DNA of 64,000 nt from Deltaproteobacteria bacterium TMED58 (GTDB lineage Bacteria; Desulfobacterota_D; UBA1144): assembly GCA_002167555.2 (NCBI GenBank), contig NHDL02000003.1, forward strand, positions 75,805 to 139,804. The letters run 5' to 3'. The notes under the pieces were generated by a model. The model was not told the origin of the DNA. It was given only the letters and a program-made list of their open reading frames with translations, and ran no database searches. How positions within the stretch are numbered: position 1 is the stretch's first letter; each line of letters opens with the position of its first letter. The position numbers were made by a program, and so were the translations under genes. Of the stretch, positions 1 to 64,000 are shown in pieces.

Positions 1-1629
1 AAGGGACTGGCAGATGGTCCTGGAAATCCTGTTTTTTATTTAGGTGCAAAGACAGGAAAAGATGGAGTTAAAGGTGCTATTATGGCATCAGATATATTTG
101 AATCACAAGAAGACCTTGACAGACCCACGGTTCAAATAGGAGATCCATTTAAAGAAAAATTGCTATTAGAGGCATGCTTAGAGATGTTCAAGTTAAAAGG
201 AATAGTAGGGATTCAAGATATGGGAGCTGCTGGTTTAACTTCATCTGCTTCTGAGATGGCTTCCAGGTCTAATAATGGGATATTGTTAGATTTAGATAAA
301 ATCCCAAAACGAGATTCTAGCATTACGCCTTATGAAATGCTACTTTCAGAGTCCCAAGAGAGGATGCTTTTAGTTTTAAACAATAAAAATAATAATAAAA
401 TTAAAAGTATCTTTAAGAAATGGGGCCTAGATTCGAATCAAATTGGAGAAGTAATAAGTAAAAAAAGATTTATCATCAAAAGTCAGAAAAAAATCGTGGT
501 TGATTTACCTGTAGACCTATTAACAGATGACTGCCCAATGTATAAGAGAGAAGTAAAAAAGCCTAAAAAAATGGCTGGGATAGATAAACTAACCGATGCT
601 AACATTAAAAGAATAGAATTTAATCCACTAGTTTTACTCAAAAAACTTTTGGCAGATGAGAACATATGCTCTCGTGAATGGATATATAACCAATTTGATT
701 ATATGGTAGGAACGAATACTTTGGTAAGACCTGGTTCTGATTCAGCAATTATAAGAATTAAGGGAACCAAAAAAGCCATTGCTATGTCAACAAATTGTAA
801 TTCAAACTATTGCCAACTAGATCCTTATACTGGTGCAGCTATAGCCGTAGCAGAATCGACTAGAAATATAATAGCTAGTGGAGGGAAACCCTTAGCTATA
901 ACTAATTGTTTAAATTTTGGAAACCCTGAAAAACCAGAAATTATGTGGCAATTTGCTAAATCGATTGATGGCCTTTCGAAAGCTTCAAAGACTTTCAATG
1001 TACCAGTCGTTAGCGGAAATGTAAGTCTATATAATGAGACATTTAATGAGTCTATAAAGCCAACACCCACTATTAGCATGGTTGGCATAGTTGAAGACAA
1101 AAAATTCCTAAAGACGCAATGGTTTAAAAATGAAGGAGATCAAATAATATTAATAGGAAATATTAAAAATGATTTTGGGGGCTCGCAAGCGTTAAAATAT
1201 ATTAATACTAAAAAGAGCCTTAGGAAGCCACCGGAGATTAACTTTAGTAGTCACTTAAAAATTAATAATTTTGTTTATAAAATTATTAGAAAATATGAGA
1301 TAAACTCTATACATGATATTTCTGAAGGGGGATTAATGATAGCAATTTCAGAATCCTGTTTTAATCCTAATAATAATATTGGTGCCAAGATTAATCCGAA
1401 ACTTTTAGGCTTAAAAAGTAATCTTCCTTTATTTGCTGAATCTCAGGGTTGCTATATATTGAGCACTAATAAGAATCAAGCAGGAAAAATAAAAAGTTAT
1501 GCTACAAAAAATAATATAAATGTTAAAGTAATTGGTGAAGTTGGTGGAGATTCATTAATTTTGGAAGATACCTTTAAAATTAAGATTGATGCTTTATTTA
1601 AAATCTGGAATGGAGGGTTTCCTTCATAA
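1..1629 (+). CDS. purL: Phosphoribosylformylglycinamidine synthase II, C-terminal part (5' end outside window)
   Basis: This is the glutamine-independent FGAM synthase subunit of purine synthesis, which converts FGAR plus ATP and ammonia to FGAM. The frame is open from base 1, so the first in-window ATG (82) is not the start. About 542 residues are present, roughly the last three quarters of a short-type PurL (about 740 residues, normally working with PurS and PurQ). Family signatures seen are GNPVFYLGAKTG and RPTVQIGDPFKEKLLLEA at the N-terminal edge, GNVSLYNE in the middle and HDISEGGL near the C-terminus. The stop codon is immediately followed by the purF ATG, so the two form a purine operon. 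PurS and PurQ must lie upstream or elsewhere. Confidence 0.96.
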   Translation, partial: KGLADGPGNPVFYLGAKTGKDGVKGAIMASDIFESQEDLDRPTVQIGDPFKEKLLLEACLEMFKLKGIVGIQDMGAAGLTSSASEMASRSNNGILLDLDKIPKRDSSITPYEMLLSESQERMLLVLNNKNNNKIKSIFKKWGLDSNQIGEVISKKRFIIKSQKKIVVDLPVDLLTDDCPMYKREVKKPKKMAGIDKLTDANIKRIEFNPLVLLKKLLADENICSREWIYNQFDYMVGTNTLVRPGSDSAIIRIKGTKKAIAMSTNCNSNYCQLDPYTGAAIAVAESTRNIIASGGKPLAITNCLNFGNPEKPEIMWQFAKSIDGLSKASKTFNVPVVSGNVSLYNETFNESIKPTPTISMVGIVEDKKFLKTQWFKNEGDQIILIGNIKNDFGGSQALKYINTKKSLRKPPEINFSSHLKINNFVYKIIRKYEINSIHDISEGGLMIAISESCFNPNNNIGAKINPKLLGLKSNLPLFAESQGCYILSTNKNQAGKIKSYATKNNINVKVIGEVGGDSLILEDTFKIKIDALFKIWNGGFPS

Positions 1630-3009
1630 ATGGATAAGCTTAAAGAAGAATGTGGAGTATTCGGAATATTCAATGCTAATGAGGCAGCATTACTTACAAC
1701 TCTGGGACTTCATGCTTTACAACATAGAGGAAAAGAAGGTGTGGGGATTGTTACTTTTGATGGGACAAATTTTAACGCAGTTAGGGAAGAAGGGCTTGTC
1801 GGTAAAACTTTTAATAAGGCAGAAACAATTGCAAAGCTTCCAGGAAAAAATGCAGTTGGACATGTAAGATATTCTACTACTGGTGCTTCGGTTTCAAAAA
1901 ATATTCAACCCTTGTTTGCAGACTTAGCTGCTGGTGGGTTCGCATGTGCACATAATGGAAATTTAGTAAATGCAGAAAATATAAGAAATCAGCTAATCAA
2001 AGATGGAGCAATCTTTCAATCAACATCAGATACAGAAACTATTTTGCAGCTTGTAGCTAGATCAAGAAATAAACTTATCAAAGATAAATTAATTGATGCG
2101 TTGCATCAAATTAAAGGTGCATACTCTCTTGTTATACTTACTAATAAAAAGCTTATCGGTGTTAGGGACCCTTACGGAATTAGGCCATTAGTGTTAGGTG
2201 ATTTAAATGGCTCACCCGTACTAGCTTCTGAAACATGTGCACTTGATATTATTGGAGCTAAATATGTAAGGGATGTAGAGAATGGTGAAATTATAATAAT
2301 TACAAAGTCAGGAATAGAAAGTATTAAACCTTTCCCAAAATTTAAAGAAAGACCATGTATTTTTGAAAGAATTTATTTTGCAAGGCCAGATAGTATTGTT
2401 GGGGGTAAAACTGTATATACTTACAGAAAAAATCTGGGTGAACAATTAGCAAATGAAAATAAAATTAAAGCTGATGTAGTTGTACCTGTTCTGGATTCCG
2501 GTGTTTCTGCTGGAATTGGTTTCTCTCAAAAGTCTGGAATACCTTTAGAATTAGGAATAATTAGAAGTCATTATGTTGGCAGAACATTCATTGAACCAAC
2601 ACAAAATATAAGACAACTCGGGGTAAAGTTAAAACATAGTGTTAATAAATCTTGCATAGAGAACAAAAGAGTAGTTTTGATAGACGATTCAATTGTAAGA
2701 GGTACAACAGCAAATAAAATAGTAAAAATGATATTTGAAGCAGGAGCTAAAGAAGTACATTTAGGCATAGGCTGTCCTCCTATTACACATCCAGATTTTT
2801 ACGGAATTGATACACCAAACTATTCCGAATTAATAGCATCCAAAAATAATCTAAAACAAATGACCCAAACCATTGGTGCTACTTCACTTTTTTTTCTTTC
2901 TCTTGAAGGAACTTATAAAGCTATGGGATATAAAAAAAGGAATGACACAAACCCGCAGTTTACAGATCATTGTTTTACAGGAGAATATCCAGTAGAGCCT
3001 GAGGATTAA
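1630..3009 (+). CDS. purF: Amidophosphoribosyltransferase
   Basis: First committed enzyme of purine synthesis: it transfers glutamine amide nitrogen to PRPP, giving phosphoribosylamine. The 459 residues comprise an N-terminal Ntn-type glutaminase domain (nucleophile Cys8 in EECGVFGIF, so a 7-residue propeptide is probably removed) and a C-terminal phosphoribosyltransferase domain with the PRPP loop VVLIDDSIVRGTT near residues 346-358. The C-terminal Cys-x2-Cys pair of Fe-S-cluster-type PurF proteins is not visible; the equivalent region has only one Cys before FTGEYP, so this looks like a cluster-free enzyme. It abuts purL with no gap and ends 24 bases before the convergent valS. No clear terminator is seen between them. 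Confidence 0.97.
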   Translation: MDKLKEECGVFGIFNANEAALLTTLGLHALQHRGKEGVGIVTFDGTNFNAVREEGLVGKTFNKAETIAKLPGKNAVGHVRYSTTGASVSKNIQPLFADLAAGGFACAHNGNLVNAENIRNQLIKDGAIFQSTSDTETILQLVARSRNKLIKDKLIDALHQIKGAYSLVILTNKKLIGVRDPYGIRPLVLGDLNGSPVLASETCALDIIGAKYVRDVENGEIIIITKSGIESIKPFPKFKERPCIFERIYFARPDSIVGGKTVYTYRKNLGEQLANENKIKADVVVPVLDSGVSAGIGFSQKSGIPLELGIIRSHYVGRTFIEPTQNIRQLGVKLKHSVNKSCIENKRVVLIDDSIVRGTTANKIVKMIFEAGAKEVHLGIGCPPITHPDFYGIDTPNYSELIASKNNLKQMTQTIGATSLFFLSLEGTYKAMGYKKRNDTNPQFTDHCFTGEYPVEPED

Positions 3010-3033
3010 TTACTGATTTATAACTTTATATGT

Positions 3034-5664
3034 TTATTTCAATTGGGCTATTAAGTTTTTTACCTCTTCAATTAATAAAATAGTTTCTTTAACCTTGTTT
3101 TTTTCTTCACTAACAATATTAATTGGAGCTGAATCCAAAAAACCCTTATTTTTTAATTTAGAATTTGAAAGTTCTAATATCTTCTCAAGAGATAATAAAT
3201 CTTTATTTAACTTCTTTATTTGTGCCGAAAAATCTACATTATTCGTTTTTAAAAAAGCTACTGTTCCAGAAGGTGTAACATTGGAAATTAAAGGGTTTTG
3301 AGAATTATCATCTAATAGGTTTAAGGATTCTAAATTACATAAACCTGAGATTAGGTTTTTGGACTCATTAGATAATTCATCATTGCTGGTAGATAAGCTA
3401 TAGTATGATTTTATTTTTTCATTTGGTTTTATTTCTAGATTCTTCCTTAATGATCTTATTCCTATAGTAAGTTCTTTAATCTGCTTAATTTGTTTATTGA
3501 AATCTTCTGAGTAATTAAATTCAAGTTTTTTTGGCAGTGTTTTAAACTTATTACCTTTACCACCTTTGTTTAAGACATCGTGTAGCTCTAAAGATATAAA
3601 AGGTGCAAAAGGATACAAAAGGTTTAGATACATACAAAACACTTGTTTCATTCTAAATTTTGTATTTAATAATTCATCATCCTTATTATTTAAATAAGAA
3701 ATTTTGGCTATTTCTATATACCAATCGCAAAAATCATCCCAGAAAAAATGATAAAGCTCATATGAAGCTTTCTCAACTTCACAATTTTCAATATGCTGAG
3801 AATAATTATCTAATAAAATATTGAATTCATTACAAATCCAAGCATCAAAAAAGGAATCTTCCTTTGAATTACCTTCACCTTCAAAATTAAGATTGATAAA
3901 TTTTGCAGCATTCCAAATCTTATTCATAAAATTTTTATATGGATCTAAGGAATTAGGAGATAATTTTATATCGCTATGGGGAGAAATATTTGATGATAGA
4001 AATAATCTTAACGAATCGGTCCCATATTCTTCTATTAAATCAATAGGGTTTATTACATTACCCTTGGTCTTACTCATTTTATCCCCTTTTTTATCTCTAA
4101 TTAAATTATGAATATAAACCAATTTAAAAGGTATTTGACCGGTTAACTCTAATGACATCATGATCATCCTAGCGACCCAGAAAAATATAATATCAAATCC
4201 TGTGACTAAGAGTGATGTAGGAAAATATCTTTTATATTCTATAGTTTCATTAGGCCAACCTAAGGTTGAAAATGGCCATAGTGATGAGGAAAACCATGTA
4301 TCTAAAACATCGGGATCCTGGTTGAGCTCTTTCTTCTCCTGATATTTTTCTAAAAATTTAGCCTTTGCCTCATCCAAATTATGGGCTGCGACCGACCTAT
4401 TATCGTCAGAATGCCAAACAGGAATTCTATGGCCCCAAATAATTTGCCTAGAAATACACCATGGTTGAATTTTATTCATCCATTCAAAAAAAGTGTTTTC
4501 CCAAAATTTTGGTTTAAATTCTACCTCCCCTTTCTCAACAGCTGAAGAAGATTTATTAGCCATTTCTTTTACATTTAAAAACCATTGATTTTTAAGTAAT
4601 GGTTCCACAACTTCCCCAGATCTGTCTCCAACAGGAATGGTATTATCAATTTTCTCTTCCTTAACAAATACATCTATTTCACTCATGAAAGCTAAAACCT
4701 TTTCTCTAGCATCGATTGTTTTTAAATTTCTGAAATTTTTGGGCACATCATCATTCAACGTTCCATCATCATTTAAGATATTGATAAAAGGTAAATTATG
4801 TTTTATTGCTATATCATAGTCATTAAAATCATGGGCTGGTGTTATTTTAACGGCACCTGATCCTTTTGTAAGGTCAGCATATTCATCAACTATAATTTTA
4901 ATTGAACGATTATTAAAAGGACTTTTAATAACCATGCCGGCAAATTTTATATTTTTTTCATCTTTTGGATTAATTGCAACAGCAACATCACCAAAAACGG
5001 TCTCAGGCCTAGTGGTTGAAACTATAATGAAAGAATCTGAATTATCGAGAAAATATTTAAAGTAATACAGGCTGCTTTTCTTTTTTTGAGAAATTACCTC
5101 TAAGTCTGATATTGCAGTTTTAAGTTTTGGATCCCAATTTATTAGTGTTTTCTCTTGATATATTAGGCCTTTATCATAAAGCCTTATAAAAGCTTCATTG
5201 ACTGCTTTTGACATATCATCATCTAAGGTAAATTTTGGATCATCCCAATTACAATTTAAACCCAGAACTTTTAATTGATTTAATATATCTTCTCCATTTT
5301 CATCCTTCCATTTCCAAATATGACTAAGTAGTTCATCTCTTTTGAGTGCCTTAGAATCAATTCCTTTTTTTACTAAACTTTTTTCTACCAAAAGCTGTGT
5401 TGCAATTCCTGCATGGTCGGTACCCAGTGCCCATGATGTATCAAGTCCTTTTAAAGAATAAAACTTTATAAAAATATCTTGAATAGTTGTATTAAGAGCA
5501 TGGCCTAAATGTAAATTACCAGTCACATTAGGTGGAGGTATAGAAATAGAATATGATTTATCTGAATTAGTATTAGAATTGCTTTCTATAATATAGTTGG
5601 TCCACTTATCTTCTAGTTTTTTGGCTGAGTATCTTTCTAATTGAAAATTGCTACTTTCAGACAT
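3034..5664 (-). CDS. valS: Valyl-tRNA synthetase
   Basis: Charges tRNA-Val. At 876 residues it is a normal-length class I synthetase. The HIGH motif is HLGH at residues 52-55 in PPPNVTGNLHLGH, and KMSK is near residues 526-530. The middle holds the CP1 editing domain (TTRPETVFGDVAVAINP), followed by an anticodon-binding helical domain and the C-terminal valyl-type coiled coil (last about 65 residues, rich in Lys, Leu and Glu). The start codon lies one base after the rpoC stop (TAA-A-ATG), so it is very probably translated from the rpoBC transcript. ValS as the last gene of an RNA-polymerase operon is an unusual arrangement. Confidence 0.97.
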   Translation of the reverse strand: MSESSNFQLERYSAKKLEDKWTNYIIESNSNTNSDKSYSISIPPPNVTGNLHLGHALNTTIQDIFIKFYSLKGLDTSWALGTDHAGIATQLLVEKSLVKKGIDSKALKRDELLSHIWKWKDENGEDILNQLKVLGLNCNWDDPKFTLDDDMSKAVNEAFIRLYDKGLIYQEKTLINWDPKLKTAISDLEVISQKKKSSLYYFKYFLDNSDSFIIVSTTRPETVFGDVAVAINPKDEKNIKFAGMVIKSPFNNRSIKIIVDEYADLTKGSGAVKITPAHDFNDYDIAIKHNLPFINILNDDGTLNDDVPKNFRNLKTIDAREKVLAFMSEIDVFVKEEKIDNTIPVGDRSGEVVEPLLKNQWFLNVKEMANKSSSAVEKGEVEFKPKFWENTFFEWMNKIQPWCISRQIIWGHRIPVWHSDDNRSVAAHNLDEAKAKFLEKYQEKKELNQDPDVLDTWFSSSLWPFSTLGWPNETIEYKRYFPTSLLVTGFDIIFFWVARMIMMSLELTGQIPFKLVYIHNLIRDKKGDKMSKTKGNVINPIDLIEEYGTDSLRLFLSSNISPHSDIKLSPNSLDPYKNFMNKIWNAAKFINLNFEGEGNSKEDSFFDAWICNEFNILLDNYSQHIENCEVEKASYELYHFFWDDFCDWYIEIAKISYLNNKDDELLNTKFRMKQVFCMYLNLLYPFAPFISLELHDVLNKGGKGNKFKTLPKKLEFNYSEDFNKQIKQIKELTIGIRSLRKNLEIKPNEKIKSYYSLSTSNDELSNESKNLISGLCNLESLNLLDDNSQNPLISNVTPSGTVAFLKTNNVDFSAQIKKLNKDLLSLEKILELSNSKLKNKGFLDSAPINIVSEEKNKVKETILLIEEVKNLIAQLK

Positions 5665-5665
5665 T

Positions 5666-8600
5666 TTATGTTGAACTAGGTGGGGTCTCTATTTCTGGAG
5701 CGTTAACTTCCACGTCAACATTGGAATAAATAGGCAACCCTGTTCCTGCTGGTATTAATCTACCCATTATAACATTCTCTTTTAAACCGTTAAGATTATC
5801 AACTCTTCCTTCACATGAAGCATCAGTTAAAACCTTTGTTGTTTCTTGGAATGATGCAGCAGAAAGCCAGCTTTTTGTACTTAAAGAAGCTCTTGTAATT
5901 CCTAACAACAATGGTTCAGCTTGTGCTGGATTACCATTCTCAGCAATGATTTTTTCATTAGCCAATATGAATTCATTCTTATCTACAGCCTCTCCTACTA
6001 ACATGGTTGTATCACCACTATCTACTATTTTAACTCTTTTAAGCATCTGTCTAGCAATAACCTCTATATGCTTGTCGTTTATTCTTACTCCTTGCAGTCT
6101 ATAGACATCTTGAATCTCATCAACTATATATCTAGCTAATTCAATTTCTCCTTTAATTTTCAGGATATCATGTGGGTCAGGTGCACCATCAACAATTTGA
6201 TCGCCTGATACAATTCTTTCACCCTCTCTAACCAAGATGTGCTTTGCTTTTGGAACCATATACTCTTTAGGGTCTCCAACATCGGGTGTTACTATTATTC
6301 TTTTCTTTGATTTTATGTCTTTACCAAAAGAAACAACTCCTTCTATTTCTGATATAACAGCAGGATCTTTTGGCGGTCTTGCCTCAAAAAGTTCAGCTAC
6401 TCTTGGTAGCCCGCCAGTAATATCTTTTGTTTGAGTTTTCTGGTTAGCGAGCGTTGCGATAAAATCTCCAGGTTCGACTTTTTCTCTTTCATCCTTTCTT
6501 ATCTCTGAGCCCTTAGGAAGTGGATATTCCACTCTATTTCCATTTTTTCCAACTAGCACTAGAGCAGGATTAAGCTTCTGATCCTTATACTGGATGACTT
6601 CTCTAACTGAAAGACCTGTAAACTGGTCAACAGTTTCTTTGTAAGATATGTTGGGTTCAAGATCTTTATATTCAATATGTCCCTCTTCTTCAGCAATAAA
6701 AGGATAAATTGTTGGATCCCATTCAGCTAAGAGTTGTCCCGCTTTTATTTTATCCCCATCATTTGCATATATTTTAGCCCCAATTGTAATTGGATATCTT
6801 TCTAGTTCAAGTGAAGTGTTAATGTCTTCTATAACTATTTCAGCAGACTTACTAGTGCAAATATTAACCTTTTTGTTTGCTATAAAGTTCATATCAATAA
6901 ATCTTACTTTTCCACTATTTTTGGCCTCATGTCTAGACTGATCAACCTTAGCTACACCACCAATATGAAAAGTCCTCATTGTAAGTTGTGTTCCAGGCTC
7001 TCCAATTGATTGAGCAGCAATTATTCCCACGGCTTCACCTGTATTGACTAATTGCCCACTAGCTAAATTTCTACCATAACATAAAGAACAACAGCCACTT
7101 TTAGTTGTACAAGTTAATACAGATCTAATGTTTACTCTTAATGAACCAGGAATAGAATCAATCTTTTTGGCTATAGATTCATCAACTTCTTGATTTCTTG
7201 ATGCTATCAACTCGCCATTAAGTGGATCAAGAACATCTTCAGATAAAATTCTACCTAAAGTTCTCTCCCCTACACTTGCAACAACTTCTCCGCCTTCAAC
7301 TAACTGGGAAACTTCTAATCCTTCAGATGTGCCACAATCAAATTCCATAACCATCATTTCTTGAGCCACATCAACTAATCTTCTAGTTAAATATCCTGCA
7401 TTAGCTGTTTTAAGAGCTGTATCTGCTAAGCCTTTTCTGGCACCATGAGTAGAAATAAAGTATTGCAATACAGATAAGCCTTCACGGAAATTGGAGGTTA
7501 TAGGTGTCTCAATAATATCTCCAGATGGTTTAGCCATCAAACCTCTCATTCCAGCTAACTGCCTAACTTGAGACTGACTTCCCCTTGCTCCTGACTCAAC
7601 CATCATAAAGATTGGATTATTGCTAGGTTGCTTAGCCCCACTTTTTAATTCTTTTGATTCAGAAATTTTTCCCATAAGGATATCTCCAATTGAATCACCT
7701 GTTCTTGCCCAAACATCTATTACCTTATTGTATCTCTCTCCATCGGTTATGAGTCCTTGAAGATATTGGTCCTGAATATTCTTAACGTTTGTATTAGCTT
7801 CGTTTAACAAATCATCTTTTTCGCTAGGAATTGTCATGTCAGAAATAGATACAGATATTCCAGAAGTAGTAGAATGTTTAAACCCAAGTGTTCTTAGCCT
7901 ATCAGCAAGTAGTACGGTACTCTTACCACCCGAAACTCTAAAAGTAGTATCAATAAGATCCTCAATTGCTTTTTTCGTCATCAATCTGTTAACTAGGTGA
8001 AAGGGAACTTCATTTGGCATAACTTCAAAGATCAAAGCCCTTCCAACAGTTGTATCTTCTAAAACACCGTTAATCTTGATTCTTATTTTTGTATGTATTG
8101 CTATTTCATTAAGATCAAAAGCAAATCTCAATTCTTCTATTGAGCTAAAAGCCTTACCTTCACCTGGCAGACCTGGAACTTCTCTACTCATGTAATAAAT
8201 ACCTAAAACTATGTCTTGAGACGGTAAAATTACTGGCTTACCGTGTGCGGGTGAAAGAATGTTATTAGTTGACATAACTAATGTACGACATTCTGTCTGA
8301 GCTTCAACAGATAATGGAACATGAACAGCCATTTGGTCGCCATCAAAATCTGCATTAAAAGCAGGGCAAACTAAAGGGTGAAGCTGAATAGCTTTATCTT
8401 CAACCAATACGGGCTCAAAAGCTTGAATACTCAGCCTGTGCAATGTTGGAGCTCTATTTAGCATAACAGGATGCTCCTTAATAACATCATCTAGAGCATC
8501 CCAAACTATTGGTGCTTGTTGCTCTACTAAATTTTTAGCAATTTTGATTGTTGCAGCATGATTCCATAATTCCAGTTTTTGGTAAATGAAAGGTCTAAAA

Positions 8601-9724
8601 AGCTCTAAAGCCATTTTTTTTGGTAAACCGCATTGATGTAATTTTAATTGCGGGCCAACAACTATTACAGATCTACCGGAATAATCTACTCTTTTACCTA
8701 ATAAGTTTTGACGAAATCTACCCTGCTTCCCTTTGATTATATCACTAAGACTTTTGAGGGGCCTGTGATTATGGCCAAGCACTGGTCTTCCTCTTCTACC
8801 ATTTTCAAATAAAGCATCTACGGATTCTTGGAGCATTCTTTTTTCATTTCTAACAATAATATCTGGTGCGCCAAGCTCCATAAGCTTCTTTAACCTATTA
8901 TTTCTGTTTATTACTCTTCTATATAAATCATTCAAATCTGATGTCGCAAATCTACCACCGTCTAATGGGACAAGAGGTCTCAAATCTGGAGGTAATACTG
9001 GGAGTCTTTTTAATATCATCCACTCTGGCCTATTGCCGGAATTTCTAAATGATTCTGCCACCCTTAATCTTTTTGAAATTTTCACTCTTTTTAGAGGTGA
9101 GCTAGTGGCCTTTAACTCATCTTTTAATTGTGAAGATAATTCTTCTAAATTTACTTCTTCTAACATTGATCTAATAGCTTCTGCGCCCATTCCTACTAAC
9201 AAGAAAAAATTATCATCTATATATGTTCTATATTGCTCTTCGGTAATAACAGTGCCCTTCTTCAAATCTGAATCCCCTGGATCAGTTACCACATAAGCTT
9301 CAAAATATAAGACTTTTTCTAAATCTTTAAGAGTTATATCCAATATCGAACCAATTCTACTTGGAACACTTTTTAGAAACCATATATGTGCAACAGGTGA
9401 CGATAGTTCCACATGAGCCATCCTAGACCTTCTAACTTTACTAGAAATTACTTCTACACCACATTTTTCACAAGTAATTCCTCTGTGTTTAAGCCTTTTA
9501 TATTTTCCACATAAACATTCGAAATCTTTCACAGGACCAAATATTTTGCAACAAAAAAGTCCGTATTTTTCTGGCTTAAAAGTCCTATAGTTTATAGTCT
9601 CAGGCTTTTTTATCTCACCATATGACCAATCTTTAATTTGCTCAGGTGAGGCAATACTAATTCTAATAGAATCAATATCTCCAGGATTTTTTGGTTTATC
9701 GAATAAAACACCCATATCAATCAT
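5666..9724 (-). CDS. rpoC: DNA-directed RNA polymerase subunit beta prime
   Basis: Catalytic subunit of RNA polymerase, 1352 residues from the chosen start. The Mg-binding loop [12 protein letters not shown] is near residue 460. The N-terminal zinc site has the expected cysteines (CLCGKYKR then CEKCGVEV, about residues 66-88), and the second zinc site is around residue 875 ([16 protein letters not shown]). The open frame extends to 9760, but that would overlap rpoB by 44 bases. The ATG at 9724 has GGGAG nine bases upstream and overlaps the rpoB stop as ATGATTGA, so I prefer it. The next ATG (9715) is too far from the ribosome site. It is co-transcribed with rpoB and valS. Confidence 0.97.
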
Positions 9725-12700
9725 TAGATACTTCTCCCGCGACTTCGTCTTTTTTGTCACCTAATTCAACATTTAGTCCTAAAGATTTAAGCTCATTTGT
9801 TAATACATTAAAAGATTCTGGAATACCAGGTTCAAAAGCAACTTTATTTTTAACAATAGAATCAAACAACCTAGTTCTTCCTATTACATCATCAGATTTC
9901 ACTGTCAAAAACTCCTGCAATGTGTTTGCAGCTCCGTAAGCCTCTAAAGCCCAAACTTCCATTTCACCTAATCTTTGGCCACCAAAGTGAGACTTCCCAC
10001 CAAGCGGCTGTTGAGTAACTAATGAATAAGGACCAATTGCACGAGCATGAATTTTTTCCTCTACCAAATGATGGAGTTTTATCATATACATAACTCCAAC
10101 AGTTACTCTTTGATCAAATGGTTCACCCGTCTGTCCATTAAAAAGAATAAGCTTACCGTCTTCCGGTAAATAATTATCTTTCAATAAAGAGCGGATTTCT
10201 GTTTCCTTTACACCTTCAAAAATTGGAGTCTCAACTGGAACACCATCTGTTAATCTTTTTGTTAAAGAAAGTAACTCCTCGTGACTAATTTTTTTAACAT
10301 TCTCAATATAATCTAAATTGTTTGGATAAATTTTTTCTAATAATCCCTTCAGGCTTTCCAAGTCAGAGTGATTTTTATCTAAATGCTCTTGTATCTGATG
10401 TCCAAGAGACTTAGAAGCGAGGCCTAAATGTGTCTCTAAAACTTGACCGACGTTCATTCTAGAAGGAACCCCTAAAGGATTAAGAACCATATCAACTGGT
10501 GTTCCATCAGACATATATGGCATATCTTCCTCAGGCAGAACCCTGGAAACAACACCTTTGTTTCCATGCCTTCCAGCCATCTTATCACCAACTTGGTGCT
10601 TCCTTTTAACTGCGACATATACCTTAATTATTTTTAAAACACCTGGAGGTAAATCATCGGGTTTAGATATTTTTTCAATTTGCTCTGAATATCTGGTATC
10701 TATACTCAGTATCTTTTCCTCAGAAATTTTTAGGGTATCTTCAATCTCTTTGGAATTTTTTTCAATGTTATCAAATACTATAGTTTCTATTTTTGAATAT
10801 GGCACTAAAGCAAAATTATCTTCGTCAATAACAGCTTCTTTTTTGATGACTACCTTTCTTCCATCACGAATAGCATTATGAGAGACTTTACCAATGAATA
10901 TATTCTTTAATTTTGTCCTTGATTCTACTTGAACAATATTTATCTCTTGCTCTTTCTCCCTTAACAATTCAAGAACTTCAGGTGAGCCAGATCTTGATTT
11001 ATCTTGTTTATCACCAATTCTTGAAATAAGATGTTTAACATCTAGCACAATACCATTGACTCCAGGAGGAACTCTAAGAGAAGTATCTTTAACATCTCCT
11101 GCTTTATCACCAAATATAGCTCTTAAGAGTCTTTCTTCTGGTGACAACTGTGTTTCGCCTTTTGGTGAAATCTTACCAACTAATATATCATTAGGCTTTA
11201 CTTCTGCCCCTATCTGAACAACACCTTCTTTATCTAAAAATGATAAATGTTCTTCGTTAACGTTAGGAATATCTCTAGTAATTTCTTCTTTACCCAACTT
11301 TGTTTCTCTGGAAACACATTCAAACTCTTCAATATGAAGGGATGTGAAGGTATCCTTTTTTGCTAATTTTTCACTAATTAATATTGCGTCCTCAAAGTTG
11401 TATCCACCCCAAGGCATAAATGCCACGGTTATATTTTTTCCTAAAGCCAATTCTCCATATTCTGTAGAAGGCCCATCAGCAATTATATCTCCAGCCAAAA
11501 CTTTTTGCCCTTTTTTTACAATAGGTTTTTGATTCCAGCAAGTATTTTGATTTGATCTCTCAAACTTAATCAATGTATATATATCTGAAACGTCTCCATC
11601 ACTTGTAGGCTTGTCTTTTTTTATTACAATTTTTGATGAATCAATATAGTCTACAATTCCAGAATTTCTAGCTAGAACAGTTACACCAGAATCTCTCGAA
11701 ATATTTCTTTCAAAACCTGTTCCTACTAATGGGGCAGAAGCTCTTAAAAGCGGTACGGCTTGCCTTTGCATATTTGACCCCATAAGGGCTCTATTCGCAT
11801 CGTCATGCTCTAAAAAAGGAATAAGAGAAGCGGAAACTGAAACTAATTGAGATGGTGATACATCCATTAATTGTGCATCATTTTTTGGAACGACCTGAAA
11901 TTCTCCTTTAATTCTTACTGAAATTAAATCATTTATAAAATTACCATCATTATCTAACTCCGAATTAGCCTGAGCTATAACAAAATCTTCTTCTTCTAAG
12001 GCATTAAGAAACTTTATATTATTAGTAACTTTACCATTCACGATATCTCTATATGGTGTCTGAATAAAACCATGCTCATTAATTTTGGCGTAAGTACTTA
12101 GACTTGAAATAAGTCCAATATTTGGGCCTTCAGGTGTCTCAATGGGGCAGATTCTACCATAATGGGACGAGTGAACATCTCTTACTTCAAATCCTGCTCT
12201 CTCTCTGGTTAAGCCTCCTGGACCTAATGCACTAATTCTTCGCTTGTGTGTTATCTCTGATAAAGGGTTAGTTTGGTCCATAAATTGAGATAATTGTCCA
12301 GTGGCAAAAAATTCTTTAACCACTGAGGTGACACTTTTTGGTATTACAATTTCCTGAGGGGTTAAATCCTCTAATTGACCGTAGTTCATTTTTTCTTTTG
12401 TGGTTCTCGTCAATCTCTCTACACCAGTAAAAAATCTATCTTCAATAAGCTCTCCCACAGTTCTTACTCTTCTATTTCCAAGATGATCAATGTCATCAAC
12501 TTCACCTCTCCCAGACTTTAAAGCCAAGAGGTATTTAAAAGATTCAATTATATCTAGCCTATCTAGATGAAGCTTTGTATTTGGAACTCCATGGTTCAAC
12601 TTATGATTAATCTTCATTCTTCCCACTTTTGACAGCCTATATGTATCTACATTAAAAAACATATTATCAAAAAAAGTTGCTGCAATTTTATCAGTTGGAG

Positions 12701-13895
12701 GATCTGTTGGTCTAAACTTTTTATATATCTCAGAGATGGCTTGCTCTTTACTCGTTACTTTAGATTTAGAAATCATTTCGTTTATGGTTAAAACCAAAGA
12801 ATTAGTAAAGGAACTATTGTCAACATAGTAACATTCGAACGATTTAATTTGATTATCTTTAATATGGTTAATGGTATCCTCGGTTATTTCTTGAATTAAT
12901 GAATTCTCTAAAGCTTCTGGCTCTTCTGTATTCTTTTGAAAGCTTTCAACTAAAAACATCCCAACTAAATCTTCTTCAGTTAAAGGTAAAGTTTTTAGTT
13001 TTGCAGATTTAATTTTATCAATTATCCTATCTGAAAATCTTCTAGTAGCAGCGACTATCCTTTCTCCTGAAGAATCAAAAATATCCTCTGAAGCTCTTTG
13101 ATATGTTAATAGATTATAGTTTACCTCTTTACTAAACTTTCCTGTTTCAGAATCATATATTATTTTTTCTTTGGAATAAAAAGAATTTAGTATTTCTTCA
13201 ATGGACTCTCCAAGCGCTAACAGGAGTAAAGTTGAATGAAATTTCTTTTTACGATCTATTCTGACATGTAATACATCTTTTGAATCAAATTCAAAATCAA
13301 GCCACCTTCCATCTTGAGGGACAATCCTAGCTGTAAAAGAGGTTTTATTAGTAGTTGTAAGATTCTTAGAATCTTTTTGTGAATCAAAGAATACACCAGG
13401 AGATCTATGTAGCTGATTAACTATAACTCTTTCTGTTCCATTAATAATAAAAGCTCCATTTGTAGTCATAATTGGAATTTCGCCAAAATACACTTCCTGT
13501 TCAATGGCTCTTCCAAATCTCCTTGTCTCTAAAATATTATTTCCAGCTTCATCTAAATCAAACTCCCAAGTAACTAACTGAAATGTTGCATGAATTGATG
13601 ATTGATAGTTATATCCTTTTAATTTACATTCTGATTCAGAATGCTTAGGATCTTCTAGTCGATAAGATACATAATTTAAAGTTGCTCTCTTATTATAATC
13701 TTCAATTGGAAAAGAGGCCTTAAATACCTTTTCGAGTCCTATATTAAGCCTGCTAGCAGGATCTAATCCCTTTTGAATTAGATTATCAAATGATTCTTTT
13801 TGAACACTTAATAAATCAGGCGTGTCTGTCTTGTTTTCAGACTTATTACTAAAACTAATTCTTTTCTTGGTTAACAGTATATTATCTTTATACAA
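9717..13895 (-). CDS. rpoB: DNA-directed RNA polymerase subunit beta
   Basis: Second-largest polymerase subunit, 1392 residues, carrying the rifampicin region and half of the active-site cleft. Recognisable blocks include the rif region ([18 protein letters not shown], then [17 protein letters not shown]), the C-terminal [18 protein letters not shown] and [18 protein letters not shown]. It is separate from rpoC, unlike lineages with a fused gene. It lies 39 bases downstream of rplL with no terminator-like hairpin between, and the rpoC start overlaps its stop. Confidence 0.97.
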
Positions 13896-13934
13896 AAAGT
13901 ACTCTCCTTGGATTAAACAAAATAAATACTAAGA

Positions 13935-14321
13935 CTATGCTAATGTAACTTTAGCGCCAACTTCTTCAAGTCTTTTCTTCACTTCTTCCGCTTCATCTTT
14001 CTTGACCCCTTCTTTGAGAGGTTTTGGGGCAGATTCAACAAGCTCTTTTGCTTCTTTTAATCCAAGAGCAGTAATTTCTCTGACAATTTTAATAACTTTA
14101 ATCTTTTCAGATCCAGCTTCAGCCAGAGTTATATTAAATTCTGTTTTTTCAGCTGCAGGAGCGTCTCCACCAGCAGCAGGTGCAGCTGCGGCAGCAACAG
14201 CAACTGGTGCGGCTGCTTCAACACCAAATTTTTCTTCTATATCTTTTACTAGCTCTGAAATTTCCAGCAAACTAGCTTTTTCTAGATAAGTAATGACATC
14301 TTGTTTTGATAGTTCAGGCAT
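13935..14321 (-). CDS. rplL: 50S ribosomal protein bL12 (L7/L12)
   Basis: Stalk protein that recruits translation GTPases. The 128 residues show the expected layout: an N-terminal dimerisation helix pair (residues 1-32), a long Ala/Pro hinge (about 35-60) and the globular C-terminal domain with [19 protein letters not shown] and [10 protein letters not shown]. It follows rplJ by 37 bases in the conserved rplKAJL-rpoBC order. The Ala-rich hinge makes a spurious antisense frame, which is not reported. An AGGA-type ribosome site (GGAGGA) precedes the ATG. Confidence 0.97.
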
Positions 14322-14358
14322 AAAAATCCTCCAAATATTGAATTCGTATTATATACGT

Positions 14359-14874
14359 TTATTTTTTATCTTTCAAGTTATTTAATACATTAACTAGATT
14401 TCTAGGAATTGCTTGGGAAACATTTATAAATTTAATTAATGGCTGGTTCAACATAGATATCAGCTGACCAATTAATATTTCTCGTGAAGGAAGCTTGGAT
14501 ATCTTTTCTAATTCTGACTTATCAACTGACTTTCCTTCAATAAAACCTATACGAATTTCAAGATTAGGATAATCTTTCTCTATTTCTACAAAGGTTTTTG
14601 TAACTTCAACATAATTCTCTTCTAAAAAGGTTATTGCAGTTTCTCCAGAAGCATCAGTAAAAATTGACTCAAATTCAGTATCTACGGAGGCTTTTTTCAA
14701 CAAATTATTCTTAACAACAGTCAAGACGGCGTTGTTTGCTCTCAACTTCTTCCTTAAAAGCTCAAACTCAGATACTTTTGCACCCCTAAAATTTACTAAT
14801 AAAAAAGAAGGAGTATCTGCGAATGAACTCTTAAAGTTATTAACTATTTGCTCTTTTTGTTCTCTTCCTAACAT
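14359..14874 (-). CDS. rplJ: 50S ribosomal protein uL10
   Basis: Base of the ribosomal stalk: it binds 23S rRNA and anchors L12 dimers through its C-terminal helix. The 171 residues include the N-terminal domain signature RGAKVSEFELLRKKLR followed by VVKNNLLKKA. Only four bases separate it from rplA, so the long untranslated leader that carries the L10 autoregulatory site in enterobacteria cannot be present here. Any feedback site must lie inside rplA or elsewhere. Confidence 0.96.
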   Translation of the reverse strand: MLGREQKEQIVNNFKSSFADTPSFLLVNFRGAKVSEFELLRKKLRANNAVLTVVKNNLLKKASVDTEFESIFTDASGETAITFLEENYVEVTKTFVEIEKDYPNLEIRIGFIEGKSVDKSELEKISKLPSREILIGQLISMLNQPLIKFINVSQAIPRNLVNVLNNLKDKK

Positions 14875-14878
14875 TTAA

Positions 14879-15610
14879 CTAGGCCATTGCTCCGTTATAT
14901 TTTTTCAACTCTTCTTTGAGTAATGCAACATCAATCTTAAAACCAGGACCCATAGTGCTAGAGACACTCACCTTCTTAAAGTAATTGCCCTTAGAAGATG
15001 CGGGTTTAGACTTATTAATCGACTGAACTAAAAAGTATAGATTATCCATAATTTTTGCAATTTCAAATGATTTTTTACCACATGGAAAATTAACTAATCC
15101 TAACTTATCATTTTTTATCTCAATTCTACCTGCTTTTGCATCCTTAATAGCCTTTTCCACATCACTTGTAACAGTTCCCATTTTAGGGCTTGGCATTAAA
15201 CCTTTAGGTCCTAGTACTTGTCCCAATCTTGCAATTTTAGGCATCATTTCGGGAATTGACACCAAAACGTCAAAATCTGTCCATTTCTCATTAATAATTT
15301 TTTCAATCATATCTTCCCCACCCACATAATCAGCGCCCGAAGATTCAGCCTTTTTAACATGTTCACCATTACATATGGCAACTACTCGTACTTTTTTTCC
15401 TAGAGGATTTGGAGGTACTGTCGCAATTTTTATCTGTTGATCCGACTTCTTAGGATCTATTCCCAATTGAATAGATAAATCAATTGTTTCATCAAACTTT
15501 GAAGTACTAATACTTTTAATTATCTCAATTGCCTCACTAGGTGAATAAAATTTATTCTTATCAATTTTATCATTATCTAAAATAACTTTTTTATTTTTTG
15601 TTGTCTTCAT
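14879..15610 (-). CDS. rplA: 50S ribosomal protein uL1
   Basis: L1-stalk protein that binds 23S rRNA and helps release E-site tRNA; in many bacteria it is also a translational repressor of rplKA. At 243 residues it is slightly longer than usual because of about ten extra N-terminal residues (TTKNKKVILDNDK). Signatures are QIKIATVPPNPLGKKVRV and LGQVLGPKGLMPSPKMGT. It is eight bases downstream of rplK. Confidence 0.97.
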   Translation of the reverse strand: MKTTKNKKVILDNDKIDKNKFYSPSEAIEIIKSISTSKFDETIDLSIQLGIDPKKSDQQIKIATVPPNPLGKKVRVVAICNGEHVKKAESSGADYVGGEDMIEKIINEKWTDFDVLVSIPEMMPKIARLGQVLGPKGLMPSPKMGTVTSDVEKAIKDAKAGRIEIKNDKLGLVNFPCGKKSFEIAKIMDNLYFLVQSINKSKPASSKGNYFKKVSVSSTMGPGFKIDVALLKEELKKYNGAMA

Positions 15611-15618
15611 AATCCTAC

Positions 15619-16038
15619 CTATCCTTTAATTTCTACTCCCATACTTCGTGCTGTACCCTCAACAATTTTTTTAGCTGCGTCTATATCATTTGCATTGATA
15701 TCATCCATCTTAGTTTTAGCAATTTCTTCCAGCTGTGATTCAGAAATCTTTCCAACTTTAACTAGAGGGACAGTACTAGATCCTTTCTCGATTTTTGCTG
15801 CCTTTTTTATTAAATAAGAAACAGGTGGAGTTTTAACAACAAAAGAAAAAGATTTATCAGAATATACGGTCACTACAACTGGCAGCAAACCTTCCAGCTT
15901 ATCAGTTTGTGCATTAAAAGCCTTGCAGAATTCCATTATGTTGATTCCTTTTTGTCCTAAAGCTGGACCTATGGGTGGTGCCGGAGAAGCTTTACCTGCC
16001 TCACATAATAATTTTAAAGATCCCTGAACTTTTTTCAT
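15619..16038 (-). CDS. rplK: 50S ribosomal protein uL11
   Basis: Component of the GTPase-associated centre. The 139 residues show the Pro-rich N-terminal motif [17 protein letters not shown] and the C-terminal RNA-binding domain ending [12 protein letters not shown]. The start abuts the nusG stop with no gap, giving the conserved secE-nusG-rplK order. Confidence 0.97.
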
Positions 16039-16596
16039 CTAAATTTTCTCCACTTGATTAAAATCTAAATCGATAGGTGTTGCCCTACCAAAGATTTCAA
16101 CTAAAACTTGTATTTTTCCTTTATCCATTTTAACTTCTTCAACCATACCTGTAAAATTCTCGAAGGGCCCTTCTATTACTTTGACTGACTCACCCTTATC
16201 AAAAATAACTTTTGGCGTCGGCTTTAAGGTTCCCTCTTCTATTTTATTCCTCATTTTATTAATTTCAGACTCATCAACTGTAGGCACAGATTCCACTATT
16301 AATTTTCCATCCTTAACCTTCCCCCCGACAAATCCAATCACCTTAGGTATATTTCTTAAAAAATGCCAAGACTCCTCATTCAGCTGTGTTTTCACTAAAA
16401 GGTAGCCAGGAAAAAATTTTTTTTCTGATGTTTTTTTTCTACCGCCCTTTAATTGCTCTTCTATAGTTTCTGTAGGTACAAGGATATCTGAAATCAATTC
16501 CTCACACTTATCCATTTTCATCTGTGCAATTATATAACCTTTTACTGTATCTTCCGATCCAGTATTACAGTGAACAACGTACCACTTTTCTGCCAT
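16039..16596 (-). CDS. nusG: Transcription termination/antitermination factor NusG
   Basis: Processivity factor that binds RNA polymerase and links it to Rho or to the ribosome. At 185 residues it is standard length. The NGN domain starts WYVVHCNTGSED and includes FPGYLLVKTQL. The C-terminal KOW domain contains KGESVKVIEGPFENFTGMV. It lies directly between secE and rplK without gaps. Confidence 0.97.
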   Translation of the reverse strand: MAEKWYVVHCNTGSEDTVKGYIIAQMKMDKCEELISDILVPTETIEEQLKGGRKKTSEKKFFPGYLLVKTQLNEESWHFLRNIPKVIGFVGGKVKDGKLIVESVPTVDESEINKMRNKIEEGTLKPTPKVIFDKGESVKVIEGPFENFTGMVEEVKMDKGKIQVLVEIFGRATPIDLDFNQVEKI

Positions 16597-16776
16597 TTAG
16601 TTACCACCCAATAAAAATTCAGTAATTGAAGACAAAATAAAATCAACAAGTAATAAAAATATTCCTAATATTATAGTAACGAGCACTACACCACCTGTGG
16701 ATTTAATATTTTCTCTTTTATTTATCCAAGAGATTTTACCTAATTCTGATTTAATATCATCAAAAAATTTTTTCAT
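16597..16776 (-). CDS. secE: Preprotein translocase subunit SecE
   Basis: Small essential membrane subunit of the SecYEG channel. I chose the ATG at 16776, giving 59 residues starting MKKFFDDIKSELGKISW, because it lies one base after the rpiB stop and has GGAG at good spacing. The longer frame to 16803 would overlap rpiB. There is an amphipathic N-terminal helix, then one transmembrane segment (about residues 27-50, GVVLVTIILGIFLLLVDFIL). It is the short, single-helix form found in most bacteria outside the gammaproteobacteria. The usual upstream tRNA-Trp and rpmG are absent. Confidence 0.93.
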   Translation of the reverse strand: MKKFFDDIKSELGKISWINKRENIKSTGGVVLVTIILGIFLLLVDFILSSITEFLLGGN

Positions 16777-16777
16777 A

Positions 16778-17230
16778 TTACTCCGCGAAATTGATATTTT
16801 CAATTTGCTTTAACTTATTTAGCCTAACATCATGCCTTCCTGCTTCATAGTCAGTAGTAAGCCATAGCTCTATTATATTCTTAGCGACGTCAGTTGATAC
16901 ATATTTTGAGCCTAAAGTTATAACATTTGAGTTATTATGAGCTCTTGACATGATAGCAAGATTAACATCATTTGCAACTACAGCCCTAATATTTGGGTAT
17001 TTATTAGCGACAATATTCATTCCAGAACCTGATGCGCATATAAGTATTCCTCTATCATATTGGCCCTGGGAAACTTTTAAAGAGACTTCAGCAGCAGAAT
17101 CAGGGTAGTCAGATTTTTCCTCGGAAAATGTTCCAAAATCCTTGTAATCAAAACCTAGTTTTTGAATATAATCTTTTAAATCTTCTTTTAAAATGAAGCC
17201 TCTATGGTCAGAACCTATTGCGATTTTCAT
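16778..17230 (-). CDS. rpiB: Ribose-5-phosphate isomerase B
   Basis: Interconverts ribose-5-phosphate and ribulose-5-phosphate in the pentose phosphate pathway. The 150 residues have the RpiB/LacAB fold signatures GSDHRGF at residues 6-12 and the active-site segment ILICASGSGM with Cys65. That loop usually reads CGTG or CGSG, so an Ala replaces one glycine here while the Cys is kept. SRAHNNSNVITLG and GRHDVRLNKL also match the family. It lies between fabF (two-base gap) and secE (one-base gap), inside the long minus-strand operon, so it may supply ribose-phosphate in step with growth genes. Confidence 0.93.
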   Translation of the reverse strand: MKIAIGSDHRGFILKEDLKDYIQKLGFDYKDFGTFSEEKSDYPDSAAEVSLKVSQGQYDRGILICASGSGMNIVANKYPNIRAVVANDVNLAIMSRAHNNSNVITLGSKYVSTDVAKNIIELWLTTDYEAGRHDVRLNKLKQIENINFAE

Positions 17231-17232
17231 TG

Positions 17233-18468
17233 TTAATCCTCAAACTTCTTAAAAATTAAAGTACAATTAGTTCCCCCAAATCCAAAAGAGTTGCTGACAG
17301 CAATCTTTATGTCTTTATCTAAGGTCTCATGTGGAACATAATTTAAATCACACCCTTCTTGTGGATTATCCAAATTTATAGTAGGTGGAACTACTCCCTC
17401 ATGAAGAGCTAGAGATGTTATCCCTGCCTCTAATCCTCCGGCAGCGCCAAGAAGATGACCTGTAATAGATTTAGTTGAGCTAACTAAAAGGTTGTAAGAA
17501 TGTTCACCAAAAACTTTTTTAATTGCATTTGTCTCATTTATATCATTTTGCTGGGTTGATGTTCCATGAGCATTAATATAGTCAACATCTTCAGGATTAA
17601 TATTTGAATTTTTTAACGCAGATTCCATACAAATAACTGGACCATCAATATTTGGGGAAGTTATATGATGAGCGTCTCCGCTCATACCAGAGCCGATAAG
17701 CTCAGCATATATAGTAGCACCACGTTTTTTTGCATGCTCCATTTCTTCTAAAACAATAAGACCAGAGCCTTCACCCATAACAAAACCATCTCTATCATTA
17801 TCAAAAGGCCTTGAGGCCGCACTAGGATTATCATTTCTTGTTGAAATAGCTCTCATAACATTAAAACCAGATATTGCTACGTGAACTAATGGAGCTTCGG
17901 CACCGCCGGCTACCATAGCAACAGCATCACCTCTTTCAATCATCATCGCGGCATATCCAATTGAATGTGCTCCAGCCGCACAAGCTGTACAAGCAGCACA
18001 GTTTGGCCCTTTTAAGTTATTAAAAATTGAAACATATCCCGCGGCCATATTTGGAACCATAGATGGAACAAAGAAAGGGGAAACTCTTGAAGGTCCTTTG
18101 TCGTTATAGACAAGAGTATTATCAACAAAAGTCTGTATGCCACCAATTCCTGAACCTATATAAGATCCAACCAAATGGGAATTTGAGTCATTAATTTCTA
18201 GCTTGGAATCTTTTAATGCTAAAGATGCAGCAGCAACAGCAAATCTTATAAATGGATCGCTTCTTCTAGCTTCTTTTGCATCCATAAAATCTTCTGCATT
18301 AAAATCAGAAGAAACCTCTGCACCAAATTTTGTTTTTAAATCTGATGCATCAACTTTTTTTAAAAAGTCTACTCCAGATATACCATCTTTTATTTTTGGC
18401 CAAATTTCATTATGCCCTATTCCTAGGGAAGATAACATTCCAATTCCAGTTATTACGACTCTTTTCAT
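17233..18468 (-). CDS. fabF: Beta-ketoacyl-ACP synthase II
   Basis: Condensing enzyme of fatty-acid elongation: it joins malonyl-ACP to a growing acyl chain. The 411 residues carry the Cys-His-His triad of the KAS I/II group: Cys163 in TACAAG, His in NAHGTSTQQND and His in SITGHLLGAAGG with the preceding conserved Lys. The terminal GFGGTNC is present. It follows acpP by four bases and precedes rpiB by two. Confidence 0.97.
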   Translation of the reverse strand: MKRVVITGIGMLSSLGIGHNEIWPKIKDGISGVDFLKKVDASDLKTKFGAEVSSDFNAEDFMDAKEARRSDPFIRFAVAAASLALKDSKLEINDSNSHLVGSYIGSGIGGIQTFVDNTLVYNDKGPSRVSPFFVPSMVPNMAAGYVSIFNNLKGPNCAACTACAAGAHSIGYAAMMIERGDAVAMVAGGAEAPLVHVAISGFNVMRAISTRNDNPSAASRPFDNDRDGFVMGEGSGLIVLEEMEHAKKRGATIYAELIGSGMSGDAHHITSPNIDGPVICMESALKNSNINPEDVDYINAHGTSTQQNDINETNAIKKVFGEHSYNLLVSSTKSITGHLLGAAGGLEAGITSLALHEGVVPPTINLDNPQEGCDLNYVPHETLDKDIKIAVSNSFGFGGTNCTLIFKKFED

Positions 18469-18472
18469 AATA

Positions 18473-18712
18473 TTACTTTGAATTCTTTACAACGTAGTCG
18501 ACTGCATCGCTTACTTTAAGAATTTTCTCTGCATCCTCGTCAGCAATTTCAACACCAAACTCGTCTTCCATGCTCATGATAAGCTCAACTAAGTCTAAAG
18601 AGTCCGCACCTAAATCTTCGATAAATTGCGAATCAAGCGTTACTTCATTCTCAGATTTTCCTAACTGCTCTGCAATTAAAGATACTACCTTTTGTTTAAT
18701 TTCTTCTGACAT
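18473..18712 (-). CDS. acpP: Acyl carrier protein
   Basis: Carries acyl chains on a 4'-phosphopantetheine arm during fatty-acid synthesis. The 79 acidic residues include the attachment site [11 protein letters not shown] with Ser38. An AGGA-type ribosome site precedes the ATG. The position between fabG and fabF is the classical one. Confidence 0.98.
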
Positions 18713-18724
18713 AATAGTCCTCCA

Positions 18725-19465
18725 TTAAGTGTATAAACCACCATTAATTTTTAAAACTTCTCCAGTTATATATGATGAATCATCTGAGGCTAAAAACAAT
18801 ACGGCTTTAGCAACATCCTCAGGTTGCCCAAATCTTGAAAGAGGGATTATCTCTTTATATTTTTCTTTTATGGTATCAGACAAGACATCAGTAATTTCTG
18901 TTTCAATAAAACCTGGACTTACAGCATTGACATTTATGTTCTTTGAGCCCAACTCTTTTGCTAAGGATTTTGTAAAACCAATAAGTGCTGATTTAGTAGA
19001 AGAATAGTTAACTTGACCTGGGTTTCCCATTTCACCCACTACAGAACTAATATTGATTATTTTTCCGTATTGGTTCTTTATCATCATCCTAACCACATTC
19101 TTTGTACAATTAAAAACTCCTTTTATGTTAGTTTCAAAAACTTCATCCCATTGATTTTCTTTCATTCTCATAAACAATGAGTCTCTTGTAATTCCAGCGT
19201 TGTTAACCAAAATGTCTATTCTTTCATACTTATCTATTATTTCTTTAATTGATTGTTCAACTTCATTCGAATCTGAAACATCAAATTTTACAACTTCCCC
19301 ATTACCACTGGAAGATTCTATCTGCTTTAATACTTCTTCGGCTGAATCCTTGGAATTTGAATAGTTAATAATTACAGTAGCTCCTGCCTTAGCTAACTCA
19401 GTACATATAGAACTACCTATTCCTCTAGACCCTCCGGTTACTAATGCAATTTTATCCTTCAACAT
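18725..19465 (-). CDS. fabG: 3-oxoacyl-ACP reductase
   Basis: NADPH-dependent reductase that performs the first reduction of each fatty-acid cycle. The 246-residue short-chain dehydrogenase has the cofactor loop TGGSRGIGSS at residues 10-19, the NNAG motif near 88-91, and the catalytic Ser141, Tyr154 and Lys158 (YSSTK). The C-terminus GEVLKINGGLYT is typical of FabG. It is two bases from fabD and twelve from acpP. Confidence 0.97.
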   Translation of the reverse strand: MLKDKIALVTGGSRGIGSSICTELAKAGATVIINYSNSKDSAEEVLKQIESSSGNGEVVKFDVSDSNEVEQSIKEIIDKYERIDILVNNAGITRDSLFMRMKENQWDEVFETNIKGVFNCTKNVVRMMIKNQYGKIINISSVVGEMGNPGQVNYSSTKSALIGFTKSLAKELGSKNINVNAVSPGFIETEITDVLSDTIKEKYKEIIPLSRFGQPEDVAKAVLFLASDDSSYITGEVLKINGGLYT

Positions 19466-19467
19466 AT

Positions 19468-20382
19468 TTAGATTTTTTCCAAATCTGCTTTTTCACCGAA
19501 ATTTAGAGTTTGGCAGTCTGGAACTATCCTTTTTATTAAACCAGTTAAAACATTTTTAGGTCCTACTTCCATAAATGATTTAACACCCAAATTGGAATTT
19601 AAATAATGAATAGATTGATGCCATAGAACTGGGCTAATCAATTGGTCCAATAAAAGAGTTTTAATTCTATCTTTATCTGTAATAGTTTTGGCGTCAAAAT
19701 TTGTAACCATAGGTATTCTAAAATCCAGAAAATTTATTCCATCTAAAACTTCTCTCATTTTATCAACTGCTGATTTCATTAACTTTGAATGGAAAGGAGC
19801 ACTCACATCTAATAAAACAACCCTTTTGGCACCAGCTTCTTTTGCAAGTCTAGCTGCATTATCTACAGCTTTCTTTACCCCTGAGATTACTACTTGGCCT
19901 ATACTATTATAGTTTGCTGCGGATACATATGAATCATCATTCGAAACTTTGTTACAAATTTCGTCAACTTGATCGTCAGGTAATCCTAAAACTGCAGCCA
20001 TACCGCCTACGCCTAAAGGGACTGCTGCCTGGGTATATTCTCCTCTTTTTCTTACCGCCCATATTGCATCTTCAAAATCAAGTGATCCTGAAGCTACTAG
20101 AGCTGAATATTCTCCTAAACTATGTCCGGCTACGAAATCGGCCCTTATCTCCCTTTCAGATGTTAAAACTCTAAAAGCAGCTGTACTGACAGTCAGAATT
20201 GCAGGTTGTGCATTTACAGTAAGATGAACATCTTCAGATTCAAAACATAGTTTCTTAATGTCTAAATTTAATTTATCGCTTGCTTGTGCAAAAGTTTCCC
20301 TAGCAATCTTAAAATTGTCATAAAGATCTTTTCCCATTCCTACAAACTGGGAACCTTGTCCGGGAAAAACTAAACTTAACAA
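19468..20382 (-). CDS. fabD: Malonyl-CoA:ACP transacylase
   Basis: Loads malonyl groups on ACP. The 304 residues show GQGSQFVGMGKDL at the N-terminus, the nucleophile Ser88 in GHSLGEYS and His198 in APFHSK, the expected Ser-His pair. It lies 30 bases downstream of rpmF. The plsX and fabH genes that usually sit between rpmF and fabD are missing, so phosphate-acyltransferase and the initiating condensing enzyme must be encoded elsewhere. Confidence 0.97.
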   Translation of the reverse strand: MLSLVFPGQGSQFVGMGKDLYDNFKIARETFAQASDKLNLDIKKLCFESEDVHLTVNAQPAILTVSTAAFRVLTSEREIRADFVAGHSLGEYSALVASGSLDFEDAIWAVRKRGEYTQAAVPLGVGGMAAVLGLPDDQVDEICNKVSNDDSYVSAANYNSIGQVVISGVKKAVDNAARLAKEAGAKRVVLLDVSAPFHSKLMKSAVDKMREVLDGINFLDFRIPMVTNFDAKTITDKDRIKTLLLDQLISPVLWHQSIHYLNSNLGVKSFMEVGPKNVLTGLIKRIVPDCQTLNFGEKADLEKI

Positions 20383-20412
20383 AATAAATAACTCCTCAAA
20401 ATGGAATATATA

Positions 20413-20577
20413 CTAAGCTTTTTTTGATTCTTCATATTTCTCAATAGAGCTGTATCTGTGAGGAACTTTCAACTCACCAGATTTTTTCTCCCTAGAAAGT
20501 CCAGGCAAATTAACTTTTGTATTATTTCTTCGTTTACCTACTTTTGATTTTGATGATTTTCTTTTTGGTGTAGCCAT
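20413..20577 (-). CDS. rpmF: 50S ribosomal protein bL32
   Basis: Translating this interval on the minus strand gives 54 residues beginning MATPKRKSSKSKVGKRRNN and ending EKYEESKKA, a clear L32. The zinc-binding cysteine pairs of the C+ form are absent, so this is a zinc-independent L32. An AAGGA ribosome site lies seven bases before the ATG, behind a good promoter. It is the first gene of the long fab-rpl-rpo-valS block. Confidence 0.94.
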   Translation of the reverse strand: MATPKRKSSKSKVGKRRNNTKVNLPGLSREKKSGELKVPHRYSSIEKYEESKKA

Positions 20578-20598
20578 TTTCTATCCTTTTTTACCTCT

Positions 20599-20626
20599 AT
20601 TATATGATATAAATACTATTTTACAA
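20599..20626 (-). promoter_or_regulatory. Predicted sigma-70-type promoter of the rpmF-fab-rpl-rpo-valS block
   Basis: On the minus strand, TTGTAA (20621-20626) is followed after 16 bases by a perfect TATAAT (20599-20604), about 21 bases before the rpmF ATG. It overlaps the end of the upstream ABC gene. The short leader carries an AAGGA ribosome site. It is the best promoter seen for the fifteen downstream collinear genes, though internal promoters are likely. Confidence 0.6.
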
Positions 20627-22133
20627 CTTCCAATATTTTTTTTGTTGCAGAATTTGATGGATTAGTAAAAACTTTAGATGTTTCCCCCTCTTCTACTATT
20701 GTCCCCTCGGATAAGACCATAACACGATTACATATAGATTGAACAAGTCTATAATCGTGAGTAATAAAGAGAATTGTTATTTTATGCTCTAAATATAAGG
20801 ATTTGATGATAGATAAGATTTCATTTTGTGACTTTAAATCTAATGATGACATTGGTTCATCAAAAATAATAACTTTAGGTTTTACAAGCAAGGCCTTTAA
20901 AATTAATATCTTTTGTCTTTGGCCACCACTTAAGGATTTGGGAAACCTTAATAATATATCTTTATTTAACCCTAATTCCTCTAGATAGAGATCTACTTCC
21001 TCACGATAATTAATATTTTTGGATATTCTATCTTTAGATAATGATTTAAGTTCTTCTCTAATCAAAAAAGAATCTAACAATATATCTAAAATCTTTCTTT
21101 TAGGATTAAGCGATCCATACAAATCCTGAAAAACTATTTGTATATTTGATGCATAAGATTTAGGTGTATATTCTTTTAGATTTTTTTCAAATAACGTACA
21201 TGTACCTTTTTTTGGAGAGTAAATCTTCATCAAAACCTTAGTTAAAGTGCTTTTACCTGACCCACTTAGTCCTACTAAACCTAAAATTTCTCCTTTGTGT
21301 ATCTTGAAATCAACTTTTTTTAAAATATTTTTATTATCATTAAACCCAAAACTTAAATCCTTTACTTTTAATATCTCCTTCGAGTTATCAATATCTAATC
21401 CATCAAATATTTGATGTTTTGCTTTTGACTCTAGGTCTGCTAATTCATTATTGCTGAGATTTATAAGAGTTTTATTTTGTATCAAATAGTGGTCATTACA
21501 ATAATTCTTAGCAATTCTTAAATCATGAGTTATAACTAATACACTCAAACCTCTCGAATTTGATATTGTAACTAATAAATCTAAAATAATTTTTTCATTT
21601 ACTGCATCTAGGGATGACGTAGCTTCATCAGCCACTAATACATTGGGATTATTTTGAAGAGCCAATGCAATCAAAATTCTTTGAGCCATCCCACCACTTA
21701 ATTCATGTGGATATAAATTTAAAAGATTTTCTGGCTCAACAAAACCAACCTCCTCTAACAAATTTATATAATTTGATTCTTGAGAATCATTCTTTTCATT
21801 TGGAATTCTATTAATTTCAAAATGTTCATAAATAGTTATAACTGGATTTAAAGATGAAAGTGGCTCTTGTGGAATGTAAGAAAAAAAATTAATTGGAATA
21901 GAATTTTTTAAATAATCATGGCATTTAAATGAATCAAACTCTTTTATAACATTATAAAGATATTCCTTGGAGGATAATGAAAAACCAAATAATGATTTAC
22001 CACTTCCACTCTCGCCAATAATAGAAATTATAGAATTTTTATTTAATTTAAAGTTAATGTTCTCTAATAATGGCTTGGAATAGTTATCCTTTGGATATAG
22101 TTTCATATTTTTTATTTCAATTAAATAACTCAT
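20616..22133 (-). CDS. Tandem-ATPase ABC protein of the oligopeptide/dipeptide (YejF-like) type
   Basis: The 505 residues contain two complete ABC ATPase domains in one chain, as in YejF or a DppD-DppF fusion. Domain 1 has Walker A GESGSGKS (residues 40-47), signature LSGGMAQR and Walker B VLVADEATSSLD. Domain 2 has Walker A GLSGSGKS (about 290), signature LSGGQRQK and Walker B VIIFDEPMSSLD. The family powers uptake of peptides or related solutes with two permeases and a binding protein, but none is next to it, so the substrate is unknown. The predicted -10 (TAAGAT) is seven bases before the ATG. The 38 bases to rpmF contain the rpmF promoter. Confidence 0.85.
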   Translation of the reverse strand: MSYLIEIKNMKLYPKDNYSKPLLENINFKLNKNSIISIIGESGSGKSLFGFSLSSKEYLYNVIKEFDSFKCHDYLKNSIPINFFSYIPQEPLSSLNPVITIYEHFEINRIPNEKNDSQESNYINLLEEVGFVEPENLLNLYPHELSGGMAQRILIALALQNNPNVLVADEATSSLDAVNEKIILDLLVTISNSRGLSVLVITHDLRIAKNYCNDHYLIQNKTLINLSNNELADLESKAKHQIFDGLDIDNSKEILKVKDLSFGFNDNKNILKKVDFKIHKGEILGLVGLSGSGKSTLTKVLMKIYSPKKGTCTLFEKNLKEYTPKSYASNIQIVFQDLYGSLNPKRKILDILLDSFLIREELKSLSKDRISKNINYREEVDLYLEELGLNKDILLRFPKSLSGGQRQKILILKALLVKPKVIIFDEPMSSLDLKSQNEILSIIKSLYLEHKITILFITHDYRLVQSICNRVMVLSEGTIVEEGETSKVFTNPSNSATKKILEVVK

Positions 22134-22184
22134 CTATCTTATCTTAGTTTAGTCGAATTTAAATTAAAAGTGTATAATTGTTTT
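22134..22184. promoter_or_regulatory. Divergent promoter region, both -10 elements placed for leaderless starts
   Basis: The 51 bases separate two divergent genes. Rightward, a perfect TATAAT (22173-22178) ends six bases before the ATG at 22185; the -35 is weak (TTAGTC or TTTAGT). Leftward, TAAGAT (22141-22146) ends seven bases before the ATG at 22133. Neither start has a Shine-Dalgarno sequence. Confidence 0.5.
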
Positions 22185-22643
22185 ATGGAAAGTCTTGCTA
22201 AAAAAATCATTTTATTTTCGATAATTGGAGTTATTTCTTATGCAGCTATAATTTTTGTATCTAACAAAAGAGAAGTCAAAGAAAGAAGTAATAATAGCTT
22301 AGTAAATCAGAGTATTAATAATGTGGACTATAAGAATACGGCTAGAATTAAGACTTTAATGAAGTCAATTGATGAAACTTACAATTCTACAAATACAATA
22401 AAACTTTTGTATGCAAATGAATTACTTGAAGAAGGTTCATTTGATAAATCTATTGAAATTCTTGACTCTATTAGCAATACAAAGTCTGTTGTTACAAATG
22501 AATTAGTCTACTCATTAAAAGCAAAAGCATTTGCAAGCAAAGGGCTATGCAGTGTAAGTGAAAGTTATTCTAAGAAAATTACTCAACACATTTCTATAAA
22601 GGAAATTTCAAACATTCATGTTTCAAATTGTAAAAATGAATAG
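22185..22643 (+). CDS. Membrane-anchored helical protein of unknown function (TPR-like)
   Basis: I do not recognise a family. The chosen ATG (22185) gives 152 residues; the longer frame starts at a GTG overlapping the -10 element and is unlikely. One N-terminal transmembrane helix (about residues 7-24) is followed by a basic stretch and a mostly helical soluble part. The segment around LYANELLEEGSFDKSIEILDSI resembles a tetratricopeptide repeat, suggesting a periplasmic or cytosolic scaffold. The next gene, a small permease, follows 13 bases later with its own strong ribosome site, so the two are probably one transcript. Confidence 0.6.
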   Translation: MESLAKKIILFSIIGVISYAAIIFVSNKREVKERSNNSLVNQSINNVDYKNTARIKTLMKSIDETYNSTNTIKLLYANELLEEGSFDKSIEILDSISNTKSVVTNELVYSLKAKAFASKGLCSVSESYSKKITQHISIKEISNIHVSNCKNE

Positions 22644-22656
22644 GAGGATTTATTAA

Positions 22657-23007
22657 ATGATATATTTTATTTTAACAGGTCTGATAGGCGGTTTCTTTAG
22701 CGGATTCATGGGAATTGGAGGTGGATTGATAATGGTTCCATTCCTAGTTCTTTTTGCGAAGTTTAGCCAACATTTGGCTCAGGGTACGTCCTTGGCTGTT
22801 TTAACAATACCTGTTGTAGCAATAGGAGCTTTTAACTACTATCAAAATGGAAATGTTGATATAAAAGCAGCGTTAGCTATTGCATTATTCTTTTGCATAG
22901 GTATTTTCTTTGGTTCTAAAATTGCTCAAGTTATATCTCCAGAGAATCTTAAAATTTTTTTCGGGCTTTTCATGGTCTTAGCTGGAATTAAGCTTGTAAT
23001 TAGCTAG
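22657..23007 (+). CDS. Half-length TauE/SafE (TSUP) family membrane protein
   Basis: The 116 residues form about four transmembrane segments and begin with the TSUP repeat signature GGFFSGFMGIGGGLIMVP. Full-length members have two such repeats (about 240-270 residues, 7-9 helices) and export sulfite, sulfoacetate or other organic anions. Only one repeat is present and the stop is clean, so this is either a half-size subunit that dimerises or a shortened relic. A perfect AGGAGG is well spaced before the ATG. The last eight bases overlap the convergent miaA end. The transported substrate cannot be told. Confidence 0.75.
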   Translation: MIYFILTGLIGGFFSGFMGIGGGLIMVPFLVLFAKFSQHLAQGTSLAVLTIPVVAIGAFNYYQNGNVDIKAALAIALFFCIGIFFGSKIAQVISPENLKIFFGLFMVLAGIKLVIS

Positions 23008-23920
23008 TGCCATATTTGGCGGAGAAGGTAATTAAATCATCGAATTTATCAAACCAATTTATTTCGGAATCTTTTCTTAGCCATGTTCTCTGCCTCTTGG
23101 CAAATTGTTTTGTTCTAATTTTTATCAACTCTATGGCATTCTCTAATGTAATATCAGAATTAAGATATTTATTAATTTCCAAATAACCTATTGAACGAAA
23201 AGGTTTTATGTTTAAGGGATAAATTTCTCTTAATCTTTTAATTTCATCAACTAATCCATCCTTAATCATTTTATCGACTCTTTCATCTATTTTTTTATTT
23301 AAATATTCCTTCTCTATAGACATAGCAACTTTAATATATCCAATATTTTGGAGTCTTTGTTTTGTATTTCTTAAAAATATTTCTGAGACACTCATACCTG
23401 TTGAATAATTTATTTCTAAATATCTAATGACTCTTTGCTTATCATTAGAACTTATGCTTTTTGCACCTTCAGGGTCTATTTTTTTTAATTTTGAATATAA
23501 ATACTTTAAGCCTTTGTTTTTAAAATCGTTGACTATTGAGTTTCGAATTTCATTATCTTTAGATATATCTATATCTAATCCTTCTAGTAAAGCTTTTATA
23601 TAAAGCTGAGTTCCACCTACTACAATAAAATTTTTGGTTTCTGATTTTTTTATTATTTCCCTGGACATTCTCATATATGCCCAAGCATTAAATTCCTCTA
23701 ATGGACTTACTACGTCGATAAGATGGTGCTTAACTTTCTTCCTTACCGAAATTGATGGCTTTGCAGAACCAATATCAAAATCCTTATAAACCAACATGGA
23801 ATCAGCGGAAATAATTTCTGATTTAACTAAATCGTATAAATTTAGTGCTGTTGATGATTTTTCTGAACATGTTGTCCCAGTTAGGACAATTAGCTTCTTT
23901 TTATTCTCTGAAATCTTCAA
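23000..23920 (-). CDS. miaA: tRNA dimethylallyltransferase, with degenerate P-loop
   Basis: Adds a dimethylallyl group to N6 of A37 in tRNAs reading UNN codons. The 306 residues align through the family: DSMLVYKDFDIGSAKPS, VGGTQLYIKALLEG, SNDKQRVIRYLEI and the C-terminal KQFAKRQRTWLRK. The nucleotide loop reads GTTCSEKS (residues 15-22), with Glu20 in place of the usual second glycine of GxxxxGK(S/T), and the normally Gly-rich VGGTGLY has Gln. The Lys and Ser remain. The gene overlaps the pnp end by 20 bases and closes the rimP-nusA-infB block. It may have reduced activity or contain a sequencing error at one base. Confidence 0.9.
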   Translation of the reverse strand: MKISENKKKLIVLTGTTCSEKSSTALNLYDLVKSEIISADSMLVYKDFDIGSAKPSISVRKKVKHHLIDVVSPLEEFNAWAYMRMSREIIKKSETKNFIVVGGTQLYIKALLEGLDIDISKDNEIRNSIVNDFKNKGLKYLYSKLKKIDPEGAKSISSNDKQRVIRYLEINYSTGMSVSEIFLRNTKQRLQNIGYIKVAMSIEKEYLNKKIDERVDKMIKDGLVDEIKRLREIYPLNIKPFRSIGYLEINKYLNSDITLENAIELIKIRTKQFAKRQRTWLRKDSEINWFDKFDDLITFSAKYGTS

Positions 23921-26000
23921 TGTTTTGATCGAGAGCCTCTTTTCTGCTCAATCTAATTTTACCATCTCGTCCCTTTTCTAAACACTTAACTAGAACTTCA
24001 TCGCCTTCATTAAGGATATCTGTAACCTTTGCTACTCTTTCCTTTGCAAGCTCCGAAACATGTATTAAACCATCCATAGTAGGACTTAGGCCGACTATAG
24101 CTCCAAAATCTAAAACTCTTTTTACAGAACCTATATAATAATTACCTACTTCAATATCACGAACAATATAAGCTATATCTTTTAATGCGCCTTTAGCGTC
24201 CTCTTCGTTCACTGCGATAACATTTACTCTACCAGTATCATCAACATCAATTTTAACGTTATTATCTTCGATAAGTTTCCTTATATTTTTTCCGCCAGAT
24301 CCAATAATATCTTTTATCTTTGCTGGATCAACCATTATCGTTGTAATCCTAGGAGCATATGAAGAAATATTTTCTTTCTGTGATGATATTGTTTTAGACA
24401 TTTCAGAAAGTATATGATTCCTTCCTTTCTTAGCTTGCTCTAATGCCTCTTTCATAATATCTTCACTGATACCTTTTATTTTGATATCCATTTGTAACGC
24501 TGTGATTCCCTCAGAAGTTCCACAAACTTTAAAGTCCATATCTCCTAAATGGTCTTCATCACCCAAGATATCTGAAAGTATAATATAGCTATCTCCTTCT
24601 TTTATTAAACCCATTGCAATTCCAGCGACAGGGGCCTTAACAGGAACCCCAGCATCCATTAAAGAAAGTGAGGATCCACAAACAGTTGCCATTGATGACG
24701 AGCCATTTGATTCAAGAACATCTGAAACAATACGAACGGTGTATGGAAAATCTTCATTATCTGGAAGTACAGCTTGAATAGCTCTCTTTGCTAGTTCTCC
24801 ATGACCAATCTCTCTTCTTCCTGTTCCTAGCCTCATAGAGACCTCCCCAACACTAAATGGAGGGAAATTATAGTGCAACATAAAAGGTTTTTTTTCTTCT
24901 CCAATTAATGAATCGACTCTCTGTTGATCTTCTTTGCTACCCAAAGTAACAGCAACTAAAGCCTGTGTCTCTCCTCTAGTAAATACTGCTGAACCGTGTG
25001 CTCTAGGCAAAAGACTAATTTCAGTAGAAATATCTCTTATATCTTCAAAACCACGTCCATCAATCCTAGATTTTTTATTTATCATCATTTCTCTAATTGA
25101 ATTTTTCCTAATTTTATCAAATATGGATTTTACTTCTTTTTCATCAAAATTAGATTCATTTTCTAGATTAGAAACCGCATTAGTATATATCTCATTAAAT
25201 TTTGAACTTCGCTCTTGTTTGGATTTTATAGTGGCAGCTACACCAATATCTTTTGTAACAATACTCTTTACCGATTCGACCAAATCTGTATTTACTTGTT
25301 TTTCTACGAAATCTCGTTTTACTAAATCTTCTGATACCAATTTCTTTTGAAATTCAATCAATTTCTTAACTTGTTCGTGACCAAACATTAGAGCATTAAT
25401 AATATCTTGTTCGGGTGCAACATCAGCACCGCCTTCGACCATAAGTATGGCATCTGAACTACCTGCTACTATGAAATTTAAATCAGAGTTCTCTATTTCT
25501 TCATAGCTAGGATTACATACTAGACTACCATCAACCCTTGCAACTCTGACAGCCGCAATAGGGTCCTCCCAGGGAATATTTGATACTGTTAAAGCTGCGG
25601 AAGCTGCTGTTAGAGCTAAAACATCTGGTGGATTAGTATCATCTGCTGAATATACAGAAATAATTATCTGTGTTGGGAAATTATAATCCTTATGGAACAT
25701 TGGCCTTAATGGGCGATCAATGAGTCTGCAAATTAAAGTTTCAGCCTCAGTAGGTCTACCTTCTCTTTTAAAAAAACCACCTGGAATTTTACCTGCCGCA
25801 AAAGCTTTTTCTTGATAGTTGACAGTTAAAGGGAGGAAGTCTCCATCCACTGCTTCATGTGAAGAAACTACAGTAGCTAGAACTTGTGTCTCTCCTATTT
25901 GAGCAAAAACAGATCCATCTGCTTGTTTAGCTAACTTGCCTGTTTCAAAAGTAAAATCTTTACCTTCAATGTTTTCGGATATTTTTTTGTAATTCGACAT
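23901..26000 (-). CDS. pnp: Polyribonucleotide nucleotidyltransferase (PNPase)
   Basis: Phosphorolytic 3'-5' exoribonuclease, trimeric, acting in mRNA decay. The 699 residues from the ATG at 26000 contain two RNase PH domains (first: GDFLPLTVNYQEK and GGFFKREGRPTEAE; second: RAHGSAVFTRGETQALV and DEDHLGDMDFKV), then a KH domain (about 555-615, IIGSGGKNIRKL) and an S1 domain (about 620-690). An upstream in-frame TTG would add one residue. It follows rpsO by six bases, the classic rpsO-pnp pair. Confidence 0.97.
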   Translation of the reverse strand: MSNYKKISENIEGKDFTFETGKLAKQADGSVFAQIGETQVLATVVSSHEAVDGDFLPLTVNYQEKAFAAGKIPGGFFKREGRPTEAETLICRLIDRPLRPMFHKDYNFPTQIIISVYSADDTNPPDVLALTAASAALTVSNIPWEDPIAAVRVARVDGSLVCNPSYEEIENSDLNFIVAGSSDAILMVEGGADVAPEQDIINALMFGHEQVKKLIEFQKKLVSEDLVKRDFVEKQVNTDLVESVKSIVTKDIGVAATIKSKQERSSKFNEIYTNAVSNLENESNFDEKEVKSIFDKIRKNSIREMMINKKSRIDGRGFEDIRDISTEISLLPRAHGSAVFTRGETQALVAVTLGSKEDQQRVDSLIGEEKKPFMLHYNFPPFSVGEVSMRLGTGRREIGHGELAKRAIQAVLPDNEDFPYTVRIVSDVLESNGSSSMATVCGSSLSLMDAGVPVKAPVAGIAMGLIKEGDSYIILSDILGDEDHLGDMDFKVCGTSEGITALQMDIKIKGISEDIMKEALEQAKKGRNHILSEMSKTISSQKENISSYAPRITTIMVDPAKIKDIIGSGGKNIRKLIEDNNVKIDVDDTGRVNVIAVNEEDAKGALKDIAYIVRDIEVGNYYIGSVKRVLDFGAIVGLSPTMDGLIHVSELAKERVAKVTDILNEGDEVLVKCLEKGRDGKIRLSRKEALDQNIEDFRE

Positions 26001-26006
26001 CAAATA

Positions 26007-26267
26007 TTATTTTCTTAAACCTAGTTTATTTAATATGTCTAAATATTGATTGTTATTCTTATTCTTAATATACTTCAGCAACTTCCTTCTTTTGTCTATC
26101 AGCAATAAAAGGCCTCTCCTAGATGATACATCTTTCTTCATAACTTGAATGTGCTTAGTAAGGACTTCTATTCTTTTGGATAAAATTGAAATCTGAACTG
26201 CAGTTGAACCTGTGTCTTTAGAATCTTTACCAAATTTAGATATTATATCTTGCTTATTAATCGTCAA
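26007..26267 (-). CDS. rpsO: 30S ribosomal protein uS15 (TTG start)
   Basis: Primary binder of 16S rRNA in the platform. I place the start at the TTG at 26267 because GAGG precedes it by five bases and the product (86 residues, MTINKQDIISKFGKDSKDTG) has the normal S15 length; the longer open frame to 26324 adds an unrelated hydrophobic tail. The signatures DTGSTAVQI and SSRRGLLLLIDKRRKLLKY are clear. The 63 bases between truB and rpsO hold no obvious terminator and may contain a weak promoter. Confidence 0.94.
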   Translation of the reverse strand: MTINKQDIISKFGKDSKDTGSTAVQISILSKRIEVLTKHIQVMKKDVSSRRGLLLLIDKRRKLLKYIKNKNNNQYLDILNKLGLRK

Positions 26268-26330
26268 AGTAACCTCTTTAATTTTTAATAGCTTAATAAT
26301 TAATGAATAATTCAAGAAAATCAAGTAAGT

Positions 26331-27221
26331 TTAATTTTTTTTATTAAAAAACTTTATTTTGGAACTTATATACGCTCCATTACTATCAAATTTATTACTA
26401 GCTATCAAAATTGGAATATTACTACATGAAAGAATAACTGGCGAATCCTGATCATTAATATTTAAAAGAGAACCTAAATTTACATCTTTAAAATTCTTTT
26501 CACTTGATATTCTAGCTACATCGCTTTCTTGGATATTAATAACTGTAAATAATTTACTAATAGGAAAAAAAAGTGGTTCTGAGTCATTTATTAAAGCAAA
26601 AAAATTATTGGAAGTTTTGATATCAAACTTACCAGTTTTAGTTCTTCTTAATTTAGAAACTGTTCCATACGAGCCAAGAGCTAAACCTATATCTCTAGCA
26701 AGTGCTCTGATATATGTCCCCTTAGATGATTCTATTCGTAGGTTAAGAGTTGAAAAGCCGGAATTAATAATTTTAATTTCTTCAATATAAGATTTCTTAA
26801 TTCCCAATTCCACGCTTTTACCATCCCTTGCTAACTTATAAGATGGAATACCATTTATTTTAATGGCAGAGAAAATTGGTGGCTTATAATTATATTCTCC
26901 TTTAAAACTTTCAATTGCATCAATTATGTCATCGTTTGAATATTTCTTAATTTTAGATAAATTTAAAATTTTCCCCGATATATCTAGCGTATCTGTCAGA
27001 AGACCTAAAAGAATTTTAACTTCATAATTTTTAACAGATTCATCAATATATGGAATAATTTTCGTCATGTCATCGAAATACACTACTAAAACTCCTGTTG
27101 CTAGTGGATCTAGTGTTCCAGAATGGCCTGCTTTCTCTGCACCAAAAAATTTCTTCAACTTGTTAACGACATAGGATGATGTAAGTCCATAAGGTTTATC
27201 AACAACAATTATTTTATTCAT
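26331..27221 (-). CDS. truB: tRNA pseudouridine(55) synthase
   Basis: Makes pseudouridine 55 in the T-loop of tRNAs. The 296 residues contain the catalytic Asp38 in GHSGTLDPLATGVL, the conserved VDKPYGLTS at the N-terminus and SKGTYIRALARDIG. The start overlaps the nrnA stop by four bases, and the gene sits in the usual place between infB/nrnA and rpsO. Confidence 0.96.
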   Translation of the reverse strand: MNKIIVVDKPYGLTSSYVVNKLKKFFGAEKAGHSGTLDPLATGVLVVYFDDMTKIIPYIDESVKNYEVKILLGLLTDTLDISGKILNLSKIKKYSNDDIIDAIESFKGEYNYKPPIFSAIKINGIPSYKLARDGKSVELGIKKSYIEEIKIINSGFSTLNLRIESSKGTYIRALARDIGLALGSYGTVSKLRRTKTGKFDIKTSNNFFALINDSEPLFFPISKLFTVINIQESDVARISSEKNFKDVNLGSLLNINDQDSPVILSCSNIPILIASNKFDSNGAYISSKIKFFNKKN

Positions 27222-28192
27222 TTTTTTAGATTAGATATTATTGATTCAGTTAGATTCTCTAGCTTTCCATTATAGGAAAACCCAGCAGCATTTTTATGAC
27301 CGCCGCCGCCAAAGATGTTACAGAATTTTGCTAAGTCAATAAAATTATTTGTTCTAGTGCTTACTTTCCAACTATCTTTTCCTATTTCTCTGATGAATAT
27401 TCCTATCTCTATATCATCATAAAATATTAATCCATTAGGTATTCCCTCAGAATCCTCTTTAGTAGTATTTGTATCAGAATAAAAGGAAGATGTTGCGTGA
27501 CATATTGCTAATTTTAAATCTGAATCATGCCTCAGAGTAGAGTGAATTTTATTCCTCAATATTAATTTATTTATTCCACCCAACCTAAAAATATTCTTAT
27601 TAATCAATTCTAAATCTGCACCCAAATCCAGCAAGGTAGATGAGACTGCAAATGATTCAATATTGGAATTAGAATTTTTAAATGATGATGTATCTGTAAT
27701 GATTGAAGTTAAGAGACATGTTGCAACTTCCGAGTTAATTTTCTTTTTAAATCTTGATATTAAGCGATATATTAAAATACCAGTAGAAGAAGCTTTAGAA
27801 TCTATAAATAAATTTGCTGATTTGATTTTATTATTTTCATGATGATCAATAATAATAGCTGGCTTTTTATGATTTAAAATCTTTTGAAGATAAGCCATCA
27901 TTTCATCACCTGACCTTTCCAAATCATTGAAATCTAAAAGCATATATAAATCGATATTATCCGGAATAGTTTTAACCGAATTATGAAAGTTCTTGGTGGC
28001 TAGAAAATTTAGATAAATTGGAACCTGATCTCTGTTATAAACATGCGCCTCAATGCCAATTGACTCACAGTAATTAGCTAAACCAAAGGAAGATCCTATA
28101 GCATCTCCATCAGGATTATAGTGACTAATTATTAAAATTTTTTTCTTATTTGATATTATTTTCTTTAAATCTGTAATAGTTACATTATTCAT
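27218..28192 (-). CDS. nrnA: DHH-family phosphoesterase, NrnA-like (oligoribonuclease/pAp phosphatase)
   Basis: Bifunctional nanoRNase and 3'-phosphoadenosine 5'-phosphate phosphatase in the characterised relatives. The 324 residues show motif I SHYNPDGDAIGS (about 23-34), the DHH motif IIDHHENN near residue 115, and the DHHA1 domain glycine motif GGGGHKNAAGFS near the C-terminus. It lies one base from infB and overlaps truB by four, exactly the position of nrnA in the rimP-nusA-infB operon of many bacteria, although rbfA, normally just before it, is absent. Confidence 0.92.
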   Translation of the reverse strand: MNNVTITDLKKIISNKKKILIISHYNPDGDAIGSSFGLANYCESIGIEAHVYNRDQVPIYLNFLATKNFHNSVKTIPDNIDLYMLLDFNDLERSGDEMMAYLQKILNHKKPAIIIDHHENNKIKSANLFIDSKASSTGILIYRLISRFKKKINSEVATCLLTSIITDTSSFKNSNSNIESFAVSSTLLDLGADLELINKNIFRLGGINKLILRNKIHSTLRHDSDLKLAICHATSSFYSDTNTTKEDSEGIPNGLIFYDDIEIGIFIREIGKDSWKVSTRTNNFIDLAKFCNIFGGGGHKNAAGFSYNGKLENLTESIISNLKK

Positions 28193-30700
28193 TTAAAAAT
28201 CTAACTTTTGGGTAATCTTGTCATATGTAAAGATTTCAACAATATCACCCTGCTTTATATCATCTTCATTACCAAAGCCTATGCCGCATTCAAATCCATT
28301 AGCTACTTCTTTTACATCATCTTTAAATCTTTTAAGGGAATTTAGTTCGGCCTCAAAAACTAGCTCTCCCTCTCTTTGTACCCTCATGCTGGAGCCTCTA
28401 ACAGCTTTACCATCCATTATCATGCAACCTGCAACTCTACCCTGCTTTGTTAAATTAAATATCTCTTTTATTTCTGCATGTCCAAGGACTCTTTCCTCTA
28501 ATATCGGATCTAATAAGCCTTCTAATAGCTCTTTAATTCGGTCTAAAATCTCATATATGATTTTAAATGTTTCACATCTTATAGAAGATTTATCTAATAA
28601 TTTTTTTACTTTAGGCTCAATATCAGTAGAAAAACCTAAAATAATAGATTGAGTAGATTCAGCTAGTGTAAAATCTGATTCGTTGATATTTCCCACTGCA
28701 CTGTGAACCAACTTGGCTTTGCATTTAGAGGACTCAAAATTAAATAAAGCAGATACCAAAGCATCAAGAGAGCCTTGCGTATCAGCTTTTATTATTATAG
28801 GCATTTCTTTAATAGAATTTTGTTCAAGATCAAAATTAATAAAGTCTAAATCAACTGTATGATTAGAGAATGTTGCCTCTTCCTGAATTGTATCGAATCT
28901 ATTTTTTATAACCTCTTTCGCAATTTTTTCGTTCTTAACTATATGGTACTGTAGTCCAGCCTCAGGAACAGAATTAAGACCTAAAATTTCTATTGGAATA
29001 GAGGGTCCTGACTCTTTAACCTGAACACCTTTATCATTTACAAGAGCCCTCACTTTTCCGGAACTGGTTCCGCACAATATAATATCACCTTTTTTAATTT
29101 TTCCTTCCTTGGGGATAATTGTTGCAACAACTCCTCTACCTTTATCTAAAAAGGATTCCAGGACATATCCAGAGGAAAAAACTTGATTATTTGCTTTTAA
29201 TTCCATTACCTCTGCTTGTAAGCTAATTAATTCTAATAATTCGTCTATTCCCTCGCCATTAAGAGCAGATACGCCAATATAAGTTGTATCACCTCCCCAG
29301 TCTTCTGGGGAAAGATCATGTTCAGATAATTTTGTTTTAACTGCATCTATATTTGCTTCAGGCTTATCAATCTTATTAACCGCGACAATAATGGGAACAT
29401 TTGCAGATTTTGCATGGTTAATTGCTTCAACCGTTTGAGGCATAACACCATCATCTGCAGCAACAACTAGTATTACTATATCAGTTAAACTTGCTCCTCG
29501 AGATCTCATAGATGAGAATGCAGAGTGACCAGGAGTATCAATGAATACTAATTCATTTCCGCTAAAATTTACACTATAAGCTCCGATTGATTGAGTAATA
29601 CCCCCATATTCTTTATCTGCAACTTTTGATTTTCTTATATAATCAAGAAGGGAGGTTTTTCCGTGATCTACATGGCCCATTACGGTTATTATTGGTGGTC
29701 TTTTCTTGATATCACCATCTTTTCTATTAATTCCCTGGCTTAAAACTGATTTTTCATTATATGAATCAACCTCAACATCATAATTAAATTCAGAGGCAAT
29801 TATAGTTGCTTCGTCCGAATCTATTTCATCTTTGAAAGTTACTGTTAAACCTAAGGAAGATGCTTTCTTTATTACTTCATTGATCTTTACTTTTAATTTA
29901 CTGGCCAGCAAAGTGACTAATATCTTCTCTTGGATTTTAATTTTATTTACTTTCTTTTTTGTTTCATCAACATTCTTATCTAAATCATCTTCTTGAACAC
30001 TGGTGCTTAAAGTATCTTTAGAGTTTCTGGTTTTTTTGGGAAAATTATTAGAAACAAGGAACTCCTTTCTTGTTCCAGGAAGCTTAGCTTTCACTGCACT
30101 TTTTAATGCATCCATTGCTTCATCGTCAATTATTACTTCCTTTGAAACCTTTATTTTTGATTTCTTTTTAGGCTTGGTTTGATCTGACTCTTTTTTCTTA
30201 TTCTGATTAAAATTTGGTTGTGGGCTGGATTCTTCATCTACTTTGGCATCTGACTCTTCTGAAGATTTTAAATCATCTTTGATTGAATCCACTGATTTAT
30301 CATCTTCAATCTTTATATTTTCATCTAGGTCTTTTGATAAAGTCTCTAATTTTTCTTTTTCATTTGAACTTATTTCATTCAATTCATCCTGTTCTTTTAT
30401 TTTTAAATTATCTGACTGTACAGAATTTCTTTCTTCTACAACTTCTTTGACTTTAGCTGCTTTTTTTCTTCTTATAGTTACCTTTGACCCAGTACGTTTA
30501 ACAATATCTCTATCAGACTTTTCTTTGACAATTTGAGACTTTGAAAAAGAATTTTTTATCTTTTCAGCATCCTCATCACTTATACTTGAAGATGAGCTTC
30601 TAGCTATAATCGAAAGTTCTTTGCATTTAGACAATATATCTTTAATTTCTACAGAAATTTCTAAGGCTAAATCTTTAACTTTCGTTTTAACTTTTTTCAT
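28193..30700 (-). CDS. infB: Translation initiation factor IF-2
   Basis: GTPase that delivers initiator tRNA to the ribosome. The 835 residues start with a short IF2-N domain, followed by a long charged Lys/Glu/Ser-rich linker (about 50-270) and the G domain with GHVDHGKTS (about 340), DTPGHSAFSSMRSRG and NKIDKPEAN, then domains II-IV. The linker makes spurious antisense frames. It is separated from nusA by three bases and from nrnA by none. Confidence 0.97.
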   Translation of the reverse strand: MKKVKTKVKDLALEISVEIKDILSKCKELSIIARSSSSSISDEDAEKIKNSFSKSQIVKEKSDRDIVKRTGSKVTIRRKKAAKVKEVVEERNSVQSDNLKIKEQDELNEISSNEKEKLETLSKDLDENIKIEDDKSVDSIKDDLKSSEESDAKVDEESSPQPNFNQNKKKESDQTKPKKKSKIKVSKEVIIDDEAMDALKSAVKAKLPGTRKEFLVSNNFPKKTRNSKDTLSTSVQEDDLDKNVDETKKKVNKIKIQEKILVTLLASKLKVKINEVIKKASSLGLTVTFKDEIDSDEATIIASEFNYDVEVDSYNEKSVLSQGINRKDGDIKKRPPIITVMGHVDHGKTSLLDYIRKSKVADKEYGGITQSIGAYSVNFSGNELVFIDTPGHSAFSSMRSRGASLTDIVILVVAADDGVMPQTVEAINHAKSANVPIIVAVNKIDKPEANIDAVKTKLSEHDLSPEDWGGDTTYIGVSALNGEGIDELLELISLQAEVMELKANNQVFSSGYVLESFLDKGRGVVATIIPKEGKIKKGDIILCGTSSGKVRALVNDKGVQVKESGPSIPIEILGLNSVPEAGLQYHIVKNEKIAKEVIKNRFDTIQEEATFSNHTVDLDFINFDLEQNSIKEMPIIIKADTQGSLDALVSALFNFESSKCKAKLVHSAVGNINESDFTLAESTQSIILGFSTDIEPKVKKLLDKSSIRCETFKIIYEILDRIKELLEGLLDPILEERVLGHAEIKEIFNLTKQGRVAGCMIMDGKAVRGSSMRVQREGELVFEAELNSLKRFKDDVKEVANGFECGIGFGNEDDIKQGDIVEIFTYDKITQKLDF

Positions 30701-30703
30701 AAA

Positions 30704-32002
30704 TTATTGCTCTTCCTTCTCCGCATCATCATCAACTTCTTCAACAGGCGCATTCCTTAACTTTTCTTGTAAAGCTGTTTTTGCAGCAATTTGTATTTTT
30801 TCAACATCTTCTCTAGCAGTGATGCCGGAAGATTTTTGAATTGAATCTACTTCACCAAAAGCTACATCTTCTAAGGTATGAAACCCGCCAGCAAATAAAA
30901 GGTTAGCATTAACCTCTGAAACTTTAGGAAGAGTTAATAATAGCTTAACAACACTTTGTTGCTCCTCCCTTAATTGAATATCAGTCTTAATTGTTATCTC
31001 CCATCCTAGCAATTCTGATGCTAATCTAACATTTTGTCCTTTCCTTCCTATAGTTAAAGAGAATTGATCTTCATCTACGATAACTTCCATAGCCTTAGAT
31101 ACATCATCCATTATTACTTTATTCACTCTTGCTGGTGATAGCGAATTACAAGCGTACCTAGCAACATCAACAGACCAAGGAACTATATCAATCTTCTCAC
31201 CTTTTAGCTCTTGTATAATGTTTTGCACTCTTGAGCCTCTCATTCCAACACAAGCTCCCACGGGATCTATGTCTTGATCATTAGAAGAAACAGCAATCTT
31301 AGTTCTTCCTCCAGGATCCCTAGAAATTCCCATAATTTGAACAATCCCTTCTCCTATCTCAGGAACCTCGGCTTTAAATAATGACTCTACAAAATTTTTA
31401 TGTGCACGAGAAATAACTAGCTTAGTTCCCCTTTTGTCTTCCTCAATGTTTAGTAGAACAGCCCTTAGTCTATCTTTAGGTTGAAAATATTCTCTTGGAA
31501 CTTGTTCTTCATATGGAATGATTGCCTCTGTTCTTCCAATATCTACAATTATTGTTCCCTTCGAGATTCTTCTTACTATTCCATTAACGAGCTCACCTTG
31601 TCTTGATTTAAATTCCTCATAAATAACTTTGGCTTCTGCTTCCTTAAGTTTTTGGATAATTTTCTGCCTTGCATTTTGAATTGCAATCCTTGTGTAACTA
31701 GGATCTAATTTTATTCCAATTTCCTCACCAATTTCAATTTCTGGGTCAAGCTTTCTAGCCTCTTCAATTGATATTTCCATATCATCATCAAAAAGATCAT
31801 CCACAACCTTTTTAAACTCAAAAAGCTCTATATCGTTATATTCATTAAACTGACATTCTAAATCTTTATAACGAGGATCTGTCTTTAAAAGCTTATGCGC
31901 TGCTGATACAACAGATTCATTTACAGCTTCCAAAATAATTTCCTTTTCAATTCCCTTATCTTTTGAAACTGAGTCTATTACTCTTGCTAGTTCTTCATTC
32001 AT
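30704..32002 (-). CDS. nusA: Transcription factor NusA
   Basis: Elongation and termination factor that binds RNA polymerase and RNA. The 432 residues contain the N-terminal polymerase-binding domain, the S1 domain (about 135-200), two KH domains (DPVGACVGMRGSRVQNI and DQFSLTIGRKGQNVRLASELL) and one helix-hairpin-helix-type repeat at the C-terminus (about 355-410) ending in an acidic tail. It is shorter than the enterobacterial protein, which has two acidic repeats. It lies nine bases after rimP. Confidence 0.97.
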   Translation of the reverse strand: MNEELARVIDSVSKDKGIEKEIILEAVNESVVSAAHKLLKTDPRYKDLECQFNEYNDIELFEFKKVVDDLFDDDMEISIEEARKLDPEIEIGEEIGIKLDPSYTRIAIQNARQKIIQKLKEAEAKVIYEEFKSRQGELVNGIVRRISKGTIIVDIGRTEAIIPYEEQVPREYFQPKDRLRAVLLNIEEDKRGTKLVISRAHKNFVESLFKAEVPEIGEGIVQIMGISRDPGGRTKIAVSSNDQDIDPVGACVGMRGSRVQNIIQELKGEKIDIVPWSVDVARYACNSLSPARVNKVIMDDVSKAMEVIVDEDQFSLTIGRKGQNVRLASELLGWEITIKTDIQLREEQQSVVKLLLTLPKVSEVNANLLFAGGFHTLEDVAFGEVDSIQKSSGITAREDVEKIQIAAKTALQEKLRNAPVEEVDDDAEKEEQ

Positions 32003-32011
32003 TTTATTCCT

Positions 32012-32470
32012 CTATAAATCTAAATTAGCTTTTAAAATATCATCAAAACATATATCAAATATTTTTCCACTATCATTAATGCTTATCTTACTTCCCATAA
32101 CTCCTTCAATTGTTCCAACAAAGACTTTTTTAGAACTATCTTCGTAGGGAGCAGAAAGCTTAATTCTAGCCTTCTTTCCTTCGAATCTGATATAATCAGA
32201 TAAGTTCTTCAACGGCCTCTTAGGTCCTGGAGAAGAGACCTCGAGTGTATAACTTGAATCAATATAGTCATCTAATCCTCCACTCTCATTGATTAATTGA
32301 TTAAAATCAACACAATCATCTAAAGTAACACCATCTTCCTTGTCAATGAAAATGACAATGTTGCTTTTATTGGAGCCACCTAAATGTTCAACGTCAATTA
32401 GTTCGTACTTACTATTCAAACATATAGACTTGATGAAAGAAGTAACTTTTTCTATATTTTCCTTATTCAA
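32012..32470 (-). CDS. rimP: Ribosome maturation factor RimP (TTG start)
   Basis: Needed for 30S assembly. The 152 residues show the family motifs YELIDVEHLGG, ESGGLDDYIDSSYTLEVSSPGPKRPL and the C-terminal SH3-like domain. The start codon is TTG at 32470, supported by GAAGG seven bases upstream and by overall length. It heads the rimP-nusA-infB-nrnA-truB-rpsO-pnp-miaA block. A strong hairpin lies only about 20 bases upstream. Confidence 0.93.
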   Translation of the reverse strand: MNKENIEKVTSFIKSICLNSKYELIDVEHLGGSNKSNIVIFIDKEDGVTLDDCVDFNQLINESGGLDDYIDSSYTLEVSSPGPKRPLKNLSDYIRFEGKKARIKLSAPYEDSSKKVFVGTIEGVMGSKISINDSGKIFDICFDDILKANLDL

Positions 32471-32482
32471 AAAAATACCTTC

Positions 32483-32511
32483 AAATAAAAGAAGCGGGAC
32501 AAGCCCGCTTC
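32483..32511 (-). terminator. Intrinsic-terminator-like hairpin between uvrB and rimP
   Basis: Perfect 8-base-pair GC-rich inverted repeat: GAAGCGGG (32491-32498) and CCCGCTTC (32504-32511) around a 5-base loop. On the minus strand it is followed by TTTTATTTG. It is suited to end uvrB transcripts 34 bases after the stop, but it also lies 21 bases upstream of rimP, so it could act as an attenuator for the nusA operon if a promoter lies upstream of it. Confidence 0.8.
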
Positions 32512-32544
32512 AAAAACTATTAAAATAATAACATTTAAAGTTGA

Positions 32545-34545
32545 CTATGCAATCTCTTCAATATAGGCAAGCTCCAACTTTTTTAAGATTTTAATTTTAT
32601 CTCTTAAAAGTCCGGCTTCTTCAAATTTAAGCTCATTTGATAATATATTCATCTCTTTTCTAAGTTTCTCTATCTCTTTTGGAATTTTATGTGGCGCTAT
32701 GTCTAAATCAGAAGGAATAGATTCGCTATTATAATTAATATTATAAATTGAAGATATATCCGAATCTTTATCTTTAGTTATTGATTTTGGTATAATTGCA
32801 TTATCATCATTGAATTTACACTGCAAAGTTCTTCGTCTATTTGACTCCTTAATGGCTGCTTCCATAGACTTAGTTATTTCATCTGCATACATTATTACTC
32901 TGCCATTCAGATTTCGGGCAGCTCTACCAAAAGTCTGTATTAAAGATGTCTGAGATCTCAAATATCCTTCTTTATCTGCATCCAATATCGCTACCAAAGA
33001 AACTTCGGGTAAATCTAATCCCTCCCTTAATAAATTAATTCCAACTAATACATCAAACTCATCATTTCGCAATTTTTTTAAGATTTCAACTCTTTCCAAA
33101 GTTTTAATATCCGAGTGCATATATTCAACTCTTATACCTAAACCCTTAAAGTATGAAGTTATTTCTTCTGCCATTTTCTTTGTTAGAGTAGTGACTAAGA
33201 TTTTCTCATTTTTTTCTACAACACTTTTAATTTCAGACAATAGATTCTCAATTTGATTCTTTGCTGATCTTACTTCAATTGTTGGATCTACTAGTCCAGT
33301 AGGTCTTATGATTTGCTCCACAATATTCTTTCCACTTTTTTCTTTCTCATATTCTGCTGGGGTAGCAGATACATATATAATTTGATTAATCTTGTTTTCA
33401 AATTCTGTGATATTTAAAGGCCTATTATCTAAAGCGGAAGGAAGCCTAAATCCATGGTCAACAAGAGTTTGCTTTCTACTTTTGTCTCCAGCGTGCATTC
33501 CTTTAATTTGTGGAATTGTTTGATGGCTTTCATCAATAACAAGTAAAAAATCTTCTGGAAAATAATCGATAAGTGTATATGGTGGCTCTCCTGCTACTCT
33601 TTGGTCCAAGTGTCTAGAATAATTTTCAATTCCAGGACAAAAACCCATTATCTCCATTAATTCGAGGTCGTTAGCAGTTCTTTCTTGAATTCTCTTCATC
33701 TCGTCTAGCTTTCCCTGACCCCTAAACACACCAACCTGCTTTTTCAATTCTGCTTCAATAGATTTTATTGCTTTTTCTGTAGTCATTTTTTCAACTACAT
33801 AATGAGTGCTTGGGAAGATAATAATGTTATCAATTTCTTCAATAATTTCACCACTCAAAGGATCTATTTCATATATTGCTAATATTTTATCATCTTGAAA
33901 CTTAACCTTTACAGCTTTATCTTCAAAATTTGAAGGAATGATATCTACATTATTTCCAATCGCCCTAAAGGTCCCTCTAGTCAATTCAAACCTAGAGCGA
34001 GTATATTGAATCTTAATAAGTTCTTCGAGTAAAGTTTCTCTCTCTAACAAGTCCTTAGAACATAATTCTATAGTCATATTAAAGTAATCTTTGGGTGACC
34101 CTATTCCATAAATACAAGAAACGCTAGAAACAATAATCACATCTTTCCTATTGAAAAGTGCACTAGTTGAAGCATGTCTCAATTGATCAATATGATCATT
34201 GATTTGAGAGTCCTTGGCAATGTAGGTGTTTGAAGAAGGAATATAAGCCTCTGGTTGATAATAATCGTAATAACTCACAAAATAATGTACAGCGTTATCC
34301 GGAAAAATTTCCCTGAACTCTTCATATAACTGTGCAGCTAAAGTTTTATTATGAGCCATGATCACTGTAGGCCTATTTACTTTCTCAATAACATTTGCAA
34401 TAGTAAAAGTTTTTCCACTTCCGGTAACTCCTAGTAAGGTTTGCTCTTTTACACCCGCGGCAAGGTTTTTTGCGAGTTTTAAAATAGCCTCAGGTTGGTC
34501 ACCATTGGGCTTAAACTTAGTTTTTATCTTGAATCTCATGCTCAC
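32545..34545 (-). CDS. uvrB: Excinuclease ABC subunit B
   Basis: DNA-damage verification helicase of nucleotide excision repair. At 666 residues it is standard. Walker A is GVTGSGKTF (residues 39-47), followed by the damage-clamping beta-hairpin region YYDYYQPEAYIPSSNTYI, VDLPEVSLVAILDADKEGYLRS-type motif V, an arginine-finger segment QTFGRAARN and the C-terminal UVR domain that binds UvrC (last about 40 residues). The start is either GTG at 34545, which has TACAAT six bases upstream and no ribosome site, or ATG at 34539. I prefer the GTG as a leaderless start. Confidence 0.96.
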   Translation of the reverse strand: MSMRFKIKTKFKPNGDQPEAILKLAKNLAAGVKEQTLLGVTGSGKTFTIANVIEKVNRPTVIMAHNKTLAAQLYEEFREIFPDNAVHYFVSYYDYYQPEAYIPSSNTYIAKDSQINDHIDQLRHASTSALFNRKDVIIVSSVSCIYGIGSPKDYFNMTIELCSKDLLERETLLEELIKIQYTRSRFELTRGTFRAIGNNVDIIPSNFEDKAVKVKFQDDKILAIYEIDPLSGEIIEEIDNIIIFPSTHYVVEKMTTEKAIKSIEAELKKQVGVFRGQGKLDEMKRIQERTANDLELMEIMGFCPGIENYSRHLDQRVAGEPPYTLIDYFPEDFLLVIDESHQTIPQIKGMHAGDKSRKQTLVDHGFRLPSALDNRPLNITEFENKINQIIYVSATPAEYEKEKSGKNIVEQIIRPTGLVDPTIEVRSAKNQIENLLSEIKSVVEKNEKILVTTLTKKMAEEITSYFKGLGIRVEYMHSDIKTLERVEILKKLRNDEFDVLVGINLLREGLDLPEVSLVAILDADKEGYLRSQTSLIQTFGRAARNLNGRVIMYADEITKSMEAAIKESNRRRTLQCKFNDDNAIIPKSITKDKDSDISSIYNINYNSESIPSDLDIAPHKIPKEIEKLRKEMNILSNELKFEEAGLLRDKIKILKKLELAYIEEIA

Positions 34546-34551
34546 ATAAAT

Positions 34552-34557
34552 ATTGTA
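34552..34557 (-). promoter_or_regulatory. Predicted -10 element for uvrB (leaderless GTG start)
   Basis: TACAAT on the minus strand ends exactly six bases before the GTG at 34545, with no Shine-Dalgarno sequence between. The -35 is poor. It fits the same spacing seen at other unit heads in this window. Confidence 0.4.
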
Positions 34558-34609
34558 ACTGATATAAAGAGATTGACTTTTTATCTCATTTTGGTTTTCC
34601 TTTTTATCT

Positions 34610-36124
34610 ATGAAACCTTGTGTATATCTTGTAGGAGCTGGTCCAGGTGACCCAGGCCTTATAACAGTTAAGGCCCTAGAGTTAATTAAAGATGCAGATG
34701 CTGTAGTTTATGATTATCTTAGTAACCCTTTTTTTCTCTCCCAGGTTAGTACAAATTGTAAACTTATAAATGCAGGTAAAAGATTAGGTTTCAAGGCTCT
34801 AACACAGAAAAAAATAAATGAAAAACTAATTTTTTTGGCAAAGAGTGGGTACAAAAGAATTGTAAGATTGAAGGGCGGGGATCCGTTTCTTTTTGGTAGA
34901 GGTGGTGAAGAAGCTGAGGAACTTAAAAAAAATAGAATAAATTTTGAGATAGTCCCTGGTATAACTTCAGCAATTGCAGTACCGGCATATGCAGGTATAC
35001 CTGTAACTCACCGAGATATAACTAGCACTCTTTCAATTGTTACCGGTCACGAAGATCCAGATAAAAATGAAAGTTCCATAGATTGGACTTCATTATCAAG
35101 AATGAAATCTATAATTTTCTTGATGGGAACGAAGAATTTAAAGAAAAATCTTAGTAATTTAATAAGTAATGGAATGCCTAAAAAAACTAATATTGCTGTT
35201 ATAAATTGGGGAACTTATTCTAAACAAAAAACAGTCACCGGAAACTTAATCAATATTCATGAAGAAATCAAAAAAAATAAAATCAAATCTCCTTCAATAG
35301 TAGTAATTGGGGATATATGCAAGATGAGATCTAAATTAAATTGGTTTGAAAAAAAACCATTATTTGGAAAAAATATTATTGTCACTAGGGCCAGAAAAAA
35401 CTCTAGTAAATTATCAAAAAAAATAATTGAATTAGGTGGAAACCCAATTGAAATACCTACGATAGAAATAAAACCTAAATCTTCAAAAACAATAAGAACT
35501 AATTTAAATAAAATTAATAATTATGAATGGTTAGTTTTTACAAGTGTTAATGGAGTTGAAATCTTTTTTGATGAATTCCTAAAAATTAATAATGATATTA
35601 GAAAACTAGGAAATTTAAAAATAGCAGCCATAGGATCAGAAACTGCAAGATCATTAAATAAATTAAACCTATCAGTTGATTTAATTCCAGATAAATTTAC
35701 TGCTGAAGGGCTTCTTAATTCTTTCAAAAAATTAAAAATTAGGAAATCAAAGATATTCATACCTAGAGCTTCTCTAGCAAGAGATACTCTTGTTAGTGGG
35801 CTGAGAAAAATTGGAAATGAAGTAAAAGAAGTAAAGATTTACGATACTATATTACCCTCAAAGCTAACTAAAAAAGATGTTTTAAATAAAGTTAGTGGTG
35901 TGAATATTGATTTCATAACCTTTACTAGTTCCTCAACTGTTGATAATTTTTTTAAATATATAACTCCAAAAAAAGTGAAATCGAATAAGGATGTAAAATT
36001 TGTAGTTATTGGACCAATAACAGGAAAGAGGCTACTAACATATGGAATCAAGCCACATTTAATTTGTAAAAAGTTTACTATAGATAATCTCTTGGATGAA
36101 ATTGTAAGATATAAAAATAAATGA
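34610..36124 (+). CDS. cobA-hemD: Fused uroporphyrinogen-III C-methyltransferase / uroporphyrinogen-III synthase
   Basis: The 504 residues join two tetrapyrrole enzymes. The N-terminal SUMT domain (about 1-245; YLVGAGPGDPGLITVKAL, RLKGGDPFLFGRGGEE, VPGITSAIAVPAYAGIPVTHR) methylates uroporphyrinogen III towards precorrin-2, for siroheme or cobalamin. The C-terminal HemD domain (about 255-500) cyclises hydroxymethylbilane to uroporphyrinogen III. CobA-HemD fusions are common in deltaproteobacteria, clostridia and planctomycetes. The rest of heme synthesis is not in the window. The stop overlaps the rsmE start by four bases (ATGA). Heme demand fits the nearby cytochrome c cluster. Confidence 0.94.
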   Translation: MKPCVYLVGAGPGDPGLITVKALELIKDADAVVYDYLSNPFFLSQVSTNCKLINAGKRLGFKALTQKKINEKLIFLAKSGYKRIVRLKGGDPFLFGRGGEEAEELKKNRINFEIVPGITSAIAVPAYAGIPVTHRDITSTLSIVTGHEDPDKNESSIDWTSLSRMKSIIFLMGTKNLKKNLSNLISNGMPKKTNIAVINWGTYSKQKTVTGNLINIHEEIKKNKIKSPSIVVIGDICKMRSKLNWFEKKPLFGKNIIVTRARKNSSKLSKKIIELGGNPIEIPTIEIKPKSSKTIRTNLNKINNYEWLVFTSVNGVEIFFDEFLKINNDIRKLGNLKIAAIGSETARSLNKLNLSVDLIPDKFTAEGLLNSFKKLKIRKSKIFIPRASLARDTLVSGLRKIGNEVKEVKIYDTILPSKLTKKDVLNKVSGVNIDFITFTSSSTVDNFFKYITPKKVKSNKDVKFVVIGPITGKRLLTYGIKPHLICKKFTIDNLLDEIVRYKNK

Positions 36125-36828
36125 ATAGATTTTTTCTAAATAAAGAAATTAACAAAGATGAGCAAATAATAATTGAGGGTGATAACTTTCATCACTGTAT
36201 TATAGTTTTAAAACATAAAGTTGGAGATAACATTTTAGTTTTTGATAAAAAAGAAGATGAATTTCTGTGCAAAATAATTGGAACAAAAAAAGAATCTATG
36301 ATGATTCAGGCTCAATACCTTCGCCCAAAAAAAACTATTAACGAACCAGACATCAATGTTTATCAATCAATACCAAAAGGTAAAACTATAGAAAATATTA
36401 TAGAGAAATCCGTTGAACTTGGTGTGAAAGAATTTATTCCAATAATCTCATCTAGAACTATTAAAAAATCTAGAGAGGTAAAAGAAAGGTGGCTTGAAAT
36501 TGTTAAAACTGCTACAAAACAATGTGGAAGAAATGACATTATGAAAATACACGAACCCCTTCAGTACTCAGATATATTCAAAAAAAATAATTCGGGGCTT
36601 AAAATAATTTTTTATGAAAACAGTAAGAATAAAATAAACCATGAAATATTAGAACCTAATAAAAATATTTCCTTAATTATTGGACCAGAGGGTGGCTTTA
36701 CTAATGAAGAGATAATTTTGGCAAATAATAATGGTTTTATTGATATGTCACTTGGGAATACGGTACTTAAATCTAACACGGCACTTATATTAGGTGTAGG
36801 CATTATAAAACTAATTTGCTCACCCTAA
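36121..36828 (+). CDS. rsmE: 16S rRNA (uracil1498-N3)-methyltransferase
   Basis: SPOUT-class methyltransferase acting on 16S rRNA. The 235 residues have an N-terminal PUA-like domain starting MNRFFL and the C-terminal knot with the SAM-binding signature LIIGPEGGFTNEEI followed by SLGNTVLKSNTA (typically LG-RILR-ETA). The sequence is divergent in that last motif but alignable. It overlaps cobA-hemD by four bases and ends three bases before the convergent membrane-protein gene. Confidence 0.92.
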   Translation: MNRFFLNKEINKDEQIIIEGDNFHHCIIVLKHKVGDNILVFDKKEDEFLCKIIGTKKESMMIQAQYLRPKKTINEPDINVYQSIPKGKTIENIIEKSVELGVKEFIPIISSRTIKKSREVKERWLEIVKTATKQCGRNDIMKIHEPLQYSDIFKKNNSGLKIIFYENSKNKINHEILEPNKNISLIIGPEGGFTNEEIILANNNGFIDMSLGNTVLKSNTALILGVGIIKLICSP

Positions 36829-36831
36829 TTA

Positions 36832-38859
36832 TTAATCTTTTCTCTTGAAAATTGTTAAAACTGTTTGGTTCCAGCCATCATGGTAATTATGCATAAGAGG
36901 TACAGTCTCAATTTTTTTGTAACCTCTATTTATCACATTTGGTATATCATTCGTCCAGTAAGAATATTTTGCATGTAATAAAAATGGATCCTCGTCAAAG
37001 AAGATCCAGTCTGCCTCGCCAAGTTCAATATAATCAAGAACCTGATCTCCTTGGTTAGCCTGCATTATATGATACGAATTTGCTATAGATAATGGGGATT
37101 TAATTTTTAATTTCATATATAAATATGCATCCCAAGTTGAAAAAATTATAATTTTGTCGTCTTTACTTATCTTATATTTATTTAACAGGCTTTTAATCTT
37201 AATGTACCTATCCTTCCATCTTGGAACTAAATCCTCATTGGAATGAAAATCAGACATCCTCACATATTTAACAGAATATTTCCCATTAAGCCCCGGCTCT
37301 TCCCACAATATCTTGGAATTAGAATTATTTTTTAAATAAAACTCATGAATTCTCACATGGTTAAATCTAAATGGATTTTTATAATCCATAACCAACAAGG
37401 AGGTACATAAAAGTAGGAACAATAGAAGTAGGTATGGCAAAAGATTATATGGATTTTTTAATTGTGCTATAGATTTAATTTTTAAAATTAAATTAAAATC
37501 ATTATTCTTAATCCTATTGTCTATATAAAAAATAATTAAAAAGATAGCAGGATATGAAACTCTGGCTGCTACTTGAGGTTGATGCGTATAGGCATGATAG
37601 CTGAAGGAACCAATTCCAAATATGGTAATAAGGAAAATAATTGTATTTATATAATCCTTCCTATTCAGCATCGACCAAATTGAATAATTAAGGGCAAAAA
37701 TATAGGTTGCTACTATTAAAATCCATGTACCATTCAATTTAAGATTAGATAAACCCGAGGAGCTATATCCTGATATATAATATTCATGTACAGCGAACTG
37801 CATTGTATAATCTGCCCAAGAGCCAAGCGTTAACTTGTAGTAAAGACTATAGAGACTAAGTATGATGATTGGTATTAAAAAACATTTAAAAATCTCAACA
37901 AAGAAAACAGAGAATCTCTTTAGAAAAGACTCTTTTTCACAAAATTTTTGAAATGATACTGTTAAAGTAAAAGCTAATAGGCAAACTATTCCTACATCTG
38001 CATTCCATATTACACCCATAGATAAAACTACTAAAGTTAAAATAAAATTTTTAATGTTTGGTTTTCTAAAATAAAAATATCCCATCAATATCATTAATGC
38101 AGGAAAGAAAATTCTTATAGGAAAATAAGGAAAAAAGAGCTGGTATGGCCAAAGTGTGGTAGAGAATAAATGTATATAAATATATGATAGGAAGCCTATC
38201 AAAACCAAAAACTTATTATGTATAACTCTATAGAGAAAGAAACCCCATATAAAAAACACTATTGATAGAATAATTCCTAATGTTGTTGATATTGTTATTA
38301 AATTTAACCCAAACAAAGTTAGTATGGGTTTAAGGAATATAGGGTAGCCGCCATATTGCGAAATTAGATCAAAAAAAATATGCTTACCCAAGCTAACTTG
38401 ATTTATAGCATGAAGCACATTCTGAAAATTCTGTGCATTTTCATTATATCTATGAAATTCATTGAATGGGACCTGATAACCCAAATAGATTATAAATAAA
38501 ACTATAGATCCAAAAATATATCTTGAAGTAATAGCTTTTATTTCATCTGAGATTTTTTGATAAAAAGAAAAAAGAAAAAGAAAGAAGATTAAGAGGGTCC
38601 ATAAAATAGGGTTAGTCAGTAACGATTTTCTGTAAAGGTCTGTTGTGAATCCCCAATCAACGACAAAAAAGGAAAAGATTAGTAATGACAATATCGTAAG
38701 CCACATAAATTTTTTATTAAAGTATTCAATCCTTAGCTTAAAAAAGCCTTTTTTAAATAATATATAGTTAAATACTAGGGCGAAAAGAATCAATACGAAT
38801 GAGGATATTACATAATCTGGTAACAAAAAAAGTTCATTAAAATTAAAAACTGGATTCAA
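36832..38859 (-). CDS. Polytopic membrane protein, possibly a GT-C-type glycosyltransferase
   Basis: The 675 residues have roughly 12-14 transmembrane helices through about residue 490, followed by a soluble domain of about 170 residues. After the second or third helix a loop carries EFHRYNENAQNFQNVLHA then GKHIFFDLISQYGGYP, a layout that resembles the acidic first loop and the G-x-P/YG segment of PMT-like GT-C glycosyltransferases using lipid-linked sugars. I could not assign a family. The start is TTG at 38859, preceded by TTGTTC-16-TACTAT-7. The divergent neighbour is a radical SAM protein, and together they look like an accessory surface or lipid-modification islet. Confidence 0.55.
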   Translation of the reverse strand: MNPVFNFNELFLLPDYVISSFVLILFALVFNYILFKKGFFKLRIEYFNKKFMWLTILSLLIFSFFVVDWGFTTDLYRKSLLTNPILWTLLIFFLFLFSFYQKISDEIKAITSRYIFGSIVLFIIYLGYQVPFNEFHRYNENAQNFQNVLHAINQVSLGKHIFFDLISQYGGYPIFLKPILTLFGLNLITISTTLGIILSIVFFIWGFFLYRVIHNKFLVLIGFLSYIYIHLFSTTLWPYQLFFPYFPIRIFFPALMILMGYFYFRKPNIKNFILTLVVLSMGVIWNADVGIVCLLAFTLTVSFQKFCEKESFLKRFSVFFVEIFKCFLIPIIILSLYSLYYKLTLGSWADYTMQFAVHEYYISGYSSSGLSNLKLNGTWILIVATYIFALNYSIWSMLNRKDYINTIIFLITIFGIGSFSYHAYTHQPQVAARVSYPAIFLIIFYIDNRIKNNDFNLILKIKSIAQLKNPYNLLPYLLLLFLLLCTSLLVMDYKNPFRFNHVRIHEFYLKNNSNSKILWEEPGLNGKYSVKYVRMSDFHSNEDLVPRWKDRYIKIKSLLNKYKISKDDKIIIFSTWDAYLYMKLKIKSPLSIANSYHIMQANQGDQVLDYIELGEADWIFFDEDPFLLHAKYSYWTNDIPNVINRGYKKIETVPLMHNYHDGWNQTVLTIFKRKD

Positions 38860-39018
38860 TATTCTTATAGTAAAAATTGAAATTATTAGAACAATGAGGC
38901 TAAAAAAAGAGGAAAAAATGGAAATTTGTTTACTCCATGTTAATTAAATCAGTAAGTACTTATAATAATATAAATCTTTATAATTGTAATAACAACCGCG
39001 AAAGACTAAAATAGCATA
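38860..39018. promoter_or_regulatory. Divergent intergenic region with two good promoters
   Basis: This 159-base gap is the longest in the window. Rightward, TTGTAA (38984-38989), 17 bases, TAAAAT (39007-39012) and six bases lead to the ATG at 39019. Leftward, TTGTTC (minus strand, 38889-38894), 16 bases, TACTAT (38867-38872) and seven bases lead to the TTG at 38859. Neither start has a ribosome site. About 90 bases between the promoters carry no feature I can name. Confidence 0.55.
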
Positions 39019-40338
39019 ATGAAAGTACTTCTTCTTGATGTTTACATAAAAGATTCAAAATATAGAATCTGCAAAGATACCAATGGTTCTTATGGTACAG
39101 CTAATGATTATGGTGATTCCTTATTCCCTAAACTATTAACAAAGATTGCCAAGAATACTAACTTCTGGCCACCTATATATTTAATGTATGTTGGTGCTGT
39201 GTTGAGAGAAAAGGGGCACGAAGTTCATTATTCAAACAATATAGTAAATGATGAAGAATATGATTGCGTTATAATGTCGAGCTCAATTGTCTGTCATGAG
39301 TCTGAGATAAAAGAGATTAAAAAAATAAATAAAAAGAGTAAGGTTATTGTTGTTGGTTCTTTTGTGACAAGTAATCCCGAAAAATATCTTGAAACAGGAG
39401 TAAAGGTTGTGCTTGGAGAGCCTGAATTTTATTTTCTAAGAAATAGTCTTGATAAAATTTTAAAGGATAATAATTTTTCTTTTAATTCAATCAACAAAGA
39501 GAATGAGGATTTAGATTCTCTTCCTATTCCATGCTGGGACTTAGTAATTAATCGCTTATCATTCAGCGGTGGGCTAAAAAAGAAAAAATGTATACCTATT
39601 CTAGGTGAGCGAGGCTGTCCTTACTCCTGCTTTAATTACTGCACTTACCCATTAGCGCAAGGAAGAACGCCCCGTGCAAGGTCGACTGAAAAAATAGTAG
39701 AGGAATTAAAATATTGGAATAAAAATTTCCAGGTTAATGAATTTGTATTCAGGGACCCTGTATTTTCTATTGATAGAGGCAGAACGGAAAACCTTGCTAA
39801 AGCTATAATTGATGAAGGTTTAGATATTAAATTTACAATAGAAACACATCTAAATAATTTGGACTATGAACTTGTTATGCTTTTAAAAAAAGCTGGTGTA
39901 TTCATAATTAGAGTTGGAATCGAATCCGTCAATTATGATGTCATCGCGGACGCAAAAAGATTTAGTTTAAAAAAAGAAAAAGAAAAAGAAAAATTAGATA
40001 TGATTCACTCTATAGGAATTAAAGTAATCGGTATGTATATCTTAGGATATGAGACAGATACTAAAGAATCCTGCCTCGCTACTATAAAATATGCAAAAGA
40101 ACTAAATACATACATTGCAGTATTTAGTGTTTTTACTCCTTATCCTGGGACGCCAATTTTTATGAAGTTTAAAGACAGGATTACATCAAAGAATTATGAG
40201 GACTTTAATCAATGGAAGCTTGTGTTTGATCATGCAAATATGAGTGGAAAAGAAATAAGGGGACTACTTGACTATGCATTTACAACCTATTATCTGAGCA
40301 TAAGATGGATTATAAAGAATCTAAGGTTAGCTCTTTAA
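39019..40338 (+). CDS. Cobalamin-binding-type radical SAM protein with C-x3-C-x3-C motif
   Basis: The 439 residues have an N-terminal Rossmann-like domain (about 1-150) as in B12-binding radical SAM enzymes, beginning MKVLLLDVYI, and a central radical SAM barrel. The cluster cysteines are Cys200, Cys204 and Cys208 in GCPYSCFNYC, giving C-x3-C-x3-C rather than the common C-x3-C-x2-C. Later family features include FRDPVFSIDRGR, RVGIESVN, YILGYETDT and FTPYPGTP. The canonical DxHxxG cobalamin motif is not evident, so B12 binding is uncertain. Relatives modify lipids, hopanoids, porphyrins or peptides. The substrate is unknown. It is divergent from the membrane protein and convergent with the cytochrome gene. 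Confidence 0.8.
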   Translation: MKVLLLDVYIKDSKYRICKDTNGSYGTANDYGDSLFPKLLTKIAKNTNFWPPIYLMYVGAVLREKGHEVHYSNNIVNDEEYDCVIMSSSIVCHESEIKEIKKINKKSKVIVVGSFVTSNPEKYLETGVKVVLGEPEFYFLRNSLDKILKDNNFSFNSINKENEDLDSLPIPCWDLVINRLSFSGGLKKKKCIPILGERGCPYSCFNYCTYPLAQGRTPRARSTEKIVEELKYWNKNFQVNEFVFRDPVFSIDRGRTENLAKAIIDEGLDIKFTIETHLNNLDYELVMLLKKAGVFIIRVGIESVNYDVIADAKRFSLKKEKEKEKLDMIHSIGIKVIGMYILGYETDTKESCLATIKYAKELNTYIAVFSVFTPYPGTPIFMKFKDRITSKNYEDFNQWKLVFDHANMSGKEIRGLLDYAFTTYYLSIRWIIKNLRLAL

Positions 40339-40350
40339 TATACAAAAAAA

Positions 40351-41604
40351 CTAATTATTCGTATAAGCTTTTTTAAATCTTTTATATAATAATATTCCCA
40401 CTATAAAGAGAGTAAAAACTGCAAAGATAATTGTTTTTGTCTCCTTAAAAATACCATATTTTCTAAATACCAAATTTATTTCATCTCCCTTGTTAATATT
40501 ACTTATTGAATATGTGGTGTATTCGTCATTAGCCAACTCCGCTATAGGAGAATCTTTTTTAACAAAATTTAAACCCTCAATTGATAAAGAAAGCTTATTC
40601 TCAGGAACTATAATCGTTAAACTAGAAATATTATTAAGAAATACTTTTGATAATTTAGTCGAGAAGAAATTAAGCTCTTTTGCGTATGTTAAAACAACTC
40701 TTCTATTGCCTGGTGGCATAGGAAGAGTATCTGTTACCTTATCTTTAGAGACTATAAAAGTACTCTCACTCCTATGGGGGAAACTTAAATCTGTTACTTC
40801 AGGAAATAATGCATATGAATTTATCTTTCTCTGTTTTTCTGAAAAGTCATTAGTACCAATAAAAATTTCACTAGAATTATTAGAAATATTAAAAATCTCA
40901 GCAACTACTATAGAATTTGAATCTTCATCATAACTTATAATTAAATGCCCAGAATCAAGATTTAAATTTTCATAGTCTTGAGTTGAATCATAAACTACCA
41001 GATCCACAACTTTTTCATATTCGTTAGGTAAAAAATAAAATTTATCAGTTGAATATTCTATTCCATCATAAAAGATTTTTATGCGATATGATATATTCCC
41101 CTCTAGTTTGTCAAAATTAAAATCACCTTTGACAGTTGATACTTTCATCGAGCTTTTAACTTTATCAGCCATTACAAGCTCTAATTCTACTTCTTGGTTA
41201 TCAAGAAATTCTTTAGTACTAAAGCTCTGAACTTTTCCACTTATTTTTACTTTTGAGCCTCGCTTAACCAACTCCTTAGTTCGTTCAATATATTTTAATA
41301 ATTTACTTGCTTCATCTTTATTGACATTTATGTAAGGCATAGGAGGATATCCATCATTAATGGGCATTTTTGCATATTTTTTGTAAATAGATTGTGGATT
41401 TTGAATCCATTGAAGAACTTCTTCCTTAGAGTATTTATCTAAAGAATAATAAAGGTCAGGTCCAACGAACCTCCCTCTTCCTATAACATGACAAGTTATG
41501 CACCTCTTTTCAATAAACACCTTCTCCAAATCCTTCAAATCTTTACTTTGCGAATAAGTCACCACAGGAAATAGCATCAATAATATCAAAAAAATATTTT
41601 TCAT
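40351..41604 (-). CDS. Membrane-anchored monoheme cytochrome c with Ig-like domain
   Basis: From the ATG at 41604 there are 417 residues. The signal peptide is MKNIFLILLMLFPVVTYSQ. A small class I-like cytochrome domain (about 25-100) has heme site CITCH (Cys35, Cys38, His39) and Met80 or Met89 as possible sixth ligand. Next is a beta-rich region resembling a carboxypeptidase-regulatory/Ig-like fold (about 105-190: KISGKVQSF, GDFNFDKL, YRIKIFYDG), a further beta-rich segment, and a C-terminal transmembrane helix (about 388-408) with a basic tail. It is the last gene of the ccm operon, four bases after the microprotein gene. It may be an electron partner or a Ccm substrate with a specific role; function unknown. 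Confidence 0.75.
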   Translation of the reverse strand: MKNIFLILLMLFPVVTYSQSKDLKDLEKVFIEKRCITCHVIGRGRFVGPDLYYSLDKYSKEEVLQWIQNPQSIYKKYAKMPINDGYPPMPYINVNKDEASKLLKYIERTKELVKRGSKVKISGKVQSFSTKEFLDNQEVELELVMADKVKSSMKVSTVKGDFNFDKLEGNISYRIKIFYDGIEYSTDKFYFLPNEYEKVVDLVVYDSTQDYENLNLDSGHLIISYDEDSNSIVVAEIFNISNNSSEIFIGTNDFSEKQRKINSYALFPEVTDLSFPHRSESTFIVSKDKVTDTLPMPPGNRRVVLTYAKELNFFSTKLSKVFLNNISSLTIIVPENKLSLSIEGLNFVKKDSPIAELANDEYTTYSISNINKGDEINLVFRKYGIFKETKTIIFAVFTLFIVGILLYKRFKKAYTNN

Positions 41605-41608
41605 AACT

Positions 41609-41719
41609 TTAAATATCCCAATCAATTTTCTTTATGTCAGATTTATTTACTAGTAGAGGATAAAAAATATAAGATAGAGATAATAAAGTAATTAATATAG
41701 TAATAAAAATTTCCAACAT
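41609..41719 (-). CDS. 36-residue membrane microprotein in the ccm operon (CcmI-N-terminus-like)
   Basis: The ATG at 41719 overlaps the ccmF stop (TAATG) and has a perfect AGGAGG about nine bases upstream. The product is one transmembrane helix (MLEIFITILITLLSLSYIFY) followed by PLLVNKSDIKKIDWDI. The helix ending in P-L-L resembles the first segment of CcmI-type proteins, or a small assembly factor, but similarity is weak. The strong ribosome site and tight packing argue that it is real. A longer frame to 41797 would overlap ccmF and is not used. Confidence 0.65.
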   Translation of the reverse strand: MLEIFITILITLLSLSYIFYPLLVNKSDIKKIDWDI

Positions 41720-43641
41720 TAAATTTTCCTCCTGAACATAATTAGGACACCACCCAGAATTGATACCAAGCTGCCAATCCAAAGAAGTGAAACCCAAGGA
41801 TTAATATATATCTTAAAATTGAATCTACCGTCCTCCATATCATCAATCAGAATAAGATAATAATCTTTTTTTAATGTGTTATATATTGCGACTTCTGTCT
41901 CCTTATTTATCTCCCTATTACCTTCATACTTATATAAATTTTGTTCCGGATATAAATAATAACTACTTCCACTATCTGTAAGCAATAATTTCGCACCCAA
42001 AATATTCTTAGCCTCGCTCTCTTTTTTATAAGTTTCTAGCAGCTTTATATCATAGTCGTTTATTTTCAAACTCTGCCCTGTTGATAAAATAAAATCTGAT
42101 TTTGTCCCATATACAGAAGAAAGCGTTATCCCTATTATAAGTAAAATTATCCCAAAATGAACAAGAAATGAACAATACCTTCTATATCTTTTACTTAGAA
42201 TATCTTTCCATTTTAAGCCTCTTGCTAGCTGTAACTTAAATTCAACAATAATATCTTGGAGAATAACAAAAATTACGAATGAAGATATAAAGAATATTAA
42301 CAAAACCTTAAAATTATCAAAGAACATATAGGCAACGAATGTAGTCAAAATTGATAAAATTACCGGCTTTAAAAGCAACATTAATATCGGAGATAATTTT
42401 CCGGTTTTCCAAGGAATTATTGGCGCAACTGACATTAAGGACATTAGAGCTAATACGTTAGGAAAATTAACTAAGTCATAAAATGTTGGACCAACAAGTA
42501 TCTTTTCTCCAGTAAAAGCCTCAGAAATTATAGGAAAAACTGTACCCAGAAAAACAGTTAAGGTAATTATTAAAAAAAATATATTGTTAAAAATTAAAAA
42601 GTTTTCTTTTGAAAATAATGATACTATATCTTCGTTAGATGAAATTAATTTTTTATTCTTTTGATACATAAAAATTGCAAATACAACTGTTAAAATTATA
42701 AAGACAATAAAATATGGTCCAATACTTGATTGAGCAAAAGAATGTACGGATGATATTAAGCCGCTCCTTGTTATAAAAGTTCCAAAGATTGATAGAAAAA
42801 AGGCAAGAAATATGAGACATATATTCCATCTTCTTAATAAACTTCGTGTTTCTTGAGCCATAGAGGAATGTAGAAATGCTGTCAATGCTAACCAAGGCAT
42901 TAAGGCAACATTTTCAACGGGGTCCCAAGCCCAATAGCCACCCCATCCTAATTCTAAATAAGCCCATCTAGAGCCTAGTAATAGACCTAATGAAAGAAAT
43001 ATCCAACTAAAATATGTCCAATTTTTAGATCGAAGAACCCAATTATCAGTTTTATCTTTCGATATTATAGACCCAAGTGCGAATGCAAAAGGTATAGTGA
43101 GAGCAATATAACCAATATACAAAGTTAATGGATGAATGGCCATATAAAAATTCTGAAGTATAGGATTAAGACCTCTACCATTTAAAGGAATGGCACCTAA
43201 AGTATCAAAAGGACTTTCTACAAACACAATTAGGAAAATAAAAAAAGATAAGATAAAGAGTGATACTGATTCCGACGAAGGGAGTAATGATTTAAAAGGT
43301 TTAGAGAACCTAATAGTTAAAGTATAAAGAGACAATATCCACGACCAAAGAAGAAGTGAGCCTTCTTGGCCTGCCCATAATGCAGCTATAGAATATATAA
43401 AAGATAAGTCGTTACTAATATTCTTAGCAACATATGCATTACTGTAGTCTTTTGTTGTAAGCAAATAGATAAGTACTAAGACTGAAATTGAAAGTAATGC
43501 GAATATAGCTAGAATGGATCTAGTGCCTATCGAAACTAAAAGATTGGATTTCTTTCTTATTCCGACAAAATAAGAGTAGAGGCCTATAAGACCAGCTAAA
43601 AAAGAAATAAAAAGTAGCGTTTCTCCAATATTATTTAACAA
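41719..43641 (-). CDS. ccmF: Cytochrome c heme lyase CcmF
   Basis: Large membrane subunit that attaches heme to apocytochrome in System I. The 640 residues have many transmembrane helices, the WWD domain GWGGYWAWDPVEN (about 228-242), and the conserved histidines: MAIHPLTLYIGY, FLHSSMAQETR, SVHSFAQSS and VHFGIILL. A periplasmic domain precedes the last helix. The start overlaps the ccmE end by 11 bases. CcmF keeps all the hallmark residues, unlike CcmC and CcmE in the same operon. Confidence 0.95.
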   Translation of the reverse strand: MLNNIGETLLFISFLAGLIGLYSYFVGIRKKSNLLVSIGTRSILAIFALLSISVLVLIYLLTTKDYSNAYVAKNISNDLSFIYSIAALWAGQEGSLLLWSWILSLYTLTIRFSKPFKSLLPSSESVSLFILSFFIFLIVFVESPFDTLGAIPLNGRGLNPILQNFYMAIHPLTLYIGYIALTIPFAFALGSIISKDKTDNWVLRSKNWTYFSWIFLSLGLLLGSRWAYLELGWGGYWAWDPVENVALMPWLALTAFLHSSMAQETRSLLRRWNICLIFLAFFLSIFGTFITRSGLISSVHSFAQSSIGPYFIVFIILTVVFAIFMYQKNKKLISSNEDIVSLFSKENFLIFNNIFFLIITLTVFLGTVFPIISEAFTGEKILVGPTFYDLVNFPNVLALMSLMSVAPIIPWKTGKLSPILMLLLKPVILSILTTFVAYMFFDNFKVLLIFFISSFVIFVILQDIIVEFKLQLARGLKWKDILSKRYRRYCSFLVHFGIILLIIGITLSSVYGTKSDFILSTGQSLKINDYDIKLLETYKKESEAKNILGAKLLLTDSGSSYYLYPEQNLYKYEGNREINKETEVAIYNTLKKDYYLILIDDMEDGRFNFKIYINPWVSLLWIGSLVSILGGVLIMFRRKI

Positions 43642-44047
43642 AGCTTACCTTACTTTCTTCATATGCTTCATCTTCGTATTTTGTAGGACATTTAGCAAAT
43701 AATTTATTTGCAATAAAAGTAGTATCAATTAATTCTCCTTCTACTACTGCTTCAATTTCATCAGTAAAAATATCAGGAACCTCCCCTTTGTATTGAACAT
43801 TTATAGTCTTAACTTTATCGGTAATAATAAAGTTAATTGAACCATCCGAATTTTTCTTTATAGACCCCTCTTCCACAATGCCGGATACCCTCAATCTTTT
43901 GAACTTGCTAGATGATTTTTCTGCTAAAGCTTCTGACACAGTTAGGTAATATACGAGAGATGATTCAACAGCTTTATATATTAAAAAAGAAAAGAATAGC
44001 CCTATTATTACAACGAATATTTGAATCTTTTTTTTTGGTGACGCCAT
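43631..44047 (-). CDS. ccmE: Heme chaperone CcmE, Cys-type (C-x3-Y)
   Basis: Periplasmic heme shuttle between CcmC and CcmF. The 138 residues have one N-terminal transmembrane helix (about 9-25) and the OB-fold core (RLRVSGIVEEGSIK, INFIITD). At the heme-attachment site, where most proteins have His in H-x3-Y, this one has Cys120 and Tyr124 in AKCPTKY. Such C-x3-Y CcmE proteins are known from archaea and Desulfovibrio-type Ccm systems that also lack CcmH and CcmG. The ATG overlaps the ccmD stop as TAATG. Confidence 0.93.
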   Translation of the reverse strand: MASPKKKIQIFVVIIGLFFSFLIYKAVESSLVYYLTVSEALAEKSSSKFKRLRVSGIVEEGSIKKNSDGSINFIITDKVKTINVQYKGEVPDIFTDEIEAVVEGELIDTTFIANKLFAKCPTKYEDEAYEESKVSFVK

Positions 44048-44160
44048 TAGTCCTTACCATTTAATCTTCGATTTATATAAACTAGGTATAAAAATAAAAT
44101 AACCCAAAAAGCTATTTGGGAATAAAAAAGGTACTCTAAAGAATCAATAATAAAATTCAT
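44047..44160 (-). CDS. ccmD: CcmD-like small membrane protein
   Basis: Translating this interval gives 37 residues, MNFIIDSLEYLFYSQIAFWV followed by ILFLYLVYINRRLNGKD: one transmembrane helix with a basic cytosolic end, as in CcmD, which stabilises CcmC and helps release holo-CcmE from the ABC module. The position between ccmC (21-base gap) and ccmE (one-base overlap) matches ccmD in System I operons. Identification rests on size, topology and place, because CcmD proteins share little sequence. Confidence 0.8.
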   Translation of the reverse strand: MNFIIDSLEYLFYSQIAFWVILFLYLVYINRRLNGKD

Positions 44161-44181
44161 GATATTTATATTAACTTCCAA

Positions 44182-44811
44182 TTATATTTTATCTAGCTTT
44201 ATTCTCATGTCTAACAAATAAAAATAAAGAAATAAAAATGCAATGAATGTTACTATTAATGTATCCATCATTTCTGGGGCTATTCCCCCGCCTTCTCCGC
44301 CAAAAACAACCGGTGAAATTCCTCTCATAACTCTCACTGAAATGTAAACAATAGGAAGATCAATAAAAGCAATAATTGCAAAAATTGACGAGTATCTTGG
44401 CACTCCAGATTTTTCCGCAAGCTTATGAAAAACAAGATATGTAAAATATAAAATAAAAAGTATTAAAGTAGTCGTAAGTTGTGGATCAGATGTCCACCAT
44501 GTGCCCCAAACTGGCTTAGCCCAAATAGAACCAGAAACTAGCGTAAGAAGGGTGAATAGTGTACCAATTTCTGCATTTATATAAGCCATATTAGACTCAC
44601 TAGGGTTATTGCTTCTTAGATATTTAATCGAATATATAAGGTTCATAGTAAATGCTATAGTAAAAACTAGAACGTATCCCATATGAAAATAGAATATCCT
44701 TTGCACATCCCCCATAATTTTCTCTTTCGGAGCATATATAAAAATCATATATAAGCTAAGTGTCATAAAAATGGAAAATAATAAAAAGGAGTTTTTTCTC
44801 AAAAAAATCAA
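44182..44811 (-). CDS. ccmC: Heme-handling protein CcmC, with substituted WWD and His residues
   Basis: Loads heme on CcmE. The 209 residues make six transmembrane helices. The WWD motif reads WGTWWTSDPQLT (102-113), with Ser108 replacing the third tryptophan and Gln the arginine of WGxWWxWDxRLT. The first conserved ligand histidine is kept (His43 in FYFHMGY). At the second position (after the WWD region, normally R-x-L-H-P) the sequence is RGISPVVFGGEGGGI, with Ser166 where His is expected. Both codons read cleanly in frame. It lies four bases after ccmB. Confidence 0.92.
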   Translation of the reverse strand: MIFLRKNSFLLFSIFMTLSLYMIFIYAPKEKIMGDVQRIFYFHMGYVLVFTIAFTMNLIYSIKYLRSNNPSESNMAYINAEIGTLFTLLTLVSGSIWAKPVWGTWWTSDPQLTTTLILFILYFTYLVFHKLAEKSGVPRYSSIFAIIAFIDLPIVYISVRVMRGISPVVFGGEGGGIAPEMMDTLIVTFIAFLFLYFYLLDMRIKLDKI

Positions 44812-44815
44812 TATA

Positions 44816-45481
44816 TCACCTTCTAATAGAGTAACTAAAAAGAATAGGACAAATAGTCAGTAAAAGTATATCGAATGCAGCCAAAGCTTGCAAAGGAAAG
44901 GATTTAAAAAAGAAAAGGCTATCGGAAATATTGACTAGCATGATTGAACTATATCCAAGTATCAAAAAAGGAAGTATAAGAGGGTAGATTAAGATAAACA
45001 TAAATTGACCTTCTCCTCTTACTCTTTCAAGCATTAGTGAAAATGTAGATAAAATTGATGACAGCCCTAAAGTAAAAAGAAAACATAAAGAGATAAAGTT
45101 AATACCATTGATAAATAAGGGTGTATTTGAAATTAAAGATAGAAATATAAAAACAATAAGATGAATAAATAAGCAAATAATCATAAAAAATAAAATCTTT
45201 GCAAAACAAACTATTGATAGATCGATTGGAGCTGATATAAGTATCAACTCTCCATCTAAGGATATTTCTTGTCTTGAAATTCTTTGGTTTGCAACCAACG
45301 AAGATATTAATGATGTATAAAAAAAGAGCTCTATCAAATTATTAGACCCAATAAAAGTAAAACCAATTAATGATAGACTTATTGCTAAAATAATTACATA
45401 AATTAAATTAAGTTTTTCTCTAAACTCGATTCTAAGATCCTTTTTTAAAATTAAAAAAACAATATCTATAAAATTTCTCAT
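44816..45481 (-). CDS. ccmB: Heme exporter/release ABC permease CcmB
   Basis: Six-helix permease partner of CcmA; ATP hydrolysis by CcmAB frees holo-CcmE from CcmC. The 221 residues start FLILKKDLRIEFREK and include the segment LEGELILISAPID-like (here LDGELILISAPIDLSIV) that is well conserved in CcmB. It lies three bases from ccmA and four from ccmC. Confidence 0.93.
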   Translation of the reverse strand: MRNFIDIVFLILKKDLRIEFREKLNLIYVIILAISLSLIGFTFIGSNNLIELFFYTSLISSLVANQRISRQEISLDGELILISAPIDLSIVCFAKILFFMIICLFIHLIVFIFLSLISNTPLFINGINFISLCFLFTLGLSSILSTFSLMLERVRGEGQFMFILIYPLILPFLILGYSSIMLVNISDSLFFFKSFPLQALAAFDILLLTICPILFSYSIRR

Positions 45482-45484
45482 ATT

Positions 45485-46102
45485 TTACAATTTAACCGAT
45501 TCAAAAAACTCAATGTCCTTAAGTCCAGATGAATTATCTGTTATAAAGAAAGATTTTCCTTTATCTGAACTATTTATAATCAAATTATTTAAAACATTTA
45601 TGGCTTCGGAGTCCAGGTATGTGTATGGCTCATCCAAAATAAAAAAATCTGGGTTAATTAGGAATAATATTAATATTGAAACTTTCTTTTTAGTTCCATC
45701 TGAGAGTTTATATATTTTTTTTGATTTAAAATCATTTAAATTAAAGCTATCAATTAAACTCTCTACTAATTCTACATTTCCTATATTATTTAGTCGTGTA
45801 AAGAAAATTATATTTTCTTTAACTGAAAGGTGTTGATATAAATTTGGCAATGGCGGGAGATAGCTTACCTTGGTGAAATAATAATGGTCCAAATCCTTAA
45901 TATTATCTTTACCTAAAAATATTTCACCACTATAGTCTAAAATCTGTGAAGCGACAATCTTCATTAAAGTTGTCTTACCTGCACCATTAGGGCCTGACAA
46001 ATTATAAATTTTACCAGGGTTAATATTAAAACTTATTAATTTGAAGACAGTAGTGTCATTATAAGATTTACCTATATTTTGAATTGATAAAGAATCCTTC
46101 AT
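45485..46102 (-). CDS. ccmA: Heme-release ABC ATPase CcmA
   Basis: ATPase of the CcmAB module. From the ATG at 46102 there are 205 residues: Walker A GPNGAGKTT (37-45), a degenerate signature LSDGTKKK, and Walker B FFILDEPYTYLD. An alternative start at 46162 would add 20 residues and run into the divergent glyoxalase promoter, so I use the shorter form, which begins MKDSLSIQNIGKSY like other CcmA proteins. It is the first gene of the operon. A weak TAAAGT lies seven bases before the ATG. Confidence 0.92.
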   Translation of the reverse strand: MKDSLSIQNIGKSYNDTTVFKLISFNINPGKIYNLSGPNGAGKTTLMKIVASQILDYSGEIFLGKDNIKDLDHYYFTKVSYLPPLPNLYQHLSVKENIIFFTRLNNIGNVELVESLIDSFNLNDFKSKKIYKLSDGTKKKVSILILFLINPDFFILDEPYTYLDSEAINVLNNLIINSSDKGKSFFITDNSSGLKDIEFFESVKL

Positions 46103-46111
46103 GTTTATAAC

Positions 46112-46140
46112 TTTACTTAATAACAAGTGTAATTTAAAAT
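46112..46140 (+). promoter_or_regulatory. Predicted promoter of the gloA-PTPS pair
   Basis: TTTACT (46112-46117), 17 bases, TAAAAT (46135-46140), then seven bases to the ATG at 46148. There is no ribosome site, so the mRNA is likely leaderless from the second of two adjacent ATG codons (46145 and 46148). Confidence 0.5.
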
Positions 46141-46147
46141 TTGTATG

Positions 46148-46528
46148 ATGAAATTTCTTCATACAATGCTAAGAGTTAGTAATTTAGATGAATCAATTAA
46201 ATTTTATGTTGATATTCTAAAGCTTAAATTGGTCAGAAAAAGTGATTACCCTCATGGAAAATTTACCCTGGCTTTTTTATCCTATGATATAAATGAGGAG
46301 CCCTTTTTAGAGCTAACTTATAATTGGGAAACAGATAATTACAATTTAGGTAATGGTTTTGGTCATATAGCTATAGGGGTGGATGATTTATATTCTACAT
46401 GTGAAGAGATTACTAAAAAAGGTGGTAAAATAACTAGAGAGCCAGGTCCCATGAAAGGTAGCAAGTCACTACTTGCCTTTGTTGAAGACCCCAACGGTTA
46501 TAAAATAGAGCTCTTGCAGAGAACATAA
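46148..46528 (+). CDS. gloA: Glyoxalase I (lactoylglutathione lyase)
   Basis: Converts the methylglyoxal-glutathione hemithioacetal to S-lactoylglutathione. The 126 residues from 46148 begin MKFLHTMLRV, the canonical family start. All four metal ligands line up: His5, Glu55, His73 and Glu121 (as in the Ni-dependent E. coli enzyme with His, Glu, His, Glu). SLLAFVEDPNGYKIELL is the family C-terminus. It implies a thiol such as glutathione in the cell. The stop overlaps the next ATG as TAATG. Confidence 0.95.
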   Translation: MKFLHTMLRVSNLDESIKFYVDILKLKLVRKSDYPHGKFTLAFLSYDINEEPFLELTYNWETDNYNLGNGFGHIAIGVDDLYSTCEEITKKGGKITREPGPMKGSKSLLAFVEDPNGYKIELLQRT

Positions 46529-46932
46529 TGATATCAGTTACAAGAAAATCTCATTTCAATGCAGCCCATAGGTTAAATAACCCTAAATGGTCTGATAAAA
46601 AAAATGAGGAATTTTTTGGTTTATGTAACAATGAAAACTATCATGGCCATAACTATGAATTAGACGTAACGGTTTCTGGTGAAATTGATGAAGAATCCGG
46701 ATATCTAGTAGACATGAAAGAACTGAGCGATATTATAGAATCTGAAATTGAATCTAGGTTTGACCATAAAAACTTAAATCTTGATACTGAAGAATTTAGG
46801 GAATTAAATCCAACTGCAGAAAATATTGCCATAGTTATTTGGAACATACTTAGAGAAAAAATCCCAAAAAAATTCCAATTGAGTATCAAGTTGTATGAAA
46901 CACCACGTAACTTTGTGGAGTATTCAGGATAA
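46528..46932 (+). CDS. 6-pyruvoyl-tetrahydropterin synthase family protein (QueD/PTPS)
   Basis: The 134 residues carry the zinc ligands His14, His39 and His41 (NAAHRL, YHGHNY), the catalytic Cys33 in LCNNENYHGHNY, the FDHKNLN segment with the Asp-His pair and YETPRN with the pterin-anchoring Glu. The CNNEN-x-HGHNY spacing is closer to eukaryote-like PTPS (tetrahydrobiopterin branch) than to enterobacterial QueD, but homologues in many bacteria make the queuosine precursor 6-carboxytetrahydropterin. No queC, queE or folE is nearby to decide. It is co-transcribed with gloA. Confidence 0.9.
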   Translation: MISVTRKSHFNAAHRLNNPKWSDKKNEEFFGLCNNENYHGHNYELDVTVSGEIDEESGYLVDMKELSDIIESEIESRFDHKNLNLDTEEFRELNPTAENIAIVIWNILREKIPKKFQLSIKLYETPRNFVEYSG

Positions 46933-46940
46933 TTTTTTTT

Positions 46941-47183
46941 CTAGTCAGATGAAGATGCGATAATACATCTTAAATCAGTGCTTAATTCATTACCTTCAAA
47001 ATTTATATAACACACATTGTGATCATGTCTTCTGCACCAGATTTGAAAGCCTTCATTTGTAAAGCCAGCATCGATTTTGGAATACTCCTTCAATGTCCCA
47101 AAATCAGTCATACCAGACTCAAATTCTTTCTGGCACTCAGAGCACACTAGATATTCATTAATATTGTTTAATAAGGGATTCAT
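46941..47183 (-). CDS. Small conserved-looking protein with paired cysteines
   Basis: The 80 residues have CSEC near residues 14-17 and WCRRHDHNVCYINFEG near the middle, which could bind a metal. The C-R-R-H-x-x-N-V-x-x-I-x-F-E-G pattern recalls short uncharacterised proteins I have seen in other proteobacteria, but I cannot name a family. It has its own promoter (TTGATA-16-TTAAAT, six bases before the ATG) and converges with the PTPS gene, eight bases apart. An antisense frame (47077-47259) is judged a shadow. Confidence 0.65.
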   Translation of the reverse strand: MNPLLNNINEYLVCSECQKEFESGMTDFGTLKEYSKIDAGFTNEGFQIWCRRHDHNVCYINFEGNELSTDLRCIIASSSD

Positions 47184-47189
47184 AAATAC

Positions 47190-47255
47190 ATTTAAACTGA
47201 TTCTAAATTTATATCAAAAAAGTATTTTTTTATTTACCTATATCTTATATATACT
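47190..47255. promoter_or_regulatory. Divergent promoters between the small Cys protein and the M42 peptidase
   Basis: Leftward: TTGATA (47212-47217 on the minus strand), 16 bases, TTAAAT (47190-47195), six bases to the ATG at 47183. Rightward: TATACT (47250-47255), seven bases to the ATG at 47263, with only an oligo-T -35. Both starts lack a ribosome site. Confidence 0.5.
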
Positions 47256-47262
47256 ATAAATT

Positions 47263-48303
47263 ATGAATCATAACCTTATTAAGGAATTATGCGATACCCC
47301 AGGTGTACCAGGATGTGAAGATGCAATATCTTCTATAGTACTTAGAGAAATTGAAGATTTATGTGTTGCTTACCTTAAAGACCCTATGGGAAACCTTATA
47401 TTCCAAGTTAATGATACAATCCCTGAAGCTCCGACAATACTAATTGATGCACATATGGATGAAGTTGGTTTTATTGTTTCTCACATTGAGGATAATGGAA
47501 TGCTAAGAGTAATTCCATTAGGTGGAATAGATCCAAAACTGTTTTACGGCCAAAGGTTGACTATATGGGGAAAAGAGAAAGTTGAATCAACAGTAGCAGC
47601 TATCCCCCCTCATATTTCAGATAAAAACTCTTCTGGGTCAATTCCTGTAGATGATTGCTTAATAGATACAGGTATAAGTCCAAATAAAATTAAAAAAATA
47701 ATTAGTATTGGTGATCAAGTTACTTTTTCAACTGAATGTGTTATTGATAATCAAAGAATTCTTTCAAAATCTTTAGATGATCGTATTGGTCTTTACGTGA
47801 TGCTTGAAACAATTAAGAAAGTTAATGTTAAACGTTTAAAATGCAACTTCTTTGCTTCTGCATCAGTTCAAGAGGAAATGGGGCTTAGAGGTGCAAGAAT
47901 AATAAACTCTCAAGTAAACCCTGATTTTTCTATAGCACTCGAAGGAACAGTATCAAATGATTTGCCTGGGATTCCATTACATAAAAAACTTGCTCAATTA
48001 GGAAATGGTCCCGAGATAAGAATTTCAGATAAGTATTTAATTGCCGATAGAGGCTTTAACGAATATATTCAAAAAATAGCAAAGAATAAAAAAATTAATT
48101 GTCAATTGACTGCGAAAAATGCAGGTGGTACTAATTCAACCGCTTTTCAGGTTACTGGAAAGGGCTCAAAAGCTACAGTATTATCTGTTCCAGTTAGATA
48201 TCTTCATAGCCCAAGCTCTGTGTGTCTACTAAAAGATGTAGATTCAACGATTAAGCTCCTAACAAGTAGTATTTTAGATATACATAAATTTAAAAATGAC
48301 TGA
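47263..48303 (+). CDS. M42-family aminopeptidase/endoglucanase-like metallopeptidase
   Basis: The 346 residues follow the M42 pattern: LIDAHMDEVGFIV (first metal His and Asp), KSLDDRIGLYVM (bridging Asp), ASVQEEMGLRGARI (catalytic Glu pair), ALEGT (the acidic metal ligand, usually Asp) and RYLHSPSSVCLL (final His). Such enzymes form large tetrahedral dodecamers that trim short peptides after proteolysis. Some members are annotated FrvX, but that name implies a sugar role I cannot support. The end overlaps the next gene by eight bases. Confidence 0.92.
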   Translation: MNHNLIKELCDTPGVPGCEDAISSIVLREIEDLCVAYLKDPMGNLIFQVNDTIPEAPTILIDAHMDEVGFIVSHIEDNGMLRVIPLGGIDPKLFYGQRLTIWGKEKVESTVAAIPPHISDKNSSGSIPVDDCLIDTGISPNKIKKIISIGDQVTFSTECVIDNQRILSKSLDDRIGLYVMLETIKKVNVKRLKCNFFASASVQEEMGLRGARIINSQVNPDFSIALEGTVSNDLPGIPLHKKLAQLGNGPEIRISDKYLIADRGFNEYIQKIAKNKKINCQLTAKNAGGTNSTAFQVTGKGSKATVLSVPVRYLHSPSSVCLLKDVDSTIKLLTSSILDIHKFKND

Positions 48304-48634
48304 AAAAAACATCATTATTTCAATATTCAACAAAAGCTTTGAAGATTATCCAATTCTAATTTCCAAAGCCTCTCCATTGCTCGTAGTAGAGTTAAAAAAA
48401 ATAAAAATAGATATACAAGATTTATCTTTGATCGAAACTATATCAACTGAAGATTTAGATGAAATAATAAATAAAATAAAAAATGGTAACCAAGAAATAG
48501 TTGAAAAAATTATTAACTCAAAGGGTAATAATGGCAAATTATATGACGAATTAATACAAAATTTCCTAAAAGAAATTACTAATACTATAGATTTCGTATA
48601 CAACTTAATAATTAGCAAACAATTAGGTGGCTAA
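48296..48634 (+). CDS. Small helical protein of unknown function
   Basis: The 112 residues match no family I know. They begin MTEKNIIISIFNKSFEDYPI and are mostly predicted helix with charged and Ile/Leu-rich stretches, no signal peptide and no strong transmembrane segment. The ATG overlaps the M42 stop (ATGACTGA), and codon use matches its neighbours, so it is likely translated by coupling. It ends 59 bases before nuoA. Confidence 0.55.
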   Translation: MTEKNIIISIFNKSFEDYPILISKASPLLVVELKKIKIDIQDLSLIETISTEDLDEIINKIKNGNQEIVEKIINSKGNNGKLYDELIQNFLKEITNTIDFVYNLIISKQLGG

Positions 48635-48693
48635 AAAAACTTTTTTATTATTGATTTTACTTAATAATTAGTTAAAAATATAACTCGTAGGAC

Positions 48694-49056
48694 ATGGCTG
48701 AATATCCCTTTTTTATTATAGTTTTTATGGCTCTTATTAGTCTGCCAATTTTAATGATTTTAACCTCTAAAATCATAAAATTTATAGTGGGCAAAAGAAA
48801 AAATGTATCAGATACAATTTATGAATGTGGCGAACCCAGCATCGAAAATTCATGGAAAAGAATACCAATATCTTATTTTAAAATTGCTTTAGTATTTATT
48901 CTATTTGACATAGAGCTCGTATTTATATTTCCTTGGATATTAAATCTTTCAGATCCTACTCCAGGTTCATATTTTTCCTTTATTACTTTCTTAATAATAC
49001 TGTTTATTGGTTGGATTTACGCTTACAAAAAAGGATACCTTGAATGGGAGATGTAA
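48694..49056 (+). CDS. nuoA: NADH-quinone oxidoreductase subunit A
   Basis: Membrane subunit of complex I with three helices. The 120 residues show the conserved loop [20 protein letters not shown] and [14 protein letters not shown]. An AGGA lies close to the ATG, and TATAAC (48679-48684) is nine bases upstream, so the head of the nuo operon is probably here. It overlaps nuoBC by 13 bases. Confidence 0.96.
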
Positions 49057-50045
49057 ATAAGTCATTAAAGGATATAGGTACTTTTATGAAGTTACCTGGT
49101 GCCAATTTATTTATAACTAGCACTGATCAACTATTCAATTGGGCTAAGAAATCTAGCCTTTGGCCACTATCCTTTGGTTTAGCGTGCTGCGCTATTGAAA
49201 TGATGGCTACCTTTTCCTCTAGGTATGATTTAGACAGATTAGGGATGATTACTAGAGCTTCTCCGAGACAAGCAGATCTTATGATTGTAGCTGGAACTGT
49301 AACTGTTAAAATGGCAGAAAGAATTAAGACCTTGTATGACCAAATGGCAGGCCCAAAATGGGTCATAGCAGCTGGAAGTTGTGCTATTTCTGGAGACCAC
49401 TATAGACATATATATAGTGTTGTCCCTGGTGTAGATTGGGTAATTCCAGTTGATGTTTATGTGCCAGGTTGTCCACCTACCCCCGAAGCTTTTATTGATG
49501 GAATTCTTGAATTACAGAATATAATTGGCGAAGGTAAGACTTCTCCAACATTTAACTCATCTCCAGTTCCTGAAGAAAAAACACTTTCACCTCTCGAGGT
49601 CACTAAACCACCCAAAAAATCAAAAAATGTAATTGAATCAGAATTCATAGATAAAACAAATCTTATTAACCATTCAATGGATTTAAAGAGTCAAGGGTTT
49701 ACCTATCTTAAGTTTATCACCGCTACAGATTTTGACACTAATATCGTCCTTACATATTTTCTAGGAAATAATGTATCAAACAAAGAGGTGGAGTTTAATA
49801 TAAAATTGGACGATGATATGAAAGTAAGCTCACTATCAAATATTTATTCTGGTGCCGACTGGCAAGAGAGAGAGATTTTTGATTTGTTTGGAATAATTTT
49901 TGAAGGCCACCCTAACCTAAAAAGAATTATGATGCCCGATGAATGGATTGGGCATCCATTAAGAAAAGAATATGTTATGGATTCTCATTACTACCCATAT
50001 CGCCCCACACGAAAGGAATATGAAAAATGGAAGACAGAATTGTAG
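49044..50045 (+). CDS. nuoBC: Fused NADH-quinone oxidoreductase subunits B and C
   Basis: One frame of 333 residues joins two hydrophilic subunits. The NuoB part (1-155) holds the ligands of Fe-S cluster N2: adjacent Cys48 and Cys49 (LACCAIEMM), Cys113 (AGSCAIS) and Cys143 ([10 protein letters not shown]). A low-complexity, Pro/Lys/Ser-rich linker runs from about 165 to 200. The NuoC part (about 205-333) has the signature [14 protein letters not shown] followed by [11 protein letters not shown] and GHPLRKEY. The linker has no stop or frameshift, so it is a real fusion. It overlaps nuoA by 13 and nuoD by 19 bases. Confidence 0.95.
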
Positions 50046-51169
50046 AGAAAGACTTTGGTGATTTAGCTGTTAATATGGGTCCTCAACACCCGTCCACCCA
50101 TGGTGTTTTCAGATTAAAACTATATCTTCAAGGTGAAAGAATTAATAAGATTGAGTCGTTTTTAGGATATTTACATCGAGGTGTAGAAAAGTTATCTGAG
50201 AAACTAAACTATGACCAACTACCACCTGTGCTTGAAAGAGATGATTATTTATCTCCAACTTCTAACTCCCTCGGTTTTGTTAATGCAGTAGAAAAAATTT
50301 GCGATATCGAAGTTTCAAGAAGAGCTTCCTACATCAGAGTCTTAGTAGCTGAGCTTCAAAGAATAAGCTCACATCTTGTAGCATTAGGTACCTACGGTTT
50401 AGACTTAGGTGGTGCATTAGGTGGAGGAGCAAGTCTTTTTTTATACTGCTTCAGAGAAAGAGAAAAAATTCTTGATATAATGGAAGATTTAACTGGGACA
50501 AGATTCCATACTAATATTAATCAAATAGGCGGTGTAAGATACGACATTAAAAGTGACTCTATAAGTAAAATCAATAAATTAATATCAGATTTAAAACCTA
50601 TTCTAGAAGACTATACAAATATGATATCTAATGATGAAATTTTTATGAAAAGGACTAAAAATATTGGAGTAATATCAAAAAAACTAGCAGAGGAATCGGG
50701 TGGTTCAGGTCCAATTCTCAGAGGATCTGGAATAAATTTTGATATTAGAAAGAACAAACCCTATGAATGTTATTCTGAATTTGATTTCAATATACCCACT
50801 GGTCAAAATGGTGATGCCTATGATAGAACCATCGTAAGGATGAAAGAAAATGTAGAATCCTTAAATATCGTTCAACAAATTATCGAAGGTATTCCCGAGG
50901 GTGATATTCATTCAAGGAAACCACTAAAGAGTCCTAAGTTAACAAGACCACCAAAAGGTTCTTCCTACTTCTCTATTGAATCACCAAGGGGTGAGTTAGG
51001 TTTTTTTATAGTTTCAGATGGAACTTCTATACCTTACAGAATGAAAATTAGGGCTCCATCTTTTTCAAATCTTTCTTTGGTAGAAAAACTCTTGCCTGGA
51101 ACTTTTATGGCAGACTCAGTTGTTATTTTAGGATCTCTAGACCCAGTGTTTGGGGATGTGGATAGATAA
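50027..51169 (+). CDS. nuoD: NADH-quinone oxidoreductase subunit D
   Basis: 49-kDa-type subunit that helps form the quinone-binding site. The 380 residues start [18 protein letters not shown] and contain [27 protein letters not shown] (usually Y-x-x-R-x-DY) and the C-terminal GDVDR. The stop overlaps the nuoH ATG by one base, leaving no room for nuoE, nuoF or nuoG, which lie here in 14-gene nuo operons. Confidence 0.96.
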
Positions 51170-52149
51170 TGTTTAATTCTTTTATTGAATTTGCACTTCC
51201 AATTTTTAAAACTATTTCAATTTTAATTTTAATAGTTGCTTATTTAGTTTGGCTAGAAAGGAAAGTTGCCGCAAAAATGCAATCTAGAGTTGGTCCATAT
51301 AGTGTTGGATACCCTCATGGTTGGCTTCAACCACTAGCTGATGCTTTAAAACTTATGACAAAAGATGACTCAATTCCTAAAAATTCTGATTCATTACTAT
51401 TTAATTTGGGGCCTGTATGGATAATGGTTGTTAGCCTTGCATCTTTCGCTTTACTCCCCTTTTATTTTAATAATCCAATGTTAAATGTTGATTTAAGCTT
51501 TATGTTATTTATAGCGATAAGTTCATTAATAATTATTGGGATATTTATTTCAGGATGGTCATCAAACAATAAATATGCTCTAATATCAGTCCTTAGAATG
51601 ACTGCTCAGATAATATCATATGAGATTCCACTTGTAATATCACTACTGATTCCATGCATATTAATTGGCAGCCTTAGTTTTGGTGAGATTATTAGATATC
51701 AAGAAGATACTTGGATTATTTTTTATCCCTTATTAGGTCAGTTAAGTTTTATCATCTTTTTTATATCAGCTTTAGCAGAAGGTAACAGAATACCATTTGA
51801 TTTATCTGAAGCTGAATCTGAACTAATTTCTGGATATACTACAGAATACTCCGGAATTAAGTTTGCACTATTTTATCTAGCAGAGTACGTCCATTTATTT
51901 GGAATATGCGTATTAGGTTCAATAATTTTCTTTGGTGGATCTAATGGTCCTTTTTTTTCTAGTAATATTCTAATAGTTATCAAAGCATTACTTTTTTTTA
52001 CATTGATACTATTTATTAGATGGAGTTTTTTTAGAATAAGGATTGATCAATTATTGAAATTTAACTGGGTTAAGCTAATACCCTTATCATTTGCAGGATT
52101 ATTATTAGCATGTTTATTAAAATATTATATGGATTTTAGTTCACTATGA
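51169..52149 (+). CDS. nuoH: NADH-quinone oxidoreductase subunit H
   Basis: ND1-type membrane subunit connecting the quinone cavity to the proton channel chain. The 326 residues contain WLERKVAAKMQSRVGP, LQPLADALKLMTKDD and ALAEGNRIPFDLSEAESEL (family AExNRxPFDLPEAESEL) with eight or so helices. It overlaps nuoD by one base and nuoI by four. Confidence 0.96.
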   Translation: MFNSFIEFALPIFKTISILILIVAYLVWLERKVAAKMQSRVGPYSVGYPHGWLQPLADALKLMTKDDSIPKNSDSLLFNLGPVWIMVVSLASFALLPFYFNNPMLNVDLSFMLFIAISSLIIIGIFISGWSSNNKYALISVLRMTAQIISYEIPLVISLLIPCILIGSLSFGEIIRYQEDTWIIFYPLLGQLSFIIFFISALAEGNRIPFDLSEAESELISGYTTEYSGIKFALFYLAEYVHLFGICVLGSIIFFGGSNGPFFSSNILIVIKALLFFTLILFIRWSFFRIRIDQLLKFNWVKLIPLSFAGLLLACLLKYYMDFSSL

Positions 52150-52643
52150 GATTAATAAAAATTATTAAAAATATATATAGGAACCTCTATTTCACATTGA
52201 GTAATGTAGTAAAACCTGCAGTTACAATCAAATACCCTCAGGAGAAAAGAATTTTTCCTGATAAATTACGCTTAGGTACTTTCGGACTTACATCAGATAA
52301 AGAGACGGGAGAGGAGAACTGCATAGCATGTAAGCTTTGTGAAAAAATATGCCCTTCAGAAATAATAGAAATTGATATAGAGAAAAGAGATGGTAGAGGA
52401 TGGGCTAAGAAATTTAACCTTGACCTTCAAAGTTGCATTCAATGTGAGTTGTGTGTGCAAGTATGTCCTGTAGATGCAATAATAATGATGAAAGAAGCTG
52501 AAAAACCAACAACATCTAGAGCAGATTTATTTCTAACAAAGACTAAAATGATGAGAAATGCTGAAAAATTAGAAGAATCTTGGGCCAAAGGTAGCATACT
52601 CCAAGAAAGTCATTCTCCAAATTTGGGTGATAAAAATGATTGA
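52146..52643 (+). CDS. nuoI: NADH-quinone oxidoreductase subunit I
   Basis: Ferredoxin-like subunit with two [4Fe-4S] clusters, N6a and N6b. The 165 residues carry CIACKLCEKICPSEII and CIQCELCVQVCPVDAI. In enzymes lacking the NADH module, this subunit is where an alternative donor such as ferredoxin can dock. Overlaps nuoH by four bases and nuoJ by eight. Confidence 0.97.
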   Translation: MRLIKIIKNIYRNLYFTLSNVVKPAVTIKYPQEKRIFPDKLRLGTFGLTSDKETGEENCIACKLCEKICPSEIIEIDIEKRDGRGWAKKFNLDLQSCIQCELCVQVCPVDAIIMMKEAEKPTTSRADLFLTKTKMMRNAEKLEESWAKGSILQESHSPNLGDKND

Positions 52644-53145
52644 GGTCCTAATTTATTTATTTTGCTTATTATCTATAGGCACTGCTCTTACAACATGTCT
52701 TAGTTCAAAAATTATTCGCTCAACTTTCTTTTTTGGTATAACTCTTTTTCTTATAGCCTTCATTTTTATCGTTGTTGGTTCAAATCTTTTAGGAGTTGTT
52801 CAAATATTACTATACACAGGTGGTACGTTAATCTTATTTCTTTTCTCAATATTCCTTACTGGAGACTGGGACTATAACAATCTTGGAGAAACGTTTCATA
52901 AACCCGTTTCTTCAGTTTTAATAGCATTCTTTTTCTTTCTAACCACTAGCTACCTAATTACAACATCTGAGATATTCATAAAATTAGAGGATAAATTCAA
53001 TATTAATAAAATAGTATCTACTCAGGATATAAGCGTATCATTATTTAATGATTGGATATTTATTCTGGAACTATCTTCTATATTACTTCTTGCTACTATT
53101 GTTGGATGCCTAACATTATTAAAATTTAGAAAGGAGATAGATTAA
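52636..53145 (+). CDS. nuoJ: NADH-quinone oxidoreductase subunit J
   Basis: ND6-type membrane subunit, 169 residues from the ATG at 52636 (a GTG nine bases upstream is possible). Five helices, with the characteristic FLGVVQILLYTGGTLILFLF-like stretch (LGVVQILLYTGGTLILFLF). Overlaps the nuoI stop as ATGATTGA and precedes nuoK by two bases. Confidence 0.94.
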   Translation: MIEVLIYLFCLLSIGTALTTCLSSKIIRSTFFFGITLFLIAFIFIVVGSNLLGVVQILLYTGGTLILFLFSIFLTGDWDYNNLGETFHKPVSSVLIAFFFFLTTSYLITTSEIFIKLEDKFNINKIVSTQDISVSLFNDWIFILELSSILLLATIVGCLTLLKFRKEID

Positions 53146-53147
53146 GA

Positions 53148-53447
53148 ATGTTTATGTCTTTAATTTATACCTCTTTATTTATTAGTAGCATTGGTATATT
53201 CATGCTTTTAAGTAAGAAACATATATTATCTATACTTATTGGAATAGAACTCTTTTTAAATGGAATAAATTTATTTTTTATAACAATCTGTAAATCCTTC
53301 TCCGATGATATTGCTAATATTTTTATTTTATTCATTCTTGTAATAACAGCATGTGAAGTGGCAATTGGATTAGCAATTTTTTTACTTAATCAAAGAATCA
53401 ACAAAACAATTGATATCAACAGTCTTGATAGGTTAAGAGATAATTAA
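53148..53447 (+). CDS. nuoK: NADH-quinone oxidoreductase subunit K
   Basis: ND4L-type subunit with three helices, 99 residues. The conserved membrane glutamates are in LIGIELFLNGINL and TACEVAIGLAI. It abuts nuoL without a gap. Confidence 0.96.
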   Translation: MFMSLIYTSLFISSIGIFMLLSKKHILSILIGIELFLNGINLFFITICKSFSDDIANIFILFILVITACEVAIGLAIFLLNQRINKTIDINSLDRLRDN

Positions 53448-55256
53448 ATGAATAAGAGCATAATAATATTATCGTTATTACCGATTTTTATTACATATTT
53501 AATTAGTTTTTTTAATTTTAAAAAATTGGAGTTGGAGACATTGAATTACATTGTACCAACAATAATATATTCAAGCTTATTGTTTATTTTATTTTCTATT
53601 CCTAATATTAATTCATTATCAATCCCCTTTTTAACCATTAATGGTAATGATATTAACCTTATTTTTGATTACATAGACAAAAACCTCTTAATGTCAAAAG
53701 TTGTCTTAATAATATCAACTTTGGTACTCATATATTCTTCTAAATTTATTGAAGGTGAGGAAAGAAGGTCTCATTCCAGGTACTTTCTTTTTTTATCGGT
53801 TTTCATTTCGTCAATGTTTATTTTTACGATATCCTCAGACCTTTTCAGTAGCTTTATTTTTTGGGAGCTTTTAGGGCTGTCCTCTTATTTTTTAATAGGT
53901 TTTTGGAATAAAGATTCTGAAGCAATTAAATCTTCAACTATAGCTTTTTGGATTACAAGATTTGGCGATCTTTTCTTTCTTGCTGGAATAATCTTAATTT
54001 TTACTACTGCTGGTACTTTAGATATAAATAATCTGAATCAAATTGCATCAAATTCAAATTTAGATATTAAGTTTCCATTACTATTTATAGTTATAGGAAT
54101 TTTCTCTAAATCAGCTCAATTTCCATTCAACATATGGCTACCTAAGGCAATGAAAGGTCCAACTCCTGTTTCGTCTCTTATTCATTCTGCAACTATGGTT
54201 GTAGCAGGTGTTTTGCTATTATTTAAAATCTATCCATTAATAAGTACTTCAATTGGACTACTTAATTTGCTAACAACGATTGGAATTATCTCTTCATTTA
54301 TTGGAGCAATTGCTGCTTTTTATGAGGAAGACCTAAAGAAAATACTCGCATATTCCACAATTTCTCATATTGGATTAATGTTTTTAGCTATAGGCATCTC
54401 TAAACCTGATTTAGCTTATTTTCATATGTTTAGTCATAGTTTTTTTAAATCCTTATTATTTTTATTTGCTGGAATTGTAATAATGTTAAATGGAACTTCC
54501 AAATTAGAAAACCTAGATTCTTCTATTAAACTAAAGTCAACCATGGGGGCTATATTAATTATTGCATGTTGCTCACTTAGTTCGATTTACTTCTTCACTG
54601 GTTCATTTTCAAAAGAATATATAATTTTTAGCATGATAGATGATGGTTTATACATAGAAGGGCTAATTATTTTATTTGGAGTTATTTTTACTTCTTTATA
54701 TTCAGCGAAAATATTATTTACATTAATAGATTTTAATCCTAAGAATGAATCTTTGGATAAAATAGATTTAAAATTTATAGGCCCTTTGTTGATTTTGGCA
54801 ATCCTATCATTATCAGGACCTTTAACTATGTCTATATTTAATAAAAGTATCGAAATAACAAAAGTTCCTCACTCAATTTTATGGATACTTGCTTTGCAAA
54901 TATTAACTTTTTCAACTTTTTATATTTATTTAAAAACGAAAGATATAATTAACGAGAAACTATATAATTTTAGAAGTTTATCAGACTCTCTTTTTGTAAC
55001 TGATAAAATTTATTTAGAAATCTATGATAAAGTTTTTAAATCAACCTCCATATTCATTGCCTGGTTTGATAGAAATATCCTAGATGGGCTAATTAATTTT
55101 ATTCCATTTAGAATTATCTATACATCTAAGAAATTAATGGGATTACAGAATGGGCAAGCTAAGCTTTATGCTGTCAGATCAATAATCTTCTTTATCCTCT
55201 TAATATTGTTAATAATAGTAACAAGTGATGAATTAATAATAGGAGCATTAAAATAA
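53448..55256 (+). CDS. nuoL: NADH-quinone oxidoreductase subunit L
   Basis: Distal antiporter-like proton-pumping subunit with the long lateral helix at its C-terminus. The 602 residues include FWELLGLSSYFLIGFW (key Glu), AQFPFNIWLPKAMKGPTPVSSLIHSATMV and HSFFKSLLFLFAG. The last codon overlaps the nuoM start (TAATG). Confidence 0.96.
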   Translation: MNKSIIILSLLPIFITYLISFFNFKKLELETLNYIVPTIIYSSLLFILFSIPNINSLSIPFLTINGNDINLIFDYIDKNLLMSKVVLIISTLVLIYSSKFIEGEERRSHSRYFLFLSVFISSMFIFTISSDLFSSFIFWELLGLSSYFLIGFWNKDSEAIKSSTIAFWITRFGDLFFLAGIILIFTTAGTLDINNLNQIASNSNLDIKFPLLFIVIGIFSKSAQFPFNIWLPKAMKGPTPVSSLIHSATMVVAGVLLLFKIYPLISTSIGLLNLLTTIGIISSFIGAIAAFYEEDLKKILAYSTISHIGLMFLAIGISKPDLAYFHMFSHSFFKSLLFLFAGIVIMLNGTSKLENLDSSIKLKSTMGAILIIACCSLSSIYFFTGSFSKEYIIFSMIDDGLYIEGLIILFGVIFTSLYSAKILFTLIDFNPKNESLDKIDLKFIGPLLILAILSLSGPLTMSIFNKSIEITKVPHSILWILALQILTFSTFYIYLKTKDIINEKLYNFRSLSDSLFVTDKIYLEIYDKVFKSTSIFIAWFDRNILDGLINFIPFRIIYTSKKLMGLQNGQAKLYAVRSIIFFILLILLIIVTSDELIIGALK

Positions 55257-56770
55257 TGATTTTATTATCAATTCTTTTTATTCCATTAATTGCAATTGTT
55301 CTTACCAATATTGTTGATAAAAAATCGTTTTACGTTAAAATTTTTCCTCTTCTAGGATCCTTAGCCTGTCTATTATTGATATTTTACTACTCTTCTCATA
55401 ATAACTTATTGGAACTCGTAACCTTTGTTGAATATATTCATCTTTATGACATATTTCCTAAGCTTGGAATTTCAATGTCATTTTCTATATCAAAGATATC
55501 AATAATTCTTTTAATTTTGGCAAATATAACAATATCAACCGCTTTGTTCTCAACTTTTAATATTAATAAACGATTAAATGAAATAAATACCCTAATACTT
55601 GTAATATCAATAGGGATATATGGACTTATTATTGCGGATGACCTATTTGTTTTTTTTCTTTTTTATGAAATAGCTGTTGTTCCTATGTTCTTAATGATAA
55701 CTAATTGGGGTTATGATTTAAAAAGAGAAATATCTGGCCCGTTTAAAAAAATATTATCTAGCCTTTCAGTTGGAACTAAATCCTATGGAGCATACAAAAT
55801 AACTTTATATTTATTAGTAGGATCACTACTAATTTTTTTAGGTTTAGGAATTGTCGGAATAAATGAAGGGACTTTCTCAATTACCGAAATACTTAAAAAC
55901 AAAGATTTTAATAGTGTTTCTGGCTCAGATTTAAAAATTGCATTTTTTCTCCTTGTTTTAGGTTTTGGTTCCCATTCCGCACTTTGGCCTTTACATACTT
56001 GGGCACCAGATGGTCATGGCACTGCACCGACTGCGGGATCTATAATTTTCGCTGGGATACTAATGAAAATTGGTGTTATAGGTTTTATAAAAATCCTTAT
56101 AACAATCTTCAGTGTAACATTTGTTGAATTTTCAAATATATTAATATTTTTAGCTTCAATAAATATAATATATGGCGCATTTACTGCTATGATGCAAGAT
56201 GATTTAAAATACTTAGCTGCTTATGCTTCTTTATCACATATTGGATATATATTTTTAGCACTAGCCATGAATAATGAACTTGGGCTTAGTTCTGCGATAC
56301 TTCAAACAGTGTCCCATGGATTAATTATCTGCTTACTATTCTTTTCTGTTGGACTAATATTTAATCATAAAAAAACGAGATCAATAAAAGAACTTAACTC
56401 ACTTTCTGATAATTCACCTTGGATTTCAAAAATTTTTATCTTTGCTGCTTTTGCTAGTATTGGCTTTCCTTTAACTAGTGGATTTGTTGCAGAATTCCTA
56501 ATTATAAGTAGTATAGCCGAAAGCGGAAACTCTCTTTTAATAGTAATTCCTCTAATTGGAATATTCATTACCACTCTTTATATGTTTAGAACAGTGAAAA
56601 AAATATGTCTCAAGTATGTTGAAGGAGATAAAGAATCCTCTTCTATCTCTTTTGATGAAAAGTTAATCTGTAGCTTTTTAATTATAATAATTATAATTGT
56701 TGGGATAGCTCCCAACTTTTTCCTAAATTTTATAAATGGAGAATCAATCAAGATTTTTCTTGGAATATAA
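55256..56770 (+). CDS. nuoM: NADH-quinone oxidoreductase subunit M, with loop insertion
   Basis: Antiporter-like proton pump of the membrane arm. The 504 residues contain FLFYEIAVVPMFLMI with the essential Glu138, WPLHTWAPDGHGTAPTAGS and HGLIICLLFF. After WGYDLKRE an extra 15-20 residues (about 158-176, GPFKKILSSLSVGTKSYG) enlarge the cytoplasmic loop before helix 6, where many bacterial NuoM proteins are shorter. It precedes nuoN by three bases. Confidence 0.95.
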   Translation: MILLSILFIPLIAIVLTNIVDKKSFYVKIFPLLGSLACLLLIFYYSSHNNLLELVTFVEYIHLYDIFPKLGISMSFSISKISIILLILANITISTALFSTFNINKRLNEINTLILVISIGIYGLIIADDLFVFFLFYEIAVVPMFLMITNWGYDLKREISGPFKKILSSLSVGTKSYGAYKITLYLLVGSLLIFLGLGIVGINEGTFSITEILKNKDFNSVSGSDLKIAFFLLVLGFGSHSALWPLHTWAPDGHGTAPTAGSIIFAGILMKIGVIGFIKILITIFSVTFVEFSNILIFLASINIIYGAFTAMMQDDLKYLAAYASLSHIGYIFLALAMNNELGLSSAILQTVSHGLIICLLFFSVGLIFNHKKTRSIKELNSLSDNSPWISKIFIFAAFASIGFPLTSGFVAEFLIISSIAESGNSLLIVIPLIGIFITTLYMFRTVKKICLKYVEGDKESSSISFDEKLICSFLIIIIIIVGIAPNFFLNFINGESIKIFLGI

Positions 56771-56773
56771 ATC

Positions 56774-58168
56774 ATGGATCAAATTAAATTCTTGCTGCCC
56801 GAAATTACTTTAATTCTTTTATCTTTTGCATTACTTTTTAATTCACTTATTGATCAAATAGATAAAAGAATAACTAATAAAATTCTTTTAATAATCGGTT
56901 CACTGGTCTCAATAATTTTACTACTAAATGAGAACCCTCAAGGTTACTTTTTGAATGATACTTTTGAAAACAATACTTTAACGAATACAATCAAAGTACT
57001 TCTTGTCTCTGGCACGCTTTTAAGCCTTCTCTTGATTTCAAATTCAAAATCTGAGCAATTTAAAAACTTTTTTAATGAATACTGCTTTTTACTTATTCTG
57101 TCACTAGTTGGGGGAATGATTGTAGTATCATCTAGGGAATTCTTAACTATGATAATATCCTTTGAAATACTAAGTATTCCCATATATTTAATTTCGGCTA
57201 TGGGACCTAATTCAAAAAAATCAATTGAAGCTGCAACAAAACTTTTCTTTTTTGGAACACTTTCAACAGTATTCCTAATTTTCTCAGCTGTTCTTTTTTA
57301 TTCAATTAGCGGAAGTACATATATTAATGATATTGCTTGGTCGACAAAAGACTCTGTAATTGTACTAAGCACAATTTTCTTGCTCGTAACGGTAAGCTTT
57401 AAATGTGCACTATACCCTTTTCATTTCTGGGTTTCCGATACTTATGAATCTGCACCGATGAACATTCTTCCTTTCTTAAGCACTATTCCAAAAATTGCTA
57501 TTATTGCATTCGTTTTCTTTTTCTTTCAAAATTTATATAATTTCAACACCAATAACCAGATTATAAATATAATATCAATATTAATAATTGGCTCTATTTC
57601 TTTTGGGTCTATATTAAGTGTGAAACAAAATAATTTATTTAGACTTCTAGCTTACTCAGGAATACCTCACGCTGGAATTTTGATTGCATGTGCGATAAAT
57701 CCTCTCCCAGTCTCATCAGATTTTCTAATCCTATATTTCACTTTTTATATTTTCTCCAATGTGGGTCTTTTTATATGCTTAAATTCCCTTCCTAAAATAA
57801 ATAAAGATTTTACTATCAATGATTTGAGTGGCCTTTATAAAGACTCCTCATTTATAGCAATTTGCTTAACAATTTTCCTTTTATCTCTTGCTGGAGCTCC
57901 TTTATTTGCAGGATTTTGGGGCAAATTTAATGTTGCTTTAATATCATATAAATCTTTCGGCCTCTTTCTACCAATTTTAATCATGGCAAGCGCTGCTGTA
58001 TCTTTCTATTACTATATAAAAATTATTAGATTTATATTTTTAAATAAATCAATTGATCAGACTTATAAATTTAGTACTAATACTATAAATATTTTTCTAA
58101 TAATTATTTGTGTAATTATTACTATGGCTTTAGGAATAAATCCAAACTTAATGACTAAGATTTTTTAA
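56774..58168 (+). CDS. nuoN: NADH-quinone oxidoreductase subunit N
   Basis: Third antiporter-like subunit, 464 residues, about fourteen helices. Signatures are MIISFEILSIPIYLI (key Glu), YPFHFWVSDTYESAPMNI and LLAYSGIPHAGILI. It ends the nuo operon 28 bases before the convergent gltA. No subunit E, F or G gene follows. Confidence 0.95.
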   Translation: MDQIKFLLPEITLILLSFALLFNSLIDQIDKRITNKILLIIGSLVSIILLLNENPQGYFLNDTFENNTLTNTIKVLLVSGTLLSLLLISNSKSEQFKNFFNEYCFLLILSLVGGMIVVSSREFLTMIISFEILSIPIYLISAMGPNSKKSIEAATKLFFFGTLSTVFLIFSAVLFYSISGSTYINDIAWSTKDSVIVLSTIFLLVTVSFKCALYPFHFWVSDTYESAPMNILPFLSTIPKIAIIAFVFFFFQNLYNFNTNNQIINIISILIIGSISFGSILSVKQNNLFRLLAYSGIPHAGILIACAINPLPVSSDFLILYFTFYIFSNVGLFICLNSLPKINKDFTINDLSGLYKDSSFIAICLTIFLLSLAGAPLFAGFWGKFNVALISYKSFGLFLPILIMASAAVSFYYYIKIIRFIFLNKSIDQTYKFSTNTINIFLIIICVIITMALGINPNLMTKIF

Positions 58169-58196
58169 TCTAGGATATTCAACAAAGATTCCAGCA

Positions 58197-59474
58197 CTAT
58201 CTTTTATCTAGTTTTATATAATCTCTAGAATCATAACCAGTATAAACTTGTCTAGGCCTAGCAATCTTTTGATCTTTATCTTCTAAAAGCTCTTTCCATT
58301 GGGCAAGCCAACCTGGTGTCCTACCGATTGTGAACAAGACTGTAAACATATCTTTTGGAATACCCATGCTTTCGTAGATGAGACCCGAATAAAAATCAAC
58401 ATTTGGATACAAATTCCTATCTACAAAGTAATCTTCACTCAGTGCAATTGATTCAAGCTCAAGGGCTATATCTAATAGAGGATTTGTACCAGTGACACTA
58501 AAAACTTTATCTGCAGCTTCTTTTAAATATTTAGCTCTTGGGTCATATGCTTTGTAAACTCTATGACCAAAGCCCATTAATTTAACTTCTTTCTTTTTGA
58601 CCTTTTGAATAAATGCGGGAATATTGTCAACTGAGCCTATCTCAGTTAGCATTTGAAGAACAGCTTCATTGGCACCACCATGAAGGGGGCCGTACAAAGC
58701 AGCAGTTGCCGCTGAAACAGCTGAAAAAGGATCTGGCTCAGAACTCCCAACATTCCTCATAACACTTGCACTACAATTTTGCTCATGATCAGCATGCAAA
58801 ATTAACAATGTATCCATAGCGCTGACCAAATCAGGATGCATCTTTTTCTCATCCCCATGAAACATCATATTCAAAAAATTTTCAGCGTAATCTAAGGAAT
58901 CATCAGGATTAATAAAGTCAAGACCTTGTGAGTGCCTATAAAAATTAGCTGCAAGTATTGGAACCTGTGCAATCAGACGACACATACTTCTATAATTCTC
59001 ATCTGCGTCATCAATATTTTTTGATTCAGGGTAAAAAGTTGATAATGCTGCTTCAAGGCTAGTTAGAGCGCCCATTGCATGAGAATTCTGTGGAAATGCT
59101 TTAATTATATTATTAATATCTGCTGGAACACTATTATGTTCTTTAACATCTGCAATCCACTTCTTTAATTCCTCGTTATTAGGCAATTCACCATCAATTA
59201 ATAGCTTTGAGACCTCCAATTGGCTACTACTTTCAGCTAATTGCTCAATAGGATATCCTCTATATCGTAATATTCCTTCATCTCCATCTATATAAGTAAC
59301 GCTGCTTCTGCAAGATGCAGTATTTTCAAAAGATGGGTCGTAACTCATCATTCCAAATTCATCTTCATTTACCTTAATTTGTCGCAAATCTTTTGCTCTT
59401 ATATTTCCGTCATGTATTTCAATCTTATACTCTTTATTAGTTCTACTATCATTTATAGTTAATATCTCAGACAA
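58197..59474 (-). CDS. gltA: Citrate synthase (TTG start)
   Basis: Condenses oxaloacetate and acetyl-CoA at the entry of the TCA cycle. The 425 residues are the length of type II, NADH-sensitive-type synthases. Seen are RYRGYPIEQLA, HADHEQNCSASVMR, GPLHGGANEAVL (catalytic His), GFGHRVYKAYDPRAK (catalytic His) and NVDFYSG (catalytic Asp). The start is TTG at 59474 because a perfect AGGAGG lies six bases upstream, and the nearer ATG is in another frame. It is separated from the upstream RNase gene by 122 bases holding a promoter. Confidence 0.97.
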   Translation of the reverse strand: MSEILTINDSRTNKEYKIEIHDGNIRAKDLRQIKVNEDEFGMMSYDPSFENTASCRSSVTYIDGDEGILRYRGYPIEQLAESSSQLEVSKLLIDGELPNNEELKKWIADVKEHNSVPADINNIIKAFPQNSHAMGALTSLEAALSTFYPESKNIDDADENYRSMCRLIAQVPILAANFYRHSQGLDFINPDDSLDYAENFLNMMFHGDEKKMHPDLVSAMDTLLILHADHEQNCSASVMRNVGSSEPDPFSAVSAATAALYGPLHGGANEAVLQMLTEIGSVDNIPAFIQKVKKKEVKLMGFGHRVYKAYDPRAKYLKEAADKVFSVTGTNPLLDIALELESIALSEDYFVDRNLYPNVDFYSGLIYESMGIPKDMFTVLFTIGRTPGWLAQWKELLEDKDQKIARPRQVYTGYDSRDYIKLDKR

Positions 59475-59540
59475 AACATGCCTCCTAGATGTTCACCTTA
59501 ATTAATTTAAAAAATATTTTGCGGTGAATAATAAGTAGTT

Positions 59541-59546
59541 ATTATA
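59541..59546 (-). promoter_or_regulatory. Predicted -10 element of gltA
   Basis: A perfect TATAAT on the minus strand in the 122-base gap upstream of gltA, with a T-rich -35 region. It would give a leader of about 60 bases ending in AGGAGG. The remainder of this gap (59475-59596) shows no other feature I can name. Confidence 0.45.
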
Positions 59547-59596
59547 CACAAAATAGACAATGAAAAAAAGATTAAGAAGCCTCTGAACTTAAAATT

Positions 59597-61516
59597 TTAG
59601 TCTTTTAAATTAATAAGCTGTAGATTTTGATAATCTATGTCATCGAAATATAGTTGAATAAAATCGTCTTTTTCGTATGAATTTTTACAATTTACCCTAT
59701 CTACACTATCAAAAAAATTGAATTTATTAAAAAAAATAATATATTTATCTTTTAATTTTGCATAAATATATCCTGAAATCTCATTATGATTTTCCTGAGA
59801 TAAATATTTTAGAGCCCATAATTTATAAACTTTTTTTGACTTATCTTTAACGGATGAAAGCTTGGGTAGTACAATAGATAAATGCTTATCAAGGTCATCC
59901 TTGGTAAATAGAATTTCGTTTTTTTGAAGAAAGAATGAAATTTGCCTCATATTAATTGAGTCTAAATATCTACGTACAGGGGATGTAATCTGTAAATATG
60001 AGTCTAAACCTAGGCCACTATGCTTTTCAACTTGAGATGAAATCTCGACTGGTGAGACTTTCCTGTGGAAACAAAAAGGAGGATTGTCATCTATAATTGA
60101 AATTTCAAGATTATCTGATTTTTTCTGAGATCTGAATATAGCGGGTACTGAATTCTCAATAAAAAATTTTGAGAAATAAAAATTTGCTAATATCATAAGT
60201 TCTGAAACGATTCTTCTAGAATTTATTTGAGGTAGTTCATTAATAATAATATTATTTTTATTATTTAGTTTAATATTAATTTCTTGATTAAAAAACTTAA
60301 AATCTGCATTTTTTAATCTTTTATTATTTAAAATTTCAGTAAAACTATCAAGGAACTCGTAATTTAAATTATCTGGAATTAAAGATTGAAACCTTGAGTA
60401 GGTATAGTTCTCTTTAACTTTAATAATGCTTTCCTCAATTTCATGAGATATTATTTCAAAGTTTTCAATTTTGAAGTTAATGGATAAAACGGGTCTCAAT
60501 TTACCTGATACTAAAGAAATACTTTCAATCATTTTCTTGCTATATAAATCAAAATTTCCTGAGGGTACATATATCGTATTAATTATTTCTTTTGCTTTCT
60601 CGGTAAAAATAGAATTGTCTAGGAAAAAGGAACTAAAATTAGTTATATGCACAGACAATAAATAGACATCCCCTTCCCTTTTAATAGTGAATGCATCATC
60701 AAAGTCATATGTCTCTTCATCATCTATAGTAAAAGCCTCTAAAAAACTTTTTGATTCTAAATCTTTAGAGGCATTATCTTTTATCTGAGAATCTGAATAA
60801 GGAAAATCATTATCTAAATTTAGCAAACTATATAATGGCTCAAAATTTTTATTAAATACACCAAATGATTTTAAAAGTGATAAAATTTCAAAGTAGTTAT
60901 TTGCGCCTAGGGCATACTTGACGGACTCTATAAAAGTCCTAGAATACTTCTTTTCACCAGCTAGATAGTTAATAATCTGAGTTATTTGTTCATTATATTT
61001 GGCCCAATCAACATTATCTGAATTATGATTATCATTCAGCGCTCTAATAAAGTCTTTGGATAAATTCGCTTTTTGCTTCTTTATATCCAAATTATTCAAA
61101 ATTTTTGATACTATATCCTTGGGGTTTAAATAAACTTTGTCCTTATCTACAACTTTATAATATGTGAAATCGCTATTAAAAGATTCTAGGAAAATATTTA
61201 AATGATCATAATTTTTAATATCATAATAATCAATTGCAGAGATTATAAAGTCCTCAATTGATAATATATTATATTTTTTAATTAAAAATGACCAAAAGTC
61301 TTCATGCGAAAATTGTATTTCTAATTTATCAACCTTTTTATCTTCTAGTTTAATTTCATCGAGTACAATATCTTTGGCTGGTACTTCGTAGGAGTTATCT
61401 TGTTTATATTTGAAAATAATCAACTTTCTTTTTTTCTTATCGAAAGATATTTTTTTTACAAGAAAAATTCTTGAATTATCTTCAATCAATATTGAGTATT
61501 CGGACATAGAAATCAT
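59597..61516 (-). CDS. RNase II/RNB-family exoribonuclease, divergent
   Basis: Processive 3'-5' exoribonuclease family. The 639 residues match RNase II length. The central RNB domain has the acidic metal cluster in DDEETYDFDDAF (about 265-276) and the terminal catalytic-region motif SPVRRYLDSINMRQI. The N-terminal cold-shock-like domains and the C-terminal S1 domain are hard to recognise, and many positions are Lys/Asn/Ile-drifted, so it appears to evolve fast. The ATG overlaps the pyrG stop (TAATG). RNase R is less likely because of the length. Confidence 0.85.
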   Translation of the reverse strand: MISMSEYSILIEDNSRIFLVKKISFDKKKRKLIIFKYKQDNSYEVPAKDIVLDEIKLEDKKVDKLEIQFSHEDFWSFLIKKYNILSIEDFIISAIDYYDIKNYDHLNIFLESFNSDFTYYKVVDKDKVYLNPKDIVSKILNNLDIKKQKANLSKDFIRALNDNHNSDNVDWAKYNEQITQIINYLAGEKKYSRTFIESVKYALGANNYFEILSLLKSFGVFNKNFEPLYSLLNLDNDFPYSDSQIKDNASKDLESKSFLEAFTIDDEETYDFDDAFTIKREGDVYLLSVHITNFSSFFLDNSIFTEKAKEIINTIYVPSGNFDLYSKKMIESISLVSGKLRPVLSINFKIENFEIISHEIEESIIKVKENYTYSRFQSLIPDNLNYEFLDSFTEILNNKRLKNADFKFFNQEINIKLNNKNNIIINELPQINSRRIVSELMILANFYFSKFFIENSVPAIFRSQKKSDNLEISIIDDNPPFCFHRKVSPVEISSQVEKHSGLGLDSYLQITSPVRRYLDSINMRQISFFLQKNEILFTKDDLDKHLSIVLPKLSSVKDKSKKVYKLWALKYLSQENHNEISGYIYAKLKDKYIIFFNKFNFFDSVDRVNCKNSYEKDDFIQLYFDDIDYQNLQLINLKD

Positions 61517-63120
61517 TAAGACTTTTTAGAGGAAGCTTTTATAAAATTCAAAAATAACGGATGCGGCTGAAACGGCTTAGATTTAAACTCAGGATGAAAT
61601 TGACAAGCAACAAACCAAGGGTGCTCTTTAATTTCTATTGTTTCTGCAAGCTTACCGTCAGGTGAAAGCCCACTTAGAATTAGCCCCTTTTTAGATAAAA
61701 TATTATGGTATTTAGGGTTAACTTCATATCTATGCCTATGTCTCTCAATAATTTTAGTTTTTCTATATGCTTCGGCAACTTTAGTTGACTTCTTAATTTC
61801 ACAGGGATAGTCTCCAAGTCTCATATTCCCCCCTTTAGAATCAAGATTTTTTTGGTCTTCCATAATATCTATAACAAAATCTTTAATTTTTCTTCCGGAT
61901 TCTCTAGAGTTAGCATTTTTTAAATCACAAACATTTCTAGCATACTCTACAACAGCCATTTGAAGTCCTAAACATATGCCAAAAAAAGGAATATTTTTCT
62001 CTCTTGCATATTTGATTGCAGAAATCTTGCCTTCAAAACCTCTATTCCCAAATCCACCTGGAACCAGAATTCCGTCACAATCAGAAAGAAGATTTTTTGG
62101 TGTTTCCTTTTGCAAATCTTCAGAATCAATATAATTAATCTTAAGCTTTACATTATTATGAAAAGAGGCGTGATAAAGCGCCTCATGAAGGCTTTTATAT
62201 GCATCTTTTAAATCTATATATTTTCCAACTACGCCAATAGTAACTTCTTTCTTTAATTTCTTAATCTTTGAAACTATATTTTCCCACTTGGAAAAATCTG
62301 GCTCTTTAGTCCAGATTTTAAGATTTTCTAGGATGATGTCATCCAGCCCCTCTTTATGAAGAACAAGAGGTATTTCGTATATTATATCAACATCTTTTGC
62401 TGTGATAACTGACTCCACATTTAAATTACAAAAAAGCGCTATCTTCTTCTTGATATCATTAGATAAAAACCTATCTGTTCTACAAAGTAAAATATCTGGC
62501 TGAATTCCTATTTGAAGAAGATCCTTAACACTATGCTGAGTAGGCTTTGTTTTTAATTCACCTGCAGCTGTTAAATATGGAACATAAGTCAAATGAATGA
62601 ATATTGCATTTTCCCTACCGAGCTGGGACCTAATTTGTCTTATTGATTCTAGAAAAGGTAGGCTCTCTATGTCGCCAACTGTTCCACCAATCTCAACTAT
62701 AGAGACATCCTGTTTTTGCTTCAATGAATAAATTCTTTTTATTATCTCGTCTGTTATATGAGGTATAACCTGAACTGTTTGACCTAAATACTCTCCCTTC
62801 CTTTCCTGAGAAATTACTTCGTCATAAACCCTACCGCTTGTCACATTATTTTCTTGAGAAAAGGATGCATTAGTAAACCTTTCATAGTGCCCCAGGTCTA
62901 AATCGGTTTCAGCTCCATCGTTTGTAACAAAAACTTCTCCATGTTGGTATGGGTTCATAGTTCCTGGATCAATATTAAGGTATGGATCAAGCTTTTGCAG
63001 CGAAACTCTCATTCCACGTGCTTCCAGCAAGGCACCAATACATGCACTAGCCAGACCCTTTCCAAGAGAAGACATTACTCCTCCTGTTACAAATATATAT
63101 TTCGTTACTTTCTTACGCAT
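61516..63120 (-). CDS. pyrG: CTP synthase
   Basis: Aminates UTP to CTP with glutamine. From the ATG at 63120 there are 534 residues, starting MRKKVTKYIFVTGGVMSSLGKG. The synthase domain has the P-loop GGVMSSLGKGLASA, and the C-terminal class I amidotransferase has Cys in FGICLGLQMAVVE and the His-Glu pair in QFHPEFKSKP. An upstream start (63153) would lie within the promoter and inverted repeat and is rejected. It follows rdgB by 43 bases. Confidence 0.97.
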   Translation of the reverse strand: MRKKVTKYIFVTGGVMSSLGKGLASACIGALLEARGMRVSLQKLDPYLNIDPGTMNPYQHGEVFVTNDGAETDLDLGHYERFTNASFSQENNVTSGRVYDEVISQERKGEYLGQTVQVIPHITDEIIKRIYSLKQKQDVSIVEIGGTVGDIESLPFLESIRQIRSQLGRENAIFIHLTYVPYLTAAGELKTKPTQHSVKDLLQIGIQPDILLCRTDRFLSNDIKKKIALFCNLNVESVITAKDVDIIYEIPLVLHKEGLDDIILENLKIWTKEPDFSKWENIVSKIKKLKKEVTIGVVGKYIDLKDAYKSLHEALYHASFHNNVKLKINYIDSEDLQKETPKNLLSDCDGILVPGGFGNRGFEGKISAIKYAREKNIPFFGICLGLQMAVVEYARNVCDLKNANSRESGRKIKDFVIDIMEDQKNLDSKGGNMRLGDYPCEIKKSTKVAEAYRKTKIIERHRHRYEVNPKYHNILSKKGLILSGLSPDGKLAETIEIKEHPWFVACQFHPEFKSKPFQPHPLFLNFIKASSKKS

Positions 63121-63133
63121 AGGACTTAATCTT

Positions 63134-63162
63134 ATAATATTGAAAGTTTTCAATATTTACAA
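63134..63162 (-). promoter_or_regulatory. pyrG promoter with perfect inverted repeat in its spacer (candidate operator)
   Basis: On the minus strand TTGTAA (63157-63162), 17 bases, TATTAT (63134-63139), then 13 bases to the pyrG ATG. A perfect 10-base inverted repeat, AATATTGAAA (63136-63145) and TTTCAATATT (63148-63157), separated by two bases, fills the spacer. No T-tract follows, so it is not an intrinsic terminator. The position is that of a repressor operator; the regulator is unknown. Confidence 0.5.
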
Positions 63163-63163
63163 A

Positions 63164-63745
63164 TTAAATATTTATTCTTTTCATTAAATTCCTTATAGCC
63201 TCATATCTATGACTTATTAAATTTTTTTCCACCTGAGATAACTCTGCGAGAGTCTTTCCAAATTTTGTAACATAAAATATAGGATCATACCCGAACCCAG
63301 AGATTCCTCTTCTCTCAGTAATAATTTCACCTGCACATTCTCCTTGGCTTATAATGATATCCTCTCTAGTTAAAGGGTTAAAATAAGCAATAGTGCAAAC
63401 AAATTTACCTTTCCTATTTTGTGAGTTTCCCAATTCTAATAAGAGTTTTTCTATATTGCTATCATCAGATGCATTTACCCCTGAATATCTTGCGGAATGC
63501 ACACCAGGTCTCCCACCGAGTTCTTCTACTTCTAATCCAGAATCATCAGTAATAATTGGTATTGGAGATTTATCTTTTAAATAATTAAGCTTTAAAAGGG
63601 CATTCTCTTCATAAGTTAAGCCAGTTTCGTCAACATCAAGTGTTAATTTTAAATCAGATATAGGTATTGGGTCAAAATGAGGTTGCAGAAGGGCTTTATA
63701 CTCTGCAATTTTGCCAAGATTGCTAGTTCCTACTAATATTTTCAT
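63164..63745 (-). CDS. rdgB: XTP/dITP pyrophosphatase (RdgB/HAM1)
   Basis: Removes non-canonical purine nucleotides (XTP, ITP, dITP) from the pool. The 193 residues show the family start TSNLGKIAEYKALL, DDSGLEVEELGGRPGVHSARYSG, GFGYDPIF and the C-terminal HRYEAIRNLMKRI. AAGGA lies five bases before the ATG, inside the 13 bases that separate it from the mature tmRNA end, so the gene is probably read from the ssrA transcript. Confidence 0.96.
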   Translation of the reverse strand: MKILVGTSNLGKIAEYKALLQPHFDPIPISDLKLTLDVDETGLTYEENALLKLNYLKDKSPIPIITDDSGLEVEELGGRPGVHSARYSGVNASDDSNIEKLLLELGNSQNRKGKFVCTIAYFNPLTREDIIISQGECAGEIITERRGISGFGYDPIFYVTKFGKTLAELSQVEKNLISHRYEAIRNLMKRINI

Positions 63746-63758
63746 TTTAATCCTTCAT

Positions 63759-64000
63759 TGGAGGCGCTGGGAATCGAACCCAGGTCCGGAAATCAGCTAA
63801 ATAGAGCCTCTACATGCTTATTTTAGCTTTAATTTAAAAATATCCCCTGTGGCTAAAAAACAAAAGATACTTCGATTCTCTTAAATACTAATAAAAAGTC
63901 AGAGAAAACATTTTTATCAGGCCTATATAAATGACATTGAAAAAAACCCTATAGGCAAAGTTATTTCCAATGTTGCTACTCTATTTTAGGCAGCAAGTTG
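63759..64000 (-). ncRNA. ssrA: tmRNA (ssrA), 3' part; 5' end outside window
   Basis: On the minus strand the 3' end forms the T-arm CTGGG-TTCGATT-CCCAG and acceptor strand CGCCTCC plus discriminator A at 63759. The genome next reads ATG, so CCA is added after transcription. Upstream are the conserved TAAGCATGTAG and TTTCCGGACC segments. A GCCTATA/TATAGGC pairing fits a tmRNA pseudoknot stem. Near the window edge the reading frame ends CAA-CTT-GCT-GCC-TAA (stop at 63986-63988), so the proteolysis tag ends in Gln-Leu-Ala-Ala, compatible with ClpX-type recognition. Pairing with the 5' half cannot be checked. Confidence 0.93.

Follow-up and report, generated by a model that had tools for sequence, protein, structure and literature searches.

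Serine in place of the second axial histidine of the heme-handling protein CcmC in Dadabacteria

In the phylum Dadabacteria, the heme-handling protein CcmC has a serine at the position of P-His2, the second of its two periplasmic histidine ligands, and this serine is fixed throughout the phylum in a gene under purifying selection. The reading that we prefer, with a probability of roughly 0.5, is a functional System I CcmC whose P-His2 would have given way to serine once, on the Dadabacteria branch, and in which heme would be held by the WWD loop and the first histidine, P-His1, only. The Ser-type protein is, by its sequence, a novel form of CcmC within System I. A targeted text search of the open-licence literature found no report of P-His2 loss in CcmC; a review of 2011 names no CcmC variant for System I* (PMC3601427), and the part of a 2025 survey of 44 organisms that was consulted makes no mention of such a loss (PMC12077264).

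Results

The ccm Operon and Its CcmC

The window, by which is meant the whole stretch of 64,000 nucleotides that was analysed, belongs to a marine Dadabacteria genome of 1.01 Mb (93% complete), a small size that fits the streamlined marine clade of the phylum with its genomes of about 1.22 Mb (PMC8115339). On the minus strand lies a compact operon, ccmABCDEF, which consists of ccmA for the ABC ATPase (45485..46162) and ccmB (44816..45481), ccmC (44182..44811; 209 amino acids, TTG start), a ccmD candidate (44047..44181), ccmE (43631..44047) and ccmF (41719..43641). Just downstream of ccmF, on the same strand, follows a gene for a monoheme cytochrome c domain protein (40351..41625), whose CXXCH motif reads CITCH and which is a likely substrate of the pathway. 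The ccmD candidate, a reading frame of 44 amino acids with one predicted membrane helix, occupies exactly the space left by ccmC and ccmE and overlaps ccmE in the sequence TAATG; it has no match in Pfam, and its candidacy comes from its position and from homologues in relatives with a conserved (Y/H)-L-F-(W/Y) motif. CcmE is of the Cys type, with the motif CPTKY (Cys120 and Tyr124). The initial annotation had stated that CcmF keeps its hallmark residues, and this is correct: the equivalents of E. coli H173, H261, H303 and H491 are all present together with an intact WWD loop.

The CcmC reading frame matches the Pfam family Cytochrom_C_asm (PF01578) at 1.2e-24, which is over the cutoff, and the NCBIfam family ccmC (TIGR01191) at 4.2e-31 with 108 bits, which is below the trusted cutoff of 186 bits. 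Its AlphaFold model has a mean pLDDT of 90 and superimposes on E. coli CcmC (7f02_C) with a Z score of 20.5 and an rmsd of 2.5 over 200 residues; 7f02_C and a second structure, 8ce1_C (Z score 20.1), stand well above the next matches. From homology, fold and context, with the gene located between ccmB and ccmD/ccmE, follows that the frame is a CcmC orthologue, one that departs from the two histidines by which the WWD family is defined. Its predicted function is to bind heme and to load it onto CcmE.

Dadabacteria genomes have one CcmC copy each, with the exception of a single contaminated bin. A canonical CcmC in that bin (G011:C21, L034) was considered as a true second type and rejected: it lies on a short 8-kb contig next to a His-type CcmE, and its motif WWRSVHQQ is nearly identical to that of an actinobacterial OCS155 single-cell genome (L102), so that it is probably contamination. 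In the window genome, the third PF01578 match was likewise rejected as a second CcmC; it is a HemX-like protein that belongs to the Cytochrom_C_asm family, lacks a WWD motif and lies beside prfA (G000:C5:249154-249756; L123:6116-6901 in G000:C5). CcmH is present in all 21 Dadabacteria genomes searched, the copy of the window genome lying outside the window (G000:C4:38176-38490), and no ResB-based System II was found in the 21 relatives searched, where the ResB matches are weak and due to cross-matching, in the window genome with CcmF.

Serine at the P-His2 Position

Concerning the axial ligands, it had been claimed in the initial annotation that the first histidine is present and the second absent, and both claims stand. 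P-His1 is retained as His43 (codon CAT, 44683..44685, minus strand), corresponding to E. coli His60, and the position of P-His2, E. coli His184, is taken by Ser166 (codon TCA, 44314..44316, minus strand). The alignment to the nearest His-type CcmC is gap-free over this site, with RTIHPVLF in the outsiders versus RGISPVVF in Dadabacteria.

The possibility that Ser166 is a lineage trait, also raised in the initial annotation, was evaluated with CcmC from 50-odd Dadabacteria genomes of seven families, from which 50 proteins remained when identical ones were removed, and with 233 proteins from elsewhere. The latter come from E. coli, some 78 named genomes across many phyla, draws from three phyla and plasmid-borne copies; the three even draws were centred on the genomes G060, G072 (Solitalea, Bacteroidota) and G065 (Gemmatimonadota), and one phylum search gave one genome only. 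P-His1 is histidine in all 283 proteins, while the P-His2 position is serine in 50 of 50 Dadabacteria and histidine in 233 of 233 others. Since the comparison is without Desulfovibrio and includes haloarchaeal CcmC in two plasmid-borne copies only, the uniqueness of Ser166 applies to the 233 proteins compared.

The Dadabacteria proteins form one clade (SH-aLRT 100) with one change of label on the tree, and the simplest reading is therefore a single replacement of histidine by serine on the Dadabacteria stem. The invariant serine is encoded by all four TCN codons (TCA, TCC, TCG and TCT), the loop R-G-I-S-P-V-V-F-G around it is almost invariant, and dN/dS of CcmC within the family of the window is 0.02-0.12, with synonymous sites near saturation. 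The single clade, the four codons and the low dN/dS together mean that Ser166 is maintained, and reflects neither decay nor sequencing error. In two genomes of family f3, G017 and G020 (L217 and L218), the serine site reads KRDISP and the WWD loop is one residue longer (WVWWDAQLQ); ccmC is distant from ccmE in the first of these genomes and on a separate contig in the second.

The WWD Loop

The WWD motif of the window CcmC reads WGTWWTSDPQLT, where the first tryptophans and the aspartate are retained and the third tryptophan (E. coli Trp125) is Ser108 (44488..44490, minus strand). The initial annotation had identified this residue correctly and had grouped it with the missing ligand; the latter part fails, because the change is confined to the genus level and the position varies freely elsewhere. 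Within Dadabacteria it is serine in five genomes of the window's genus, threonine in one neighbour and tryptophan in the other 44, and outside the phylum 23 of the 233 proteins, mostly of Bacteroidota, have N, F, G, T or R there, with both histidines kept. The exchange of Trp108 for serine is ordinary variation, separate from the loss of P-His2. Bacteroidota CcmC (L259-L308) display WWD forms such as WTND, WSGD, WNFD, WTFAEP and the longer WYVGTDVWWNFD with both axial histidines constant, which means that the letters of the WWD motif are less universal than the axial histidines.

The glutamine that had been noted in place of the WWD arginine is real, and it is phylum-wide. Gln111 (44479..44481, minus strand) occupies the position of E. 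coli Arg128, which contacts a heme propionate, and glutamine is found here in 50 of 50 Dadabacteria and in 4 of the 233 others; in E. coli, R128A leaves 31% of the activity (PMC9616876). Three CcmC labelled Latescibacterota or Gemmatimonadota (L063, L065 and L069) have WDAQLTLT, with glutamine at the Arg128 position and P-His2 kept, as an independent Arg-to-Gln change.

Residues Specific to Dadabacteria

No histidine other than His43 is invariant in Dadabacteria CcmC, and five of the proteins contain only that one. A second histidine at a shifted position, which the initial annotation had allowed for, was sought and rejected: histidines at 35, 79, 129 and 183 are patchy across the phylum. The replacement ligand named there, Met163, is residue 162, residue 163 being arginine, and the proposal must be abandoned, as this position is methionine in 35 of the 50 Dadabacteria, lysine in 13 and valine in two.

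Met44, Gly45, Tyr156 and Met182 (45 of 49) are fixed or nearly so in Dadabacteria and rare in other CcmC. The pair Met44-Gly45 (44677..44682, minus strand) follows directly after P-His1, and the resulting HMG, invariant in Dadabacteria where other CcmC mostly have Val-Pro (HVP), is a signature of the phylum. The most distinctive of these residues is Met44 (50 of 50 versus 5 of 233), while Tyr156 is found in 50 of 50 Dadabacteria versus about 11% elsewhere. Met181 is present in 49 of 49 Dadabacteria and is common in His-type CcmC too.

CcmE in Other Lineages

Every CcmE recovered from Dadabacteria has the motif CPTKY, and the initial annotation had linked the altered CcmC to a Cys-type CcmE. 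As an explanation, this link finds no support in the data. When CcmC from genomes with a C-x3-Y CcmE and from genomes with a His-type CcmE are aligned, P-His2 is found in both groups and serine in Dadabacteria only; genomes of Chloroflexota (ktedonobacterial and anaerolineal), Zixibacteriota, Gemmatimonadota, Latescibacterota and Bacteroidota, five phyla besides Dadabacteria, combine a Cys-type CcmE with P-His2. Since these lineages keep P-His2, a Cys-type CcmE is not a sufficient cause of its loss, though it may be a permissive condition. Comparison with about 20 other CcmE revealed no Dadabacteria-specific His, Met or Cys besides Cys120. To our knowledge, archaeal CcmE is described as universally C-x3-Y; a protein annotated as CcmE on a Natronorubrum bangense plasmid (L255:1646-2101) has the heme-site region VRAHEGEH, with no clear C-x3-Y.

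Discussion

In the mechanism that we favour, P-His2 would have been replaced by serine once, on the branch to Dadabacteria, and the serine retained from then on. Heme would reach the periplasmic WWD site and be held there by the WWD loop and His43 only, which is the least certain step. The sixth coordination site would then be empty, or have its ligand from solvent or from the arriving CcmE, e.g., from Tyr124, and Cys120 of CcmE would add to a heme vinyl. The known enzyme itself has a state in which one histidine binds heme: cryo-EM of E. coli CcmABCD (PMC9616876; also PMC10457321) shows H60 as the only ligand, and H184 on a flexible loop, too far from the heme. At the same time, E. coli CcmC with H184A yields no holoCcmE and no cytochrome c (Table 1 of PMC9616876), and H60A also abolishes holoCcmE (PMC9616876). 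From the first of these results follows that compensation is implied in Dadabacteria, and it was probably provided by co-fixed changes near the site, i.e., Met44-Gly45, Gln111 for arginine and the RxISPVVFG-like loop.

What speaks against a mono-histidine site is that invariant candidates for a sixth ligand, Met44, Tyr156 and Met181, exist in Dadabacteria CcmC. The main rival would be a takeover by another side chain of CcmC or CcmD, not a histidine, which would serve as the second axial ligand and keep the site six-coordinate, with a His/Met, His/Tyr or similar pair. The candidates are Met44 and Tyr156, both invariant in the phylum and uncommon outside it, Met181 or Met182, and a tyrosine of the CcmD candidate that is kept in nearly all recovered copies, but each meets a difficulty: Met44 adjoins His43 in the chain, which by steric reasoning makes the opposite heme face unlikely for it; Met181 is shared with His-type CcmC; one relative has histidine for the CcmD tyrosine, and no CcmD was recovered beside ccmC in family f4; and Met162 is not conserved. 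We regard such a ligand takeover as rather unlikely, though worth keeping in mind. It is improbable that the Cys-type CcmE (System I*) has by itself removed the need for P-His2, by forming its thioether without bis-histidine heme, with Dadabacteria CcmC reflecting that; the uniform CPTKY of the sampled Dadabacteria CcmE would fit, but the many other Cys-type lineages keep P-His2 with no exception in the sample.

A further alternative is that Ser166 itself does the work of P-His2, either by positioning a water or hydroxide ligand or in a structural role, for instance through a hydrogen bond to the WWD aspartate; AlphaFold suggested such a bond between H184 and D126 in E. coli (PMC10457321). That the serine is invariant while its codon drifts, and that no stretch of Dadabacteria CcmC is more invariant than the flanking loop, would agree with this, but serine is not a usual heme ligand, and we consider the alternative very improbable. 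Hardly credible is, finally, that CcmC is degenerating or non-functional in Dadabacteria, or that the residue stems from an error of sequencing or assembly. The streamlining of the window's genus to about 1.0 Mb (PMC8115339) could be cited in favour of decay, but about 50 independent assemblies, 0.8-4 Mb in size, share this serine, purifying selection is strong, the operon and CcmF are intact and a CXXCH substrate adjoins them, so that this explanation is already contradicted by the data.

Compared with E. coli CcmC (PDB 7f02, 7f04 and 8ce1), Dadabacteria CcmC agrees in fold, operon context, P-His1, the partners CcmE and CcmF and, save for the genus-level change at Trp108, the WWD loop of the window protein; it differs in having Ser for His184, Gln for Arg128 and Met-Gly for Val61-Pro62, at about 24% identity. 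With System I* of Desulfovibrio and archaea (PMC3601427, PMC9084895) it shares a CcmE with cysteine in the C-x3-Y motif, but Dadabacteria have CcmH elsewhere in the genome, whereas System I* is marked by its absence, a feature that is not strict (PMC3601427). The Cys-type lineages sampled, Desulfovibrio not among them, differ from Dadabacteria in keeping P-His2. Bacteroidota CcmC resemble the window protein in their noncanonical WWD (third Trp to N, T, F or G), yet keep both axial histidines in all cases sampled. CcmF and CcsBA share with CcmC the four-helix core and the WWD loop, and both retain P-His1 and P-His2.

Kranz and colleagues describe two periplasmic histidines for each of the three WWD family members (PMC10663686). 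The pair counts as universal in the CcmC/CcmF/CcsA family, and Dadabacteria are an apparent exception or a case of ligand takeover. Current models for how holoCcmE is loaded and released include a movement of the P-His2 loop, to which a function in release has been ascribed (PMC10663686). Our tentative proposal is that System I may operate in Dadabacteria through a mono-histidine CcmC, where the incoming CcmE would give the sixth ligand directly and the switching of P-His2 in and out would be dispensable. In E. coli there is a tension between heme bound on P-His1 alone and the dead H184A variant, and a phylum in which P-His2 is replaced constitutes a natural test of the role of that histidine. 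Dadabacteria also provide a list of candidate compensating changes, Met44-Gly45, Gln111 and the ISPVVFG loop, which could be transferred to the Ccm system of E. coli.
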